Below, piece by piece: positions 1-64,000 of a stretch of DNA of 64,000 nt. The notes under the pieces are model-generated. The model did no database searches. It was not told the origin of the DNA and saw nothing but the letters and a program-made list of their open reading frames with translations. Made by a program: the position numbers and the translations under genes. Within the stretch, counting starts at the first letter, position 1; each line of letters opens with the position of its first letter. Origin of the DNA: Alloprevotella tannerae ATCC 51259 (lineage in GTDB: Bacteria > Bacteroidota > Bacteroidia > Bacteroidales > Bacteroidaceae); the NCBI RefSeq assembly GCF_000159995.1, contig NZ_GG700643.1, positions 985,195-1,049,194 of the forward strand, written 5' to 3'.

Positions 1-243
1 GGATCAGAAACAGTCTAAAGTTCGGAAACGGCATTGATTAGCTTGGTGCGAATAGACTTTCTATTCCCTTTTTGACATGCAGCAAGATCGCCGTGAAGCT
101 TCTATTCTCAGTGTGAATCTTGCGGGTAGAATCTTTGATTCTCTTAAAACAAATCCGCAAGGCCGGTTTATAGGCATTGCGGATATAAAAGTTGTGCCGC
201 TTGGCAGTTGACCGAACAGTAATAATATATAATGTGTGGAGCG
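1..243. other. Intergenic stretch downstream of aroC
   Basis: No convincing gene is visible. A minus-strand reading frame covering 38-337 overlaps the 3' end of aroC in another frame and has no recognisable domain, so it is not annotated as a gene. No tandem repeat or strong terminator hairpin was found here. Confidence 0.5.
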
Positions 244-1320
244 TTAGATGCGTGTAGTCTTCGACTGCAAATAATAGTCTAAGATCGTCATTGCCGCCAT
301 CGCTTCTACGATAGGCACAGCACGCGGCACGACGCAAGGGTCGTGGCGTCCGCGGGCCTGCAACAGAATAGGCTGCGCGTGTAGATTTACGGTCGATTGC
401 GGGTGGAGTAGCGTGGCGACCGGCTTAAAGGCTACGCGAAAATAAATCGTTTGGCCATTGGAAATACCGCCTTGAATGCCACCGCTGTGATTCGTTTGCG
501 TGGTGATACCGCCTTGGCCGTCGGGCTTAAAAGCATCGTTCAGTTTACTGCCTCGGCCGGAAGCTGCCGCAAATCCTTCGCCATACTCAAAACCTTTGGC
601 TGCATTGATGCTCAACATCGCTGCACCCAATGCCGCGTGAAGTTTTCCGAAAACCGGCTCACCCAGTCCTGCCGGACAGCCACGGATGAGGCCCGTAACG
701 ACACCCCCAACCGTATCTCCCTCCGCCTTGACGCGCCGAATGAGTTCGGCCATCTCTTCCGCTTTTTCCGCGTCCGGACAGCGCACCGCGTTAGTCTCCG
801 CAGCCGTCGCATCATAATGACGATAGTCGTAGGGTAAGGTAATAGAGCCAATTTGCGAAGTGTAAGCCTCGACGGAGATGCCCGCCTCGCGCAGAGCTAA
901 TTTTGCCAAAGCGCCGCCGACTACTCGCACGGCCGTTTCGCGTGCTGAAGCCCGCCCGCCGCCTCGGTAGTCGTAGAGGCCATACTTTTGCCGATATGTA
1001 TAATCCGCGTGAGAAGGGCGAAAGGCTTCGCGCATCTCTGCATAGTCTTGCGAATGCTGCGCCTCATTGCGAATCATAAAGCCTATGGGGCAGCCCGTAG
1101 AGCGTCCCTCAAAAATACCCGAGAGCAGTTGCACTCGATCCGCCTCTTGGCGCGCCGTCGTCAAGTCGCTCTGGCCTGGTCTGCGGCGTGCCATTTCGCC
1201 GGCGATAAAGTCTTCGTCGATAAAAATGCCCGCGGGGAAGCCATCGACGATGCCGCCGATAGCTTTCCCGTGGCTTTCTCCAAAGGAAGTGAGCCGAAAG
1301 AGATGGCCGAAAGTATTCAT
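244..1320 (-). CDS. aroC: Chorismate synthase
   Basis: This enzyme converts 5-enolpyruvylshikimate-3-phosphate to chorismate with reduced FMN, the last common step of aromatic amino acid synthesis, in the cytoplasm. The 358-residue protein has the usual family length. The N-terminal GESHG motif is at residues 14-18 and the family signature [10 protein letters not shown] at 120-129. The start [18 protein letters not shown] matches the normal N terminus. It lies only 7 bases downstream of the SlyD-like gene on the same strand, so the two are probably co-transcribed. Nothing looks truncated. Confidence 0.97.
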
Positions 1321-1327
1321 TGATTAA

Positions 1328-1930
1328 TTAATGATGATCGCAGTGGTCACCGCAGTGGTCACCGCAGTGGTCACCGCAATGATCGCCGCAGTGGTCGCCG
1401 CAACCTTCTTCGCCGCAGCCGCATCCGCAGCCGCCTTCACCGCTAAGTATACTTAAGAAGCCTGCCAACTCCTCTTTCGTCGTTTCGCGTGTCTCTACGA
1501 CTTTTCCCGTAAAGTGGAGCGAGCAGCCGGCGAGCGGATGGTTTAAGTCAACGATTACCGTATCGTCCGTGACGTTTAAAATTGTGCCGTTGAAGCGCTC
1601 GCCATTGTCGTTTTCAAAGGGAACGATATTGCCGGCAAAGATGTTTTCCTTGTCGAAATGTCCATCGACAGTAAACATATCTTTAGGCAACTTGCGCAAG
1701 TTCTCTTCTTCGTAAGGGCCGTAAGCCTCTTCTTGCGTCAACGTAAAATCGAAAGCCTCATCAGTCTTGAGGTCAATCACTTTCGTTTCAAAAGCGTCAA
1801 GCGCGAAGTTAAGTCCGGTGATAAAACGGAAAGGGCGTTCTGCCGTAGCTTCTTCTACGGGTTGTGCTTTACCTTCGCGGTCTGTTGCCGTGAGGCGGTA
1901 AGTCAGCGTAATGGTTTTGTTATTTGCCAT
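1328..1930 (-). CDS. slyD: SlyD-like FKBP peptidyl-prolyl isomerase with Cys/His metal-binding tail
   Basis: A cytoplasmic FKBP-type prolyl isomerase and chaperone of the SlyD group (200 residues). The N-terminal part is the split FKBP domain with an insert-in-flap region, and the typical DLNHPLAG segment lies near residues 128-135. From about residue 165 the protein becomes a tail rich in Gly, Cys, Asp and His, ending in tandem GDHC units and DHH. SlyD tails of this kind bind nickel or zinc in other bacteria; that role is inferred here. The tail is encoded by a 12-bp tandem repeat. The gene sits between dnaX (116 bases upstream) and aroC (7 bases downstream), same strand. Confidence 0.9.
   Translation of the reverse strand: MANNKTITLTYRLTATDREGKAQPVEEATAERPFRFITGLNFALDAFETKVIDLKTDEAFDFTLTQEEAYGPYEEENLRKLPKDMFTVDGHFDKENIFAGNIVPFENDNGERFNGTILNVTDDTVIVDLNHPLAGCSLHFTGKVVETRETTKEELAGFLSILSGEGGCGCGCGEEGCGDHCGDHCGDHCGDHCGDHCDHH
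1341..1400. repeat. Five-copy 12-bp tandem repeat inside slyD
   Basis: Units start at 1341, 1353, 1365, 1377 and 1389. The first three read CAGTGGTCACCG exactly and the last two differ by one to three bases. The period is four codons, so gain or loss of units keeps the frame and only lengthens or shortens the GDHC metal-binding tail. Confidence 0.95.
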
Positions 1931-2046
1931 AATTAGAGGGTTGTTGTTTTGTATGTTTTGCGCGTCAGTCGGCCGGTTTGCGCATCTTGTGCACGAAGTG
2001 AGTCGCTGCCGCGCGTCTTTTTATTATCTGTTTTGCCGAATGTTTT

Positions 2047-3831
2047 TTATCCGCGGCGCAATCGGAGTTGGTTGTGGAGCAGATTAAAGCCTTCGCTCCG
2101 CTGCTTAAAGTCTTGCAAGAGCGCCTGCGGGTCAAAGGCGTGATCATCCTCTTCCGGCGCTAAGAGTCTGAAACTTAGGGTAACCTCTCCATTGTCCAGT
2201 TGCGCTCTGAAGAAGTGCTGCAATTGCCCTTTTATCTTGTTCATATCCTTGAGCACCATCGTGTTTTCTACTGGTACGACAATGTTTGTCGCATTCACCA
2301 TTTGCGGCTCCATACGCTTCATTCGAGCGGCTGTTGCCGTCTCTTCCGCGGGCAGTTTGTTGGCAAAGCGCATCCAGACATAGCGCACATCCGAGAGTTC
2401 AAAGGCTTTGTTGCCGAAGTGTTCTTCCGGCTCTTGCACTTGAGACCCTTGGCGCTGCTCCTGTAGTTTTCGGATGGCCTGCTCTCTGACTGATAGCGTT
2501 TCCGGGAGCTTTCTGTATGGTGCTGTTGACATTGGCGCTTGTTTCGGATCCGGCTTTGGCGCGCCGTAAGTCGGTTTCTGTTCGGCTACGGCAGAGGGTG
2601 CCGGTGCTGTCGCACTACTTGGCGCGGGTTGAGGTTGCGATACCGTAGCCTGAGGCGTGGTGCGCCTTGACGCTTCAGGCTTTTGAAAAACCGGTTGCAA
2701 GTTTGTTTTGGCGCCTTGGCCCGCCGTCGGCACGGCGGCATTGGCGAGTTGGGCCAATTCGATCAGCGTCAGTTCTACGCGTAAGCGCTTATTGCCACTA
2801 TCTTTATATTGTAGTTCGCAGTCGCTCGTTAATCGCAACGCCTTATATAGAAAAGGTAGGGAGCAGCGACCGGCTTGCTCGCCGTATCGCTGTCTTACGT
2901 CTTCGGCCACCTCTAAGAGCGGGAGCGTAATGGCATCGCGACTAACCAGCAAATCTCGGAAGTGGGCCGCCAAACCACTGATAAAATGATTGGCTGCAAA
3001 GCCCTTGTTGAGAATCTCATTGAGCGTAAGGAGCACCTCGGGCACTTTCCCCGCCAGCAGTAGATCCGTCACGCGGAAATAGTAGTCGTAGTCGAGCAAG
3101 TCTAAGTCTTCGATAACCTTAGCATAGGTCAGGTTTCCCTCCGCAAAGCCGGCGACTTGGTCGAATATAGATAGAGCGTCGCGCATACCGCCATCGGCCT
3201 TCTGCGCAATGACATTGAGCGCTGCCTCCTCATATTGAATGTGCTGATCCTCGGCTACGCGCTTGAGATGATGGACAATGTCGTTCACCTCCATACGATT
3301 GAAGTCGTAAATCTGGCATCGGCTTAAAATCGTAGGCAAAAGTTTCTGCTTTTCCGTCGTCGCCAAGATGAAGATGGCGTGTGCGGGCGGCTCTTCGAGC
3401 GTCTTTAGAAACGCGTTGGCTGCTGCCGTACTGAGCATGTGTACCTCATCGATGATGAATACCTTGTAGCGCCCCATTTGCGGCAAGATGTTGACTTGCT
3501 CGATCAAGGCGCGGATATCTTCCGCACTATTGTTGGAGGCCGCATCCAGTTCGTGGACGTTCAAACTTCGGCCCGCCTGAAACGCTTGGCAACTTTCGCA
3601 TTCCCCGCAAGCCTCCCCGCCGGGGCCGGGGTGCAAGCAGTTGATCGTCTTGGCAAAAATACGTGCGCAAGTCGTCTTACCTACGCCGCGCGGACCGCAG
3701 AATAAATAAGCGTGCGCCAGTTTTCCGGCCGCGATGGCGTTTTTCAGTGTAGTCGTAAGCGCGTGTTGACCCACGACATCATCGAAATTCGTGGGGCGAT
3801 ACTTGCGCGCCGAAACAATATAATTGCCCAT
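2047..3831 (-). CDS. dnaX: DNA polymerase III subunit gamma/tau
   Basis: Clamp-loader ATPase of the replicative DNA polymerase. With the start at MGNYIVSARKYRP (594 residues) the Walker A motif GPRGVGKT is at 46-53, the zinc-binding cysteines at about 65, 75, 78 and 81, and the Walker B DEVH at 128-131; an SRC sensor motif follows. A Pro/Ala/Gln-rich linker around residues 370-450 joins the ATPase core to a C-terminal tau-like domain. The frame stays open for 53 further codons upstream, but a likely -7 box lies inside that stretch and the family begins at MxxYxVxARKYRP, so the shorter start is preferred. Confidence 0.96.
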   Translation of the reverse strand: MGNYIVSARKYRPTNFDDVVGQHALTTTLKNAIAAGKLAHAYLFCGPRGVGKTTCARIFAKTINCLHPGPGGEACGECESCQAFQAGRSLNVHELDAASNNSAEDIRALIEQVNILPQMGRYKVFIIDEVHMLSTAAANAFLKTLEEPPAHAIFILATTEKQKLLPTILSRCQIYDFNRMEVNDIVHHLKRVAEDQHIQYEEAALNVIAQKADGGMRDALSIFDQVAGFAEGNLTYAKVIEDLDLLDYDYYFRVTDLLLAGKVPEVLLTLNEILNKGFAANHFISGLAAHFRDLLVSRDAITLPLLEVAEDVRQRYGEQAGRCSLPFLYKALRLTSDCELQYKDSGNKRLRVELTLIELAQLANAAVPTAGQGAKTNLQPVFQKPEASRRTTPQATVSQPQPAPSSATAPAPSAVAEQKPTYGAPKPDPKQAPMSTAPYRKLPETLSVREQAIRKLQEQRQGSQVQEPEEHFGNKAFELSDVRYVWMRFANKLPAEETATAARMKRMEPQMVNATNIVVPVENTMVLKDMNKIKGQLQHFFRAQLDNGEVTLSFRLLAPEEDDHAFDPQALLQDFKQRSEGFNLLHNQLRLRRG

Positions 3832-3857
3832 AGTGGAGTTGTGTCTGCTTAAGTCTG

Positions 3858-3865
3858 CAAATTTA
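3858..3865 (-). promoter_or_regulatory. Candidate dnaX promoter (-7 box)
   Basis: On the minus strand this reads TAAATTTG, a match to the Bacteroidetes TAnnTTTG -7 element, 26 bases upstream of the dnaX ATG. No clear -33 box was found at the usual spacing. Confidence 0.5.
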
Positions 3866-4087
3866 TATAGAATCCGTCGAATATAACTCACATCGGGGTA
3901 AATAGTTTGGGCGATTTGAGCCCTGTGTGGCGAATTTGCCCACCGCCGTCTCGTTTCTGTCTTTTTAGCGATAGAACTTTCTGCCTGCAAAGCTGCAAAA
4001 GTCTGGCATTGAGCAAAAGAAAAGAAAATAAGCCCGCCTTCTCGTTGTCAAACAAGAGCAGATAAGGCTACAAAAAACGTTTATTGT

Positions 4088-4118
4088 TTTGTCTTTCTTT
4101 GTGTTTACACTACTTTTG
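4088..4118 (+). promoter_or_regulatory. Candidate promoter for the coaX-OMP-lptC operon
   Basis: TTTG at 4088-4091 and TACTTTTG at 4111-4118 are separated by 19 bases, which fits the Bacteroidetes -33/-7 consensus. Transcription would start shortly before the ATG at 4145. Confidence 0.65.
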
Positions 4119-4144
4119 CAACAATATTGAGACGTTTACGCCAA

Positions 4145-4879
4145 ATGACGCTGACGATAGATGCGGGTAACACGCAGACGAAAGCGAGCCTCTTTGAAGG
4201 TGATCGATGCGTGGCCGCTGCCTGCCCGTTGGCGGCCGACGGCCGCCAACTTCGCGAATGGGTGCGGCAGTACCCCGTCGAGCGTTGCGCCATTTCGGAT
4301 GTAGGAGATCGCAGTTTGCCGCTACGCACACTGTTTGCAGAATTGGAGATTCCCACCCTTTGCGTGACGGGCTTAACGCCTGCACCGCTGAAGAATGGGT
4401 ATCATACGCCCGAAACGCTGGGCGCGGATCGTTGGGCTGCGGCTGTTGGTGCGGCCGACTTGCTTCCGGCGCACTCGCTCTTGATTATCGATGCCGGCAC
4501 TTGCGTCACCTACGACTTTGTCGCCGCTTCGGGCGAATATCTTGGGGGCAATATCTCGCCGGGCTTGGCCTTGCGCTTCGCCGCTTTGCATGAACATACC
4601 GCGCAGTTGCCCCTCGTCGATCCCCAAGGCGCTACGCCGAATCCGGGTATCGATACGCCAACCGCCATTCGCACCGGTGTCCTCACAGGATGGCAAGATG
4701 AAATCACAGGCTGCATAGATCGCGTTCGTCAAGCGCATGCTGATCTGCAAATATTCCTGACGGGAGGCGACGCCGTTTACTTCTCGACTGACGCCTCGCT
4801 GCCCCTACGGCGCGAAGCTGATCTCGTGGCTCGCGGACTCAAGGTTTTGGCTGTCTATAACACAGTTGGCCGGAAGTAG
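4145..4879 (+). CDS. coaX: Type III pantothenate kinase
   Basis: Phosphorylates pantothenate in the first step of coenzyme A synthesis. The 244-residue protein has the ASKHA-fold motifs DAGNT (6-10), GADRW (93-97), DAGTC (116-120) and GGNISPG (134-140), plus a late TGGD. An earlier non-ATG start at 4127 is possible, but it would lie almost on the predicted transcription start, so the ATG at 4145 is chosen. The next gene begins 36 bases downstream on the same strand. The order coaX, OMP, lptC, ppiD is known from other Bacteroidales. Confidence 0.95.
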   Translation: MTLTIDAGNTQTKASLFEGDRCVAAACPLAADGRQLREWVRQYPVERCAISDVGDRSLPLRTLFAELEIPTLCVTGLTPAPLKNGYHTPETLGADRWAAAVGAADLLPAHSLLIIDAGTCVTYDFVAASGEYLGGNISPGLALRFAALHEHTAQLPLVDPQGATPNPGIDTPTAIRTGVLTGWQDEITGCIDRVRQAHADLQIFLTGGDAVYFSTDASLPLRREADLVARGLKVLAVYNTVGRK

Positions 4880-4915
4880 TTCGCATTTATTAATGATAGC
4901 AGTAAAATAGTCCTT

Positions 4916-6223
4916 ATGACAATTCGAAAAATAACCCTCTTCGTTTCGGCTCTTCTCGCCGCAACGTTTGCCATGGCCCAGACCAACGGCAGCAATTCGC
5001 CTTATTCGCGCTATGGCTTCGGTTTGCTCAACGATCGTTACAGTGCCAGAACTACAGATATGGCCGGCACGGGCCTTGGTTCGCGTTCCGGGGCAGCACT
5101 TAACGTACTCAACCCCGCATCTTATTCTGCCATTGACTCATTGACTTTCCTTTTTGATGCAGGTCTTACGCTGCAAAACAATTATTTGACGGAAGGCAGT
5201 TTGAAAGTCAATGCTCGCAACACGAGTTTGGACTATATTACCGTGGGCTTCCGCCTCCGCCCGCGTTTAGGCTTCTCGCTCGGCTTCTTGCCTTACTCCA
5301 CCGTGGGCTATGATTTTAGTCGGAAGAACACGATGCAGTCGCAGGCGGGCGAAGTTACGCAAACCAATGCCTATAAAGGCGATGGCGGCTTGCACGTGGC
5401 TTATGCCGGCATCGGTTGGGAGCCGCTCCGAGGACTTTCTGTGGGCGCCAACTTCGGCTATCTCTGGGGCGATATCGATCATTCCGTCACCTCTTCTTTC
5501 TCCGATGCCACCATCAGTACGCTGCGCCGCCAATATTCGGCGAGTTTGCATACCTATAAGGCCGATTTCGGTTTGCAATATGTGCAGTCGATCGGCAAGA
5601 AACACACGCTGACGCTCGGTCTTTCATATGGCCTTGGTCACGATATCAATCGCAAGGCCTTCTTCTATGATTTAAAGTCTGTAGGCAATAGATTCGTGGG
5701 CGATACAATCGGCGCAGCTAAGGCTTTCGCGCTGCCCACGAGCTTTGGTGCAGGCTTGTCGTGGACGTGGAACCGCAGTTTGACGCTTTCTCTTGATTAT
5801 AATTTGCAGAAGTGGGCTGATGTGCGTATGCCGGAACTTTCCGTAGGCGCCGATGGCCGCTATATATATAATGTGTCCAAGGGGCAGTTGCTCGACCGTT
5901 CGCGCTTCTCCGCGGGCGTAGAGTATATCGCCAACGAAGAAGGCTTACGCTGGCGCGACCACGTGCGCTATCGTGCCGGCTTCTCTTACGCTTCGCCCTA
6001 TGTTCGCGTCAATGGGCAGGATGGTCCGAAGAGTTATATTATCAGTGCAGGCGTAGGCCTCCCCGTCAACACAAACTACAACAATCGTTGCATTGTAAAT
6101 TTAGGCGTTCAATATGAACACGTAGCGCCTGGCGCGAAGACGTTGCTTAAAGAAGATTATATTCGCTTTACGATTGGCATCAGCTTTAACGAGCGCTGGT
6201 TTGCAAAATGGAAAGCCCAATAA
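4916..6223 (+). CDS. Outer-membrane beta-barrel protein
   Basis: Secreted 435-residue protein with a signal peptide ending near ALLAATFAMAQ. The mature part opens with NSPYSRYGFGLL and continues with many alternating aromatic/Gly strands, as in a beta barrel. It resembles the OmpP1/FadL-like proteins that follow coaX in other Bacteroidales. The substrate is unknown. The 3' end overlaps lptC by 16 bases, which suggests translational coupling and a shared role in envelope assembly; that role is inferred from context only. Confidence 0.75.
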   Translation: MTIRKITLFVSALLAATFAMAQTNGSNSPYSRYGFGLLNDRYSARTTDMAGTGLGSRSGAALNVLNPASYSAIDSLTFLFDAGLTLQNNYLTEGSLKVNARNTSLDYITVGFRLRPRLGFSLGFLPYSTVGYDFSRKNTMQSQAGEVTQTNAYKGDGGLHVAYAGIGWEPLRGLSVGANFGYLWGDIDHSVTSSFSDATISTLRRQYSASLHTYKADFGLQYVQSIGKKHTLTLGLSYGLGHDINRKAFFYDLKSVGNRFVGDTIGAAKAFALPTSFGAGLSWTWNRSLTLSLDYNLQKWADVRMPELSVGADGRYIYNVSKGQLLDRSRFSAGVEYIANEEGLRWRDHVRYRAGFSYASPYVRVNGQDGPKSYIISAGVGLPVNTNYNNRCIVNLGVQYEHVAPGAKTLLKEDYIRFTIGISFNERWFAKWKAQ

Positions 6224-6978
6224 AGACGGCCCACTTTAGGCAAAATAAAGCATTACGACTGCTGCCCGGTTTTCAAAAGACCGCCGGGCGGCGGTCTGCA
6301 TTTGCGGCCGTATCAGTTTGCTCCGCTGCTGCTCGGCGATGGGCCGGCGGGAGCGCTGCAGGCTTGCTTCTGCTCTTGCTCGTCTCCCTTTTGGGGAGTT
6401 GCGGCGGCGACAAACCGCCCACCGGACGCCTCGGAATGCCGCGCGACTCAATGCCCGTGATGGAGACCTTCGGGGTGGCCAAAATGATCTCCGATTCCGG
6501 CGTGATGAAGTATCGTATCATAGCCGAGGCGTGGCTCTATTACGATCAGACCAAGCCGCCTCGCCAAGAATTTCCGCGTGGTATCTTCCTCGAACGTTTT
6601 GATGAGAATTTCAAAATGGACCTTTACATGCAAGCCGATACGGCTTGGTGCTTCGACGAACGCTTATGGCACTTCAAAGGCAACGTTTTTATCGACAATC
6701 GGGCCACGCAGACGACTTTTCGCACGCACGAAGTGTTCTGGGATATGCTGGAGCATCGTTTTTACTCTGATAGCTATATGCAGATTAAAAAGCCGGGGCA
6801 CATGATAGAAGGCAATCGCTTCACCGCCAACGAGCAACTGACGCAGTATGAATTGTATCGCAGCAGTGGCTATATGCCGATGTTCAACGATAGTCAGCCG
6901 GCCGCTTCCGGCCCCGCACCTACGCAGCCCGATTCCGCACCGCCGATGCGCGAACGCCCCATTCCGCAAAAGAAATAA
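6208..6978 (+). CDS. lptC: LPS export protein LptC-like lipoprotein
   Basis: Likely LptC, the periplasmic bridge that passes lipopolysaccharide from LptBFG to LptA. A hydrophobic Leu-rich segment at about 52-62 ends in a lipobox LLGSC with Cys65, so the protein is probably lipidated, as is usual for Bacteroidetes LptC. The rest is beta-strand rich. About 50 residues precede the hydrophobic segment; no closer ATG exists, so either a non-ATG start is used or the N terminus is long. The tail is Pro-rich. It overlaps the upstream OMP gene and is followed by a terminator. Confidence 0.8.
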   Translation: MESPIKTAHFRQNKALRLLPGFQKTAGRRSAFAAVSVCSAAARRWAGGSAAGLLLLLLVSLLGSCGGDKPPTGRLGMPRDSMPVMETFGVAKMISDSGVMKYRIIAEAWLYYDQTKPPRQEFPRGIFLERFDENFKMDLYMQADTAWCFDERLWHFKGNVFIDNRATQTTFRTHEVFWDMLEHRFYSDSYMQIKKPGHMIEGNRFTANEQLTQYELYRSSGYMPMFNDSQPAASGPAPTQPDSAPPMRERPIPQKK

Positions 6979-7010
6979 ACGCTGACCTTTTGGCCGGCGT
7001 TTTTTTATTT
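6977..7010 (+). terminator. Intrinsic terminator after lptC
   Basis: The arms AAACGCTG and the GC-rich partner ending in GGCGTTT form a hairpin followed by a T-rich run. It overlaps the stop codon of lptC and closes the coaX operon. Confidence 0.7.
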
Positions 7011-7064
7011 TACGCTTTCGTTTGATTTGAGCGAGCACGAAAGCGACTTGTAAACCGAGAGACG

Positions 7065-8456
7065 TCAATCCCAAGGCAACTCTTTAGCTAAACGCTCCAA
7101 TTGAGACAAAGCAAAAAGCGGACAGAGTGCGACGTGGCGCAGGCGACCATTGTCGAGCGTATCAGCATAATCGAAAGTGCCGAAGTTTTCTAACGAACAT
7201 CTGACGGCATTGTCCAATTGCTTTTCGCGTAGAAACGACCAAAGACTTTTCATGCCTCCTCGCGTGCCCGACTTAATCTCCACAGGAAGTACCATCTGCT
7301 TATACTGAGAGATATAATCTATCTCTGCTTCCGCATTCTTTGCCATTCTTTGCCAATAATAAAGGGCGTGGCGAATGTTGGGTTGCCTATAATGAAGCAT
7401 TTCCAATCCCGCCATCATCTCCGCCATCGGCCCTTTGTTGACCAGTTCTGAAGTTTCGGCGGTTAGGATGTGAGTCGTCAAATCTGAGATGTCGCCCGTC
7501 GTCATATTGAGCAATCGCAGCATCAAGCCCGTATCGAGTAGCAGCATCTTTCTATAAGCGTTGTCCGTCTCTGCCCCGAGCGGTAATCCGTTAGCATCGG
7601 TGTGCGTCACCGGAATCAGAATACCGGCCAACGTAAGTAGTTCTAATGCCCGTTTAATTTCGTGTGTTTTATATCCTCCTCCCACATTGGCGTAGACAAA
7701 CTTCTTCGTAGCTTGCGCCGCAGCGCTTCTCAGTGTCAGTCTTAACAGCAGTGGGTCGATTTTCTTTTTATATTTTGGAAAATCATCTTCATAAGCTACG
7801 ACAATGTCGTCCTGCACTTCTTGGCAGGCTAAGTAATTGTGCGTTTCCACCCATCTGCTGACTGCTTCCGGCATACCGCCGATCAGCATATATTCGCGCA
7901 GCAGTTCTACCAATCGTTGATAGAGGGGCAGCGGCAACGGTGAGGCTGCTGTGGCCTGGTTGCGTGCCTGCAATAATAAGTCTTCTCCGTTGGCCGTCAG
8001 AAATTCGTCGAAGGTCATCGGATACATGAACATCGAATGAATCCTTCCTACCCCAAAAGTGGGCAGATCTTCTAATGCAAATTCCAGCAGAGAACCGGCT
8101 GCTATCACGTGTAGAGCCGGCAAGTCTTCCTTGAAGAAGCGTAAGGCCATGATGGCTTCCGGAGAGGCCTGAATCTCATCAATGAAGAGCAACGTCTTAC
8201 CGGGCGTGATGGGTTGACCCATCACGGCGGCCAACTGCGCAACGATTTTGACAGCGTCAAGATCGCCTTTGAACAATTGTATGAGCGATGACTGCTTTTC
8301 AAGATTGATCTCGACAAAGCTATCGAATTGCGCTGCCAAATGGCGCACGGCCGTAGACTTGCCCACCTGTCGCGCTCCTCTTAAGAGTAGCGGCTTATGG
8401 TTTGATGCGGCGGCCCAAGCTGAGAGATACGTATCTATGGATCTGGGAAAATACAT
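7065..8456 (-). CDS. AAA ATPase with DUF4143 domain
   Basis: A 463-residue P-loop ATPase of the AAA_14/DUF4143 group, common and multicopy in Bacteroidales and without a firm biological role. Walker A GARQVGKS is at 27-34, followed by a Walker B LLFIDEIQ and a sensor IAAGSLLEFAL. The C-terminal DUF4143 part contains EIDYISQYKQMVLPVEIKSG, which resembles a degenerate PD-(D/E)XK nuclease motif. The start MYFPRSIDTYL is chosen because a promoter lies just upstream; the longer frame would only translate a DNA repeat. It stands opposite in strand to lptC and ppiD, which are usually close neighbours, so it is probably an insertion. Confidence 0.85.
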   Translation of the reverse strand: MYFPRSIDTYLSAWAAASNHKPLLLRGARQVGKSTAVRHLAAQFDSFVEINLEKQSSLIQLFKGDLDAVKIVAQLAAVMGQPITPGKTLLFIDEIQASPEAIMALRFFKEDLPALHVIAAGSLLEFALEDLPTFGVGRIHSMFMYPMTFDEFLTANGEDLLLQARNQATAASPLPLPLYQRLVELLREYMLIGGMPEAVSRWVETHNYLACQEVQDDIVVAYEDDFPKYKKKIDPLLLRLTLRSAAAQATKKFVYANVGGGYKTHEIKRALELLTLAGILIPVTHTDANGLPLGAETDNAYRKMLLLDTGLMLRLLNMTTGDISDLTTHILTAETSELVNKGPMAEMMAGLEMLHYRQPNIRHALYYWQRMAKNAEAEIDYISQYKQMVLPVEIKSGTRGGMKSLWSFLREKQLDNAVRCSLENFGTFDYADTLDNGRLRHVALCPLFALSQLERLAKELPWD

Positions 8457-8481
8457 GCCACTATTAAGCTTATAATCTGCG

Positions 8482-8512
8482 ACAAAGGTAGTAAAAATGA
8501 AAAAATCCAAGG
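8482..8512 (-). promoter_or_regulatory. Promoter of the DUF4143 ATPase gene
   Basis: On the minus strand a -7 box TACCTTTG (8482-8489) follows, after about 20 bases, a TTG that lies inside the first unit of the 33-bp repeat array. The ATG is 26 bases downstream of the -7 box. The overlap of -33 box and repeat makes the array a candidate operator. Confidence 0.65.
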
Positions 8513-8582
8513 TATTAAACGGCCTAAATTTGAAAAAATCCAAGGTTTTAATTGGCTTGTTTTTGAAAAAATCCAAGGTATT
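8498..8582. repeat. Three-unit array with exact 33-bp period upstream of the ATPase promoter
   Basis: A 19-bp core TGAAAAAATCCAAGGTATT begins at 8498, 8531 and 8564 (the middle unit has TTT for ATT at its end). The 14-bp intervals between cores are unrelated. The array lies directly upstream of, and partly overlaps, the promoter of the DUF4143 ATPase. Confidence 0.95.
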
Positions 8583-8614
8583 CATCGCGCAAAGCTCTTT
8601 GGAGAGGTTTTTGA

Positions 8615-8697
8615 TCACGACAAAAAAGGTTTTACCTCACGATAAAAAAGGCTTGCGCTCGTGAGAAAAAAGGTGTACGCTCGTGAGCGTAAACCGG
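8615..8697. repeat. Tandem array B1, 22-bp period
   Basis: Units begin at 8615, 8637, 8659 and 8681 (the last partial). The second unit begins TCACGATAAAAAAGGCTTGC. Units 1 and 2 start with TCACGA, while units 3 and 4 start with its reverse complement TCGTGA. The same family and the same two-plus-two pattern recur at 34671-34758. The array lies in the divergent gap between the ATPase and ppiD. Confidence 0.95.
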
Positions 8698-8971
8698 CGG
8701 ATTGGACTTTGACGCGTAAATAGCGGACCGTTGAGGGTCGATGCGTGGGGTGGAGGCGGAAGCTAAGTTTGCCTTCCGCATGCCGGAGCGGGATGCGGCG
8801 GATGGGGTGGGGACTGTTCGGCGTTCTTTTTGTTGTTTTTTCGTCCGAGAAAGGCTGCTTTTTTAGTTTGTCGGCCCATTTTGTTGGCTTGAAATACAAC
8901 CGGATGGATGCAGATAGTTGAAAAATTGTATTTTTTTTTAGCCTGAGCGCAGGCAACTCAATAAAACTTGC

Positions 8972-8979
8972 TACCTTTG
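8972..8979 (+). promoter_or_regulatory. Candidate ppiD promoter (-7 box)
   Basis: TACCTTTG matches the TAnnTTTG consensus and lies about 54 bases before the ppiD ATG. No good -33 box was identified. Confidence 0.55.
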
Positions 8980-9032
8980 TCCGGCTTTATAGCCATTAAA
9001 ATACGGAAGAAACAATAAAATAATAGATATAA

Positions 9033-11252
9033 ATGGCAGCACTACAGAAAATCAGAAGCAAAGGCAAGATCCTGATGATCATCATCGGCCTTGGCCTGTT
9101 TGCTTTTATTGCCGAGAGTGGCTTTCAGTCGATTACCGGTCTCACCAACGCTGACAAACAGAAAGTTGGCGAAGCCTTTGGCGAGACACTGACGATTCAA
9201 GATTTCCAAAATCGCGTTGAGCAGCTTTCTAACATTGCGAAAATGCAGAAGCAACGCGCCGGACAGAGTGATGCGTTGACTGATCAGGAACAGGATCAGA
9301 TTCGCGAACAAGTGTGGTCCGACTTTGTCAACACGAGTGCCATCAAGCACGAGACGGATAAAGCCGGCATCCAAGTGACTGACGAGGATGTGCAAGACGC
9401 TTTGCGCACGGGGCAGGCTCAGAGCTTGCAGATGATGGCGCAAATGGGCTTTGCTAATCAGCAGACAGGACGCTTTGACGTGAATGCATTGCAAGACTTC
9501 TTGAAAAATTACGACAAAAATATGGCGCAGTTGGCCCAAAGCGGCCAGCAGGCTTATATGGAGCAATACCAAATGCTTCGCCAAATTTGGGAGTACACGG
9601 AAGGACAATTGCGCAACGAGTTGCTGAAGATGAAATTCTACACCATGTTGGGCCAGACCTTTATCTCCAACCCGATTTCTGCGAAGATGGATTTCGATGC
9701 TCGTAATACGTTGGCCGATGTCGAAGTGGCTGCCGTACCTTATACGATGGTGAGCGATAAAGACGTGAAGGTGACGGATGAGGATTTGAAGGCGGCTTAC
9801 GAGCAATATAAGGAGCAATTCGTCAACCCGACGAAGAGCGTTGATCTTAAGGTGCTTGACGTCACTGTTGAGGCCAGCGCGAAAGATAAGGCAGACCTGA
9901 CGAAAGAGGTGAACGAGGTGCGTCAAAAATTGGAGGCCGGCGGCGATCCCGCAGCGGTTGTCAATGCGAGCAAGACCATCTTCCCCTACACGACGTTGGC
10001 TATGAGCAAGAACGCTTTCAGTTCGACGCCTGACATTGCTGCGGCCTTGGATTCTATGGGCGTAGGCAGCGTGAAGCCGGTTTATTACAACGCGCAGGAT
10101 AATACGATCAATACGCTTAAACTGATTAACAAGTTGCAAGCAGCTGACTCTGTACGCTACCGTATGATAGCGGCTGTGGGCAAGACGCCGCAGGAAAGTC
10201 AAACGCGTGCAGACAGCATCTTGAAGGCTTTGCAGGGTGGTGCGAAATTTGACGACTTGGCGAAGCGCTACAACCAACCGACGGACTCTATCTGGATGTT
10301 CTCAGCGCAATATGAAGCACCTAACGTGCCTGATGACCAAGCGAAGATGATCAATCAGATCAACACGTTGCAGCCGGGCTATAGCGTGATCAGCAATGCG
10401 CAAGGTAGCATCGTCGTACAGATCTTGGAGCGCAAGCATATCGAAACGAAATATAATGTGGCTGTGGTGAAATGCCCGCTACAATTCTCTAAGGATACTT
10501 ATAATGCGGCCCTCAATAAGATGAACCGCTTCCTCTCTGCAAACCGCACGATTGAAGCGATTACGAAAAACGCGCCGCGCGAAGGCTATATCGTGCGTGA
10601 TGTACCCAACTATGCACAAAGCAACCAGTCGATCCAAGAGCAAATCGGTGGCAGCCGTGCGAAAGATGCTGTGCGCTGGCTCTTCGACGAGGCTAAGGCG
10701 GGCGAGGTTTCACAATTGTTCGAGTGCGGCCGCAGCAATGACCACTTGCTCGTGTTGGGCGTGACAGCGGTTAACGACAAGGGCTATCTGCCTTGGGATA
10801 ACAAGAATGTGCGCGAGCTCTTAACGGGACTCGTGAAGCAGCAGAAGAAGGGCGAATTGCTTATGGCGCGCTTGAAAGGTGTGAAGGATATGGCCCAAGC
10901 GAAGACGCAAAAGGGTGTGATCTTGCAAATGTTGCAAGGACAAAACTTCTTCAGCCAAACGCAGTTGAGTTCGTTAGCTGTGCCTGAACCAAAATTGGCC
11001 GGCGCAATTGCACGTACAGCTCAAGGACAATTCTCGGGCGCAATTCAAGGTGCGGCAGCGATCTATTTCGTGCAAGTGCAGCGCAAGGTGCAAGGCACAG
11101 AGAAGTTTGACGCCAAAGCAGAAATGCAACGCGAGTCTGGCAACTACTTCCAAGCTATTTATCAGCAGAGCTACTACGGTGCAAATGAGTTGCTGATCAA
11201 CGCGCTCGTATTGCGCAACGGCGATGTGAAAGATAATCGCTACAGATTCTAA
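9033..11252 (+). CDS. ppiD: PpiD/SurA-like periplasmic folding factor
   Basis: A membrane-anchored parvulin-type chaperone (739 residues) that assists folding of exported proteins. A single transmembrane helix at about residues 13-33 follows a short basic N terminus. A SurA_N-like chaperone region comes next, with a parvulin-like domain around residues 340-450 (segment GGAKFDDLAKRYNQ) and a long C-terminal part. Length and layout match Bacteroidales PpiD. It follows a divergent promoter region and ends in a strong terminator, so it is probably a single transcription unit. Confidence 0.9.
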   Translation: MAALQKIRSKGKILMIIIGLGLFAFIAESGFQSITGLTNADKQKVGEAFGETLTIQDFQNRVEQLSNIAKMQKQRAGQSDALTDQEQDQIREQVWSDFVNTSAIKHETDKAGIQVTDEDVQDALRTGQAQSLQMMAQMGFANQQTGRFDVNALQDFLKNYDKNMAQLAQSGQQAYMEQYQMLRQIWEYTEGQLRNELLKMKFYTMLGQTFISNPISAKMDFDARNTLADVEVAAVPYTMVSDKDVKVTDEDLKAAYEQYKEQFVNPTKSVDLKVLDVTVEASAKDKADLTKEVNEVRQKLEAGGDPAAVVNASKTIFPYTTLAMSKNAFSSTPDIAAALDSMGVGSVKPVYYNAQDNTINTLKLINKLQAADSVRYRMIAAVGKTPQESQTRADSILKALQGGAKFDDLAKRYNQPTDSIWMFSAQYEAPNVPDDQAKMINQINTLQPGYSVISNAQGSIVVQILERKHIETKYNVAVVKCPLQFSKDTYNAALNKMNRFLSANRTIEAITKNAPREGYIVRDVPNYAQSNQSIQEQIGGSRAKDAVRWLFDEAKAGEVSQLFECGRSNDHLLVLGVTAVNDKGYLPWDNKNVRELLTGLVKQQKKGELLMARLKGVKDMAQAKTQKGVILQMLQGQNFFSQTQLSSLAVPEPKLAGAIARTAQGQFSGAIQGAAAIYFVQVQRKVQGTEKFDAKAEMQRESGNYFQAIYQQSYYGANELLINALVLRNGDVKDNRYRF

Positions 11253-11279
11253 GACGGAAGATAACAACACAATATGCTA

Positions 11280-11316
11280 CCGCCGACAATGGATTTCGCC
11301 GTTGTCGGCGGCTTTT
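11280..11316 (+). terminator. Intrinsic terminator after ppiD
   Basis: Perfect 10-bp arms CCGCCGACAA (11280-11289) and TTGTCGGCGG (11302-11311), then CTTTTC. Confidence 0.9.
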
Positions 11317-11496
11317 CTGTGTGCGTGCAGGCGAGGCTTTAGATGATGAGATGACGGATATATTGTAGTTAGTGATGACCGGGCCTTTTTGGCTTTTGCG
11401 ATCGCTTTGTTAGCAGTAGGTCTCGACGCCTTCGTAAATAATGAGAGGGTACTCAAAAGTGTCGTCAAGAAATTCGTTGTTGTATGCTTTTTGTTG

Positions 11497-11504
11497 TACA
11501 TTTG
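11497..11504 (+). promoter_or_regulatory. Candidate promoter for the membrane protein gene
   Basis: TACATTTG matches the -7 consensus about 100 bases upstream of the next ATG. The rest of the gap 11317-11603 shows nothing else notable. Confidence 0.4.
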
Positions 11505-11603
11505 CCGAAGATGGGCTTTAGGCCCACATTATTTATATAATAGAGATGTGTGCGTGGGTAATGGACGCGCCTTTTCTGGTTTTATTTACGCTTGAATATT
11601 TAA

Positions 11604-12611
11604 ATGGATATGTCTACACTTCAAAATTCGACTCTTGACAAATCGCCCCGCAAATTGTATGTGTGGCGTACGATAGCGTCTTTCCTTATCGTCTTGTTTG
11701 CGATGCCGCTCGGTCACGCCTTAATGCTGCTGATGGAGCATTATTTGGCGCCGAGCACAGTTCACGTGACCGGTTTCTTGCTGGGATTTGCCGGATTGAT
11801 CATTGTGATTGTCGGCGTCTTTGTGCGTGGCGATACGCGACAAACGCTTTTAGGACTCTTGGGCGGTTTGCTCTTCTGGACCGGCTGGGTGGAATTTCTC
11901 TTCCTGTATTATGCGCACCGATATGGCGTGCATCCTGAGCTTGTCAACGGTGTGGTGAGCACGACGAGTACTTATGTTGACGGCATCTCAACGACTGTGA
12001 TGCATATCAATGGACAGCTGGTCAATAGTATGAGTGAGCCGTGGGTAAAAGATGCGATGGCTACCCGCCCTGAATACCTGATTTTGTCAGCCTCTTTTGG
12101 CTTCTGGATGATGATGATGGTGATGTACATTTTCAGTACGCGCAATGGCTGTCTTTTCATTACGTGGATTCAGAAAGTGTGCTTCCGAAGCAAACGTCAG
12201 GCTATCGTGGCTCATCCTATGACGCGCCATACGAGCATCGTGACGTTTATGGAGGTCAATATGATGCTTTGGGCTTCGTATCTGCTCTTGATGTTTTGTT
12301 ATGATAAGAATTTCTTGGGCGATCACCACCCTGTGACCTTTATGGTTGGTGCATTCTGCTTGGTTGGTTCGATTTTGATGTTCTTGAAGCAGTTGCGCCT
12401 TTCGGCTTGGGGTGCTAACTTGCGTATGGCTTACGCTACGGTAATCGTTTTCTGGGTTCCTGTGGAGATCTTAGGGCGTATTGATTTCTTCAAAGAGTTT
12501 TGGGTGGAGCCACAAGAGTATGCTGTGCCGCTGCTAATAATCCTTGCGGCCTTCATAGGCTTGGGTATTTATATTGTTGTGAAATCGCGCTCCAGTGCTT
12601 CTCGAAGCTGA
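11604..12611 (+). CDS. Polytopic membrane protein of unknown function
   Basis: A 335-residue integral membrane protein. About eight hydrophobic helices are visible, in two groups: roughly residues 20-120, including FLLGFAGLIIVIVGVFV, and roughly 155-330. A polar loop rich in Ser/Thr/Val lies at about 115-150. No catalytic motif or known family was recognised. It is flanked by a terminator on each side, so it stands alone. An alternative start at the second ATG, two codons on, is possible. Confidence 0.75.
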   Translation: MDMSTLQNSTLDKSPRKLYVWRTIASFLIVLFAMPLGHALMLLMEHYLAPSTVHVTGFLLGFAGLIIVIVGVFVRGDTRQTLLGLLGGLLFWTGWVEFLFLYYAHRYGVHPELVNGVVSTTSTYVDGISTTVMHINGQLVNSMSEPWVKDAMATRPEYLILSASFGFWMMMMVMYIFSTRNGCLFITWIQKVCFRSKRQAIVAHPMTRHTSIVTFMEVNMMLWASYLLLMFCYDKNFLGDHHPVTFMVGAFCLVGSILMFLKQLRLSAWGANLRMAYATVIVFWVPVEILGRIDFFKEFWVEPQEYAVPLLIILAAFIGLGIYIVVKSRSSASRS

Positions 12612-12714
12612 ATGAACAAGAACGCTTAGCTATTGCAGAAAATATTGTTTTACTATTCCTGAGGAGCGGTGAGCGAAATACAGATTCTATCTTTGTGAGA
12701 TCTGAATAGACTAT

Positions 12715-12750
12715 GCCGAGTTAAGAAGTCAGCTTTTTAACTCGGCTTTA
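12715..12750 (+). terminator. Intrinsic terminator
   Basis: Arms GCCGAGTTAA (12715-12724) and TTAACTCGGC (12737-12746) form a perfect stem followed by TTTA. It ends the transcript of the membrane protein gene. Confidence 0.85.
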
Positions 12751-13128
12751 AAAAAATAGAACGCCGAGAAGGGTATTTGTCATTTATTATCTTTATTTTT
12801 GCATTTGAGAGATTGTGATCGGTAACTTTGTAATCCGGCATAGAAATCACAGCATCGCTCTTGGCGATATAAAGTTGAAAGATAACTAGTATAGGATGAA
12901 GTCTTTACCCAACTTATCCAAGGCCCGGCAAGCCTTTATCACTGCTAATAATGACATAAAATAGAGAGAGGGATGAAGAAACTGGATAGTACCGTTTCTC
13001 TTTCTGTAGATTAAATAAGAATAATAGATATAAGGAGATAGCATGGCAGTAATGTGATGCTTTGTCCTCATATCTCTTTTTGTCATATCTAAACTTGTTC
13101 TGTGCAATCGGTCGATTAGAAAAAGCGA
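12751..13128 (+). promoter_or_regulatory. Promoter and long leader of the glycan cluster
   Basis: TTTG at 12798-12801 and TAACTTTG at 12823-12830 are 21 bases apart and form a plausible promoter about 300 bases before the first cluster gene. The leader contains a 22-codon frame at 12896-12964 (starts MKSLPNLSKARQ, ends NNDIK) preceded by AGG. Its translation is unproven. No UpxY/NusG-like antiterminator gene, often first in Bacteroides capsule operons, is present. Confidence 0.4.
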
Positions 13129-14664
13129 ATGGCTGAAATTATTTCTTCAAATAAAACGATAGCTAAGAATACACTGTTTCTGTACGCTCGTATGCTGTTT
13201 AATCTTGTCGTCTCCCTTTATACGTCGAGGGTTATTTTACAGGTGTTGGGCGTTGAAGATTTGGGCGTATTTCAAGTTGTGGCAGGCATTATTACTATTT
13301 TTACTTTCTTCAATAGTGGATTGGCTGGGGCTACTTCTCGTTTTTTAGCTTTTGAAATAGGCCAAGGTAATAAGGCAAGGTTGCAACGTACATTTTCTTC
13401 GGCTGTAAATGCATATATTCTTTTTTCTTTTTTAGTCTTAATCTTAGGAGAAACTATCGGGTTGTGGTTTGTTTTGAACAAATTGGTTATACCGGAAGGG
13501 CGGAAGGCTGCTGCGCTAATCATTTATCAATGTTCAATTGTTATGACAGTTATAACATTGCTTCAAGTGCCGTATAATGCTTCGATTATCGCAAATGAGA
13601 AGATGAAGGTTTTTGCTTATATCGGCATTCTTGATACGCTGCTAAAACTTCTCGTGACATTCTTGTTGTATGTTATTGCTGCTGACCATTTGATAACCTA
13701 TGGTTTCCTTTTGGTGGTTTCTTCATTGGTGATTTTTTCTTGTTATGCCATTTATTGTCATTCTAATTTTCAAGAATGTAAGTTTTGTTTTAAATGGGAC
13801 AAAGAGATTCTTAAGCCGCTACTGGTCTTCTCCGGGTGGGATGTGTTTGGGAATTTTGGTTTTGCTGTGAAGACGCAAGGGCAGAATGTGTTGTTAAATA
13901 TGTTTTTTGGTGTTGTGGTTAATGCGGCTTGTGGCTTCGCCAATACTATTTATGGAGCTGTTATGGGCTTTGCCAATAATTTTATGATGTCAGTACGCCC
14001 TGGTATTACAAAAGCTTATTCTATTGGCAATTATACGCGAATGCAGCAGTTGATTACAGATTCTGCAAAATACAGCTTTTGCTTAATGTTGTTTTTGTCT
14101 ATTCCATTTCTCTTTGAGGGCGATTTCATTTTAAAGGTTTGGTTGAAAAATCCTCCACCATATACTGCTGTTTTATGTCAATTGCAATTGATCACTCTCC
14201 TTTTTGCCAATGTCTTTTTCCCAATCCGTTTTGGAATCGTTGCTACGGGTAAGAATAAATATATCTCTATGTTGGACGGTTTTATCTTCTTAGTTTATTT
14301 GCCGATAACTTATTTGATTTTGAAATGGGGTGGAACTCCGTATTCTCCTTTTCTTTTTATGATAGCCTTGGAGATTATCAAGTCTAACTATTATACTAAG
14401 CTGTTGAAGGCTAATTGGGCAGATTTTAAATTGTTTGAATTTTACAGGAAGGGCGTTTTCCCTTGTATTATAGTGTCTGGTATTACGCTGCTATCTTGTT
14501 TTGCTATATCTCAATTGTTTGCGGAAGGAGGATGGATGAGACTCCTTTCTGTATCTTGTACCGCACTGGGTGTTATAGCTTTTTTGATTCTCTTTTATTT
14601 TTGGAGACATGAAGAGAGAACTTTTGTTTTTAATTTAATCAAGTCAAAACTGTCAATTAATTAA
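13129..14664 (+). CDS. Polysaccharide flippase (Wzx/MATE type)
   Basis: Flips lipid-linked glycan repeat units across the inner membrane. The 511-residue protein is built almost wholly of hydrophobic helices (about 12-14) and has the N-terminal pattern of polysaccharide transporters: NTLFLYARMLFNLVVSLYTS, then VLGVEDLGVFQVVAGI. It is the first gene of the cluster and is separated from the GT11 gene by 4 bases. With the EpsG-like polymerase further on, it points to a Wzx/Wzy-type pathway. Confidence 0.9.
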   Translation: MAEIISSNKTIAKNTLFLYARMLFNLVVSLYTSRVILQVLGVEDLGVFQVVAGIITIFTFFNSGLAGATSRFLAFEIGQGNKARLQRTFSSAVNAYILFSFLVLILGETIGLWFVLNKLVIPEGRKAAALIIYQCSIVMTVITLLQVPYNASIIANEKMKVFAYIGILDTLLKLLVTFLLYVIAADHLITYGFLLVVSSLVIFSCYAIYCHSNFQECKFCFKWDKEILKPLLVFSGWDVFGNFGFAVKTQGQNVLLNMFFGVVVNAACGFANTIYGAVMGFANNFMMSVRPGITKAYSIGNYTRMQQLITDSAKYSFCLMLFLSIPFLFEGDFILKVWLKNPPPYTAVLCQLQLITLLFANVFFPIRFGIVATGKNKYISMLDGFIFLVYLPITYLILKWGGTPYSPFLFMIALEIIKSNYYTKLLKANWADFKLFEFYRKGVFPCIIVSGITLLSCFAISQLFAEGGWMRLLSVSCTALGVIAFLILFYFWRHEERTFVFNLIKSKLSIN

Positions 14665-14668
14665 GGAT

Positions 14669-15604
14669 ATGATTTCAGCTTATTTCTCTGGACGATTAGG
14701 AAACCAGTTTTTTGAGTATGCATATTGTCGTCGCTTGTTGGAATGCAGAGAGGGGTATAAAGATTCTTTTTTGTTTAATCATCGACTTGTTGTATCCTCA
14801 GGCCCAGAAGAAGATGGGTTTGAAGATAGTTTGAAGTATTTTAATGTTAAGGAATACACTACTACAGAAAAAAACCTAGTTTTATCGTTGGGGGATTGGA
14901 AGCAGAAGTTTTTGTACCTAGCATTTCAAGTAATAAGTCGTGTTGTTAACAAACCTAATGTGATTAGTTGGTGGTTTAAGAAATTCCGCTCTAACGGACT
15001 CTTATTTCAACAATATTCAGATAACGCTTCTGACATGCCTATACCATCAAACAAAAATATTGTTTGTTATGGGAAGTATGAGAATCCAAAGTATTTTGAT
15101 GCTATTCGTCCTATTTTACTAAAAGAATTTACTCCCAAATATCCGGAAAGGCCCGAGAATGAGTCCTTATATAAGGCTATACGTAATACAAATTCTGTAT
15201 GTATTGCTGTTCGCCGTGGGGATTTCTTGGAGGATAATTTTAAGAATCAATTTTATGTTTGCAATAGGGATTACTTTTTCAAGGCTATAGCTGAGGCAAG
15301 AAAGCGAATAGAAAATCCGACTTTCATTTTCTTTTCTAATGATATAGAATGGGTCAAACAAAACATAATCCTTGAAGAGCCATGTTATTATGAATCAGGA
15401 GAAGATCCCGTTTGGGAAACGATTAGATTGATGTACAATTGCAAGCATTTTATTATGTCAAATAGTACCTTTTCTTGGTGGGCACAGTATTTATCAAGAA
15501 ATGAGAAGAAGGTCGTTATTGCACCCGATAGATGGTCGAATAATCCGGAAATAGAAGAGCACTTGTTGTTAGATTCATTTATTAAGATACCTATTTCAAA
15601 ATAG
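14669..15604 (+). CDS. GT11 family glycosyltransferase (alpha-1,2-fucosyltransferase type)
   Basis: Likely transfers fucose or a related sugar in alpha-1,2 linkage to the growing repeat unit. The GT11 motifs are clear: GRLGNQFFEYA at residues 8-18, AVRRGDF near 179-185 and SNSTFSWWAQYL in the C-terminal third. Length (311 residues) is normal. The gene is AT-rich compared with the housekeeping part. The donor sugar cannot be read from sequence, and no GDP-fucose synthesis genes are in the window. Confidence 0.9.
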   Translation: MISAYFSGRLGNQFFEYAYCRRLLECREGYKDSFLFNHRLVVSSGPEEDGFEDSLKYFNVKEYTTTEKNLVLSLGDWKQKFLYLAFQVISRVVNKPNVISWWFKKFRSNGLLFQQYSDNASDMPIPSNKNIVCYGKYENPKYFDAIRPILLKEFTPKYPERPENESLYKAIRNTNSVCIAVRRGDFLEDNFKNQFYVCNRDYFFKAIAEARKRIENPTFIFFSNDIEWVKQNIILEEPCYYESGEDPVWETIRLMYNCKHFIMSNSTFSWWAQYLSRNEKKVVIAPDRWSNNPEIEEHLLLDSFIKIPISK

Positions 15605-15696
15605 AGATATAATAGCTTTTTTGATATAGAAGTATAAAGGTCTTATTAGATGTTTATATTTGGAAATATGAAGATTGTTTTAAAGAAGATTTCTTG

Positions 15697-16704
15697 ATGA
15701 TGAAAAAGGATTTAAGCATTCGGTTTATAAGAGTATTAGCTACCATAACAATAGTGCTGTATCATTCCTTTAGCTTTAATATGGGGACGTGGTCATTCTT
15801 CCCCGATTCTCCCACAGCTTCAGCTGAAATACCATATTTTTATGCTACGCTGAATAATGTCTGCGGGATAGCTTTGAATTGCTTCGTTTTTATTGCTGCT
15901 ATACTCTATGCAAGAGGGGTCTTTACGGGGAAATATGCAAAGACCGTGGATTTTATTTTAAAGAAGGCGCATCGATTGCTTGTTCCTTACCTTATTTGGG
16001 GAGCGTTGACCTATTTACTCTTTTATGAGATTTGTTACTTCAAATGGTTTCTTGGCGGTTTAGCACATTTGTGGTTCTTATTGATGATTTTCAATCTTTT
16101 CGTTTTGGCTGCGCTAACGAGAAAGTGTTGGATGAATTCTTCCCCTTGGGTAGATGGAGTTGTTTTAATTGTAGTCTTTGCTATTTCGCAGCTGAATATA
16201 GGTTTTATCCAACATCATTTGTGGATCTTCAGTATAAATAGGACTTTACAATATATACCTATGTTCTTCTTAGGTTTGCTTATTGTCAAATATGATCATA
16301 AAACTTTACTTCAGAGCTTTTTAGGCTATCCATTGATGTTGGCTGCAACTACACTGCTCCTTATTATAGATCCCTTAGTATCCTTTCCGAAAGTCTTCCA
16401 CAATATTCTGATTATCACTGAGGTTTGGATGCTTTATAAAAGCTTGCCTAACTCAATAACACATATAAAAAATAGTAAGGGAGAAGCCTTTCTTAGCCTG
16501 ATAGATCGTAATAGTATGGGTATTTATATCTTACATCATACGTTTATATGGCTTTTAGTTTATTTTTCCTCTTATTGTCGTGAACTTTTGTTGAACAATG
16601 GTAATGCTGGGGGGTGGTTCATGTTTTTGACAGCTTTTTTTACAAGCCTGTTCTGTAGTGCGTTTATCGACAAAATCCGGCTCTCCAAATACCTATTCGG
16701 GTAG
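15697..16704 (+). CDS. Membrane acyltransferase, family 3
   Basis: Probably adds O-acetyl or another acyl group to a sugar. The roughly 335-residue protein has ten or so hydrophobic helices. It carries the acyltransferase-3 N-terminal signature RFIRVLATITIVLYHSF, including the family His. TTG, ATG and ATG codons follow one another at 15694, 15697 and 15700; an ATG is preferred. It is followed by a 366-base gap with repeat array C1. Confidence 0.85.
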   Translation: MMKKDLSIRFIRVLATITIVLYHSFSFNMGTWSFFPDSPTASAEIPYFYATLNNVCGIALNCFVFIAAILYARGVFTGKYAKTVDFILKKAHRLLVPYLIWGALTYLLFYEICYFKWFLGGLAHLWFLLMIFNLFVLAALTRKCWMNSSPWVDGVVLIVVFAISQLNIGFIQHHLWIFSINRTLQYIPMFFLGLLIVKYDHKTLLQSFLGYPLMLAATTLLLIIDPLVSFPKVFHNILIITEVWMLYKSLPNSITHIKNSKGEAFLSLIDRNSMGIYILHHTFIWLLVYFSSYCRELLLNNGNAGGWFMFLTAFFTSLFCSAFIDKIRLSKYLFG

Positions 16705-16808
16705 CCAATTGACAGTATACAGTAGTAAATTACACAAGTTGAAGTCTGCTTTTTCGTAGAATAAGACAACGGCCATTCTATAAAGCTTTTTTTATATAAT
16801 ATCCCAAC

Positions 16809-16905
16809 CTCTATTTTGTTTGCTCGGGCCAAACTATCATTTGCTCAACCCAAACTATGGTTTGCCGGTATCAAACTATAGTTTTCCTACGCCAAACAAT
16901 GGGAG
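16809..16905. repeat. Tandem array C1, 21-bp palindromic units
   Basis: Units begin with CAAAC at 16830, 16851, 16872 and 16893, after a partial unit from about 16809. The core is CAAACTATAGTTTG, a perfect 14-bp palindrome in its consensus form, followed by about 7 variable bases. The period is exactly 21 bp. It lies in the gap 16705-17070, which holds nothing else recognised. The family recurs at 27262-27345. Confidence 0.95.
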
Positions 16906-17070
16906 AATACAAACAAAGCTTGCTCAAACTTATTTGATGAATGGGAAATTTTTCATGTTTCTGCTTCAATCAGCACTGCGGTGATTTATTGCCGGTTGTT
17001 ATGGCTGATTCCTTTATTGTCCGTAGATATCAAAGACTTCTCAATGCTTAAAATTTAGCTTCCATAAAAG

Positions 17071-18093
17071 ATGCAAGAGATAGATTTTGTCGTTTTTTGG
17101 GTAGACGGTTCTGACCCTGAATGGCAGCAGAAGAAAGCTCGCTATAAGGGGACGCCGCAGCAGGCGGCTTCGGTCAGGTATCGCGACTGGGATATATTGA
17201 AATATTGGTTTCGCGCTGTAGAAACTTATGCTCCGTGGGTGCGTCATATTTATTTCGTAGCTGATAACCAACGCCCATCGTGGCTTAATTTTGATCACCC
17301 TAAATTATCCTTTGTAGATCATCGTGATTTTATTCCCGAAGAGTTTTTGCCTACGTTTCAAGCTAATACAATTGAGGATAATCTGCATAGAATAAAAGGT
17401 CTGAGTGAGCAATTTGTCGTCTTCAACGACGACATGTTTATCAATGCTCCTATAGCTCCGGATTATTATTTTCGTAATGGTTTGCCTTGTGATGCGCCTT
17501 ATGAGCATTTGTTTACTGCCGGTTGTTACAATCCGAAGACAGATGGGTGGGGCATTAACGTTATGGAGTTTTGCGATACGCATGTCGTTAACGCTTATTT
17601 CGATCGTCGTAAGGTCGTTGCCCAAAACAGAAAAGCCTGGTACGGACATTATTTGGGACTGAAGTATTGGCTGCAGGCTCGGATTATAGGATGGTTTCGT
17701 CGCAGTACGTTTCAACATTTCTATACGCCACATAATGAAAAAGCCTTTTTGAAGACTACTTATCAAGAGTTGTGGGAAAGAGAACCTGAAATGTTGACCA
17801 AGAGTTGTACGAAGTTTAGAGAGAATATGAGTCTCAACAACTACGTCTTTCGCTATTGGCAGTTGGCCTCCAATAAATTCTATCCGGTTAACCAGTTGCG
17901 TGCGAAGCAAGTCGTGCAGTTGGGCGCAGATAATGTTGATCAAGTAGAACGACTGATGTTTGACAATCAAGTTAAATCTCTTTGCTTAAACGATTCTTCT
18001 GACCTTTCTTATGAGGACTATGAGAGCTTGAAGCCTCGCTTGAGCGCCCTGTTTGAGCGGAAGTTGCCCACGAAGAGTCAGTTTGAAGTATAA
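17071..18093 (+). CDS. Stealth-family sugar phosphotransferase
   Basis: Stealth proteins transfer hexose-1-phosphate from a nucleotide sugar, making phosphodiester-linked glycans. All four conserved regions are visible: CR1 IDFVVFWVDGSDPEWQ at the N terminus, CR2 FVVFNDDMFI near 113-122, CR3 from HFYTPHNEKAF to the NYVFRYW segment, and CR4 LCLNDSS near the C terminus. The 340 residues fit the family. It opens the second block of the cluster after array C1 and is followed 34 bases on by an acyltransferase. The substrate is unknown. Confidence 0.9.
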   Translation: MQEIDFVVFWVDGSDPEWQQKKARYKGTPQQAASVRYRDWDILKYWFRAVETYAPWVRHIYFVADNQRPSWLNFDHPKLSFVDHRDFIPEEFLPTFQANTIEDNLHRIKGLSEQFVVFNDDMFINAPIAPDYYFRNGLPCDAPYEHLFTAGCYNPKTDGWGINVMEFCDTHVVNAYFDRRKVVAQNRKAWYGHYLGLKYWLQARIIGWFRRSTFQHFYTPHNEKAFLKTTYQELWEREPEMLTKSCTKFRENMSLNNYVFRYWQLASNKFYPVNQLRAKQVVQLGADNVDQVERLMFDNQVKSLCLNDSSDLSYEDYESLKPRLSALFERKLPTKSQFEV

Positions 18094-18127
18094 AATCTTA
18101 CTTTTTATCTCTGTTCAGCTAAAATAA

Positions 18128-19129
18128 ATGAAAGATACCTTCTCCAAGGCGGATACGATGGCCGTGAAGGGCGTAGCTATACTATTCATGCTATTTGCCC
18201 ATCTGTTTAATCGTTCGCAGCTGATAGACTTGTCAACGCCGTTAGTTTATGTTGGTGAGCAGCCGCTTGTCTATTTGCTCATCTTTGCTATGAACCCCGT
18301 TCACTTCTTTATATTTTTAAGTGGGTATGGTTTATCTTTGTCAAATAAAAACGGGGGGGGTAAAAGATGTTTGCGTCTTTATTCGCATTATTGGCTTACG
18401 CTCCTGCTATTTGTACCCTTGGGATGTATTTGGGGTGACCCGCAAATTTATCCCGGTAGCATCGTCACCATCTTTAAGAATATAGTAGCTTGGGAAAATT
18501 CCTATAATCATGAGACGTGGTTTATCCTGCCCTATGCTTTGTTGGTTCTGACGGCTCCTTTTATTTTCCGACAGATAGATCGAAGAGGATATAAATGGAT
18601 ACTATCCCTCTCTTTCTTTATTTATTTACTGGTCAGATTAGCTTCTCGCTGGGATGGTAAATGGTTGGATGAATATCGCTTATTGTTTTGGATAGACAGC
18701 TACTTTACGCTTTTGCTACCTTTCCTTTTAGGGGCCGCTTCAGCCCAAAGGTTTCCCCTTTCGCGTCTTAGAGAGCGTGTGCCGACTTGGGTGCCTATAA
18801 TTGGCTTACCACTTTTGATGATAGGTATTATTCTTGTGCGAAATACATATCAATCTATCTTTTATCCCTTTTATGTGACAGCTTTCATCCTCCTTTTCGT
18901 CTGCATTAAGCGTCCGGCTTGGCTTGATCGCAGTCTGAATGCCTTTGGCCGTCGCTCTACGAGTATGTGGCTTGTCCATACCTATTTTTGCTACTATTTG
19001 TTTCAAGACTTTATATATGGATTCAAATATCCGCTGCTCATCTCTCTTGTGCTGCTCTGCATTAGTTATCTTGTAGCTGTTGTGATAGATAGATTGAATG
19101 CTTTCCTCCAAAGATATTTAATTGTGTGA
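18128..19129 (+). CDS. Membrane acyltransferase with internal G8 tract
   Basis: A 333-residue multi-helix protein of the acyltransferase-3 group (N-terminal AVKGVAILFMLFAHLF, later FFIFLSGYGLSL), expected to acylate a glycan or its lipid-linked precursor. A run of eight G at 18353-18360, around codon 76, encodes part of NGGGK. The gene is in frame as sequenced. Loss or gain of one G would truncate it, so expression may switch by slipped-strand mispairing. Its end overlaps a possible GTG start of the next gene. Confidence 0.8.
   Translation: MKDTFSKADTMAVKGVAILFMLFAHLFNRSQLIDLSTPLVYVGEQPLVYLLIFAMNPVHFFIFLSGYGLSLSNKNGGGKRCLRLYSHYWLTLLLFVPLGCIWGDPQIYPGSIVTIFKNIVAWENSYNHETWFILPYALLVLTAPFIFRQIDRRGYKWILSLSFFIYLLVRLASRWDGKWLDEYRLLFWIDSYFTLLLPFLLGAASAQRFPLSRLRERVPTWVPIIGLPLLMIGIILVRNTYQSIFYPFYVTAFILLFVCIKRPAWLDRSLNAFGRRSTSMWLVHTYFCYYLFQDFIYGFKYPLLISLVLLCISYLVAVVIDRLNAFLQRYLIV
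18353..18360. repeat. G8 homopolymer in an acyltransferase gene
   Basis: Eight consecutive G between AAAAC and TAAAAG inside the coding sequence. Other G runs in the cluster genes reach six (for example 16609-16614, 19346-19351, 21328-21333), so this is the longest coding one. Confidence 0.95.
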
Positions 19130-19134
19130 TTATT

Positions 19135-20295
19135 ATGAAAAAAAGAATACTCTTTATGATTGGTACGCTGCAGTCGGGCGGTGTGTCAAAGAGCATTGTT
19201 AATCTGCTCAATGTGATGGACCGCACAACGTATGACGTCCATTTGCTTCTGCTTGATCGGGCAGGAGATATTCTTTCTCCATATCTTCCTTCGGATATTA
19301 CAGTTCACGTCAATCGAGAAATAGAAAATCTTCATCGTGGACTCAGGGGGGTACGTGCTTTGCTGTTTACCGGTCATTTATTGTTGGCCTTCGGCTCTTT
19401 GCTCCGTATGCTGATGTCGAAAATATCGCGGGCTTGGGCAGGTAGATGGCTGGCTTATTTGATGCCGCGTTTTACGGATCTGACCTTTGACCTCATCATA
19501 GATTATGGTGGCCAACAGCAGTTGTATTATATGGTAGATAAGTTGGATGGGAAAAAGAAGATTACGTTTTTTCACAATGACTATAGCAAATGGCCCTATT
19601 ACTATGCTGCAGATAGGCTGTATTATCCTAAAGTAGATCAAATTCTTTCGATTTCTCAGACTTGTGTAGATGTTTTAAAAGCTTATTTTCCTGATTGTAA
19701 GGATAAAATTTCAGTAATGCAGAATATTTCTTCTCCTGTCTTAATAACCAAGCAGGCCAATGAGACTGTAGATTTACCTATTGCCCCTTTGTTGTTAGTT
19801 TCTCTTGGTCATATTATGCGCAGAAAAGGCACAGATTTTTCGATAGATGCGGCTAAAATTTTGCAGAAAAAAGGTGTAGAGTTCAAATGGATGTTGGTTG
19901 GCAAGGTGGTAGAGAAGGATTTGATCAGGCGAATTGAACAAGAGGGTTTAGCGGATCGCTTTGTTGTTTTAGGTATTCGCTCTAATCCTTATCCTTATAT
20001 TAAAGCAGCCGATATTTACGTCCACCCTGCTCGCTTCGAGGGAAAGTCTATTGCTTTAGACGAGGCTAAGATTTTGTGCAAGCCTATTATCGTAACTAAT
20101 TTCTCTACTGTTAATGATCAATTTGAGGATAGAGTGAACGCGAGCATATGCGAGATGAATGGTGATGCGTTAGCTGATGCTATTATCGAATTGGCAGCCA
20201 ATAAAGAGTTACGTCAATCCTATGTAGCTTATTTAAACGCTCACATTGTTGACAATTCTTCCGAAGTAGAAAAACTATACGCTTTTATTGATTAA
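19135..20295 (+). CDS. GT4 family glycosyltransferase
   Basis: A GT-B fold transferase of about 386 residues. The N-terminal domain opens KKRILFMIGTLQSGGVSKSI, with the Gly-rich acceptor-side loop. The C-terminal domain has LGHIMRRKGTDFSIDA and the EX7E-like stretch EGKSIALDEAKI that binds the nucleotide-sugar phosphate. A GTG at 19126 overlaps the preceding stop, but the ATG at 19135 is preferred. EpsG follows 11 bases later. Donor and acceptor are unknown. Confidence 0.85.
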   Translation: MKKRILFMIGTLQSGGVSKSIVNLLNVMDRTTYDVHLLLLDRAGDILSPYLPSDITVHVNREIENLHRGLRGVRALLFTGHLLLAFGSLLRMLMSKISRAWAGRWLAYLMPRFTDLTFDLIIDYGGQQQLYYMVDKLDGKKKITFFHNDYSKWPYYYAADRLYYPKVDQILSISQTCVDVLKAYFPDCKDKISVMQNISSPVLITKQANETVDLPIAPLLLVSLGHIMRRKGTDFSIDAAKILQKKGVEFKWMLVGKVVEKDLIRRIEQEGLADRFVVLGIRSNPYPYIKAADIYVHPARFEGKSIALDEAKILCKPIIVTNFSTVNDQFEDRVNASICEMNGDALADAIIELAANKELRQSYVAYLNAHIVDNSSEVEKLYAFID

Positions 20296-20306
20296 GCATA
20301 TAAGCT

Positions 20307-21467
20307 ATGCAATATATTATTTTACTCGCCGTTACGGTCCTATTGGCTTGGGCTAACTTTGATAAGCCTAAAGTTTCTAAATCGTTTTTCCTTACCTATT
20401 GTCTTCTTATCGGCATCTTTGTCGGTATTAGCGATATGCTGGGTGGTTATGATAGGTATGTTTATGCTGAAGCGTTTGAAGGGCAAGCGTGGAGTGTACA
20501 TTTGGGAAAAGGATTGTTTAATTCTGATTTTCTCTTGTTATTTGGAAATGAGCCTTTGTATGGCTTGTTGAATAGCTTTGTGGGATATTTTACACCTAAT
20601 CGATATGTTTTCATCTTGTTCATAACGCTTTTGATTTATGTGCTCTTGCCCTTATCTTTATATAAACATACGAAGTATCCATTTTTCAGTCTGCTCATTT
20701 TCCTTGGGCTGATGTTCTTCTTTAGTTTTACTTACCTGCGTCAAGTGCTAGCTTGTGGCCTTTGTTGGATGGCTATTCCTTTTGCTGTTGAACGTAAGTT
20801 TTGGCGCTTTGCTATATTTGTCGTGGCTGCGACCTTGATCCATAATTCAGCAGCTTATTTTATCCTCTTATATTTCATCCCACAGAAGAAATATGCTCCT
20901 TCAAAAATTCTTCTCGTGATGAGCCTCTTGTTTATTTTAGGGCTTAGTGGTATAACCAAGTCTTTATTTCTTGTTGCAGGTGGTGTAACTGAAAATGCGA
21001 AAATTTCTCACTATTCAGTAACAGCAGAACATGGTTTCCGTATAGAATATGTGATCGAAGCGGTACTCTTCCTCTTTGTCTTGTTGAAGAATTATATCAA
21101 GGTACAAACAGATAGGCGGAGCTTGGTCCTGTTGAATGTATATCTGATGTTTTGTGGTGTCTTGCTCTTTTTCTGCCGCTCCTCTGATGGCGGCCGTATT
21201 GCTTGGTACTGCTCTTTGGGTGTGATGATTATGATGTCTGAATTTTGTAGCTATCGCAATACGAACGGCTTGCGTAGTTTCGTCACTGTACTTTGCGTAG
21301 TTCTTTATTTGCGTATCTTCTTCGCTTGGGGGGTGTTGTTGCGTCCGTATAAGACATTTCTTTCGGATAGCTATAGGAAAGGTGATTTTATCTATCAAGA
21401 TTATGAGTACGATCACAACTATGATCGAGACAAATTCTATAATCTTGTTTACCCCAATAACCGATAG
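20307..21467 (+). CDS. EpsG-like glycan polymerase
   Basis: Probably the Wzy-type polymerase that joins repeat units at the outer face of the inner membrane. The 386-residue protein has about ten helices, a GGYDRYVYAEAF segment after the second helix and LRQVLACGLCWMAIPFA in the middle, both typical of the EpsG family. It lies between two glycosyltransferases with 8-11 base gaps. Wzy proteins vary greatly, so the assignment rests on topology and context. Confidence 0.75.
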   Translation: MQYIILLAVTVLLAWANFDKPKVSKSFFLTYCLLIGIFVGISDMLGGYDRYVYAEAFEGQAWSVHLGKGLFNSDFLLLFGNEPLYGLLNSFVGYFTPNRYVFILFITLLIYVLLPLSLYKHTKYPFFSLLIFLGLMFFFSFTYLRQVLACGLCWMAIPFAVERKFWRFAIFVVAATLIHNSAAYFILLYFIPQKKYAPSKILLVMSLLFILGLSGITKSLFLVAGGVTENAKISHYSVTAEHGFRIEYVIEAVLFLFVLLKNYIKVQTDRRSLVLLNVYLMFCGVLLFFCRSSDGGRIAWYCSLGVMIMMSEFCSYRNTNGLRSFVTVLCVVLYLRIFFAWGVLLRPYKTFLSDSYRKGDFIYQDYEYDHNYDRDKFYNLVYPNNR

Positions 21468-21475
21468 ATTCTTTT

Positions 21476-22519
21476 ATGGAAGTTGTCATAGACCCCCGCT
21501 TGCAATACAATTATGCATCTTGGTACCTTTACGGCATAAACTTTTTGAGAAAGAGGGCTACTATCCGATTTGATGTGGCTCCATTTCGTAAGCTCTTGTA
21601 TGAGAAGATACAAGATTATAATAGTGGATTTGCCTTTATTGTAAGAAATGGGATTGAGGAGAAAAAGTTCTTTATTGATACCGAAGATAGAGCGGTTATT
21701 TTTGAGGACCGCTATGCTTGGTGCGATGTATATGGGAAGGTAAACCCTACTGCGGAGCAAACTCTCCGGTATAAGAAGCTATTAGTTCTTGGTCCTCAAT
21801 TTGGACTTACATTACACTCCTTACCAGTTTCTTTATTTTCTTGTTGCATCCATTATTTAAAAAGCTACCGACAGACGTCTTTTTCTTTAAAGACCTATCT
21901 TAGAGATTATCTTTATACCAATATACGGCGACGCCCATTATCTCACTATACCAGGTCGACTCAGATAAAAGATAATTATATCTTTCATGCTTCCACTCTT
22001 TGGTATAATCGTTTTGCGGCAACGGATACCAATATGTATCGCGGAGAATTTTTGAAAGCTTGTAAAAAGGCCGGGTTGCAGATAGAAGGCGGACTTTATT
22101 TTCTTCATGGCGATGATGTTTTGGCTGAAATGCCAGACTATCCCCGTTATAAGGCCCTTTATAAGGATTTTATCTATGAACGGCGATTGTCGATGGACGA
22201 CTATATTCGAAAGACCCAAGAAAGTATCCTTGTTTTCAATACGCCTTCTGTTTGCGAATGTCATGGTTGGAAGTTGGCCGAATATCTATGTATGGGAAAA
22301 GCCATTATATCTACGCCATTAACACGTGAGATGCCAGGTGAAGGATTGATTCATGGTAGAGATGTTCACTTTGTTGAGTCTGTTGAGGATATTTATAACG
22401 CTGTGGTGAAGCTAAAAGATAATCCAAGCTATCGTCATCAATTAGAGATTGGTGCTAAAGCATACTTTGATCAGTGGTTGTCGCCAGATAAAGTCATAGC
22501 GCGTCTGGTGAGTAGTTAG
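21476..22519 (+). CDS. GT-B type glycosyltransferase, unassigned family
   Basis: A 347-residue protein. The C-terminal half has the sugar-nucleotide site pattern of GT1/GT4-like enzymes: NTPSVCECHGWKLAEYLCMGKAI, then TPLTREMPGEGL. The N-terminal half is unusual and opens MEVVIDPRLQYNYASWYL. It is the last gene of the second block and is followed by a 404-base gap with array D. The family could not be named from sequence alone. Confidence 0.7.
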   Translation: MEVVIDPRLQYNYASWYLYGINFLRKRATIRFDVAPFRKLLYEKIQDYNSGFAFIVRNGIEEKKFFIDTEDRAVIFEDRYAWCDVYGKVNPTAEQTLRYKKLLVLGPQFGLTLHSLPVSLFSCCIHYLKSYRQTSFSLKTYLRDYLYTNIRRRPLSHYTRSTQIKDNYIFHASTLWYNRFAATDTNMYRGEFLKACKKAGLQIEGGLYFLHGDDVLAEMPDYPRYKALYKDFIYERRLSMDDYIRKTQESILVFNTPSVCECHGWKLAEYLCMGKAIISTPLTREMPGEGLIHGRDVHFVESVEDIYNAVVKLKDNPSYRHQLEIGAKAYFDQWLSPDKVIARLVSS

Positions 22520-22638
22520 TGTCCCATTCTGTATTGATTATATTGGGTGCCGGAATAAATAAAAACCAATACGCAAGATAAGGCTGAAATGTTTAGTTTG
22601 AACTTGTCTTTTGGGATATAGATAAGCGGATGTTGAGT

Positions 22639-22726
22639 GTCTCTACTTGTTGAGACGATTGTATCAACGAGTAGAGATGCAAATCTCTACAAGTAGAGAC
22701 GAAGGTATCTCCTTGTAGAGACACTA
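22639..22726. repeat. Tandem array D, 22-bp palindromic units
   Basis: Four units begin at 22639, 22661, 22683 and 22705. Each is an imperfect palindrome, for example TCTCTACAAGTAGAGA in unit 3. The array lies in the gap 22520-22923 between two blocks of the glycan cluster; nothing else was recognised in that gap. Confidence 0.95.
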
Positions 22727-22923
22727 TTTTATAACTTTGCTGATGATTTAGTCTTACTGAGACTGCTTCTGCTGAACGAAAGAAAATTCAAAAGCAATGA
22801 TTTGGGTTTGTGGCTTCTACGTGTTTGCAAAACTATAAATAAAGGATAGGAACCCTCAATAGGGATTTTTTAGAAATTGTTTTAAGGTAAAACATATGTT
22901 ATTTCTCTTGAATTGGGGTTGAT

Positions 22924-23811
22924 ATGGACGAAATACGAGTAACTATTTTGACTGCGAGTTATAATCGCGCCAAATTACTGCCTACAATATATAAAAGTTT
23001 GCAGAGACAAACTGACCAATGTTTTGAATGGATTATTGTTGATGATGGCTCGCAAGATGATACGGCACTTGTGGTCAAAGCAATGCAAGAATCCCACAAG
23101 GTTGAAGGTTTTCCCATTACTTATTTACATAAAGAAAATGGAGGAAAACATACGGCTATCAATTTTGGCGTTAAGGCTGCCGGAGGAATACTTACCTTGG
23201 TGCTTGATAGCGATGATGAACTTCCGGAAGACGCAATACATTCCGTATGGACTTATTTTGAACAAATAAGAGATGACGAGCGAATAGGAGGAGTTTGTGG
23301 TTATATGGCTCATCGAGATGGTCGTATGATTGGCCGTTATGTAAGTAATGACGTTATAGATGCCGATACACGCCAGTTACAATATCAATACAATGTGGAT
23401 TGGGATATGCGCGAAGTCTTCCGAACATCAGTCTTACGCGAGTTTCCTTATCCGGAAATAGCCGGAGAAAAGTTCTGTCCGGAAGATCTGACACTTTTCC
23501 GCATCGCTTCAAAGTATAAGTTGCGTCTTATCCCCAAAGTGATTTATTTGGCTGATTATCTTCCAGGTGGATTAACGGCCAATATCATTCGAATAAGGAT
23601 GCAAAGTCCGATATCTTCTATGATGTGTTATGCAGAGTTGAACCAACAAGAGATACCTTTTATATACCGTCTTAAAGCTGCGATCAATTACTTTCGCTTC
23701 AGATGCTGTGTGAAAGGTTCGGTGCCCGCAGTCGGCTTTTCTATGCGTTGGTTCTGGACATGGCCGTTAGGGTTCCTAATGCACTTAAACGATTTGAGAA
23801 AATGTCGTTAA
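22924..23811 (+). CDS. GT2 family glycosyltransferase
   Basis: GT-A fold enzyme of 295 residues. The nucleotide-binding start VTILTASYNRAKLLPTIYKSL, the VDDGSQDDT motif and the metal-binding DSDDEL are all present. The C-terminal part has a hydrophobic patch (WFWTWPLGFLMHL) that may touch the membrane. The final codons overlap the start of the next gene by 10 bases, so the two are translationally coupled. Confidence 0.9.
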   Translation: MDEIRVTILTASYNRAKLLPTIYKSLQRQTDQCFEWIIVDDGSQDDTALVVKAMQESHKVEGFPITYLHKENGGKHTAINFGVKAAGGILTLVLDSDDELPEDAIHSVWTYFEQIRDDERIGGVCGYMAHRDGRMIGRYVSNDVIDADTRQLQYQYNVDWDMREVFRTSVLREFPYPEIAGEKFCPEDLTLFRIASKYKLRLIPKVIYLADYLPGGLTANIIRIRMQSPISSMMCYAELNQQEIPFIYRLKAAINYFRFRCCVKGSVPAVGFSMRWFWTWPLGFLMHLNDLRKCR

Positions 23812-24713
23812 AACAGTTTGTGAAGCAGTTTTCCGATGAACGTTGGACGATTGGTTTTATTCGAAATTCTTTGGATTCCATTTTGGGCGGAGAGCCTATT
23901 GCCATCGATTGGGTTCGTCATAATATAAGTGATGCTTGGTTTGCTGATCCTTTTATCTTAGACGTAACGGCAGATGAAATCCAAGTTTTGGTCGAAGAGT
24001 TTCCGAAAGCTCTTCATCGAGGCCGTATATCCAAGCTCACGATTGATAGGGCGAGTCTCCACCTAAAACAAGTTGACGTTATTAAGGAGTTGCCTACTCA
24101 TATGAGTTTTCCGGTTATTATTCGGATCAATGAGGATTTTGTTTATTTACTTCCAGAGAACGGTGAAGCAGGGCGGCTCACTTTATATAAATACTACCCC
24201 ATAGATAATCGTATTGAGACCCTTGCTTCTGTATTAGATGAAGCAGTTAGCGATGCAACACCATTTACAATCGGAGATGAACAATTCTTATTTTGTACCC
24301 GTCGTCCTAATATAAATGGAAATCAATTGAGTCTCTATCAATGGGATGAGTCACTTAAGAAATATGTTTTTGTGAAAGAATATCAGTTTGATGAGAATTT
24401 AGCTCGAATGGCAGGCGATTGTTTTATTCATAACGGGAAATACTATAGACCCGCTCAAGAATGTAATGTACAATATGGCCATGCTGTATCGCTCCAAGAA
24501 GTTACCTGCGCCGGAGAATCTCTATCTACTATAAGTTCTCTCAATCCTGAGCAACTTACATTCAAAGAAACAAGAAGATTGTATTCGCCTCATCCGAAGT
24601 TAAATATAGGTATGCACACCTTTAATATGTATAAAGGTTATATCGTAACTGATGCTTTAGGCTTCGACAATATGTGGCTGCGCAAATTGATTGCGCGCAT
24701 TCGCCCTCGATAA
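23802..24713 (+). CDS. GINT1-like beta-propeller protein of the glycan cluster
   Basis: A soluble 304-residue protein that resembles the N-terminal domain of plant glucosamine inositolphosphorylceramide transferase (GINT1), a propeller fold related to furanosidases. Visible pieces are WFADPFILDV, VLVEEFPKALHRGRIS, HMSFPVII, MAGDCFIHNGKYYRPAQ and HPKLNIGMHTFNMYKGYIVTD. Related proteins occur in bacterial glycan clusters, often near formyl- or aminosugar genes. The start MSLKQFVKQF is chosen over an earlier frame that overlaps GT2 by more than 100 bases. Enzymatic activity is unproven. Confidence 0.7.
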   Translation: MSLKQFVKQFSDERWTIGFIRNSLDSILGGEPIAIDWVRHNISDAWFADPFILDVTADEIQVLVEEFPKALHRGRISKLTIDRASLHLKQVDVIKELPTHMSFPVIIRINEDFVYLLPENGEAGRLTLYKYYPIDNRIETLASVLDEAVSDATPFTIGDEQFLFCTRRPNINGNQLSLYQWDESLKKYVFVKEYQFDENLARMAGDCFIHNGKYYRPAQECNVQYGHAVSLQEVTCAGESLSTISSLNPEQLTFKETRRLYSPHPKLNIGMHTFNMYKGYIVTDALGFDNMWLRKLIARIRPR

Positions 24714-24747
24714 GCTGATTGAACGTTGTTTGTCTTAAAAAGTTAGG

Positions 24748-25857
24748 ATGAAAATACTTCAAGTCATCACCTCGCTGCGAGTGGGAGGAGCGGAAACCTT
24801 AGTTGTTAACTTGGTGACTCGTCTACGGGCCGCCGGTTATCAAGCCGACGTTTGTATCCTTGACGATTTGTCGACACCCCTAATAGATCGCTTGCTGGCG
24901 AATAATCCCGGTGTCAAACTCTACAAGTTAGGCAAGGGCTTTTACCATCCTTCCTATATCTTCCGCCTTTATCGTTTGATGAAAGACTATGATATTGTCC
25001 ACACGCACAACTCTTCCCCCCAGTTGTTCGTAGCTATTGCCGAGTTGTTTAGGAAAGTAGGACTATGTACTACAGAGCATACGACCTCCAACCGCAAACG
25101 CGATTGGAAATGGTACGCGCCGATTGAAAGTTGGATGTATGGGCGTTACGACAGTGTCGTTTGTATCAGCGAAATAGCAGAAAAGAAATTGCGCGAGTAT
25201 ATGGGCGGCGATTGGCAGTGCCCGGATGCTGCTCGCTATAAAAATATTACGACGATTAACAACGGAGTTGATGTAGAAGCCATTTATAATGCCGCTCCCG
25301 ACCCCGAACTCCTGCGTTTGAAAGGTGGGCGCACGGCATTCTTGATGGTGGCCGGCTTTAGAGATGCCAAAGATCAAGATACCTTGATACGCGCTTTGAG
25401 TCGTTTGGATCGCGAAGCCTATGAAGTATGGCTGGCCGGTATTGGCGAACGCCAAGCGGAGGTGGAGGCTTTGGTCGAATCGCTGCACTTGACCGACCGC
25501 GTACGCTTTTTGGGCTTGCGCACAGACATCCCCAATGTTTTGAAAGCGGCTGACATCATCTGCATGTCCTCCCACTGGGAGGGACTTTCACTTTCCAATG
25601 TCGAAGGAATGTCGGGAGGAAAACCGTTTATTGCCAGTGATGTCAATGGTTTGCGCGAAGTGACCAAAGGCTACGGCCTCCTTTTCCCCCACGAAGACGA
25701 CAAAGCCTTGGCCGAGACCATCGAGCGCTTGCGGCAGGATGCTGACTATTATAAAACGACGGCCGAACGCTGCCTCCTACGCGCCCGCCAATTTGATATT
25801 GGCAAGATGGTTGCCGGATATGAAGCCGTCTATCACAAGATTTTGAGCAATAAGTAG
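24748..25857 (+). CDS. GT4 family glycosyltransferase
   Basis: A 369-residue GT-B enzyme. It opens MKILQVITSLRVGGAETLVVNL, the classic N-terminal loop, and has VHTHNSS and CTTEHTT in the first domain. The donor site pattern in the C-terminal domain is EGLSLSNVEGMSGGKPFIASDVNG. Base composition returns to the higher-GC style of the housekeeping genes here. The next glycosyltransferase starts 3 bases after its stop. Confidence 0.9.
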   Translation: MKILQVITSLRVGGAETLVVNLVTRLRAAGYQADVCILDDLSTPLIDRLLANNPGVKLYKLGKGFYHPSYIFRLYRLMKDYDIVHTHNSSPQLFVAIAELFRKVGLCTTEHTTSNRKRDWKWYAPIESWMYGRYDSVVCISEIAEKKLREYMGGDWQCPDAARYKNITTINNGVDVEAIYNAAPDPELLRLKGGRTAFLMVAGFRDAKDQDTLIRALSRLDREAYEVWLAGIGERQAEVEALVESLHLTDRVRFLGLRTDIPNVLKAADIICMSSHWEGLSLSNVEGMSGGKPFIASDVNGLREVTKGYGLLFPHEDDKALAETIERLRQDADYYKTTAERCLLRARQFDIGKMVAGYEAVYHKILSNK

Positions 25858-25860
25858 CGT

Positions 25861-27015
25861 ATGAAAAAGAAGCTCATCCGCATTACGACCGCCGACATCA
25901 GTCTTGACGGCCTTCTGAAAGGGCAACTGCGCTATATGAATCAGTATTACGATGTCGTGGCCTTGTCCAACGATACGGGCTGTTTGCGTAGCGTCGGCGA
26001 GCGTGAAGGTGTGCGCACGATCGAAGTGCCGATGCATCGTGAGATCGCTCTGCTGCCTGACTTGAAATGCCTTTGGCAGCTCTACCGGACGTTTCGCCGC
26101 GAGCGGCCTTTTATTATCCACAGCAATACGCCCAAGGGCAGTTTGCTCGCGATGATTGCCGGCTGGTTGGCGCGCGTCCCCCATCGCCTCTATACCGTCA
26201 CCGGTTTGCGTTATCAAGGTGCGAGCGGACTCTTCCGCAAAATTCTGATGACAATGGAGCGTTTGAGTTGCGCATTTGCCACGAAGGTGATTCCGGAAGG
26301 CGAGGGCGTGAAACGAACGCTCTATGCCGACCGCATTACGCGCAAACCGATGCGCGTCGTACTCAACGGCAATATAAATGGTATTGATACACAGCATTTC
26401 TCTCCCGCAGCCGTTGAAGCGACGCAGGGAGCTGATGCTCGCTCTCGTATGCGCAGCTCGCTCGGATTTCGCCCCGAAGATTTTGCATTCATCTTTATCG
26501 GACGAATCGTGGGCGATAAAGGGATGAACGAATTGGCTGCTGCTATGCGACGCTTGGTACGGGAGCAGCCCGACTGCAAACTAATCTTGGTCGGCAGGTT
26601 TGAGAGCGAGTTAGATCCCTTACAACCCGAGAATGAAGCCTTTTTGAAAGAATCGCCCGCAGTTTGTTACGTTGGTTATCAACAAGACGTTCGCCCCTAT
26701 TTGTTGGCGGCCGATGCCTTGACCTTTCCGAGTTATCGCGAAGGCTTTCCCAATGTCGTGATGCAGGCCGGCGCGATGCAACTTCCTGCTATCGTTACCG
26801 ACATTTTGGGTTGCAACGAAATCGTAGAGGCTGACCGCAACGGACTGCTGATTCCGCCGCGCGATGAGGCGGCCCTCTACGAAGCTATGCTGCGTTTCCT
26901 GCAAGATCGACCCTTGGTCTGCGATTTAGCACGCAATGCGCGTCCGATGATTCTCTCTCGCTATGAGCAACGTGCCGTCTGGGAAGCATTGCGCGAGGAA
27001 TATGATCGCCTATAG
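25861..27015 (+). CDS. GT4 family glycosyltransferase
   Basis: A 384-residue GT-B enzyme with RITTADISLDGLLKGQLRYM at the N terminus, HSNTPKGSLLAMIAGW in the first domain and FPSYREGFPNVVMQAGAM in the donor-binding site. It resembles transferases acting on aminosugar or uronic acid acceptors that sit beside priming transferases in Bacteroides capsule loci; the exact role is inferred. A 509-base gap with array C2 follows. Confidence 0.88.
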   Translation: MKKKLIRITTADISLDGLLKGQLRYMNQYYDVVALSNDTGCLRSVGEREGVRTIEVPMHREIALLPDLKCLWQLYRTFRRERPFIIHSNTPKGSLLAMIAGWLARVPHRLYTVTGLRYQGASGLFRKILMTMERLSCAFATKVIPEGEGVKRTLYADRITRKPMRVVLNGNINGIDTQHFSPAAVEATQGADARSRMRSSLGFRPEDFAFIFIGRIVGDKGMNELAAAMRRLVREQPDCKLILVGRFESELDPLQPENEAFLKESPAVCYVGYQQDVRPYLLAADALTFPSYREGFPNVVMQAGAMQLPAIVTDILGCNEIVEADRNGLLIPPRDEAALYEAMLRFLQDRPLVCDLARNARPMILSRYEQRAVWEALREEYDRL

Positions 27016-27261
27016 ATAAAAGAATAGATCCGCGTGGCGCAAGTAGAGATCCTTCTCTAAATCATTGTATTTCTGATACTCCTTGTGCGCTCATCTATCT
27101 CTTCTTTCTGTGGATTACCGGCTCATTCGAGACTTTGTTCATCACATCTTTTCTTTTAATGTACGCAGTTTGATTGGCACATAGTCGGCTTCAATTGATC
27201 GGACAACAACTTTTCTGAAAACTTTCAACGCATATAACGCTACACAGCACTGCTCACTTCA

Positions 27262-27345
27262 TTGTTTGGCCCCGGCAAACGATAGTTTTCCTCTGGCAAA
27301 CAATGGTTTGTTCCCACCAAACGATAGTTTGCTGCCGGCAAACGA
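27262..27345. repeat. Tandem array C2, 21-bp palindromic units
   Basis: Units begin with CAAAC at 27276, 27297, 27318 and 27339 after a partial unit ending GTTTGGCCCCGG. The core CAAACGATAGTTTG or a close variant is the same family as array C1 at 16.8 kb, and the period is again exactly 21 bp. The gap 27016-27524 holds no recognisable gene. Confidence 0.95.
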
Positions 27346-27524
27346 AACAAGATGCAGTGCGCCGCATTCAAATATCAGCGCAGAATACGCTTTTTCGCTA
27401 TATAAAATAGCTATTATTTCGGCTTCAATAGTAGAAACATATAAGTTTTGTCGCTAAGCCTCGTCGGACTTTAACGGCTTGCATACGATTTGCAAACGAT
27501 CTTCAGCTTTATCAACCATTACGT

Positions 27525-28133
27525 ATGTACAAACATTTTTTTAAACGCTGCTTCGATTTTATTATAGCATTGGTGGCCTTGATTTGTCTTGCACCGCTTT
27601 TGCTGATCGTGACCCTTTGGCTGCATTTTGCGAATAAAGGCGGTGGTGCTTTTTTCTTACAAGAGCGTCCGGGCAGACATGCGAAGATTTTTCGCGTGAT
27701 TAAGTTTAAGACCATGAGCGATGAGCGTGATGCAAACGGCAGGTTGCTCCCCGATGAGCAGCGTTTGACACGCGTAGGCCGCTTCGTTCGCTCCACTTCC
27801 ATTGACGAATTGCCTCAATTTATTAACGTCCTGAAGGGCGATATGTCGCTTATCGGCCCGCGTCCCTTACTCGTTCGCTACCTTCCCCTCTATTCGCCGG
27901 AGCAGGCCCGCCGCCACGAGGTTCGTCCCGGAATTTCGGGCTGGGCGCAATGCCATGGTCGCAACGCCATCAGTTGGAAGCAGAAGTTTGCCTACGATGT
28001 GTGGTACGTAGATCATCTCTCGTTAATGACAGACTTGAAGGTCATTTATTATACAATAAAATCTGTCCTCAAACGCGAGGGAATTTCGCAGGAAGGACAG
28101 GCAACAATGGAGGCTTTTGATGGGACAAACTGA
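27525..28133 (+). CDS. Priming phosphoglycosyltransferase (PglC/WbaP type)
   Basis: Transfers a sugar-1-phosphate from UDP-sugar to undecaprenyl phosphate and so starts the lipid-linked glycan. The 202-residue monotopic enzyme has an N-terminal re-entrant helix (FDFIIALVALICLAPLLL), KFKTM near residue 62, the catalytic DE within SIDELPQF, GDMSLIGPRPLL, and RPGISGWAQ. The small size is that of PglC rather than full WbaP. It overlaps the PglD-like gene, which supports a bacillosamine-type UDP-sugar as substrate. Confidence 0.93.
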   Translation: MYKHFFKRCFDFIIALVALICLAPLLLIVTLWLHFANKGGGAFFLQERPGRHAKIFRVIKFKTMSDERDANGRLLPDEQRLTRVGRFVRSTSIDELPQFINVLKGDMSLIGPRPLLVRYLPLYSPEQARRHEVRPGISGWAQCHGRNAISWKQKFAYDVWYVDHLSLMTDLKVIYYTIKSVLKREGISQEGQATMEAFDGTN

Positions 28134-28791
28134 GATGAGATGTATAGCTGTTTTTGGGGCCGGAGGAATGGGGCGAGAGGCCGCTTGCGTCATTGAGCGG
28201 ATAAATGCGAGTTTACCGTCTCCGAAATGGCAACTTATTGGTTTTTTTGACGATGGTCGAGAGAAAGGATCAACCAATGAATTTGGAAAAATATTAGGTG
28301 GTATAGCTGAACTAAATCAATATCCGGCCGATTTAGCCTTGGTCATAGCAATAGGCAATCCGGAGGTGCTTAGAAATGTGTATGAGAAGATCCAAAATCC
28401 CCATATTTCCTTCCCTAATATAGTCGACCCGACTGTTGATGTTTGGCATCCGGAGACATTTATGATGGGTATGGGGAATATTATTTGCCCTTATTGTCAG
28501 TTGTCTTGTAATGTTAATATCGGCAGTTTTAACTTGCTGAACGGCGATGTGAGTTTGCGCCACGATGTCTTGATGAAAGATTTTAATAGTTTGATGCCCG
28601 GCGTTCGTATTTCCGGTGGCGTTAGAATAGGGTCGAATAATTTCTTCGGAATGCAAGCGTCTGTTGTGCAGTATAAAACGATAAGTGATGGCATTAAAGT
28701 GGGTGCCGGCGCTATCGTTATGAATGATATAACATCCCCAGGCTTATATGTGGGGATTCCGGCAATTTCGCATAGTTTGAAAGCGAGATAG
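28120..28791 (+). CDS. PglD/NeuD-like sugar N-acetyltransferase
   Basis: Expected to acetylate the 4-amino group of a UDP-4-amino-4,6-dideoxy sugar. The N-terminal UDP-sugar domain opens with IAVFGAGGMGREA. The C-terminal left-handed beta helix has hexapeptide repeats such as VRISGGVRIGSNNFFGM, and RHDV contains the expected catalytic His. It overlaps the priming transferase gene by 14 bases. ATG at 28120 or 28135 may be the true start; the latter leaves 219 residues. Position between PglC and PglE equivalents supports the role. Confidence 0.88.
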   Translation: MGQTEMRCIAVFGAGGMGREAACVIERINASLPSPKWQLIGFFDDGREKGSTNEFGKILGGIAELNQYPADLALVIAIGNPEVLRNVYEKIQNPHISFPNIVDPTVDVWHPETFMMGMGNIICPYCQLSCNVNIGSFNLLNGDVSLRHDVLMKDFNSLMPGVRISGGVRIGSNNFFGMQASVVQYKTISDGIKVGAGAIVMNDITSPGLYVGIPAISHSLKAR

Positions 28792-28834
28792 CCTATCAAA
28801 AAAGATTTGTAGCTGTTCTAAAAACAAAAAATAG

Positions 28835-30181
28835 ATGGCAAACCGTACGTATTTATGCTTAGCTCATATGAGCGGCAATGAGATGAAGTACATTCAAGAA
28901 GCATTTGATACCAATTGGGTGGTGCCTTTGGGCCCCAATGTCAATGCTTTCGAAGATGAGTTGGCACGTTTCGTGAAGTCCGTTGATGCCAAAAAAGACT
29001 TTGATGACGAGGATTACCCGCAGCGCATTATGGCGCATTGTGATGATCCGGAACAATTATGGCTTGATAGCTTACCTGGCTTGCAGGACAAGAGCGTTGT
29101 GGCGCTTTGCTCCGGCACGGCAGCCATCCATTTGGCACTAATCGCTTTGGGGGTGAAAGCCGGCGATGAGGTAATGTGTCAGAGCTTTACTTTCTGCGCC
29201 AGTTCCCATCCCGTAACTTACTTAGGGGCTGTTCCTGTTTTTGTCGATTCAGAGCGGGAAACTTGGAATATGGATCCGGAACTGCTGGATCGTGCCATAC
29301 AAGATCGTATTACGAAGACCGGCAGGAAACCTAAAGCTATCATCGTTGTATATCTTTATGGTATGCCGGCCAAGATCCGCGAGATTATGGACGTGGCGGC
29401 GAAATACGACATTCCTGTCTTGGAAGACGCTGCCGAAGGCTTGGGCTCGCGCTATGAAGGTCAGGTTGTCGGGACGTTTGGCCGCTTTGGCGTACTGAGT
29501 TTTAATGGCAACAAGATGATTACTACCTCCGGCGGCGGTGCACTTATTTGCCCCGACACTGCGACAAAGCAACGCGTGATGTTTTTCGCGACTCAGGCGC
29601 GCGAAGCCTTTCCTTACTATCAGCACGAAGAGATTGGCTACAACTATCGTTTGAGCAACGTTTGCGCCGGTATAGGTCGCGGACAAATGACTGTGCTTGA
29701 CGAACATATAGCTCATCATCGCCGCGTGGCTCGCTTGTATGAAGCGGCATTTAGTAAGATTGATGGTATAACTTTCCACGGAAATCCTGATGGAGAATGT
29801 GATTCAAACTTTTGGCTGAATACGATTCTCTTAGCGCCTGAGTTGAAAATCAAAGGTCAAGCGCAGACTTACACGCAGGCAGTTGAAGGCGCTGTCGGTG
29901 GCGCTGCGGGCGTGGTGCACACTACGGGGCAAATCCACACCGATTGTGAACCTGCGGCCAACGTAGAAGCCTTGCGCATAGCTTTAGATAAGGTAGGCAT
30001 AGAAAGTCGCCCACTCTGGAAACCAATGCATAAGCAGCCCGTTTATCAAACAAGTCCCGCCTATGTTAATGGCGTAAGCGAAGAACTCTTTTGCCGCGGC
30101 CTCTGCCTGCCGTCCGGCCCTTGCGTGAGCGAAAGTGAGGTAGAAAGGATCGTGGCCGAGATAAAAGCGGCATTAGATTAA
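28835..30181 (+). CDS. DegT/DnrJ/EryC1 aminotransferase (PglE type)
   Basis: PLP-dependent aminotransferase, expected to convert a UDP-4-keto-6-deoxy sugar to the 4-amino sugar. The PLP aspartate is D198 in VLEDAAEGLGS and the Schiff-base lysine is K227 in FNGNKMITTSGGG. At 448 residues it is longer than typical PglE (about 390). Extra segments lie near residues 50-86 and in the 340-375 region. It stands between the acetyltransferase and the PglF-like dehydratase. Confidence 0.9.
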   Translation: MANRTYLCLAHMSGNEMKYIQEAFDTNWVVPLGPNVNAFEDELARFVKSVDAKKDFDDEDYPQRIMAHCDDPEQLWLDSLPGLQDKSVVALCSGTAAIHLALIALGVKAGDEVMCQSFTFCASSHPVTYLGAVPVFVDSERETWNMDPELLDRAIQDRITKTGRKPKAIIVVYLYGMPAKIREIMDVAAKYDIPVLEDAAEGLGSRYEGQVVGTFGRFGVLSFNGNKMITTSGGGALICPDTATKQRVMFFATQAREAFPYYQHEEIGYNYRLSNVCAGIGRGQMTVLDEHIAHHRRVARLYEAAFSKIDGITFHGNPDGECDSNFWLNTILLAPELKIKGQAQTYTQAVEGAVGGAAGVVHTTGQIHTDCEPAANVEALRIALDKVGIESRPLWKPMHKQPVYQTSPAYVNGVSEELFCRGLCLPSGPCVSESEVERIVAEIKAALD

Positions 30182-30197
30182 GCAACTTCTAATTATA

Positions 30198-32147
30198 ATG
30201 GTGGTTATGAAAGACTTTTTCAACAAACTCATCAATTGGTATTTCAGGCGAGATTCGCTGCCTTATTGGTGTGTACTCTTCATTGATTGTCTGATTTGCT
30301 ATCTTTCCGGGATTTTTGTGTTCTTCCTCTTCTTCAGAGGTTACAATACGATGATTCATTTCGTCCCACTGACATACACGTTGCTTCTTTATATGGTGTT
30401 CAATGTCTTGGGATTTCGCGTTTTCCATACCTATTCAGGTGTAATTCGCTATTCCTCTTTTATTGATTTACAGCGTGTGGGCTACGCGATGGCTTTGGCT
30501 TGTGGTTGTGTGTTGATTTTACATTATCCGATCCTCTTTTGGGAAGGTAATAAATGGTTCTTGCCGCTTCATACGCGCCATATCTTGGCCATTTATATAG
30601 TTGCTACGGTTTTGTTGTGGGCTTTTCGCGTTATCGTCAAGATGCTTTATGATACGGCGTTTGATAGTGATGGCGCCGCTGCCGCTTTGATTTATGGCGT
30701 TAAGAATGGCGGTATAGGTTTGGCGAAAAATATAAACAACGAGAAGCCTCGGCGCTTTCGCCTCAAAGGCTTTATTTCTCACGATCCCACACTGAAGGAC
30801 ATCTTCTTAATGGGGCAGCGCGTCTACCAAGCAGACAGTGATTTAGAGGAAATCATTAAAGATTCGAAGATCAAAGCCGTTCTGATCTCTCCCTTGCGCA
30901 ACGATGAGTTTCGTAGTAACGAGAAGTTGCAAGACCTTTTGATCAATGCCGGCGTACATATATATATGACTGAAGGCGCGCGCGAGTGGGACGGCTCTTC
31001 AGAAAGCATACCCCAAGCGACGCTAAAGGAGATCAGCATCGAAGACCTTTTGCCGCGCGACGAGATTCAGGTTGATATGCAGAGTGTAGGTCAAGAAATA
31101 GCCGGCACGCGCGTTTTGATTACCGGATCTGCGGGCAGCATTGGCAGCGAGATGGTTCGGCAAATCAGTTTGCTGAAGCCGGCCGAATTGATGCTTATCG
31201 ACCAAGCAGAGACACCGCAACACGACATACGCCTGTTGATGTTGCACGACTTCGCGGGCATTAAAGTCTCGACTATCGTCACCTCCATTACGAACGAGAT
31301 AAGGATGGAAAAGATTTTCTCCGCCTTTCGTCCCGACTACGTCTTTCACGCCGCCGCTTACAAGCACGTGCCGATGATGGAAGACAACCCGAGCGAGAGT
31401 ATCCTCAACAATGTCAACGGCACGAAGATAATAGCCGACTTGAGCGTCAAGTTTGGCGTGAAGAAGTTCGTGATGGTTTCTACCGACAAAGCCGTAAATC
31501 CTACCAATGTAATGGGATGCAGCAAGCGAATTTGCGAAATCTACGTGCAAAGTCTTGACAAGGCAGAAAAAGAGAACAAAGTCAAAGGCACGACCCAGTT
31601 TGTTACGACCCGCTTCGGCAATGTCTTGGGTTCCAATGGCTCCGTCATCCCCCTTTTTGAAAAGCAGATCCGCGCCGGCGGTCCGGTTACCGTCACAGAT
31701 CCCAATATTATCCGCTTTTTCATGCTTATTCCCGAAGCCTGCAAACTGGTTTTGGAGGCCGGCACGAAAGGCAATGGCGGCGAGATCTTCGTATTTGATA
31801 TGGGCAAACCCGTCCGCATTGCCGATTTGGCCAAGCGTATGATTCGCCTTTCCGGTGCTACGAATGTCGAGATCGAATATACCGGTTTGCGCGCCGGAGA
31901 AAAATTGTATGAAGAAGTCTTGAACGATAAAGAGGGCACACTTCCCTCCTTTAATGACAAGATCCGCATTGCCAAGGTGCGCGAATACGATTACGCCGAT
32001 GTGAAGCAGAAGATAGAAGAACTGATTCAGACGGCGCGCACGGCTGACGATATGACCATTGTGTGCAAGATGAAGGCCATCGTGCCCGAGTTTCTTAGCA
32101 AAAATTCCGTCTATTCTTCACTCGATCACGCCCAAACTCCCTCTTGA
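30198..32147 (+). CDS. Membrane UDP-sugar 4,6-dehydratase (PglF/CapD type)
   Basis: Converts UDP-GlcNAc to its 4-keto-6-deoxy derivative. The 649-residue protein has about four N-terminal helices, a middle nucleotide-binding-like domain, and a C-terminal extended SDR domain. That domain has ITGSAGSIGSEM near 309-320 and STDKAVNPTNVMGCSKR near 428-444, where Met replaces the usual SDR Tyr, as in PglF and WbpM. The start could also be the ATG three codons on. With the three genes before it, it completes a pglF-E-D-C set, here in reverse order of reaction. Confidence 0.93.
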   Translation: MVVMKDFFNKLINWYFRRDSLPYWCVLFIDCLICYLSGIFVFFLFFRGYNTMIHFVPLTYTLLLYMVFNVLGFRVFHTYSGVIRYSSFIDLQRVGYAMALACGCVLILHYPILFWEGNKWFLPLHTRHILAIYIVATVLLWAFRVIVKMLYDTAFDSDGAAAALIYGVKNGGIGLAKNINNEKPRRFRLKGFISHDPTLKDIFLMGQRVYQADSDLEEIIKDSKIKAVLISPLRNDEFRSNEKLQDLLINAGVHIYMTEGAREWDGSSESIPQATLKEISIEDLLPRDEIQVDMQSVGQEIAGTRVLITGSAGSIGSEMVRQISLLKPAELMLIDQAETPQHDIRLLMLHDFAGIKVSTIVTSITNEIRMEKIFSAFRPDYVFHAAAYKHVPMMEDNPSESILNNVNGTKIIADLSVKFGVKKFVMVSTDKAVNPTNVMGCSKRICEIYVQSLDKAEKENKVKGTTQFVTTRFGNVLGSNGSVIPLFEKQIRAGGPVTVTDPNIIRFFMLIPEACKLVLEAGTKGNGGEIFVFDMGKPVRIADLAKRMIRLSGATNVEIEYTGLRAGEKLYEEVLNDKEGTLPSFNDKIRIAKVREYDYADVKQKIEELIQTARTADDMTIVCKMKAIVPEFLSKNSVYSSLDHAQTPS

Positions 32148-32154
32148 ACAGATT

Positions 32155-33243
32155 ATGACGACAATCCAAGTGCTCTTGGCCTTGCTGCGCAATGCTTTGT
32201 GGGGACATCCTGTTGAAAAAGAGTTGCGCGAGTCTGTAGATTTTGCACGATTGTCTAAAGTTGCTAAGCAGCAAACGGTAGCCGGCCTCATTTTTGGGGA
32301 ATTAGTGCGTCGGCAGTTTCCGCTTACGCCGCGTGATACCCTGATGGCTTTCGGTTTTACGCAGCGCGTGGCGCAAGCCAATGCACTCTTGCAGCACGAG
32401 TTGGCTAATCTGGTCAACGTGATGCATAGAAAAAAACTCCCCTTCTTCGTTTTTAAGGGCCAAACCTTGGCCGCGCTTTATCCGCATCCGGAAGAGCGCA
32501 CGCCGGGTGATATAGATTTCTATTGCCCTCCGTCGTCGTTCGATGCCGCTGTCGCAGTGTTTCAGGAAGAATGGAAACTCAAGCTTGAGCGCCAAGCCGG
32601 CGAGCACGCCATCGAGTTCAATCACGGGAAGGTCTTGTTTGAGATGCACTATGAAATGTTGGATTTCAACACAAAGGCAGATCGGCTTTATTGGGAGCGG
32701 CTTTTAAGCGATACACCTACTGATTTTGTAGAGGTGAACGGGTTAAAAGTACCCACGCTCGCTCCAACGCTCAATGTGCTCTATACTTTTTTGCACCTAT
32801 ATCTTCATTTGGTCGAGCTTGGTGTCGGATTGCGCCAGTTTTGCGACGTGGCAGTGTTGCTCCACGCCTTGTGCGACAAAATAGATCGCGCGGCCTTGCA
32901 AAAGCATCTCAAGGTCCTGAACTTTACGCTCGCTTTTGAGGCTGTCGGGTGGATACTTATAGATAAACTCGGCTTGCCGCCGGAAGATTTTCCTTTACCT
33001 ATATCCGAGAAGGCCAAACGCTACGAGCAAGACATCTTGCGCATTGTCTTTTTGGGGGGTAATTTTGGTAAGCAAGCCAAGCACCACGCCGTGCGCAGCG
33101 GATTGAGTTATTATTGGGAGACGTTTAGAATCAAGCTCCGCCATTATAGACTCTTCTACGCCCTTTCCCCGCGCCATATACGTGCCGCATTGTTTAGCGG
33201 ACTGCCGCATCGTATCTCCCTTTTGTTGGGTTTGAAGAAATAA
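32155..33243 (+). CDS. Nucleotidyltransferase-like protein (PF14907 type)
   Basis: A 362-residue protein with a nucleotidyltransferase pattern: FFVFKGQTLAALYP, then RTPGDIDFYCP with the metal-binding D-x-D near residues 117-120. Members are frequent at the ends of Bacteroidales glycan clusters, but no reaction has been shown for them as far as I know. It starts 7 bases after the dehydratase gene, so it belongs to the same transcript. A G6 run lies at 33054-33059. Confidence 0.75.
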   Translation: MTTIQVLLALLRNALWGHPVEKELRESVDFARLSKVAKQQTVAGLIFGELVRRQFPLTPRDTLMAFGFTQRVAQANALLQHELANLVNVMHRKKLPFFVFKGQTLAALYPHPEERTPGDIDFYCPPSSFDAAVAVFQEEWKLKLERQAGEHAIEFNHGKVLFEMHYEMLDFNTKADRLYWERLLSDTPTDFVEVNGLKVPTLAPTLNVLYTFLHLYLHLVELGVGLRQFCDVAVLLHALCDKIDRAALQKHLKVLNFTLAFEAVGWILIDKLGLPPEDFPLPISEKAKRYEQDILRIVFLGGNFGKQAKHHAVRSGLSYYWETFRIKLRHYRLFYALSPRHIRAALFSGLPHRISLLLGLKK

Positions 33244-33318
33244 AGTTTTGGGGCATTAAACGCTCCATTCAATATACAACACAGACAATCATAAAACAAT
33301 TCGACTAATTAAAACATT

Positions 33319-33780
33319 ATGCAGGTAGGAGATAAAATACCCGAGATTTTCGGTGTAGATCAAGATGGTAAAGAGATAAAAGCAAGCGACTATCGCGGGC
33401 GAAAAATAATCTTATATACTTATCCGAAAGCCAATACGCCAGGTTGCACGGCCGAAGCCTGTTCTTTGCAGGCGCATAAAGAAGAATTGGCTGCTGCCGG
33501 CTATGCTATCGTCGGCGTGAGCAAGGATAGAGTAGAACTACAAAAGAAATTTGCCGACAAACAGGGGCTTGATTTCCCCCTGATCGCTGATACTGAAACG
33601 ACCTTACTCCAAACTATCGGTGCTTGGGGCGAGAAAGTCAACTACGGACGTCGCACGCTCGGCATTCTTCGCACAACTTATTTGGTCAACGAAGAGGGAA
33701 TCGTCGAAAAGATCTTCACGCCTAAAGAAATCAAAACTAAGATTCACGCCGAACAAATTTTGGACTACATCAACAAATAA
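33319..33780 (+). CDS. bcp: Thioredoxin-dependent peroxiredoxin, BCP type
   Basis: Reduces hydrogen peroxide and organic peroxides in the cytoplasm. The 153-residue protein has the motif PKANTPGCTAEACSL, with peroxidatic Cys43 and probable resolving Cys48 five residues later. The length and the segment FPLIADTE fit the family. The yaaA gene begins 6 bases after its stop, so the pair is probably one peroxide-defence operon. Confidence 0.95.
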   Translation: MQVGDKIPEIFGVDQDGKEIKASDYRGRKIILYTYPKANTPGCTAEACSLQAHKEELAAAGYAIVGVSKDRVELQKKFADKQGLDFPLIADTETTLLQTIGAWGEKVNYGRRTLGILRTTYLVNEEGIVEKIFTPKEIKTKIHAEQILDYINK

Positions 33781-33786
33781 GCCCCT

Positions 33787-34548
33787 ATGCAAATCCTGCT
33801 GGCCAATGCGAAGATGATGGTTTGCCCGACGGAAGTCGCCGCAAAGCCGCTGACGGTTCCTGCGTTTCAGGCGGAGGCTGATCGGCTCGCAAAAGAAATG
33901 GCCCGCCTCAATCTTGACGAGCTGGCAGCGCAGCTGGGGTGTAGCCGGCAGTTGGCTTTAGAGAATCAACAGCGCTATCAAAACTTCTTTTTAGCCGAAA
34001 AGATGCCTGCCATAATGGGCTACAACGGGCGCGCCTATCAAGCGCTGATGGCGCACACGCTCGATGCGGCCGCCCTGTCCTTTGCGCAGGAACATTTGTA
34101 CATCACCTGCTTCCTTTACGGCTTGTTGCGACCGATGGATGCTATCGTGCCGTACAGAATGGAGTACACCGTGCGCTTGGAAGCAACAAACGACAAACCC
34201 ATTGATCGCTTTTGGCGCGATAAGTTGACGGATTACCTCATCCGTGCCGTACAAGCCGACGACGGCATTTTGATCCACCTTTCGACCGGCGAATATGAGC
34301 GCCTCTTCAATTGGGCGCGCGTCAGCCGTGAAGTAAAAGTGATCAAGCCCCTCTTTTATGTTCGCAAGCAGGGCCGGCTGCACGTGCAAGCCGTTTGGGC
34401 AAAAGCCTGCCGCGGCGCTATGGTGCGTCATCTGCTCCAAACTGCGGCTGACCAACCATCAGCTTTGGCCGACTTTACTTACGAAGGCTTTTCCTATGCG
34501 CCCCATTTGGGCGAACCGGCCTTCCCCCATTTCGTGAGAGAGGCCTGA
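33787..34548 (+). CDS. yaaA: YaaA family peroxide stress protein
   Basis: YaaA proteins lower intracellular free iron and protect DNA under peroxide stress in E. coli; they contain a DNA-binding helix-hairpin-helix. The 253 residues include the family features YNGRAYQAL, YGLLRPMDAIVPYRMEY, NLASxEY-like LSTGEYERLF, and the C-terminal GFSYAPHL. Pairing with bcp on one transcript fits the role. A strong terminator follows. Confidence 0.92.
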   Translation: MQILLANAKMMVCPTEVAAKPLTVPAFQAEADRLAKEMARLNLDELAAQLGCSRQLALENQQRYQNFFLAEKMPAIMGYNGRAYQALMAHTLDAAALSFAQEHLYITCFLYGLLRPMDAIVPYRMEYTVRLEATNDKPIDRFWRDKLTDYLIRAVQADDGILIHLSTGEYERLFNWARVSREVKVIKPLFYVRKQGRLHVQAVWAKACRGAMVRHLLQTAADQPSALADFTYEGFSYAPHLGEPAFPHFVREA

Positions 34549-34583
34549 CGAAACGCCGGTCGCACTGAAAACGACTACCTTCT

Positions 34584-34630
34584 AACGCCGTTTGACTATC
34601 GTATGATCTACGAAGTCGAACGGCGTTTTT
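34584..34630 (+). terminator. Intrinsic terminator after yaaA
   Basis: Arms AACGCCGTTTGACT and AGTCGAACGGCGTT pair along 14 bp with one G-T pair, followed by a T run. Confidence 0.92.
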
Positions 34631-34670
34631 TGTTTCTTGACTCGTGCAGACTTACTTTCGCCAATTTTTA

Positions 34671-34758
34671 TCACGATAAAAAAGGTTTGCGCTCACGATG
34701 AAAACTGCTTGTGCTCGTGATAAAAAAGGCTTGCGCTCGTGATGAAAAAGGTAGAAGA
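34671..34758. repeat. Tandem array B2, 22-bp period
   Basis: Four units begin at 34671, 34693, 34715 and 34737. The first opens TCACGATAAAAAAGGTTTGC. As in array B1, the first two units carry TCACGA and the last two TCGTGA. The gap 34549-35198 otherwise holds the yaaA terminator and an AT-rich region before the AraC-type gene. Confidence 0.95.
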
Positions 34759-35198
34759 TGGGAGATGTCGGCCGCAAATAGCGTTGAACAGACTGGAAAT
34801 AAGCGGCTGCGTTAGTTGGCCGGCAGCCGGGGTGGAGTAGTATGAAGCCTTTCGGGTTGCATCGAGCGATGGCATTTTCATCTATTGGTTGCTGATGATG
34901 TGATATGAAGCCTTTTTTGTCGAGAATATTTGTTGTACATTATTTTTATTCGATTTTTGAAAGGGGAATATGCGCTTATATGTATTGAAAATCTTAGACT
35001 TGTTCGTGAAATTTTCAAACTATAATATAGTGGAATCAGTTTTCAGCGTGTAAGAAAAAGAATGACAAGAAGCAGCGTGGAAATAAAGCGCCGAAAAGGT
35101 TTGAACCGCTGGTGTTAAAATCCTTTCCGGAAATTTGTTTTGTAGTGCTGAAAAGCGTATTTTTGCCTATACGCAAATTAGAATTAAACACTTTTGAG

Positions 35199-36086
35199 AT
35201 GTTAATGCAAGTCAGCTTGGACGATGTGCGTCCCTATGCCAGCCTCCGAGCACCCGATACAGATAATAACCTGATCATACTCGATAATTTTCGCAACGTA
35301 GCCTTTACGGGCAAGACCCTTCAATTGGGTTTTATGCTTTGTTGCTACTGCAATCGGGGTAGCGCTTCTTTCGTGCTCAACGGGAAGGCGTATGAGATGG
35401 GACCCGGCGATTTCTTGGTGGGTTTTGGTGAGCAAGTCTTTGAAAAATGCCGGCCGAGCGAGGACTTTCGCGGGCGCATTGTCTTAGTATCTCAAGAGTA
35501 TTGCAAAGAGAGCTTTGTGGGCTTGCAAAACCTTTGGCCCTTCTTGCTTTATCTTTTGCGGAATCCCGTAATTCATCTTTCAGAAGTAGAACAGATTTGG
35601 CTCTTTGAGAGCTTTGCAGCCCTCATTCGTCGCCTTAAAAACGAGTCGCACGGCTATCGTAAAGAAGCCATTTTGATGTTGATGCGCGTGTTCTATTTTG
35701 ACGTCTGCGATTTTCTGGCCAAGCGCAATCCGGAAGCGATGCAGCACTCCGCACATAGCTACGTAATCTTTGACAAGTTTATCAACCTGGCGCAGGCTTG
35801 CTATATGGAGCATCGTGAAGTGAAATGGTATGCCAACGAAATGGGGCTCTCCTCCAAATATTTATCAGAGATCGTAAAGACCGTAAGCGGCCGGACGGCC
35901 GGGCAATGGCTCATGTCGCTCGCGCTTACGCAGATCAAATCGCTCTTGCGCAACACGGGTTTATCCATTAAGGAAATTACGGCGCGCATGCACTTCCCTA
36001 ATCAAAGTTTCTTGGGTAAGTATTTTAAGAATGCCACAGGTATTTCTCCCTCGGATTATCGAAACGGGAAAATAAAAAATGTTTAG
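35199..36086 (+). CDS. AraC family transcriptional regulator
   Basis: A DNA-binding regulator of about 296 residues. The N-terminal half is cupin-like (GSASFVLNGKAYEMGPGDFLVGF). The C-terminal quarter has the two helix-turn-helix units, with VKWYANEMGLSSKYLSEIVK and ISPSDYRN near the end. The frame is open back to a GTG at 35112, but the ATG at 35199 gives the usual length. The effector and targets are unknown. It converges on the next gene, with a shared terminator between. Confidence 0.88.
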   Translation: MLMQVSLDDVRPYASLRAPDTDNNLIILDNFRNVAFTGKTLQLGFMLCCYCNRGSASFVLNGKAYEMGPGDFLVGFGEQVFEKCRPSEDFRGRIVLVSQEYCKESFVGLQNLWPFLLYLLRNPVIHLSEVEQIWLFESFAALIRRLKNESHGYRKEAILMLMRVFYFDVCDFLAKRNPEAMQHSAHSYVIFDKFINLAQACYMEHREVKWYANEMGLSSKYLSEIVKTVSGRTAGQWLMSLALTQIKSLLRNTGLSIKEITARMHFPNQSFLGKYFKNATGISPSDYRNGKIKNV

Positions 36087-36112
36087 TCGCCCCCGTTTGG
36101 GTTGAAATGAAG

Positions 36113-36160
36113 AAAAAATCTGCTTTCAACAAGTGTATTCACCTGTGAAAGCAGATTTTT
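36113..36160. terminator. Bidirectional terminator
   Basis: Arms AAAATCTGCTTTCA and TGAAAGCAGATTTT flank a loop of about 17 bases. A-rich and T-rich ends make it work in both directions, between two convergent genes. Confidence 0.9.
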
Positions 36161-36163
36161 GCT

Positions 36164-36724
36164 TTAATTGGATGCCTTCAGTTTCTCACAAGCTACCTTC
36201 ACATTAGCTCTGCCCTTCTTGTCAACGATACAGGGACTTTGAAGATAATATTTCCCATTATGCCGATACAGTTTTACCAACGAAGGGGAGCGTTGTAATG
36301 ACTGAGACAAGCTGTTCATTTCGCTCAATGAACGACCATAAACCAATGTTAACTCATTCTCCGACTCGCTCTTTACGGCACAAAGTATGCGGAATGTGAC
36401 CATTTGACCATTGCCCTCGAAGATGCAACTGTTTCGTTTAATATCCAGCGTGTAGCCGACAAAGACCGGCGGAAGCTCTGATGCCTGTAGATAGTATTCA
36501 TAAGTTCCCTGCCAGCTGGCATCCTTTACCTTAAATCCAAGTGTTTTCTTCTTGTTCACAGATGCTATACTATCCTCCGGAATCTGCACCCTTGAATACT
36601 GCGGCAGAGCCTTTTTCTGCTCGGTTTTTATCCGTTGCCCCGCAAGACTCCGTTGAGCATTACAGGTCATACAAAGCACCAACAACAGACACGAAATAAC
36701 CGTATTTTTCTTTGCTTTCTTCAT
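36164..36724 (-). CDS. Secreted protein of unknown function
   Basis: A 186-residue protein with a clear signal peptide (KKNTVISCLLLVLCMTCNAQ). The mature part has WQGTYEYYLQ, a segment TLDIKRNSCIFEGNGQMVTFRILC, then ELTLVYGRS, a pattern reminiscent of small Bacteroidales proteins labelled DUF5991; this link is weak. A -7 box TATATTTG on the minus strand (36733-36740) lies just upstream. It neighbours an IS element and may be an accessory gene. Confidence 0.65.
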   Translation of the reverse strand: MKKAKKNTVISCLLLVLCMTCNAQRSLAGQRIKTEQKKALPQYSRVQIPEDSIASVNKKKTLGFKVKDASWQGTYEYYLQASELPPVFVGYTLDIKRNSCIFEGNGQMVTFRILCAVKSESENELTLVYGRSLSEMNSLSQSLQRSPSLVKLYRHNGKYYLQSPCIVDKKGRANVKVACEKLKASN

Positions 36725-36732
36725 AGATAAGA

Positions 36733-36740
36733 CAAATATA
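36733..36740 (-). promoter_or_regulatory. Candidate promoter of the secreted protein gene
   Basis: Minus-strand TATATTTG matches TAnnTTTG and lies 8 bases from the start codon, implying a very short leader. Confidence 0.45.
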
Positions 36741-36878
36741 GGCAGATGCTTTCTTTCCTACAAGGGTGGGAGCGACATTTCTTCTTGCCATTAATTTTTC
36801 TTATCTGGCAACCTAAATATTCTTTTCGCGCCTCACTGCCGACTTCACAAGGCATATACTATGTACTTAATTCCTATC

Positions 36879-38346
36879 TATTGCTGTCCGATAAACGTCA
36901 AAAAGAGTAGGAAAGACCGCCTCAATCGCTGAAACAATGCGGTTGAGGTTCTCTTTTTGGCATTCCAAGCCCCCCCTAATCAAAAAGCGAAGGCATTTGA
37001 GGGCTTTCGGCCGCTTCTTTCAGGCATGCTTCCCAATCTTTTTCGGGATGATTAAAGAGGCTGTAGAAATCCACATAGTACATCAGTGTTATCCTGACCA
37101 TTGTGGCCAACCCCGAAAAGCTCCAAGAGCGTATGAGCCTCCTCCGCATTATCATGAGCAGCAGGTTGGCGATCAACGTTACCCAAATCTGTATCTTGAT
37201 GGCATTGGCACTCTCTCCATAGAAGTATTTGAGTGGAAAGTTCTGCTTTATCTGCTTGGACAACAACTCTATGGCCCATCTTTTGTGGTAGATATCCATG
37301 ATTTCGAGCGGGTCCGAGGTCATGTCGTTAGTCAGGAGGGAGATGAGTTTGCGCTTCTGAACATCGACATAAGTGACGATGCGTGCGTGATGGACAATGC
37401 TGGAACCGCCCTTGAGTTTCTTTCGGAAAGTAACCCGTTGTACACGAACCTGCATCACCCCTTCCGGCGTTTGACACATGACATCCTCCTCTATCGTGTA
37501 TTGCAGGTTTTTCTTCATCTTCGTGACATAGACGACGCCGCGCTCAGTCATCTGCTGAAACTTCGCATAGTCGATGTAGGCACGATCCATGGCAATGATA
37601 TCCCCCCTGTTCAACGTGGCCGGCAAGAGCATAAAAGAGTCGTTGGTGGCTGCGGAAGTGAAGCGGATGTCCGATGGAACTCCCTCGTTGGCTTGGATTA
37701 TACTGTGCACTTTGATACCCCCTTTCTTTTTACCTGTTTTGGGATGTCTGCCTACGCCTTTGAAGAGCAGGTTGGAGAAGAGGGTAATCGTTGTGGAGTC
37801 GATTATCTTCAGCCGTTTCATCCATTTCGGTTCATTTTTTCTTGTGCACAACCGGCTGTCCGAAGAAAGAAGATGACGATGCTTGGCGTATAAATCCCTA
37901 TAAACGGCCTCAAAGACCGCCTCCGAACGCCTTTTGTTTCCATCCGCCAAAGTGCTCCTTGAAGTCATCCTGAAGATGCCGAGATGGCGCAGCTTACAGG
38001 CCTCGGCCTGAAGGGACGCGGTGATTTCACGTAGAGAGTCGAAACGCATGATGACGGCATAAAGCATCACAAGCAGATGAGTCCAAGCGTCAAAGCTCTT
38101 GACATAGCGTTCTGCGCCCTGTTCGCTGCTTATGCGGAGGATTTCGGACTTGTTCAACAATTTTATGATCTGAGAATAGAGCGGCTGTCCGCTAAAATGT
38201 GTACTTTTACCCATGGTTAAATGTTTTTTTGTCGAATACAAATTAACCATTAAGGGCTGACTTTACAAAACGAAATCAGCCCTTTACTTTTTGCCCTCTC
38301 CAAAAGAACGGCATATCAATCAAAAAACTTTTATCGGACAGCAATA
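36879..38346 (-). mobile_element. Complete IS4-family insertion sequence with 9-bp target duplication
   Basis: The 1468-bp element is bounded by perfect 17-bp inverted ends TATTGCTGTCCGATAAA (36879-36895, and inverted at 38330-38346). The 9-bp ATTCCTATC occurs directly outside both ends (36870-36878 and 38347-38355). One transposase gene fills it. The intact ends and duplication suggest a recent insertion. Confidence 0.95.
36976..38214 (-). CDS. IS4-family DDE transposase
   Basis: A 412-residue transposase. The DDE pieces are IIDSTTITLF (first Asp), IIAMDRAYIDY (second Asp) and the Y-(2)-R-(3)-E-(6)-K box seen as YHKRWAIELLSKQIKQ. A DUF4372-like N terminus (MGKSTHFSGQPLYSQIIKLL) is present. 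The ATG at 38214 is chosen over one 12 codons upstream. The gene is intact inside a complete IS, so it may be active. Confidence 0.93.
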   Translation of the reverse strand: MGKSTHFSGQPLYSQIIKLLNKSEILRISSEQGAERYVKSFDAWTHLLVMLYAVIMRFDSLREITASLQAEACKLRHLGIFRMTSRSTLADGNKRRSEAVFEAVYRDLYAKHRHLLSSDSRLCTRKNEPKWMKRLKIIDSTTITLFSNLLFKGVGRHPKTGKKKGGIKVHSIIQANEGVPSDIRFTSAATNDSFMLLPATLNRGDIIAMDRAYIDYAKFQQMTERGVVYVTKMKKNLQYTIEEDVMCQTPEGVMQVRVQRVTFRKKLKGGSSIVHHARIVTYVDVQKRKLISLLTNDMTSDPLEIMDIYHKRWAIELLSKQIKQNFPLKYFYGESANAIKIQIWVTLIANLLLMIMRRRLIRSWSFSGLATMVRITLMYYVDFYSLFNHPEKDWEACLKEAAESPQMPSLFD

Positions 38347-38545
38347 ATTCCTATCAGACATATAAGTTAGATTGAAAGTCAATGAACATCGCGAAAAGTC
38401 GATAGATCTTACTATATTTGTCTCGATATTCCGGAAAAAGAGTATAGAAGCTCTTTGCAGATGACGGAGGCCGGTCTCTGTCATTTATGCAGGCTTGCAC
38501 AGGACTGCACAGGAACAAGAATCACAAAGAAAGGATATAAGATTG

Positions 38546-39223
38546 ATGGAAAGGAAGTTTGAACAGTCTGCTGAGACGCAGATACAAGGCAATAAGGCCG
38601 ACAACAAAAAAGAAATGGTTACCCACAAACAGCATGGGCTATTGGCAAATACACATAAAAAAAAGTGGATGAGTCTCATCTTGCTTATCGTCATCATAGG
38701 AATTGCTTGTGGTCTTTTTATCGGGCTAAAAGCCCTTACACCACAGTCTAGACAGGAAAGAGAAATGCTCACTAGAAAATTACCACCCAACCAACGTACA
38801 AACGGACTGGCTATTTTCACTATACCGGAAGGCTTTGTCTGTCAGAAACAGGATGTCAGTAAGGACTTAGGCGATGATATAGTATTCAAACTGAAGCATA
38901 ATGCCGTGGGATCTCTGGGCATTTATTCATTTTATACATCGGATGATTTCAAGACAAAAGTATATAATAATTTGGAAAAGCTTACACTCGAAAGCCTTAA
39001 AGACAAATCTCCCAAACTGGTTGCAGAGGGTAGGGAGAATATAAACGGTAATACCTGTGTTTTTCGTGTCTGGCGCTTTCAGAAAGAAGGTAAAACTCTT
39101 TACTGGCGTTTCTGCTCCGTTACCGATAAGAGAAAGGAGAAAGTTTGTGTCATAAATGCCTACGACAATGGTACGTCAGGCTCTTACATCCTAGATTTGG
39201 TCAAATCAATAAGATTCGAATAA
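38546..39223 (+). CDS. Single-pass membrane protein of unknown function
   Basis: A 225-residue protein with a charged cytoplasmic N terminus, one transmembrane helix at about 41-62 (MSLILLIVIIGIACGLFIGL) and an extracytoplasmic domain of about 160 residues rich in Lys. The start is taken at the ATG after AAAGGATATAAGATTG; the frame is open 17 codons further up. A -7 box TATATTTG lies at 38413-38420. No family was recognised. It lies next to the IS and the tRNA, a typical accessory spot. Confidence 0.6.
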   Translation: MERKFEQSAETQIQGNKADNKKEMVTHKQHGLLANTHKKKWMSLILLIVIIGIACGLFIGLKALTPQSRQEREMLTRKLPPNQRTNGLAIFTIPEGFVCQKQDVSKDLGDDIVFKLKHNAVGSLGIYSFYTSDDFKTKVYNNLEKLTLESLKDKSPKLVAEGRENINGNTCVFRVWRFQKEGKTLYWRFCSVTDKRKEKVCVINAYDNGTSGSYILDLVKSIRFE

Positions 39224-39430
39224 ACGCCCTTTTTTGAGGAAAGTCTGAGCGGTGATGAGATAAACTCATCTCGTCTTTCATCCGCCCTCTAACAAAAGAG
39301 GGTACATCTCTAAAGAGTTTTTCGACCACAACGATAATGGATAAAGCCTCTCAAAGGAGTGCATACGGTAGCTATCTATGTATTGTTTAGTTAAAAATGT
39401 GCTTTAATATAAAGTTTGCTCTCTCAATAT

Positions 39431-39461
39431 TTTGTAGTCCCGGAAAATGTCTATACCTTTG
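39431..39461 (+). promoter_or_regulatory. Promoter of tRNA-Ser
   Basis: TTTG at 39431-39434 and TACCTTTG at 39454-39461 are 19 bases apart, a near-ideal Bacteroidetes promoter 46 bases before the tRNA. The stretch 39224-39430 before it holds two weak hairpins and no gene. Confidence 0.8.
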
Positions 39462-39507
39462 CAACCGCTTTCAATTAGGAGGCGGGTAGACTAAAGTTTT
39501 GCCTTCA

Positions 39508-39592
39508 GGAGAGATGGTAGAGTGGTCGATTACAGCGGTCTTGAAAACCGCCGTGCTGAGAGGCACCGGGGGTTCGAATCCCTCTCTCTCCG
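39508..39592 (+). tRNA. tRNA-Ser (anticodon UGA)
   Basis: The 85-nt sequence folds as a class II tRNA. The acceptor arms are GGAGAGA and TCTCTCC with discriminator G. The anticodon loop is CTTGAAA with anticodon TGA, the long variable arm is typical of Ser, and the T loop is TTCGAAT. No CCA is encoded. It borders the conjugative element, but no copy of its 3' end was found at the far side. Confidence 0.93.
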
Positions 39593-39640
39593 CTGGAAGT
39601 ACTCTGGAAAAGACTTCAGAAAACGCTTCGCAAAACCAGT

Positions 39641-39677
39641 AAGTATCGTAGCTTCAACAAGTTACGATACTTTTGTT
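39641..39677 (+). terminator. Hairpin terminator after tRNA-Ser
   Basis: Arms AAGTATCGTA (39641-39650) and TACGATACTT (39663-39672), then TTTTG. A wider inverted pair, GTACTCTG before and CAGAGTAC after, surrounds it. Confidence 0.6.
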
Positions 39678-39713
39678 TTATACTTACACGTTTTTTCAGA
39701 GTACGTAAGGAGG

Positions 39714-39902
39714 GTGCCGAAACGCCCAAAATACTCTCCTACGGTTACAATCTGGTTACAAAAAGATGAACCGAATAAAAATTGTAACCAAGAGTACGTA
39801 CAGAGATTGTTTAGAGTACTTATATATTGCTGTTATTCAAATGATTATGTGGAACTTTGCAGCGGGGTATACGGAAGTTTATTCCAACCATTCAGGCAGT
39901 AA
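39714..39902 (+). pseudogene. Possible N-terminal remnant of a second tyrosine integrase
   Basis: After GTAAGGAGG a GTG opens a frame reading VPKRPKYSPTVTIWLQKDEP, which looks like the arm-binding N terminus of a Bacteroidetes tyrosine recombinase. The similarity stops after about 25 codons and the frame ends at 39902 without a catalytic domain. If correct, an older element once used this tRNA locus. The call rests on pattern memory only. Confidence 0.3.
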
Positions 39903-39963
39903 ACACCTTTCAATGTGAATACAATTTCCCGTGAACCCGGCTACAATTAAAAACAGTCAATGT

Positions 39964-41187
39964 ATGAAATCAATTTTCAGAACAGTCTTCTATCTCAGAA
40001 GCAACTATGTAAACAAGGAGGGCAAGACCCCGGTGATGTTGAGGATTTACCTTAACAACGAACGGTTGTGCATAGGTTCATCCGGAGTCGCCGTTGAACA
40101 GAACCAATGGGACAGTACGCGAGAACGGGTGAAAGGACGCAATACCGAAGCCCTAAGTATGAACTTGCAGTTGGACAGCATCCAAAACGACCTGCAAACC
40201 ATCTATCGCAAGTTGGAAATGACGAACGACCTGTGCTTGGAACGCATCAAGTCCGAGTATCTTGGCAGGCAGGACAATGTCTGCACACTCATGCAGCTTT
40301 TCGAGAAGCATAATACGGACATACAGGAACAGGTCGGCGTATCGGTTAGTGTGGCAACATTGCAGAAATACAATGTTTGTAAGAAACACTTCGCGGCTTT
40401 CTTGTATGAAAAGTACAAACGCAATGACATTCGCCTGTCCGAATTGACATTCACAGTCATTCATGACTTTGACGTTTATTTGCGTACAACCGCCGGGCAG
40501 AATCCCAATACGGCCACGAAAACGATGAAGACTTTCAAGACCATCACCATACTGGGAAGGAGGATGGACGTGTTGAACCACGACCCGTTCATAAATCACC
40601 ATTTCCACTTGGAGCCGGTAAACCGTGGCTTCCTCACGGACGAGGAAATCATGAAGATTGCCAACAAAGATTTCGGCATCCATCGCTTGGAACTGGTAAG
40701 GGACATTTTCATCTTCTCTTGCTTTACAGGTCTGGCATATATAGACGTGTCCAACCTTACGCCGGACAACATCGTTACGCTTGATGACAAGCAATGGATC
40801 ATGACCAAACGTCAGAAGACAAACGTGGAGACCAATGTGCTGCTCCTTGACATTCCCAAGCGCATCATCGCCAAATATGGGCATAAGACCTATCGGGACG
40901 GTAAGCTCCTTCCGGTACTTACAAACCAGAAGATTAACGCTTATCTCAAGGAAATTGGCGACCTTTGCGGTATCAAGAAGAACCTGACCTTCCACCTTGC
41001 CCGGCACACGTTTGCCACGATGTCACTGAGCAAAGGCGTTCCGATGGAAAGTGTGTCAAAGATGCTGGGGCACACCAACCTAAAAACCACCCAAATCTAC
41101 GCGCGTATCACGAACAAGAAGATAGAGCATGATATGGAAGAACTGGCTGGCAAGCTCGGCAAGTTCAATACGGCAATGGGCGTTTAA
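39964..41187 (+). CDS. int: Tyrosine recombinase (element integrase)
   Basis: Catalyses integration and excision of the conjugative element. The 407-residue protein has the Bacteroidetes N-terminal arm domain (VFYLRSNYVNKEGKTPVMLR), a core-binding domain, and the catalytic domain with HLARHTFAT and LGHTNLKTTQIYARI, which carry the HxxR motif and the nucleophilic Tyr. At the place of the first catalytic Arg it reads SCFTGLAYIDV, with Ala; loss of this Arg is also known for IntDOT of CTnDOT. The start MKSIFRTVFY is chosen over an earlier frame start at 39931. Confidence 0.95.
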   Translation: MKSIFRTVFYLRSNYVNKEGKTPVMLRIYLNNERLCIGSSGVAVEQNQWDSTRERVKGRNTEALSMNLQLDSIQNDLQTIYRKLEMTNDLCLERIKSEYLGRQDNVCTLMQLFEKHNTDIQEQVGVSVSVATLQKYNVCKKHFAAFLYEKYKRNDIRLSELTFTVIHDFDVYLRTTAGQNPNTATKTMKTFKTITILGRRMDVLNHDPFINHHFHLEPVNRGFLTDEEIMKIANKDFGIHRLELVRDIFIFSCFTGLAYIDVSNLTPDNIVTLDDKQWIMTKRQKTNVETNVLLLDIPKRIIAKYGHKTYRDGKLLPVLTNQKINAYLKEIGDLCGIKKNLTFHLARHTFATMSLSKGVPMESVSKMLGHTNLKTTQIYARITNKKIEHDMEELAGKLGKFNTAMGV

Positions 41188-41222
41188 TATGATTAATGTG
41201 TAATCCCTAAAATAAAAGACTT

Positions 41223-41693
41223 ATGGAAACAACAAAGAAAGAGCTATCTTACTTCCGATTGAAGTTAGAGACCTATCTTGGTGAGCATTTTCCTGAAATG
41301 CTGAGTGACAAATCGTTCGTAACGGCAAGAGCCGACGAAGCTCTTACCACCTACTGCGATGCAGTGGCACAAGGCTTCTCGCATCCCGGAGCTGAGAGTA
41401 TGGCAAGTGAAGTGCTGCATCGAGGACTGCATTTCTCAAAGTATGATACGCTTGTGTCTGTCTTGGAGAATGAGTTTGAGAAAGAGCTGCCCTCCCCACT
41501 CCCCGAAAGACTGTCCCCGATACTTTTGAAGAACAAGGCTGTGCAAAGCGTTTTCGCCAAGTATGACCTTACGGACGAATTTGGCGCAAGTCCTGAATAC
41601 GAGAAGCTTTACACCGAACTGACCGGTACAATCGTCCTGCTTATCGAGGACAATCACCTGCCGACAATAGACGGCGAGAGCGATATTGTATAA
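41223..41693 (+). CDS. DUF1896 family protein
   Basis: A 156-residue cytoplasmic protein of a family found on Bacteroidales conjugative elements, usually close to the integrase. Recognisable parts are ELSYFRLKLETYL, ARADEALTTYCDAVAQG and VLHRGLHFSKYDTL. Function is unknown. It lies 35 bases after int and is followed by a strong terminator, so the two may share a transcript. Confidence 0.8.
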   Translation: METTKKELSYFRLKLETYLGEHFPEMLSDKSFVTARADEALTTYCDAVAQGFSHPGAESMASEVLHRGLHFSKYDTLVSVLENEFEKELPSPLPERLSPILLKNKAVQSVFAKYDLTDEFGASPEYEKLYTELTGTIVLLIEDNHLPTIDGESDIV

Positions 41694-41754
41694 TAACCGT
41701 GTTCTTTATCCTTTTAAAGAAACACTGTTTCCTAAAAGGTTCATTTTTTGCAGC

Positions 41755-41794
41755 AAGGTGGTTATCTGTTTTGAGATAACCACCTTTTGTTTTC
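41755..41794 (+). terminator. Intrinsic terminator after the DUF1896 gene
   Basis: Perfect 13-bp arms AAGGTGGTTATCT and AGATAACCACCTT with a 6-base loop, then TTTGTTTT. Confidence 0.93.
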
Positions 41795-41929
41795 TCACGA
41801 TTATGGTTCTTATGGTCTTATAGCCGATAGGAACTCATTCCTCAATATTTTACCGGATAGCAATTGCAAATGATAAAGCGACAACCTTTAAGTCATTTTT
41901 TCCACATTATGTATCCGCACCCTGATTGT

Positions 41930-42253
41930 CTATTGGTTATATAAAACTGTGACACAAAGCAAGATTGAAAACACTGCCACCAGGATGGTGGTAGGTGCCG
42001 GCACCTTAATGGCCAAAAATACCGTGAAGAGCACAAGCAATATGTTTATGGCAAGCGTGTAACGGAAAGTGACGGGCATTTGAAGCTGATAATGCAAGCC
42101 ATTGGCTAAACCGGCAAATACAAGTGCCAACCCCGCACTGAAAAACCAAAAGGCTTCGGCTGAAAGTTGGTTGTATTTCTTGAAACTGAGTGCCGAATGG
42201 GCGATGCCTAGCAACATTATCCCAACAATGGCAACAAGATGCAATGTCCTCAT
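41930..42253 (-). CDS. Small four-helix membrane protein
   Basis: A 107-residue protein made of four hydrophobic helices (about 4-24, 33-52, 59-79 and 85-105) with short polar loops. No family was recognised. It is the only minus-strand gene in the left arm of the element and is next to a MITE, so it is likely cargo. A second frame in the same place lacks this helix pattern. Confidence 0.6.
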   Translation of the reverse strand: MRTLHLVAIVGIMLLGIAHSALSFKKYNQLSAEAFWFFSAGLALVFAGLANGLHYQLQMPVTFRYTLAINILLVLFTVFLAIKVPAPTTILVAVFSILLCVTVLYNQ

Positions 42254-42295
42254 AAGTCAAAAGTTTATGTCTTTTTCACAAAGGTACGAATAATT

Positions 42296-42458
42296 GTAAC
42301 TATTCAGCGATAATGAACGTTGAATATCAAGAACTTATAAACGTAACATTGTGGCAAAAAGGTTCAAAATGACATTCTTTACCAAAATTTGTATGTGTTT
42401 TTTATGTAACTTCTTGATAATCAACAGTGGTTTATACGCCTTATCGCTGAATAGTTAC
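42296..42458. mobile_element. MITE with IS66-like ends
   Basis: A 163-bp element with perfect 18-bp inverted ends GTAACTATTCAGCGATAA (42296-42313, and inverted at 42441-42458). The 8-bp GAATAATT stands directly outside both ends. IS66-family elements begin with GTAA and make 8-bp duplications, so this is probably a non-autonomous derivative. The inner parts TTGAATATCAAGAA and TTCTTGATAATCAA also pair. No coding capacity. Confidence 0.9.
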
Positions 42459-42480
42459 GAATAATTTCTATAAAAGGGGC

Positions 42481-42528
42481 ATGTGGCCAGTATAAGTCAT
42501 AGCCGGTTATCACCGACAGTGGCCACAT
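42481..42528. terminator. Hairpin, possible terminator
   Basis: Perfect 9-bp arms ATGTGGCCA (42481-42489) and TGGCCACAT (42520-42528), followed by TCTCTTTTCCCC. It separates the MITE from the structured leader of the next operon. Confidence 0.5.
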
Positions 42529-42628
42529 TCTCTTTTCCCCTTATCTTGGCTTTGCACTTTCGCTTCTTTTCCGAAACTCCACCTTATGCAATGTCATAAA
42601 GGCGGATGCTGTTCCCTTTTTATCCGCA

Positions 42629-42748
42629 AAGGTAGTACGGGGCTTACGGCTTCTCCAAGGTCGCAGCCTTTGGTTTGGCTGGAAAATCTCCACGCCTGCG
42701 GGTAGTATTTTCCGCCAAAACCTTGTGTAAGCCACGCCCCGCTACCTT
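42629..42748 (+). ncRNA. Candidate structured leader RNA of the PcfK-ArdA-PcfJ operon
   Basis: AAGGTAG (42629-42635) pairs with CTACCTT (42742-42748), CGGGG (42638-42642) with CCCCG (42737-42741), and CTTAC (42643-42647) with GTAAG (42727-42731). The closed domain contains GGCT/AGCC (42648-42651 with 42665-42668) and GGCTGGAAAAT/ATTTTCCGCC (42677-42687 with 42707-42716), giving a three-way-junction layout. A further hairpin GCGGAT/ATCCGC (42602-42627) lies in front. The next ATG is 62 bases downstream. Strand is assumed from the operon. Confidence 0.5.
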
Positions 42749-42810
42749 GATTTTGCTACAAAAAGGAATCAGCATACTCCGATCTTTGGACGCATAAAAA
42801 AAATGTCGTT

Positions 42811-43242
42811 ATGGATAAGCAGAAAGTAGATACAACATCTTCGATGAACAGAAAAGGATATAGCTCCTCCTCTCATTACCGCATTAACCCTGTGGTTGGA
42901 CAAAGTGGGCAAATGTTGGCAATCAAGTTCGTACAATGGGACGTACCCTCTTTGGAGAGCCTTTGTAACAGCAAGGTCTATATCCTGCGTGCAAAACTCA
43001 ATCGTGACGAACGTATGAGCCGTGAGGAAAAGAATTGGCTATGTGAAGCGGTGAACTCAAACACTTATTTCCGTACAGCCGTTCCTCTTATGGGCTACCG
43101 CTTTGATTTCTTTGATGTACTGAAAAAATACCTTGTAAATCAGTACGGACAATGGACAGAGTACTATGCTCCCGACAGAGCAAGCCTGAGAACCTACCTA
43201 TACGGACACATCAATCAAATTGTAGAACTCCCTAAACATTAA
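42811..43242 (+). CDS. Conserved element protein of unknown function
   Basis: A 143-residue protein of a type I associate with Bacteroidales conjugative elements, first in the operon with PcfK, ArdA and PcfJ. Visible parts are YRINPVVGQSGQMLAIKFV, VYILRAKLNRDERMSREEKNWL and a C-terminal YLYGHINQIVEL. No domain with known activity was recognised. The gap to pcfK is 6 bases. Confidence 0.65.
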   Translation: MDKQKVDTTSSMNRKGYSSSSHYRINPVVGQSGQMLAIKFVQWDVPSLESLCNSKVYILRAKLNRDERMSREEKNWLCEAVNSNTYFRTAVPLMGYRFDFFDVLKKYLVNQYGQWTEYYAPDRASLRTYLYGHINQIVELPKH

Positions 43243-43248
43243 GAAGAC

Positions 43249-43662
43249 ATGAAAGGAACGGAACATTTCACACGGACAATAGCCGAGTATCTCAACCAGC
43301 GTGCAGCGTCAGACCCCTTGTTTGCCCCCAACTTGATGAAGCCTAACAAGAACATAGAGGATTGTGTAACCTACATCTTGAACGAGGTGAAGAAAAGCGG
43401 TTGCAATGGTTTCGACGACGATGAAATCTACTCTATGGCAGTGCATTTTTTCGATGAGGATAATATCGACATCGGCAAACCGCTCGATTGCCACGTGGCA
43501 GTAAACCATGTGGTACAGCTCACAGAAGAGGAAAAGGCGGAAGCACGCAAGCAAGCCATCGAGCAGTACCAACGCGAACAGCTTGCCAAGATGCGCAGCC
43601 ACAGCGAGCGAACCAAGAAAGCGGAAAACAAGGTTGCACAACCCTCCTTATTTGATTTTTAA
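43249..43662 (+). CDS. PcfK-like protein
   Basis: A 137-residue acidic protein of the PcfK-like family, a constant companion of PcfJ on Bacteroidales conjugative elements and named after enterococcal pCF10 genes. FTRTIAEYLNQRAASDPLF opens the conserved domain, and the C-terminal third is a charged helix (about 92-125) ending in QPSLFDF. Its exact role in transfer is not established. Confidence 0.8.
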   Translation: MKGTEHFTRTIAEYLNQRAASDPLFAPNLMKPNKNIEDCVTYILNEVKKSGCNGFDDDEIYSMAVHFFDEDNIDIGKPLDCHVAVNHVVQLTEEEKAEARKQAIEQYQREQLAKMRSHSERTKKAENKVAQPSLFDF

Positions 43663-43682
43663 CCCTTAGACAATAACGCAAT

Positions 43683-44213
43683 ATGAAAGCAATGGATTTG
43701 AACAAAGCACGGATTTACGTAGGCACTTATAGGAAATATAACAAAGGCTCGTTACAAGGCGGATGGGTGGACATGGCGGACTTCTATGACTTGGAAGAGT
43801 TTTGGGAACGTTGTGCCAAGATACACGAGGACGAGGAAGAACCCGAATACATGTTCCAAGACTGGGAGAACATCCCCGAAGGCTTGATAGACGAGGGCAA
43901 CTTGGAAGAGAACTTCTTTGAACTTCGGGACGAATTGGACAAGCTGAACGACACCGAGAAAGAAGCCTTTTGGGTATGGGCGTACTATGAGGGAGTGAAC
44001 CTATGCAAAGACGCCTATTTCCTCGTAAGGTCTTTCCAATCCGCCTTTGTGGGGCGTTATGCCGACAAGGAGGAGTTCGCAAAGGAACTTGTGGGGATGG
44101 AACACGAACTTTGCGAGTTCGCACTTTCCTACTTCGATTACGGCAAATATGCCGATGACCTTTTTATGACAGACTTCTGGTTTGAGGACGGCTATGTTTT
44201 TCGCAACAGATAG
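43683..44213 (+). CDS. ardA: Antirestriction protein ArdA
   Basis: ArdA mimics B-form DNA and blocks type I restriction enzymes when the element enters a new host. The 176-residue protein is very acidic (many Glu and Asp) and begins ARIYVGTYRKYNKGSLQGGW, the family N terminus. The other features are DLEEFWERCAKIHEDEEEPE and a negative C-terminal half. The start may be the first ATG or the one three codons later. It sits between pcfK and pcfJ. Confidence 0.9.
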   Translation: MKAMDLNKARIYVGTYRKYNKGSLQGGWVDMADFYDLEEFWERCAKIHEDEEEPEYMFQDWENIPEGLIDEGNLEENFFELRDELDKLNDTEKEAFWVWAYYEGVNLCKDAYFLVRSFQSAFVGRYADKEEFAKELVGMEHELCEFALSYFDYGKYADDLFMTDFWFEDGYVFRNR

Positions 44214-44230
44214 AATAAGGAGGAAAGAGT

Positions 44231-45505
44231 ATGAAACCGAGAAACAAATTTGAAAAGGCTGTACTTGCTGAAAGCAAGCGTTTGCGCCCAATCACCAAGA
44301 CACAGACCAAATGGGCATTCCGTGAGTGTATCGCCCACTTTGCCTACCGACTGCCCAAAGGTCGCACCACGTGTATGGACTGCGGACATGGTTGGCTGAT
44401 GGAAAAGCCCACCCAAACTTGCACCTGCCCTCATTGTGGGGCAAGGTTGCAGGTTAAGGAAACCTACGGACGCAAATTACAGCTGAAACAATACTTCACT
44501 GTCCTTACCACCTGTGGAGCGTACCAAGTGTTGCGCATGTTCCTAATGATTGTAGGCATGGAGAAAGGTTGTAAGGCGCAATATGAAATACTCGAAATCG
44601 GTCAGCATTGGTGGAACGGGCAAGGGCGAAAGGTCGTGGTAGGCATCCAACGCACATGGGGATATTATGTGGACACGTTTTCTTTCTATTCGCCAATGGC
44701 AGTGCGCAACGACAACGAAGCTTATCGTTACGTGGCTTGTGCGCCCATATACCCCAAGTTTAAGGTAACGGACACGCTCCGCAGGAACGGCTTTAAGGAC
44801 GATTTTCACCAAATCGCACCAATTGACCTAATCTCAGCACTACTTGCCGACAGCCGAGCGGAAACCCTCATCAAGGCAGGACGCATAGACCACTTGCGCT
44901 ATTTCCTCAACAGCACAAGGGCATTTGAAGCTTATTGGCAGTCCTATAAGATTGCAGTTCGCAACGGATATGAGATAAAGGACATTTCCTTGTGGTGCGA
45001 TTATGTGGATATGCTCCTCCATTTGGGTAAGGACACCCGAAGCCCGAAATACCTTTGTCCTATCGACCTCACAGCCGAACACGACCGCAGGCAAGCCGAG
45101 CTTTGCAGACAGCGAGAGAGGGAGGAAATAGAAAGGAAAAGAATGAGGGCAATGGAAAACGAAAAACGTTTCCGAGAACTCAAATCCAAGTTCTTCGGTA
45201 TCTGTTTCACGGACGGCACTATCCAAGTCCGTGTATTGGAGAGCGTGCAAGAGCATTTGGAAGAAGGGGTAGCCTTACATCATTGTGTTTTTTCAAATGG
45301 ATACTACCTTAAAGAAGACTCCCTTATCCTTTCGGCAACCATTGAAGGCAAGCGGATTGAAACCATCGAAGTATCACTGCAAACGTTGAAAGTTGTGCAA
45401 AGCCGTGGAGTTTGCAACAAGAATACGGAATACCACGAGCAAATAGTGAACCTTGTCAATTCCAACAGCAAGCTTATCCACCAAAGAATGAAGGCAACAG
45501 CATAA
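44231..45505 (+). CDS. PcfJ-like protein
   Basis: A 424-residue protein of the PcfJ-like family. Near residues 55-80 it has two CxxC pairs (CMDCGH and CTCPHCG), a likely zinc ribbon. The middle is helical with a long charged coiled coil around 290-320. The C-terminal part has LHHCVFSNGYYLKEDSLILSA, which is the conserved PcfJ core. The activity is unknown; association with conjugation is from genomic context. Confidence 0.85.
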   Translation: MKPRNKFEKAVLAESKRLRPITKTQTKWAFRECIAHFAYRLPKGRTTCMDCGHGWLMEKPTQTCTCPHCGARLQVKETYGRKLQLKQYFTVLTTCGAYQVLRMFLMIVGMEKGCKAQYEILEIGQHWWNGQGRKVVVGIQRTWGYYVDTFSFYSPMAVRNDNEAYRYVACAPIYPKFKVTDTLRRNGFKDDFHQIAPIDLISALLADSRAETLIKAGRIDHLRYFLNSTRAFEAYWQSYKIAVRNGYEIKDISLWCDYVDMLLHLGKDTRSPKYLCPIDLTAEHDRRQAELCRQREREEIERKRMRAMENEKRFRELKSKFFGICFTDGTIQVRVLESVQEHLEEGVALHHCVFSNGYYLKEDSLILSATIEGKRIETIEVSLQTLKVVQSRGVCNKNTEYHEQIVNLVNSNSKLIHQRMKATA

Positions 45506-45538
45506 AGAAAAAATATAAACCATCAAATTATCACAGCA

Positions 45539-45793
45539 ATGAAAGTAGAAATAGAAAGCATCGTATGTAACTGGGCAGACGAGATACCTTACATCCTTGT
45601 AAGGGTTATCAATGCCATAGTGCTATCAGCCAACAAAGATGAATTGAAAGATGCAATCAACAAGATATCCGAAGAAACAGAACTCGACAAGTTCTTTGCC
45701 TATGGGTATGGGCGCACTCACTTTTGGCTCGCCCATCGCAGACTATCCAATGGTGAACCGATGGAACACAGATTGTTAATAACAGAGTTTTAG
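45539..45793 (+). CDS. Small protein of unknown function
   Basis: An 84-residue protein 33 bases after the PcfJ-like gene. It has a mixed helix pattern, including ADEIPYILVRVINAIVLSANKDEL, and no known motif. Gap to the next gene is 4 bases, so it is part of the same operon. Confidence 0.55.
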   Translation: MKVEIESIVCNWADEIPYILVRVINAIVLSANKDELKDAINKISEETELDKFFAYGYGRTHFWLAHRRLSNGEPMEHRLLITEF

Positions 45794-45797
45794 GGAT

Positions 45798-46022
45798 ATG
45801 GAGAAGAAAAAGATATACAGAGTAAGAACGCAATATGTTTTCGAGGGTGTGTTTGAAGTCCTTGCCGATAGCAAAGAAGACGCACGGCAGAAAGTCCTGC
45901 AAAATTGTGGGCTGGTGATGGGAGGAAGCATTCACAGCACCTTGCCCGATGAAGAGATTAATTGGGCTTTTGATACCCACCCCGAAACAAAGACAATGCG
46001 AATAACCATTCAAAAGGAGTAA
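45798..46022 (+). CDS. Small protein of unknown function
   Basis: A 74-residue protein beginning EKKKIYRVRTQYVFEGVFEV, then ADSKEDARQKVLQNCGL, which looks like a small alpha/beta domain. It is the last gene of the operon; a bidirectional terminator follows after about 110 bases that contain one GC-rich hairpin. Confidence 0.55.
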   Translation: MEKKKIYRVRTQYVFEGVFEVLADSKEDARQKVLQNCGLVMGGSIHSTLPDEEINWAFDTHPETKTMRITIQKE

Positions 46023-46134
46023 ACGACAGCGTACAAGCGGACGGCACATCCGCCGCCCGCTCCTTTCTTTCCATGAGCAATCAGGCGGGGAAAGATAAGG
46101 AGCAAAGAAAGCCTATGCCCTATCTTAAATAACC

Positions 46135-46184
46135 AACGATACCGAAACAGCATTCTCAATTGCAGTTTCGGTATCGTTCTTTTC
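46135..46184. terminator. Bidirectional terminator between convergent operons
   Basis: Perfect 14-bp arms AACGATACCGAAAC (46135-46148) and GTTTCGGTATCGTT (46165-46178), then CTTTTC. It separates the PcfK-PcfJ operon from the NYN gene on the other strand. Confidence 0.93.
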
Positions 46185-46902
46185 ATTGTTTTATCCTTAT
46201 GGCACTGCCCACAGCCTTGTCACCGACCTTGACCAGTTCGTATTTTCCCAATCTAACATAAAGTTGTCCGAGTGTCTTGCAGCCGTAACGCTTGATTTTA
46301 TACTTGGGCATCAGCTTTTTAAGTTCACCTCCAATGAGCGAAAGCGTTACGGTATCATCCCCTTTACGTGCCGTCTCGAATGCCTTGTCGAACAAGGCAC
46401 GGTCTCTGTCTATGAAGTAATCCGGCGTGTTATTATTCGGTTGGACGGGCTCTGTCTTATCCGAAAAGCGGAACTCATGACAGCTGTTTTGCAGTGATGC
46501 CGGTGTTTTCTGTTCGCCATAGCCCAACACCAATAGTCCTTCCTCTCTTATTCTCTGGGCAAGCAACGTATAATCGCTGTCGCTGGAAACGATACAGAAA
46601 CCTTGCACGTTTTTTCCATGCAGCAAATCCATCGCATCGATGACAAGTGCCATATCCGTCGTATTCTTCACCCCGACATAAGAAAGCGCTTCCACCAAAC
46701 GGAAAGAGAATGTCTTCGCATCCTCTTTCCATCGTTTCATCGCAGGCTTCGTCCAATCGGCATAGATACGCCGAATAATGGGATTGCCGTATGAGGAAAC
46801 AAAGGAAATGATGTCGCCAAGTTTGTCGGCAGCAACATTATCGCCATCTATGAGAATGGCGATGGACACTTGTTCCTGCTGTATGGGTAGTTTCTCTGTC
46901 AT
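46183..46902 (-). CDS. NYN nuclease-like protein with C-terminal LOTUS-type domain
   Basis: A 239-residue protein. Residues about 12-140 form a NYN/LabA PIN-like domain with conserved acids in AILIDGDNV, DMALVIDAMDLL and IVSSDSDYTLLAQRIRE. After a linker, residues about 168-238 look like an OST-HTH/LOTUS RNA-binding module (LIGGELKKLMPKYKIKRYG). Such proteins are thought to process RNA; the role here is unknown. A -7 box TACCTTTG on the minus strand (46910-46917) ends 7 bases before the ATG, so the mRNA may be nearly leaderless. Confidence 0.85.
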   Translation of the reverse strand: MTEKLPIQQEQVSIAILIDGDNVAADKLGDIISFVSSYGNPIIRRIYADWTKPAMKRWKEDAKTFSFRLVEALSYVGVKNTTDMALVIDAMDLLHGKNVQGFCIVSSDSDYTLLAQRIREEGLLVLGYGEQKTPASLQNSCHEFRFSDKTEPVQPNNNTPDYFIDRDRALFDKAFETARKGDDTVTLSLIGGELKKLMPKYKIKRYGCKTLGQLYVRLGKYELVKVGDKAVGSAIRIKQ

Positions 46903-46909
46903 ATTACCA

Positions 46910-46917
46910 CAAAGGTA
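46910..46917 (-). promoter_or_regulatory. Candidate promoter of the NYN gene
   Basis: Minus-strand TACCTTTG, a full -7 match, very close to the start codon. No clear -33 element was seen. Confidence 0.5.
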
Positions 46918-47019
46918 ATGCTTTTAATGCTTATCTAAGAAAGAAAAATGGATTTTCTTATCTCTCCAATTAAAACAAAACCCAATACGAGAAAATTACA
47001 AAAGGTGTACTTAGTAAAA

Positions 47020-47529
47020 TCAAGGAATATAAAACAAGGCGAACTCCACCTTTCTTCGTTTCTCCAGCCCTTTCAAGACCTTTCCCTTATATCTGCAGAA
47101 CGAAACATATTCTTGATAGAAGTTCCTCTTCCCTGCTTCTATTTTTTGAAGCAGTAGGCTCTTTGGACGTTTGCCATAACCGAGCAGACGACCAACGCCC
47201 ACATTATAGGCAAGCAAGGTCAATAGCAGCGCATCCTTACCATAGCCTTTGAAGTGTTCAAAGCATTTCCATAGGTCGGCACGGAGCAATGAGTCCGCTT
47301 GCCGTTCCGTCATATTCGCTGTGAAGTGCTCTCCTGGTTGCAACTGATGACCATACCCTACATAAGGAAAATCCTTCGGCTTATTATGAAGTCCCTCAAA
47401 GTATTTAACAATGAGGACGACACGCTCAAAAGGTGGCAAGTCTGCCAACCGTACCCTACGCTGGGCAAGGATGGGCTGGCAGAACAAACATAAAATACAG
47501 AATAAAGCAAAGTGTTTAGCTGTCCTCAT
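47020..47529 (-). CDS. Secreted GH24-like lysozyme of the transfer operon
   Basis: Cleaves peptidoglycan, probably to open the wall locally for the transfer channel. A signal peptide (FALFCILCLFCQPILAQ) precedes a lysozyme domain with the catalytic Glu in IVKYFEGLHNKPKDF, then YVGYGHQL, the GYGH motif of phage-type lysozymes. Its start overlaps the traQ end by 14 bases, so the genes are coupled. Length 169 residues. Confidence 0.85.
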   Translation of the reverse strand: MRTAKHFALFCILCLFCQPILAQRRVRLADLPPFERVVLIVKYFEGLHNKPKDFPYVGYGHQLQPGEHFTANMTERQADSLLRADLWKCFEHFKGYGKDALLLTLLAYNVGVGRLLGYGKRPKSLLLQKIEAGKRNFYQEYVSFCRYKGKVLKGLEKRRKVEFALFYIP

Positions 47530-48004
47530 CTTTCAAGACTTTGGAAACCATTACAGCGGAGGGCTTTTCCTTATTTTCCGCCTTTTCGTTGTTGAAACTG
47601 AAAGTCAGTTGCTGCACCCTGCCGAAGTTGTCTTCCACATACACGTCAATCGTCTGGCGGTCGGCTGACAGAGAAGTGTAATACAGGCGGAACACATCCT
47701 TCGTCAGCGGATAGCGGTCGTTAGGCTTGAACACCGTCCCGTTGTCCATCCTCAACATTCCTTTGCCATCGGGCTGGAAGTATCGGATGGTATAGCGAGT
47801 GTCGGTAAACTCACCGCCTCGTTTGAGGGTGCAGCGTATCTCTGCCGTCTGCCCCCTTATGATGTCCTTCTGAAGCGGCATCGTCTCCACCATGAACGGA
47901 TAAGACTGCTGCACATCCAAATCCCTATCACAAGCAGATAGACAAAACACGGCAAGGGTCAGCACGCCCATTACCCATATCGAACTTAATATCTTTTTCT
48001 TCAT
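47516..48004 (-). CDS. traQ: Conjugative transfer protein TraQ (DUF3872)
   Basis: A 162-residue lipoprotein-like protein: signal MGVLTLAVFCLSACD with a lipobox Cys, then an immunoglobulin-like beta domain (PFMVETMPLQKDIIRGQTAE). The family is always found near the end of Bacteroidales tra operons. A traP primase gene, which follows traO in CTnDOT, is absent here. Confidence 0.85.
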   Translation of the reverse strand: MKKKILSSIWVMGVLTLAVFCLSACDRDLDVQQSYPFMVETMPLQKDIIRGQTAEIRCTLKRGGEFTDTRYTIRYFQPDGKGMLRMDNGTVFKPNDRYPLTKDVFRLYYTSLSADRQTIDVYVEDNFGRVQQLTFSFNNEKAENKEKPSAVMVSKVLKDEDS

Positions 48005-48017
48005 TTCATCTTGCTAT

Positions 48018-48599
48018 TTAAAGATTAAACTTAAATCCTGCCGAGAGTGCCGGACGGAAACGATGCACATCAGAGCCGAAGAGTATCCGTCCCTGTGCCT
48101 TGACAAGAAAGAGAACTCTGTCCGTCAGAAACACTTCCACCGAACCATGCACGGCGCCACCATAGACGAAGCGTGAGCGGTCAAGCAGCGTTGCCCCATC
48201 GGGCAGCAACTTTTTATCTCTATTTAGTTCTTCATAACCACACAGGGCAGAAATACCCACGTAAACCAACGCATTCTTTCCCCTATCTGCAAGGACGGGC
48301 TGCATATAGCCCAAGTGCAGCAATATGTCTTTCATCGGGATATTGTAACTGCGATAAGGCAAGTTCTGTTGTTCATATTCCAAAGACGTAAAGGCGTAGT
48401 TCTCCTTTTTGAGATAACGGGTAAGCGATATGCCTACACCGAAATTATCACCTGTAAAGAGTTTCTCACCCTTGATAAGTGGAACACCTCCTACAACCTC
48501 TATGCCCCTTTGCTTGGGTATCAGCCGCTGTGCGTGCGATGGCAAGCTAAAAGACATTGCCATCGCCACACAAACTATCATTGTAATATGATGTTTCAT
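48018..48599 (-). CDS. traO: Conjugative transfer protein TraO
   Basis: A 193-residue exported protein with signal peptide (MIVCVAMAMSFSLPSHAQ) and a beta-strand pattern of an outer-membrane barrel (FGVGISLTRYL, ALVYVGISALCGYEEL, ending FKFNL). In CTnDOT-type systems TraO is an envelope component of the transfer channel. It starts 2 bases after the end of traN. Confidence 0.88.
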   Translation of the reverse strand: MKHHITMIVCVAMAMSFSLPSHAQRLIPKQRGIEVVGGVPLIKGEKLFTGDNFGVGISLTRYLKKENYAFTSLEYEQQNLPYRSYNIPMKDILLHLGYMQPVLADRGKNALVYVGISALCGYEELNRDKKLLPDGATLLDRSRFVYGGAVHGSVEVFLTDRVLFLVKAQGRILFGSDVHRFRPALSAGFKFNL

Positions 48600-48601
48600 C
48601 T

Positions 48602-49552
48602 TTACCATTTGAGTTTAAGGTTATCAATCTTCTTTGCCAACTGCAGGTCTTCTTCCGTCACATGAAAGGTCAGCGTACGACCTCCGTTCCTCTCATAAAG
48701 CGTCACTTCAAGCTGCTTGTCCTCCGAGAGGGCAAACTGCTCCAACACGAACACCGAATGCTCACTATCCTTACCCCGCACCTGCATCACTTGATGATAG
48801 GCACGAAGTGGCTGCAGCACCTGTTCTTGTGTGGCTGTACGCTTTGCCATCTTCTTATCAACCACCTTAAAGGTGATAAAATCCACCGAGTACGGCATAT
48901 TTGTGCCGTTTTCCATACGAGTGTGGAAATACAGCAAGCCATTATGGGCATACAAGCCACGAAGCAGGAACTTCATACCGAACTGCTGTGCACCGATGTG
49001 CTTAATGCTGCGTCTGTCATTCTGATAGATGGTCTGCATCATCAGTTTTACTAACACGGGCGACTCGTTACCGAGTTCCTTAAAATAGATATCGGCACGA
49101 TTGCTTGGCAGGCGTCCGTCCGTTGGTGACAAGAAGTCTTTCATCTCGATGCTGAGCTTCTCCGGCTCATCGGCATACTTTACGTTGAAAGCATAGAAAG
49201 AGCCGTCCTCACAGATAACACTCATATTTGTCTCCGTTTCAAAGTCCTTCACCGAAGCCTTTACACGCAGTACGTTCTCTGCGTCCTCCGCCTTCCCTGC
49301 GATGATGTTCTGCGAACCTAAGTCTACATAACGAATGGCAGAAGGAAAGATAAGATGCACGGTCTTGTCAAAGGTAACGTCCAGACCATACGGCAGTACG
49401 ACACGCCCCGTTGGTATGGCACGGCTCATACCTTGAAAGAGCTCTCCCGAAGTAAGCGGACGGCTCGGTGTCAGACCATCATTGTTTTCCTGTGCTGTGG
49501 CTGTTGCTCCCACCATGACAAGCATAGCCATTGATAAAATAATTTTCTTCAT
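48602..49552 (-). CDS. traN: Conjugative transfer protein TraN (DUF4138)
   Basis: A 316-residue periplasmic protein, the VirB9-like part of the channel. The signal peptide is MKKIILSMAMLVMVGATATAQ. The domain continues with VTFDKTVHLIFPSAIRYVDLG, where the conserved TxHxxFP pattern is seen. An in-frame start 12 codons upstream is less likely because it precedes the signal peptide. Confidence 0.9.
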   Translation of the reverse strand: MKKIILSMAMLVMVGATATAQENNDGLTPSRPLTSGELFQGMSRAIPTGRVVLPYGLDVTFDKTVHLIFPSAIRYVDLGSQNIIAGKAEDAENVLRVKASVKDFETETNMSVICEDGSFYAFNVKYADEPEKLSIEMKDFLSPTDGRLPSNRADIYFKELGNESPVLVKLMMQTIYQNDRRSIKHIGAQQFGMKFLLRGLYAHNGLLYFHTRMENGTNMPYSVDFITFKVVDKKMAKRTATQEQVLQPLRAYHQVMQVRGKDSEHSVFVLEQFALSEDKQLEVTLYERNGGRTLTFHVTEEDLQLAKKIDNLKLKW

Positions 49553-49599
49553 TGTTCCTTTTGTTTTGATGTTATTTTTACTTATCATTTTCGATTGTT

Positions 49600-50871
49600 T
49601 TATTTGGACTGAACCAAGAAAAGGCGGTAGCCACCTTTGAGCGTTACCTTGACAGTGCGCAGCTTCTTCTGAAGCAACTGACTTGCGCCCTGCATCACCC
49701 CACGGGCAGCCTCGGAGATAATCTGGTCCTTGGCAGAGGAAGCGAAGGTAAAGGATGTTCCCATTGAACCACCGATGTTCGCCCCGACTTCCTTAAGCGC
49801 ATTGACGTCCTCTGAACCGGGGATATACACACCCTCTTGTCCGTCTGTATCGTATGCCGAGAGCTTGACGGCTATGATATGCCCGTCCACTTCTATGCTT
49901 TTGATAAGCAGGTGCATACGGTTACCCTCAATCTTAGCGACGGCTATCAGTCGGCTCTGTCGTGGAATACGCAAGCCCTGCACTTTGGCACTTTCAAGCA
50001 GACGGAGCACGACATTATCGCCCTCTTTGAGCGTCGTTGTTCTGTCCACCACCACTTTGAGTGTGTTGCGCATCGTGGGTGCAGCCGCACTTGCGAGCGA
50101 ATGGAAGCCCAAGTTGCGTGCTTTCGTGCCATACTCCTTGATGAAGTCAGCGTCGCTCATCGGCTGCCCCAGTGAGGACACTACTTGTTTGCGTTCCGCC
50201 AAGATTTCCATTGCAGGCAAGTCGGCCGAACCTCCGCTTATATTACTGCCCATACTCTGACCTTTGTTCGTTGCCTTTTGCCCTTTGCCCTCGGCAAAGT
50301 CATTACCCAAAGATGGTGGAACGGCAGAAGCCTTGGGAAGATACTTCGCTGCCATCTGATAGCTCTTTTCCATCAAGGCAAGCTGTCGTTTCTCTTCATT
50401 GTCCTCCCTGCTGTCTTTGGCAGAGAGTTCCTTTTTAAGGTTATCTATCTCTGAGCGCAGGGCTTCACGCTCCTGCTCGTGTGGGTCGGGAGCGTAAAAA
50501 GAGTTCAAGAGCCGATTGTTCTCCTCATAGCGGTGCATGGAGCTTTCTATCTTTGCCGTAGAAGCAGCTGTCTCTGCACGCTGCGCATCCGATGGAGCTG
50601 TATTCTCTGCAAAGTAATCGGACAGCCGTCCCATTTCCTCGCGGGTCTGTTCCTCCTCGTGCGCCTTGTCGCCCAATTCGTAGGCTTTTAGCTTGTTCTC
50701 GGTGAGCTTTTCTGTCGTTGCCTGCGGGATGCTGTCATTGAGCCCCTGCTCCGCTGCAGTCTTATCCTTGCCCGACGGTGCGAAGATAAACCACATCGAG
50801 AGGGCAAACAGCAGTCCCAGTCCTCCGAAGACCAAGCCTTTCTTCATTTGTTCTTTCTGTTTATTATCCAT
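49600..50871 (-). CDS. traM: Conjugative transfer protein TraM
   Basis: A 423-residue VirB10-like protein. The N-terminal anchor (GLVFGGLGLLFALSMWFIF) spans the inner membrane. A long charged coiled coil around 60-160 and a Gly/Ser linker follow. The C-terminal domain (VVVDRTTTLKEGDNVVLRLLE onward) is the conserved part. It overlaps traL by 8 bases. Confidence 0.9.
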   Translation of the reverse strand: MDNKQKEQMKKGLVFGGLGLLFALSMWFIFAPSGKDKTAAEQGLNDSIPQATTEKLTENKLKAYELGDKAHEEEQTREEMGRLSDYFAENTAPSDAQRAETAASTAKIESSMHRYEENNRLLNSFYAPDPHEQEREALRSEIDNLKKELSAKDSREDNEEKRQLALMEKSYQMAAKYLPKASAVPPSLGNDFAEGKGQKATNKGQSMGSNISGGSADLPAMEILAERKQVVSSLGQPMSDADFIKEYGTKARNLGFHSLASAAAPTMRNTLKVVVDRTTTLKEGDNVVLRLLESAKVQGLRIPRQSRLIAVAKIEGNRMHLLIKSIEVDGHIIAVKLSAYDTDGQEGVYIPGSEDVNALKEVGANIGGSMGTSFTFASSAKDQIISEAARGVMQGASQLLQKKLRTVKVTLKGGYRLFLVQSK

Positions 50872-51166
50872 TTTCTTTGATTGTTTGATGATGTCGTAGG
50901 TAAAAATTGCCGTGTAACTCCTGTAAGGTGCTGTCCGTCCGTATGGGACTGTCCGTCAGCTTTCCCGTGGGGATGGGTAGTTTCTCCTCCTTTGGAGGAA
51001 GGAAGAACTGTGCTATCATCCAAAGCGAGCAGAGCAGATAGATGAAGCTCAGCCCATAGACTATTCCCTTTCTCTGCCTTATCGTGAGCCTTTCACACCG
51101 ATGGCGGAGCCACAGGTGAAAGCGCAGATAATGACGTGAGCGTAAAAAGTTTCTTTTCCTTACCAT
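50864..51166 (-). CDS. traL: Conjugative transfer protein TraL (DUF3989)
   Basis: A 100-residue inner-membrane protein with one helix (IVYGLSFIYLLCSLWMIAQF) after a very basic N terminus. Small TraL proteins between traK and traM are constant in this system. Overlap with traM indicates coupled translation. Confidence 0.82.
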   Translation of the reverse strand: MVRKRNFLRSRHYLRFHLWLRHRCERLTIRQRKGIVYGLSFIYLLCSLWMIAQFFLPPKEEKLPIPTGKLTDSPIRTDSTLQELHGNFYLRHHQTIKENG

Positions 51167-51170
51167 AGCC

Positions 51171-51795
51171 TTATCGTTTATAAGTCTGTATGTCCCTGTT
51201 CTCCTTAACGAGGAAGTTCTCCATCAGGAAGCCTTGCGGGTTGTTGTCCGAACGGACAGAGTTCTGCAGCGTGCAGGTCGTGACAAGACTGCGCTCCGTG
51301 ACGTTGCTCTGACGGACGATAAACTCCCGTGCATAGGTCGTTACCGCATAAGGGTAAGTATTAAAGTTGCAGTGAATAGAGTCCACCTCTATGCGCTGGT
51401 TGACATTGCCCGATATGGCACGGTTATAATAGCCCTTCTCTGCCAAGTCCTTGTAATAGTTGAAAGCCGACTTGTCGCGCAGCACGAAGGCACGCTCCAT
51501 ATTCTTCTCAATGGCATCCTTGTCGGGCGCGATGGTGAAGAACAGCTCGTGGAAGCGACGTACATGCTCACGTGCCTCTACGGGACGGTTTCGGCTTTGC
51601 ATCCTGACTGAGGGCAAGCATGAGCGACTTGCCTTGGTCAAGCACATAGATTTTCTCCCGTTGCTCCTTGGCGAAGCCGTACGAGGTATAGAGGGCATAA
51701 CCGCTCACCGCCACGCAGACAATGGCAAAGACAAAGGCATAAAGTCTTATCTGCCTGAATGAGGTCTCGATATTGTTAAGTGATTTGAATTCCAT
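51171..51795 (-). pseudogene. traK: traK with apparent single-base frameshift
   Basis: TraK is a VirB8-like inner-membrane channel protein of about 207 residues. The first part (51795 down to about 51605) reads MEFKSLNNIETSFRQIRLYA through SLMLALSQDAK, then runs out of frame to a stop. The rest, from NRPVEAREHVRRFHELFFT to ENRDIQTYKR, continues in the next frame. Dropping one C of the CC in AAAGCCGAAACC (minus strand, about 51605) restores D-A-K-R-N-R-P-V-E-A-R. The gene is therefore broken, or there is a one-base sequence error. Confidence 0.85.
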
Positions 51796-51845
51796 TTCTT
51801 TTTCCTTTTATAGCTGTTGATTTATTAAGCATTGTTGCTCCATTT

Positions 51846-52890
51846 CTACTTTCCTTTGAGCAGTGCACCCTTGATACGTCCACCGACATTGCCGATGACC
51901 GACCCGGCACCTGCCGCGGCATATCTTCCGCCCGTGTAGGCACTTTGTGCACCGCGCTGTGCAGCCTGATTGACATTGCGGCCGTAAGAGCCGATACCGC
52001 CTCCTGCTTCGATAATCCAGCCTGCAACGGTGGGAACGCAGAAGTAACCCACGATGCCGATGAGGAAGAAGATGATGTAGTACCACGTCCCCGCGTCTGG
52101 CAGGTAGTTGGGATCGCTGAGCGCCTCGATGTCCTTCTGTACCATCAGCACCTGTATTTTTGTAAGCAGTGCCGTAAGAATAGAGCTAACAGGCAGCCAC
52201 AGATAGACAGAGATTATAGCGTGAGAACCATGCCGTAAGTGAGCCCGAAAGACCATCCCATACGGCAATGCCGAAGACTATCGGACCGAGAATGGCAAGG
52301 ACGATGAGTATGAAGGTGCGCAGCGTGTCAATGATAAGCCCTGCAGCATGGAACAGAAGTTCTAAAAGGTCGTGTACCATCTTCATAATCCATTGCTTGG
52401 TCTGATAGGCAGCACGCTCGGCATACATACCCGCTATCGTCACAGCATCTTCAGGTCCGATGATGCCCATCTCCTCAATCTTCTCATCGAACTTATCGTT
52501 GGAGACAAGGTAGGCTGTTTCAGGATTTCTAAGGTAGGCTTCCTCTTGCAACTTGTCTCGCTTGGCAGTAAGCTCGGCAAGGTTCCCCTCCTGCTGGTGT
52601 ACCATCATCTCCGTTCCCTGCACTACGGGCGAGAGAACGGCATTCATCGTACCTAGTACGACTGTCGGGAAGAACATGATACAAAAGCCCAGCACGAAGG
52701 GGCGCAGCAAGGGAAAGACATCTATCGCCTCGGCACGGGCAATGGAAGCCCATACCCGAAGAGCAATATAAAAGAGTGCACCCAAGCCCGCAATGCCTTT
52801 GGCAATACCCGTCATCTGGGCACAGAGCGGCATCATCTCGTCATAGGTTGAGCGTAGCAGCTCATGTAAACTGGCAAAATCCATAAGCAA
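51846..52890 (-). pseudogene. traJ: traJ with apparent single-base frameshift
   Basis: TraJ is a multi-helix VirB6-like channel protein. Its first 223 or so codons are in one frame (MDFASLHELLRSTYDEMM to SGSLTAWFSRY). The remaining 115 or so are in another (ISVYLWLPVSSILTALL to GGRIKGALLKGK). An extra A in TATAATCTC (minus strand, about 52214) separates them; removing it gives the expected FSRYISVYLWLPVS. Both halves are otherwise well conserved, so the break is recent or a sequence error. Confidence 0.87.
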
Positions 52891-52936
52891 AAGTGTTTTA
52901 TGAAAGTTCTTTCAAGTTCTTTTTCTGTCTGTGGAT

Positions 52937-53566
52937 TTACCAATACCTGCTTGCCGTATTACCATAGAGTGCTTTAACAGAGGCAAGGTTGTTCTTTTCC
53001 CTTGCACGCACGTAGCTCACGGAAATATTTTTCCTCGTGTAGTAGGATACAAGCGAGCGATATTCTCTTAGCGTGGTATAGATGCGGTCTATGGACTGCA
53101 TTCGTTCATGGTCGTTCATCGAGAAAACATTACTCTTGACAATGGACTTTAGTTCCTTGAGACTCTCACCGCTCTGCTCCAAGAGCTTGGCATAGCCCGA
53201 AGCCATCGCCGCGAGTTCCGAAGGGCGGAAGTTCTTGTCTGAGAGCATTTTCTTATACGAGGTAACATAAATCTCAGAGATATCGCCCACCATTAGGATA
53301 CACTCCTTGACCTTATAGGCATCCCCAATGAGGTTATTCACCTTCTTTAGGGCATCATAATACTTCTTGGTGTCGTTGTAGAGTTTCTCCACTTCCTTAA
53401 AACCGTCAAGGGTATTCTTCACCGTCTTAGAAGCTGTTGCTATCTCCTTGACCGAATTGACGATGTTGCCGGCAAAATTGCCAGGGTCGGTTACTACCCA
53501 CTGTGCGTGAGCTTTGGGAACAGAAAGGCTCAATCCTAAGAGAGCCATGAAAATGTACTTTTTCAT
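52937..53566 (-). CDS. traI: Conjugative transfer protein TraI (DUF4141)
   Basis: A 209-residue periplasmic VirB5-like protein with signal peptide MKKYIFMALLGLSLSVPKAHA, followed by a mostly helical domain (TKKYYDALKKVNNLIGDAYK). It lies between the ATPase TraG and TraJ as in CTnDOT. Confidence 0.88.
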   Translation of the reverse strand: MKKYIFMALLGLSLSVPKAHAQWVVTDPGNFAGNIVNSVKEIATASKTVKNTLDGFKEVEKLYNDTKKYYDALKKVNNLIGDAYKVKECILMVGDISEIYVTSYKKMLSDKNFRPSELAAMASGYAKLLEQSGESLKELKSIVKSNVFSMNDHERMQSIDRIYTTLREYRSLVSYYTRKNISVSYVRAREKNNLASVKALYGNTASRYW

Positions 53567-53593
53567 TGTTGCTATAGTTTTGATGGTTTGTAC

Positions 53594-56134
53594 TTATTTC
53601 TTTTTATTGTTTCTTTTCTCTATGGCAAGCTGACGGATTGCCGTTTCTATATCTCCACCAAGCTGTGCTGCCCTGTTCATCACCTCCACCTTCTCGGTTT
53701 CCTCCGTGGTGTAGGTCAGGTATTCCTCCATGCTCACTTCCGTAGCATAGACTGCACTCTGCATACCGCCCAGACCTATCCACACTTCCTTGTAGAGTCG
53801 GTTCGGGTCGTTGTTCTGATTGATAGAGAGAATCTGGCTTTTTTCCTTTTCCGAAAGACCGAGCATTGCCTGTATGCCGTCGAATTTGGTCATGTACTTG
53901 CGCTGGTCGAGCAGTATCTTGCAGTCGGAGTTATTAATAATACTTTCCTTGACTATGGGCGACTGGATGATGTCGTCCACCTCCTGCGTTACGACAATGG
54001 CTTCTCCGAAATACTTTCTCACCGTCTTATACAAATACTTGATGTAGTCTGCCATGTTTGCCGAAGCAATCGCCTTCCACGCTTCCTCAATGAGTATCAT
54101 CTTGCGGATACCCTTTAATCGGCGCATCTTGTTGATGAAGGCTTCCATAATGATAATCGTTACCACTGGAAAGAGGTCTTTATTGTCCTTCACTTGGTCA
54201 ATTTCAAAGACGATAAAGCGTTTAGAGAGCAGGTCGATATTCTTGTCCGAGTTCAAAAGGAAGTCGTAACGACCGCCTTTGTAGTATTGCTTCAATGTCG
54301 TAAGGAGGTTATTGATGTTGAAGTCCGAGAGCGTCACTTTGATGTCACGCTTTTCCATATCCTTTCGGTACACGTCCCGCAGATACTCATAGAAGGTATT
54401 AAAACAGGGCGTAACGCTGTGGTCAGCACATATAAGCTCGATATAGGCGTTGACGGCAGAACCAAGTTCGCCTGCCTCGGTCTTAGTGATATGTTCGTCG
54501 GCACTCTTCCATAGCGTGAGCAGCAGCGTGCAGATACTCTCCCTTTTCTCTACATCGAAGAAGTAATCATCCGTGTAGAAAGGGTTGAAGGAAATCGGAC
54601 TTTCATTGGTATAGGTGAAATATACGCCGTCCTCATCCTTGGTCTTGCGGTGGATAAGTTCACACAAGCCTTGATATGAGTTACCCGTATCAACCAAGAG
54701 GACGTGTGCTCCCTGCTCGTAATACTGGCGCACCATGTGGTTGGTGAAAAAAGACTTACCACTGCCCGAAGGACCCAAGATGAACTTGTTGCGGTTAGTG
54801 ATGACTCCCTTTTTCATCGGCAAATCCGAGATGTCCAGATGAACAGGTTTTCCCGAAAGGCGGTCTGCCATCTTGATACCAAAGGGAGAGAGCGAATCCT
54901 TGTAGTTCGTCTCTGCCGTAAAGAAGCAGAGGGCAGGCTCGATGAAAGTATAGAACGACTCTTCTGCCGGAAAGTCTGCGGCATTGCCGGGTATGCCCGC
55001 CCAGTAGAGCGTTGCCGCATCAATGGTATTGTGGCGTGGGTGGCATTCCATAAGAGCAAGTGCAGAGCCCACGTCATTCTTGATCTGGCGAAGTTCTTCC
55101 TTATCGCTGCTCCATGCCAGCACGTTAAAGTGGGCACGGATAGATGTCAGCCCCTGTGAGTGGGCAATGTTGAGATACTCCTGTATCCACTCCTCGTTGA
55201 TTTGGTTGCTACGGCTGTAGCGTGCCAGCGAGTGCATGTTTCTTGCCTGCTTCTCGAATCGTTCCAAGTTGGCATCGCTGTCCTCGATGAAGAGGTACTG
55301 GTTATAGATATGGTTGCAGGGTAGCATCAACCCTACTGGCGAGGCAAAGGACAACCTGCAATCCGAGCGGTCGGTGGACAGTCGCTCATATCGGCTGTCC
55401 GTGCTGACCGTTGTCGGCAGGTCATCCGTATCGGAAAGCGTATGCAGGCACAGGCGATTGTCGCCCACACGCACAAGGTCTGCGCCCAGACGGATATCTT
55501 CCAAAGACGCATGCCCTTCTTCAGATAGAGAGAAATATCTGTCGAGTAGTCCGCCCTTTTCATTTGTGCCAACTAACTCGTCTTCAGTCATGCGGACAAT
55601 CCTTATCTGCTCGGTATCGTTGATGATGCGTTCGAACTGGTCTACGGCTTCCATGAACTTCATCACCTCATCCTTGTTGGTGATTTCCTTGGGCAGCAGG
55701 TGTCCACGGCAGAGCGAAGAGAAGTTGCTCTGCTGTGCCATACGCTGCTTGTTCGTCTTGGTAAGGAAGAGATAGACTGAGTGGTGGAGATAGGGACGTT
55801 CGTTGAAGTGCCGTTCAGATGCACGGGCAAGGAAGCTCAGTCCGCCATCGGAGAGTTTTCCTTGATAGTCCTCCTTAATGAACCAGTCCTGCTTGTGTAC
55901 GATGCTGTAATTGGGTAGCACTTTTATAGCCTTGTGCCAAGCCGAGTGCATCGCCTCGTATTCGGCGGAGGTGACGGTAAAGAGTTCGGGTAGTTCCACA
56001 CGGAATGCGACCGTGATATCTGCATCCTTGCTCACCATGCAGCCCTGCTCTACGGAGAGCAGCGGGAACTTTGATTCAAGGGTCGTTATCTTGCTATTGT
56101 TTTTTCGGTCAAAGACCTCAACAGTACGTCTCAT
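53594..56134 (-). CDS. traG: Conjugative ATPase TraG (VirB4-like)
   Basis: Cytoplasmic ATPase that powers the transfer channel (846 residues). The C-terminal ATPase domain has Walker A GPSGSGKS near residue 455, VLLVDTGNSYQGL, Walker B MILIEEAWKAI and later VVTQEVDDII. The N-terminal third is the VirB4-type N domain. The first codon overlaps the end of traF as ATGA. No frameshift seen. Confidence 0.95.
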   Translation of the reverse strand: MRRTVEVFDRKNNSKITTLESKFPLLSVEQGCMVSKDADITVAFRVELPELFTVTSAEYEAMHSAWHKAIKVLPNYSIVHKQDWFIKEDYQGKLSDGGLSFLARASERHFNERPYLHHSVYLFLTKTNKQRMAQQSNFSSLCRGHLLPKEITNKDEVMKFMEAVDQFERIINDTEQIRIVRMTEDELVGTNEKGGLLDRYFSLSEEGHASLEDIRLGADLVRVGDNRLCLHTLSDTDDLPTTVSTDSRYERLSTDRSDCRLSFASPVGLMLPCNHIYNQYLFIEDSDANLERFEKQARNMHSLARYSRSNQINEEWIQEYLNIAHSQGLTSIRAHFNVLAWSSDKEELRQIKNDVGSALALMECHPRHNTIDAATLYWAGIPGNAADFPAEESFYTFIEPALCFFTAETNYKDSLSPFGIKMADRLSGKPVHLDISDLPMKKGVITNRNKFILGPSGSGKSFFTNHMVRQYYEQGAHVLLVDTGNSYQGLCELIHRKTKDEDGVYFTYTNESPISFNPFYTDDYFFDVEKRESICTLLLTLWKSADEHITKTEAGELGSAVNAYIELICADHSVTPCFNTFYEYLRDVYRKDMEKRDIKVTLSDFNINNLLTTLKQYYKGGRYDFLLNSDKNIDLLSKRFIVFEIDQVKDNKDLFPVVTIIIMEAFINKMRRLKGIRKMILIEEAWKAIASANMADYIKYLYKTVRKYFGEAIVVTQEVDDIIQSPIVKESIINNSDCKILLDQRKYMTKFDGIQAMLGLSEKEKSQILSINQNNDPNRLYKEVWIGLGGMQSAVYATEVSMEEYLTYTTEETEKVEVMNRAAQLGGDIETAIRQLAIEKRNNKKK

Positions 56135-56466
56135 TTTTTCGCTTTCTTTGGTTGAAGGTTACGGATAAGGTGACAGACCGTATGGCGGTTCACAAGGTAG
56201 CGTGGGTGCATACGCACTGCTCCTTTCTTCATCAGCCCATATTGCCCGTACTTTCTATTCATGGTGAACGTTTGCCACACCACTATGGTGGCACCCACTA
56301 CACCTATGACCAGACAGGTAACTTGGCTGACTCCGCAGAGATAGAGAATGACCACGAGAATGAAGACTGCTAGCAAGCCTCCTGCAAAGAGGAAGAGGTA
56401 CTGTGCCTTCAAGCCTTTGAACTCTACCGTCCGGCCTACACCTTTGTTGATTTCAAATGATGCCAT
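56131..56466 (-). CDS. traF: Conjugative transfer protein TraF (DUF4133)
   Basis: A 111-residue inner-membrane protein with two helices (YLFLFAGGLLAVFILVVILY and VTCLVIGVVGATIVVW) after the opener NKGVGRTVEFKGLKAQYL. VirB3-like in role by position. Linked to traG by a 4-base overlap and to traE by a 4-base gap. Confidence 0.88.
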   Translation of the reverse strand: MASFEINKGVGRTVEFKGLKAQYLFLFAGGLLAVFILVVILYLCGVSQVTCLVIGVVGATIVVWQTFTMNRKYGQYGLMKKGAVRMHPRYLVNRHTVCHLIRNLQPKKAKK

Positions 56467-56470
56467 CGCC

Positions 56471-56769
56471 TTACAGGAAGAAACTTCTCAGGATAGTGGC
56501 TGCCACAATGAGGAAGATACACGCACCGAACCAAGAGGCTGCGGTCTTGCTCGTATCGGGGTCGCCACTTGAGAACTTGTTATAGACTTTTATTCCTCCA
56601 ATCAGACCTACTACGGCTCCGATGGCATAGATAAGCTTTGTGCCTGGATCAAAATAGCTTGTTACCATCTTTGTGGCTTCATTGATACCCGCCATGCCGT
56701 TGCCCTGTGCGTATGCTCCTATGGCGGTAGCTGTCAGGAGTGCATTGTGATTTTCTTTTTGTTGTTCAT
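56471..56769 (-). pseudogene. traE: traE (DUF4134) with apparent single-base frameshift in the signal peptide
   Basis: TraE is a small VirB2-like pilin candidate. The conserved body (MAGINEATKMVTSYF to ILRSFFL, 74 residues) is intact. Upstream, the signal peptide is split: MNNKKKITM in one frame, then ALLTATAIGAYAQGNG in the body frame. One missing G after the ATG at 56744-56746 explains it. As sequenced, the first frame stops after 11 codons. Translation from the internal ATG would lack the signal peptide. Confidence 0.82.
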
Positions 56770-56923
56770 TGTTCTTTTTATTTTAAGTTGTTAAATGAAT
56801 TATTTTCTTTTGGATAGAGGTGGTAAGGGGTGACTCGGTTTTATTGTATGACTGATATTGGTTGATTGTTTTACTTTTGAGCCACCCCTCGAACACTGTA
56901 CAATATGAACAAAAACAATAGTC
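56770..56923. other. Gap between traE and traD
   Basis: No gene. It contains AGGGGTG and, about 55 bases on, CACCCCT, which could pair, and little else. Confidence 0.5.
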
Positions 56924-57739
56924 TTACAGATAGTATGACAGTGGACGCTCGTCATCTTCCGAAACATCGCTGTCGCTGCTCTCTACATTTGAGTTCGTTT
57001 CAAAGTCAGAAGAAGAGCTAATATTATTTTCCTCTAATTCCGCTTCTTCCACCTTGCGAATGGCAGCAAGGAGCTTTTGATGGTCTTTCTCCTGTTTAAG
57101 TGTTGCCTCCTTGATATAGTCCATGAGCTGTGTGCCCTGTATGCTTTGCAGCGTATCCTGCACCTCTGCTTCGTTTTTCTCATCAAGTGCATCGTCATTG
57201 CTGTGCCAGCCGTTTATGCGAGACAAGTCCCTTGTAAGAATAGTGGACGGCGAGACTTCTGGTAAAGAATCGTCTGCAATCTGCAGTTCCTCACGGATAA
57301 TAGTGTCTTCGTCAGATTCGTCCATTGTATAGTCAACCTGCATTTCATTGTCCTCTTCTGTACCTTTCGCTTCTTTTGTCTCTTCGGACACAGATGAGTT
57401 TTTCCCTGCAAAGGTATTAGGATTATCAGCTGGTTTTTCTTTTGATGAAGTATCGGGAATATCAGGGATTTTTTGAGAATTTGTCGTAATCTCTTTTGAG
57501 ATTTCGTCATAGCGTTCCCTATATGACTTACTTTTACCGACAAGCACTTGCCGTGCCTGCTCAACCTGGTCTTGCGTAACAGAAGAAGTACTCTGCTTTT
57601 GTTTCTGCTTGTTTTTCTTTTCACTTTCTTCTTCTATTCTTTGGCGCACAATGTGTAACTGTTGCCAAAGAAAGAGTATTCCTACGAGTAACCATACCAC
57701 TGTCAGAATCAGGAGTATGTCGAATAGAATTGTTTGCAT
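56924..57739 (-). CDS. traD: Conjugative transfer protein TraD
   Basis: A 271-residue protein with one N-terminal helix (ILFDILLILTVVWLLVGILFL), a Gln/Lys-rich coiled coil, and a long acidic, Ser-rich, probably disordered C-terminal half ending ERPLSYYL. It is placed as TraD by position between traB and traE. Function is not known. The start at the second ATG of the frame is preferred. Confidence 0.7.
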   Translation of the reverse strand: MQTILFDILLILTVVWLLVGILFLWQQLHIVRQRIEEESEKKNKQKQKQSTSSVTQDQVEQARQVLVGKSKSYRERYDEISKEITTNSQKIPDIPDTSSKEKPADNPNTFAGKNSSVSEETKEAKGTEEDNEMQVDYTMDESDEDTIIREELQIADDSLPEVSPSTILTRDLSRINGWHSNDDALDEKNEAEVQDTLQSIQGTQLMDYIKEATLKQEKDHQKLLAAIRKVEEAELEENNISSSSDFETNSNVESSDSDVSEDDERPLSYYL

Positions 57740-57771
57740 AATGGTGATGTTGTTTGTCATTTATTCTATGT

Positions 57772-58284
57772 TCAAAAATCTATTGCCACCTTGCGGCGAT
57801 GCTTTGCAGTGGCATTATTGAGTAGTTCCTTATGTTCTTTAAGGTGTTCACGGAGAATATTGTCAATATAGGAAGCCATCGATACCCGCTCTCCCAAGTC
57901 CTGCAAAATGTTTCTCAGCACTTGGAGTGTATTAGCACTCATTGTAAAATTGGTTCGCTCCCGAAGGCGGATTGACTGTAAATAGCGTATTCGGTAGTCC
58001 TCTAAAGAAGTCCGAGGTGTTTCCGCACTTCTCTCATTTCCTCTCTCGTGGCTTTTACACAAGGTCTTGTCCTGCTTATCGTCCGAGGTAGACATAAGTT
58101 CCTTTACCAGATGTTGTTTTTCCTTTTGATTGGTACTGACCTCTGTCTTCACTTCCTCTTCATCTTCCTCATCAGGTGGGTCAAAAGACACTGTTTCCTT
58201 GGGTGGTGTCTTCATCACCCCATCTTCTGCCATTTCCTTAAGCTTGGCTTCCAATCTCTGCCGTTGTTCCTGTATCCTTGCCAT
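57772..58284 (-). CDS. traB: Conjugative transfer protein TraB (DUF3408)
   Basis: A 170-residue protein with an acidic middle and a C-terminal DUF3408-type DNA-binding segment (FTMSANTLQVLRNILQDLG, then SMASYIDNILREHLKEHKELL), similar to ribbon-helix-helix partition adaptors. It lies 9 bases after the ParA-like traA, so the two resemble a partition pair. Confidence 0.82.
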   Translation of the reverse strand: MARIQEQRQRLEAKLKEMAEDGVMKTPPKETVSFDPPDEEDEEEVKTEVSTNQKEKQHLVKELMSTSDDKQDKTLCKSHERGNERSAETPRTSLEDYRIRYLQSIRLRERTNFTMSANTLQVLRNILQDLGERVSMASYIDNILREHLKEHKELLNNATAKHRRKVAIDF

Positions 58285-58293
58285 AGTGCTGTC

Positions 58294-59073
58294 TTATTTA
58301 AGTTGAATATGGGTAAGTAATTCCTCTGTCAGCTCATCAATGCCGGTCCCGATTCGTAAAGCCTTATTGGGAGGGAGGTAAGTGGAACGGAATACTCCAC
58401 GGAATCCGTATTGCTCCAGTTCATGGCTGAAGCGGTGAGTGGTATAGACATGCTGATTAAGTAGCGTGTAATCTTCGTTCTTGATATACCTACTATAGTA
58501 TTCTATGAGCGTGTTCTTTACTCTTCGGTCAACCTTATTCCATAGGAGAATGACTTCCTTGATACGGACACTTGACATGGATACACCCAAGTCGTTTACC
58601 GCTTTGATATAGGTAAGACAGGCAACCATTGACTGAACATCAGGCTCTAAAGGTGAAAGGATATAGTCCATCTCCAGCGATAGCTGCAAAAGGTCACTTG
58701 TACCAGCATGACCAGGAAAGTCGAAGATAACTAAATCAAACATCTCAGACGGATGTTTACGGATATATTCGTTAGCTTTTTCTATTGCCTCCTTAGGGTC
58801 TGCCTTGAGAATGCGATAGGCTGTACGCTTCAAAGAGGAGAAATGTTGCTTCATCTGCTTGGAAAGCTGTGGATCACTTTCAACGCAAGCCTTTTCCCTT
58901 TCACGGAGTTTATAGAATGAGTCCTGAGACAAGTCACAGTCTACCACAAAAAGATGGATATTTCTTTCGTAGTAAAGAATGCTGCTGATAATCTCAGCCA
59001 AAGTACTTTTGCCAACACCTCCCTTTTGAGAGGAAAAGCCCAGAAATATGGGCGATGTTTGTATCTGTTCCAT
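58294..59073 (-). CDS. traA: ParA-like ATPase TraA
   Basis: A 259-residue ParA/MinD-type ATPase with the deviant Walker A KGGVGKST at 17-24, the FVVDCDLSQD switch and VIFDFPGHAGTSD. On CTnDOT-type elements traA and traB open the tra operon. The start MEQIQTSPIFLGF is preferred over one 21 codons earlier. It is transcribed divergently from mobA across a repeat-rich gap. Confidence 0.92.
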   Translation of the reverse strand: MEQIQTSPIFLGFSSQKGGVGKSTLAEIISSILYYERNIHLFVVDCDLSQDSFYKLREREKACVESDPQLSKQMKQHFSSLKRTAYRILKADPKEAIEKANEYIRKHPSEMFDLVIFDFPGHAGTSDLLQLSLEMDYILSPLEPDVQSMVACLTYIKAVNDLGVSMSSVRIKEVILLWNKVDRRVKNTLIEYYSRYIKNEDYTLLNQHVYTTHRFSHELEQYGFRGVFRSTYLPPNKALRIGTGIDELTEELLTHIQLK

Positions 59074-59615
59074 ACTATAGATATTTTTATCGTTTGAACT
59101 ATAATTTGAGTGGTAGTTCGTTAGAATAATCGTCACAGCAAATTATTAATTCTTTTATCTGTCGAAATACCGAATTATCTATCGTTTTATTTGTCGATTT
59201 GTCGAAATCTCGATAGTTCTATCTGACGATATATTGAACTATTGAAATAGAGTTCGTCATATCGTTCTTTAAATAGTTCTATCGAACGATATTCTATTCG
59301 TTTTGTCTGCAAAATAAAAGCTTTTTCGATAGATATTTCTATGCGATAGAAGTACAAGGAAATGCAAGGAAAAAGAGTGAATATCATTGATAATAAGATT
59401 TTTGAAAATCTACCGTAACGTTGCAGCCAGATAGAAGATATGGAGGTATACTCTTCGAAGCAGACACCCTTACAGGTGGATGCTTCTATTGCATCAACTC
59501 TTGATATTGGCAAGGTGTGTCTTTGTAACACAAACCGCCGTTTGTACCACAAAGGCCCTTGCCCTGAAGGAGAGATGAATTACTCCAAAGTCGTAATTAA
59601 AAAACAGAAGGGATT
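59074..59615. promoter_or_regulatory. Divergent traA/mobA region, candidate oriT or partition site
   Basis: This 542-base AT-rich gap holds nine TATCG or CGATA pentamers between about 59088 and 59349. It also holds a 20-bp near-direct repeat (ATAGTTCTATCTGACGATAT at 59213-59232; ATAGTTCTATCGAACGATAT at 59273-59292) spaced exactly 60 bases. It lies before the mob genes, where oriT is found in related elements, and beside a ParA-like gene. The minus-strand frame through it shows no domain. Confidence 0.55.
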
Positions 59616-60029
59616 ATGAATAAGGACACGGAACACGGTTCAGAACGAAAAACCGCAGAAAAACCCCGTTGGGACAACTGGCATGTACGGCTACCCAATC
59701 CCAAAGACCAGCAAAGGGCGATAGATTTGTTTCAGCGTTCGGGTGCAGAAACAAAGTCAGATTTTGTGCGTGGTCGTATCCTTGGAGAGAGTTTCAAGGT
59801 GATTACTGTAGATAAATCCGCCGTGGAATACTACCGAAAGCTCTCGGAATTGACGGCACAAATCCATAAGATCGGCGTGCTGTATAACCAAACTGTGCGT
59901 GCCATCAACAGCTATCACAGCGTGAAGACCGCACAGATTATGCTTGAAAAAATAGAAAATTTGCCGGCTCAAATTATCACCTTACAGGAGCAGGCTATCA
60001 GTCTTACCATAGATTACCGCAAAAAATGA
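59616..60029 (+). CDS. mobA: Mobilisation protein MobA (relaxosome accessory)
   Basis: A 137-residue protein of the MobA/MobC-like relaxosome accessory type, expected to bind oriT. The N-terminal part has WHVRLPNPKDQQRAIDLFQRSG, a ribbon-helix-helix-like start, followed by a helical C-terminal half. Its stop overlaps the mobB start by 4 bases. Confidence 0.85.
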   Translation: MNKDTEHGSERKTAEKPRWDNWHVRLPNPKDQQRAIDLFQRSGAETKSDFVRGRILGESFKVITVDKSAVEYYRKLSELTAQIHKIGVLYNQTVRAINSYHSVKTAQIMLEKIENLPAQIITLQEQAISLTIDYRKK

Positions 60030-61306
60030 TTGCGAAGATTTCATCCACGGAAAACCTTGGAGGGGCACTTGGGTATAACTTCAAAAAAGTGGAGAAAGGG
60101 GAAGCGAGCATTCTTCTTGCTGCTGAGTTGTATCAAGACAAGGAAGGTAGTTATACGATAGAGGAAGTGTTTGCCGATATGGAGGCATTGATACCGAAGA
60201 AATGCCGAACAAAGAAAACGGTCTTTCACTGTTCCCTCAATCCTCACCCAGATGAAAAGTTATCCGATGAGACCCTTGTTAAAATTGCGAAGGAGTATAT
60301 GGAGGCACTTGGCTATGGCAAGCAACCCTATATCGTCTTTAAGCATAATGACATTGCCCGTGAACATATACACATCGTGTCGCTTCGGGTGGACAGTGAG
60401 GGGCGAAAGCTCAACGACCGCTTCGAGAAACGAAGGAGTAAACAGATTACAGATGCTTTGGAGAGAAAGTATAATCTCATTCCAAGTTCAAAGGTTACTG
60501 ACAAGGCGATGAAAGAAACGCCCAAGATAGACACCAACAAAGGGAAGATCAAGGAACAGGTGGCAAATGTTGTCCGCATGGTGCTGAAGCATTATTGTTT
60601 CTGTTCCTTGGGCGAACTGAATGCCATCCTGAGTAAATATAACCTTGCCGTGGAAGAAGTGAAGACGGAGTTTCGTGGGAAGAAATATGATGGGCTGGTC
60701 TATGTTCCGACCGATGATAAGGGAGGCAAAATAAGTACACCCATCAACGCATCGGACATCGGTCGTGGTGTGGGCTATACTGCTGTGCAGAACAGGATGC
60801 AGAAATCGAAGCTAGCCGTCAAGCCGTTGGTGCCGGCTATAAGGGACAAGGTATTACAGACTATGCGTACTTCTCCCCGGACGGAGGAAGAACTGCGACA
60901 AAGGTTGGAGGAACAAGGCTTGCGTGTGGTAATCCGAAAGAACGAAAGCGGACGCATCTATGGCATTACTTTCATTGATGATGAAGTGGGCATTGCGCTC
61001 AACGGCTCACGATTGGGCAAGGGGTATGCTGCCAACATATTCAATGCGTATTTCTCCAATTCAACGTACAACCCATTCTTGGACGAAACGTTGTATGGCA
61101 GTCCGTCTGTCCGCTTGGAACAATCGGCAACCGTTCAAACTTTGCAACAAAATACAGAAGAAAGCGACAACCTTGTCGATGAACTTATCGAGGATATGGT
61201 GGGTGAATCATTCGGAACTACGGGCAACGATGATTGGAAGGAAGCGGCATGGCAGCGTAAACTCCGCAGACAAAGTAAGGTAAAACTTAGACGAAGAAAA
61301 CATTAA
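60026..61306 (+). CDS. mobB: Relaxase MobB
   Basis: Nicks oriT and pilots the transferred strand (426 residues, MOBP-like relaxase/mobilisation nuclease family). The metal-binding motif is HNDIAREHIHIV near residues 106-118. Upstream, KTVFHCSLNPHPDEKLS and LGYGKQPYIVFKH are the other family motifs. The C-terminal part is variable. Coupled to mobA by overlap. Confidence 0.93.
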   Translation: MIAKISSTENLGGALGYNFKKVEKGEASILLAAELYQDKEGSYTIEEVFADMEALIPKKCRTKKTVFHCSLNPHPDEKLSDETLVKIAKEYMEALGYGKQPYIVFKHNDIAREHIHIVSLRVDSEGRKLNDRFEKRRSKQITDALERKYNLIPSSKVTDKAMKETPKIDTNKGKIKEQVANVVRMVLKHYCFCSLGELNAILSKYNLAVEEVKTEFRGKKYDGLVYVPTDDKGGKISTPINASDIGRGVGYTAVQNRMQKSKLAVKPLVPAIRDKVLQTMRTSPRTEEELRQRLEEQGLRVVIRKNESGRIYGITFIDDEVGIALNGSRLGKGYAANIFNAYFSNSTYNPFLDETLYGSPSVRLEQSATVQTLQQNTEESDNLVDELIEDMVGESFGTTGNDDWKEAAWQRKLRRQSKVKLRRRKH

Positions 61307-61400
61307 ATAAACGAGCATTTCTATCTCCCCTCCCTTTCTTCCCTTTGGTCAGAGACCGTTGGTTCGGAGGGGTTGGGGGAGGCTACAAAATAATATTATT

Positions 61401-63404
61401 ATGGCACAGGAAGATGATTTAAGGGCATTAGGTAAGGTCATGGACTTTATGCGGGGTATATCGGTGATATTCCTCCTGATTAACTGTTATTGGTTCTGCT
61501 ACGAGGCGTTTTACGAGTGGCACTTCACGCTCGGTATCATCAACAAGATACTGATGAACTTTCAGCGCACTACGAACTTGTTTTCGTCCATCCTTTGGAC
61601 AAAACTCTTTTGTGTGGTGTTCCTTGCTTTGTCATGTTTGGGTACAAAAGGCGTGAAAGAAGAGAAAATCACGTGGCCAAAGATTTGGACGGTGCTTTTC
61701 TTCGGCTTCGTCTTTTTCTTTCTCAACTGGTGGCTGCTGGCATTGCCCATTGGAAAAGTCGGAGCAGCTACGCTCTATATCTTCACACTGTCTGTGGGCT
61801 ATATATGCCTGTTGATGGGTGGTGTGTGGATGAGCCGACTGCTCAAAAACAACTTGATGGACGATGTTTTCAACACGGAGAACGAGAGTTTCATGCAGGA
61901 AACACGGTTGATGGAGAATGAGTATTCCGTCAATCTCCCTACACGCTTCTACTATAAGAAGAAGTGGAACAAGGGCTGGATCAATGTGGTCAATCCTTTC
62001 CGTGCCTCGATGGTGCTGGGTACGCCCGGTTCGGGTAAGTCGTATGCCATCGTAAACAATTATATCAAGCAGCAGATAGAGAAAGGCTTTGCGATGTATA
62101 TCTACGACTATAAGTTCCCCGATTTGTCGGAGATAGCCTACAATCATCTGCTTCATCATTTGAAGGCCTACAAGGTGAAACCGCAGTTCTATGTCATCAA
62201 CTTTGACGACCCACGTAGGTCTCACCGATGCAATCCCATCAATCCCGCCTTTATGACGGACATATCAGATGCCTACGAGAGTGCCTACACGATTATGCTC
62301 AACCTTAACCGCTCGTGGATTCAGAAACAGGGAGATTCCTTCGTCGAGTCTCCGATTATCTTGCTGGCTGCTATCATTTGGTTCCTGAAAATCTATGAGA
62401 ACGGAAAGTATTGCACCTTTCCTCATGCCATTGAGTTTTTGAACCGCCCCTATGCTCAGATATTCCCGATACTCACTTCCTACGATGAACTTGCCAACTA
62501 TCTTTCGCCCTTTATGGATGCTTGGGAGGGCGGAGTACAAGACCAGTTACAAGGACAGATTGCCAGTGCCAAGATACCGCTTTCACGCATGATTTCACCA
62601 GCACTCTATTGGGTGATGACGGGCGATGATTTTTCTCTTGACATCAACAATCCCAACGAGCCCAAAGTACTTGTAGTGGGCAATAATCCCGACCGTCAGA
62701 ATATCTACTCGGCAGCCCTCGGTCTGTATAACAGCCGTATCGTGAAACTCATCAATAAGAAGAAGCAACTCAAATCCTCCGTGATTATCGACGAGTTGCC
62801 GACTATCTATTTCCGAGGCTTGGATAATCTCATTGCCACTGCCCGAAGCAACAAGGTGGCTGTATGCTTGGGCTTTCAGGACTTTTCACAGCTCACCCGT
62901 GACTATGGCGACAAGGAGAGCAAGGTAATCCAGAACACGGTAGGTAATGTATTTAGTGGTCAGGTCGTAGGCGAAACTGCTAAGACGCTTTCCGAGCGTT
63001 TCGGAAAGGTACTCCAGCAGCGGCAGTCCATGACCATCAACCGTAACGACAAATCAACATCAATCTCCACTCAAATGGACAGTCTTATCCCGGCAAGCAA
63101 GATTTCCAACCTCACGCAAGGTATGTTCGTGGGGGCAGTGTCTGACAATTTTGACGAACGTATTGACCAAAAGATTTTCCATGCGGAGATAGTCGTGGAT
63201 AGTGCCAAAATCTCCGCCGAGATGAAAGCCTATCAACCAATCCCTATAATCGCAGACTTTACAAACGAAGATGGCTTCGACAATCTCAAAGAGACTATCG
63301 AAGCCAACTATAAACGCATCAAACAAGAGATTCTCTCACTTGTGGAATTGGAGAAGGAACGCATTAAAGCGGATCCGACTCTTGCCCACTTAAACAAGGA
63401 GTAG
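61401..63404 (+). CDS. mobC: Type IV coupling protein MobC (VirD4/TraG family)
   Basis: Brings the relaxosome to the channel. The 667-residue protein has two to four N-terminal helices, then Walker A GTPGSGKSYAIV near 207, and VIIDELPTIYFRGLDNLIATARS, a Walker B with the coupling-protein signature. The start MAQEDDLRALGKVMDFM is preferred over one 14 codons earlier. It appears to be the last gene of the element. Confidence 0.93.
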   Translation: MAQEDDLRALGKVMDFMRGISVIFLLINCYWFCYEAFYEWHFTLGIINKILMNFQRTTNLFSSILWTKLFCVVFLALSCLGTKGVKEEKITWPKIWTVLFFGFVFFFLNWWLLALPIGKVGAATLYIFTLSVGYICLLMGGVWMSRLLKNNLMDDVFNTENESFMQETRLMENEYSVNLPTRFYYKKKWNKGWINVVNPFRASMVLGTPGSGKSYAIVNNYIKQQIEKGFAMYIYDYKFPDLSEIAYNHLLHHLKAYKVKPQFYVINFDDPRRSHRCNPINPAFMTDISDAYESAYTIMLNLNRSWIQKQGDSFVESPIILLAAIIWFLKIYENGKYCTFPHAIEFLNRPYAQIFPILTSYDELANYLSPFMDAWEGGVQDQLQGQIASAKIPLSRMISPALYWVMTGDDFSLDINNPNEPKVLVVGNNPDRQNIYSAALGLYNSRIVKLINKKKQLKSSVIIDELPTIYFRGLDNLIATARSNKVAVCLGFQDFSQLTRDYGDKESKVIQNTVGNVFSGQVVGETAKTLSERFGKVLQQRQSMTINRNDKSTSISTQMDSLIPASKISNLTQGMFVGAVSDNFDERIDQKIFHAEIVVDSAKISAEMKAYQPIPIIADFTNEDGFDNLKETIEANYKRIKQEILSLVELEKERIKADPTLAHLNKE

Positions 63405-63587
63405 ACCATTTACCAACCGATGTCTCCGAGCATCTGTTTCTTGCAAAGGTATCCGAGAATAGATACCTTACCATTAGGAGGCTAAAGATTAATATTCGAG
63501 AGAATATCTATCGGACTGTATATGTACGTCATTTTTTTTATCATCGGGAGTGCGGCACCTGTTGCGCACCTCCCGAAGAAAATGGAT
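63405..63587. other. Probable right boundary of the conjugative element
   Basis: No gene. It carries ATTAGGAGGC (63473-63482), which also occurs at 39474-39483, just before tRNA-Ser, in the same orientation. This is a weak candidate for an attachment core. On the minus strand, GATACCTTTGC (about 63447-63457) resembles both a -7 box and CTnDOT target sites. Confidence 0.3.
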
Positions 63588-63908
63588 TTAATCATCCCAC
63601 AGCGATGACGGGCGGCGGCTCGGGGCGTCATAGTCATCGTCGTCCTCCTCGCCGTCAAAGAAGTTGTTGCCTTTCGAGAGTGCAGGCCCCGTGGCGGGAC
63701 CTTCGCCGATGCCCACGCTGGTGGAACCGGCGAGGATAGAGTTTTCTAATGTGATGGGTACCACTTTGATTCCCGGTTTGATGTAATTGCTCATTTTTTA
63801 TTAATTAACTGTTTGTTTTAAATCATCGGGGGGGGGAGCGCACCGCCCGTTTCCGTGGGATTCGGAACGCGATGAATCACGCCCCTGCGGCGTGCCGCAC
63901 CCCCGATG
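63542..63908. repeat. Inverted repeat pair and G9 run around a small gene
   Basis: CATCGGGAGTGCGGCAC (63542-63558) and GTGCCGCACCCCCGATG (63892-63908) are inverted copies with one mismatch. They enclose the 68-codon gene and a GC-rich spacer. A run of nine G lies at 63828-63836. The left copy also forms its own hairpin with GCGCACCTCCCG. Confidence 0.75.
63588..63794 (-). CDS. Small acidic protein of unknown function
   Basis: A 68-residue protein: N-terminal NYIKPGIKVVPITLENSIL, a Gly-rich middle, and a very acidic C-terminal third (EEDDDDYD) ending in SLWDD. I have the impression that such small proteins recur in Prevotella-type genomes, often in several copies and near secreted proteins; this could not be checked. 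No signal peptide. It lies downstream of a secreted-protein gene on the same strand. Confidence 0.6.
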   Translation of the reverse strand: MSNYIKPGIKVVPITLENSILAGSTSVGIGEGPATGPALSKGNNFFDGEEDDDDYDAPSRRPSSLWDD

Positions 63909-63923
63909 AGAGAGACATCTTTT

Positions 63924-64000
63924 TTATTTCACTACCACCTTGCGTCCGCCTACGATGTAAACGCCGGCGGGCAACCGGTGGCATGCGGCATCGTCGAGGC
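63924..64000 (-). CDS. C-terminal end of a secreted protein (partial)
   Basis: Only the last 25 or so codons are in the window, reading toward the left edge and ending LPAGVYIVGGRKVVVK. This pattern (LPxGxYIVxGxKVVV) is a common C-terminal tail of type IX-secreted or surface proteins of Prevotella and relatives. The rest lies beyond position 64000. Confidence 0.75.
   Translation of the reverse strand, partial: LDDAACHRLPAGVYIVGGRKVVVK

Follow-up and report, generated by a model that had tools for sequence, protein, structure and literature searches.

The Frpo element of the F plasmid is a single-strand stem-loop that rebuilds the -10 and -35 boxes of a promoter (PMC9849209), and both transcription and priming are attributed to it in the title of Masai and Arai (1997). 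Plasmid ColIb-P9 contains ssi promoters, one of which serves ardA (Nasim 2004 and Bates 1999, as cited in PMC3969726 and PMC9849209), and the ssb, psiB and ardA genes are expressed early in F and ColIb-P9 (PMC9849209). Frpo-like candidates have also been reported in anti-defence islands (PMC11541004). That survey was based on known Frpo sequences and the TTGACA/TATAAT consensus, and is therefore expected to miss the element described here; the string "Bacteroid" is absent from its main text. The literature that we searched, an incomplete set of published papers, contained no earlier description of single-strand promoters in Bacteroidota, nor of such a promoter in CTnDOT/CTn341-type Bacteroides conjugative transposons.

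Here we analyzed a window of 64,000 nucleotides from Alloprevotella tannerae ATCC 51259, and conclude that positions 42601-42780 very probably constitute a single-stranded DNA promoter of a Bacteroidota integrative conjugative element (ICE), which in the manner of Frpo and ssi would turn on anti-restriction and ssDNA-management genes upon entry. Similar to Frpo1 and Frpo2 of F (PMC9849209; title of Masai and Arai 1997), it is a long ssDNA stem-loop with host promoter boxes rebuilt in the duplex arm, is located upstream of early genes such as ssb, and can be present in several copies per element. It differs from them in that it uses the Bacteroidota -33/-7 code and not -35/-10, is found in ICEs with a PF03432 relaxase, has a strongly conserved apical loop, and in that its promoter function is a prediction. 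With the ColIb-P9 ssi promoters, as cited above, it would share the transcription of ardA from a folded single strand at entry, but those belong to an enterobacterial plasmid with its own promoter code, whereas here the phylum is another and unk143, pcfK, ardA and pcfJ form one operon. Like the candidates in anti-defence islands, it is predicted to act as a single-strand promoter on the transferred strand with anti-defence genes behind it. A blastn search of the element against 72,556 plasmids returned only three Prevotella records and revealed no similarity to Frpo/ssi of F or ColIb-P9. Because it would work as Frpo does, but has no detectable sequence relation to it and uses another promoter code, we do not assign it to the Frpo sequence family.

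A long hairpin upstream of the pcfK-ardA-pcfJ operon

The host element is an ICE that encodes a tyrosine integrase, a minus-strand tra operon and a divergent mob operon with a PF03432 relaxase, a layout shared with the CTnDOT/CTn341-type transposons. A tRNA gene (39508-39592) directly precedes the integrase gene and is the likely integration site. The hairpin is located between the integrase/DUF1896 genes and the unk143-pcfK-ardA-pcfJ operon. The original prediction, a folded leader RNA at 42602-42748, was right about folding potential, which is real and far exceeds that of shuffled sequence on either strand: folded as RNA, this region has an MFE of -60.4 kcal/mol on the plus strand (z -4.25) and -62.0 kcal/mol on the minus strand (z -4.79), and in both cases none of 200 shuffles was as good. 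With DNA folding parameters, region 42590-42800 gave a z-value of -6.8 when the minus strand was folded and -5.6 when the plus strand was. The extent given in that prediction was too small, however, because an outer stem formed by 42601-42621 and 42760-42780 encloses it. In addition, the three-way junction of about 120 nt that had been proposed was rejected, since the predicted fold is one long imperfect hairpin with internal loops that spans the 180 bases from 42601 to 42780. As in the Frpo/ssi-type class, we thus find a stable stem-loop in single-stranded DNA of a non-coding region. An antisense frame mentioned in the same prediction (42541-42735) is indeed present in the ORF list.

Other repeats were observed to the left of the element: an inverted repeat formed by 42291-42313 and 42441-42463 (91% complementary) and a further hairpin at 42473-42536. 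Several Prevotella copies have a terminator-like hairpin, GGTGGTTATCTC..GAGATAGCCACC, at about the position of these 42291-42536 repeats.

The features of the hairpin are as follows.

42601-42780, minus strand: whole hairpin element, predicted single-strand DNA promoter (DNA fold and aligned homologues)
42683-42711, minus strand: apical hairpin AAAATACTACCCGCAGGCGTGGAGATTTT, strongly conserved (homologue alignment and apical pattern)
42627-42634, minus strand: -7 box TACCTTTG (consensus TAnnTTTG), predicted non-template strand of the folded promoter (motif search; consensus from PMC7366714)
42656-42658, minus strand: -33 element TTG, 21 nt before the -7 box (motif search)
42743-42756, minus strand: template arm, in which AAGGTA pairs with TACCTT, followed by about 5 bulged nt opposite the -7 box and then GC (fold)
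42757-42763, plus strand: predicted start area of the operon mRNA, with the folded minus strand as template and a leader of about 50 nt (inferred from where the fold places the -7 box)

The hairpin is conserved with compensating changes

The genome of the strain itself contains four full copies of the element, and DNA homologues were found in 73 of 399 genomes of the family. In some divergent copies the 3' arms were not aligned correctly by MAFFT. We therefore based a covariance model on ten sequences and added arm-swap tests that need no alignment. In samples of genomes, the model, whose E-values are rough owing to a short calibration, matched 59 of 393 from the order and 19 of 395 from the phylum; many of the latter belong to other orders of the class. 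A pattern of the 29 apical bases occurred in at least 119 genome stretches, and all 80 names among the matches listed are Bacteroidota (Prevotella, Bacteroides, Porphyromonas, Flavobacterium, Mucilaginibacter and others). The pattern is also carried by 16 IMG/VR "viral" stretches (L256-L271), which may be ICEs misfiled as viruses or phages with the same device.

When arms were exchanged between copies, own arms paired with -31.6 kcal/mol versus -15.0 for swapped arms. The own partner arm ranked first in 24 of 28 divergent clusters, and none of 20000 permutations was as good; with seven groups, in a smaller version of the test, 3 of 5,040 were as good. These tests are cleaner than the model-fitted alignment, which leans toward structure and in which 94% of the cells pair and 454 are double-change cells, a number reached by none of 500 shuffles. 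Near-identical copies were clustered, and the remaining ones are still related, so that the counts here and in the following sections are not independent events. Judged from these comparisons, the structure is conserved with compensation across the Bacteroidota, far more than chance would give. The loss of stems without compensation, which according to the original prediction would refute it, was thus looked for, and both the arm swaps and the double changes indicate compensated stems.

The 3' arm contains an outward-facing promoter motif

The primary sigma factor of Bacteroidota recognizes TAnnTTTG at -7 and TTTG near -33 (PMC7366714). The 3' arm of the minus strand reads CCTTG-N21-TACCTTTGC, with N21 counted from TTG to TACC, and thereby contains a perfect sigma-ABfr promoter, TTG-N21-TACCTTTG, that faces out of the hairpin. 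On duplex DNA this promoter faces left and not toward the operon. When the minus strand is folded, the template would be the 5' arm, and transcription would therefore run toward the 5' end of the strand, where the operon is located. This corresponds to the arrangement of the Frpo/ssi class, with outward host promoter boxes, here of the Bacteroidota consensus, in the 3' arm and the folded strand as predicted template.

For the homologues, a strict promoter was defined as TTG-N17-23-TAnnTTTG, which has nine fixed letters. A perfect promoter was present on the 3' arm in 38 of 55 non-redundant model matches and never on the complement of the other arm. Because the covariance model itself could favour the promoter, the count was repeated on loci picked by the 29-nt apical pattern only. 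Again the promoter was found on the 3' arm (30 of 47 loci) and hardly on the other arm (1 of 47), with a background in this test of 1 in 940 shuffles and 3 in 248 distant windows. Some divergent copies do not contain a perfect promoter. The free letters of the -7 box vary (TACC, TAAC, TATC, TATT) and TA..TTTG is constant, as would be expected if a sigma factor constrains the sequence. In 33 of about 50 folds, 3-5 nt bulge out opposite the -7 box. The idea, raised in the original prediction as a further test, that the single-stranded DNA folds into a promoter is in agreement with the conserved sigma-ABfr boxes on the folded 3' arm.

A near-consensus plus-strand -7 box, GATCTTTG, is located between hairpin and operon (42781-42788) and is conserved in close Prevotella copies; it could give weak expression from duplex DNA. 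We rejected it as a conventional rightward promoter, as the strict search to the right of the hairpin on the operon strand gave 0 of 45 homologues.

Genes located behind the hairpins

The operon starts at 42811, and Pfam bears out the names PcfK, ArdA and PcfJ given to it in the original prediction, but its first gene is actually that of a 143-aa protein without Pfam family. Its genes are the following.

42811-43242, plus strand: 143-aa protein, first gene behind the predicted promoter, no Pfam family (ORF; homologues at the same place in other copies)
43249-43662, plus strand: PcfK-like protein (PF14058)
43683-44213, plus strand: ArdA antirestriction protein (PF07275)
44231-45505, plus strand: PcfJ-like protein (PF14284)

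Genes near the hairpins are mechanical ORFs, with Pfam support only where stated. The first genes behind the hairpins include those for SSB, ArdA, ArdC, a 1626-aa N6-methylase/helicase and PcfK, and RadC-like, DUF932, DUF4121 and DUF6943 proteins are also encoded there. Early genes (ssb and anti-restriction genes) are thus located directly behind the hairpins and would be read from the hairpin strand, as in the Frpo/ssi class. One contig (G703:C22) contains five copies on one strand, each with an ORF starting at most 60 nt away.

Homologues of the 143-aa protein occupy the same place behind other copies (L048, L029, L052 and L054), which makes it an unnamed early-gene candidate. In L074, L079, L091, L093, L094, L102 and L104, the first gene behind the hairpin encodes a protein of about 140 aa, which is DUF6943 in the two that were scanned (L074 and L091); this is a candidate early-entry or anti-defence gene.

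Orientation of the hairpins relative to the relaxase gene

The mobilization region of the ICE contains two relevant stretches.

59137-59615, no strand: tra/mob intergenic region, expected to contain oriT (operon layout)
59616-63404, plus strand: mob operon encoding a MobC_2-family protein, the PF03432 relaxase and a VirD4-type coupling protein (Pfam)

The position of the mob operon suggests that the minus strand would be transferred leftwards. A search for an IncP-like nick motif between the tra and mob operons gave no consistent match, and the nick direction of CTn341 is not given in PMC5729914. Frpo/ssi-type promoters are located on the transferred strand, in the leading region. The RP4 relaxase operon, which is read from the transfer strand, is the last part to enter (PMC7314908). 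In 40 of 47 cases the nearest relaxase was located 5'-ward and on the opposite strand, and 7 cases did not fit. At least one of these 7 involves a neighbouring element, and at least one (G299) has the expected relaxase slightly farther away; part of the orientation counts is explained by synteny from a shared ancestral ICE backbone. Taking relaxase orientation together with the RP4 rule, we infer that the hairpin strand would be the transferred strand.

Neighbouring copies share the same strand in 18 of 19 cases. The opposite-strand exception is a pair in the strain's own genome (G000:C5, positions 25781 and 47983), 22 kb apart, with no PF03432 relaxase among those listed nearby; these are probably two separate or decayed elements.

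Alternative explanations

The title of the original prediction was a folded leader RNA, that is, a conventional promoter to the left of 42601 and a 5' UTR whose fold controls the operon. The plus strand folds well too, and covariation alone cannot separate RNA from DNA. However, the operon strand left of the hairpin is not enriched in promoters: the strict motif occurred in 1 of 45 homologues against 0.55 expected by chance, compared to 29 of the same 45 on the arm. A leader RNA would also leave the conserved promoter letters on the other strand unexplained, and of the two strands the minus strand has the stronger DNA fold. The mismatches, read on the minus strand, are 84 G-T versus 30 A-C, an excess that would weakly favour this strand as the folded one, weakly because the model was built from it. 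Rfam 15 gave no family match for the element even at E <= 1, so that a known RNA family was rejected. We therefore consider a leader RNA very unlikely. Even less credence is given to an ordinary double-strand promoter on the minus strand that serves a leftward gene or small RNA, with the hairpin being incidental, a terminator or a barrier. The motif is good on duplex DNA, and a minus-strand ORF (41930-42253) is present to the left in the window, but a leftward gene is not conserved, and the left neighbour in two Prevotella records has the opposite orientation. ORFs of at least 100 aa start on this side in 5 of 25 cases versus 21 of 25 on the operon side, and a leftward transcript would exclude the hairpin and leave its compensated stems without a role.

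A hairpin that mainly yields an RNA primer for the complementary strand is, in our estimate, just as improbable as the duplex promoter. Both roles are named for Frpo in the title cited above, and an element with several copies in one orientation would be suited to repeated priming; the location of copies just before ORFs, often ssb or ardA, points instead to mRNA, and the two roles are compatible. The lowest probability is assigned to a cruciform-dependent promoter on the supercoiled double-stranded circular ICE, in which the minus-strand arm would form the same hairpin promoter. An imperfect arm of 180 nt is extruded slowly, and entry into a recipient accounts better for the gene content (ssb, ardA, ardC) and the orientation.

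Discussion

We favour a single-strand DNA promoter that would operate as follows. During conjugation the minus strand would enter the recipient 5' end first, with the operon ahead of the hairpin. Once inside, 42780-42601 would fold back, so that the 3' arm would provide the non-template strand of the sigma-ABfr promoter and the 5' arm its template, and the small bulge at the -7 box should ease promoter opening. Host RNA polymerase would start near 42760 and read the already-entered single strand toward 46022, and PcfK/ArdA/PcfJ mRNA would be made before the complementary strand exists. On double-stranded DNA the hairpin would be lost, the promoter would point the other way, and expression of the operon would stop. 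The original prediction had left open a regulatory RNA or a DNA structure for early genes such as ardA; the results strongly support its DNA-promoter branch and speak against the leader RNA.

With somewhat less confidence, we think it rather probable that single-strand promoters of this kind, which use the Bacteroidota sigma-ABfr consensus and have no sequence relation to Frpo, form a family across the whole phylum and control immediate anti-defence and ssDNA-protection genes in Bacteroidota ICEs. A protein of the host or of the element may contact the conserved apical loop specifically, and the promoter code may limit productive entry to Bacteroidota. If true, the switching-on of anti-defence genes from ssDNA would also exist in a second phylum, with a different promoter code. 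Early-entry genes could then be searched for by means of the hairpin in elements that are major carriers of genes between Bacteroidota, the orientation of the hairpin would predict the transfer direction of these ICEs, and the roles of the genes right behind the hairpins, such as those for the 143-aa protein, DUF6943, DUF932, DUF4121 and PcfK/PcfJ, would become testable.
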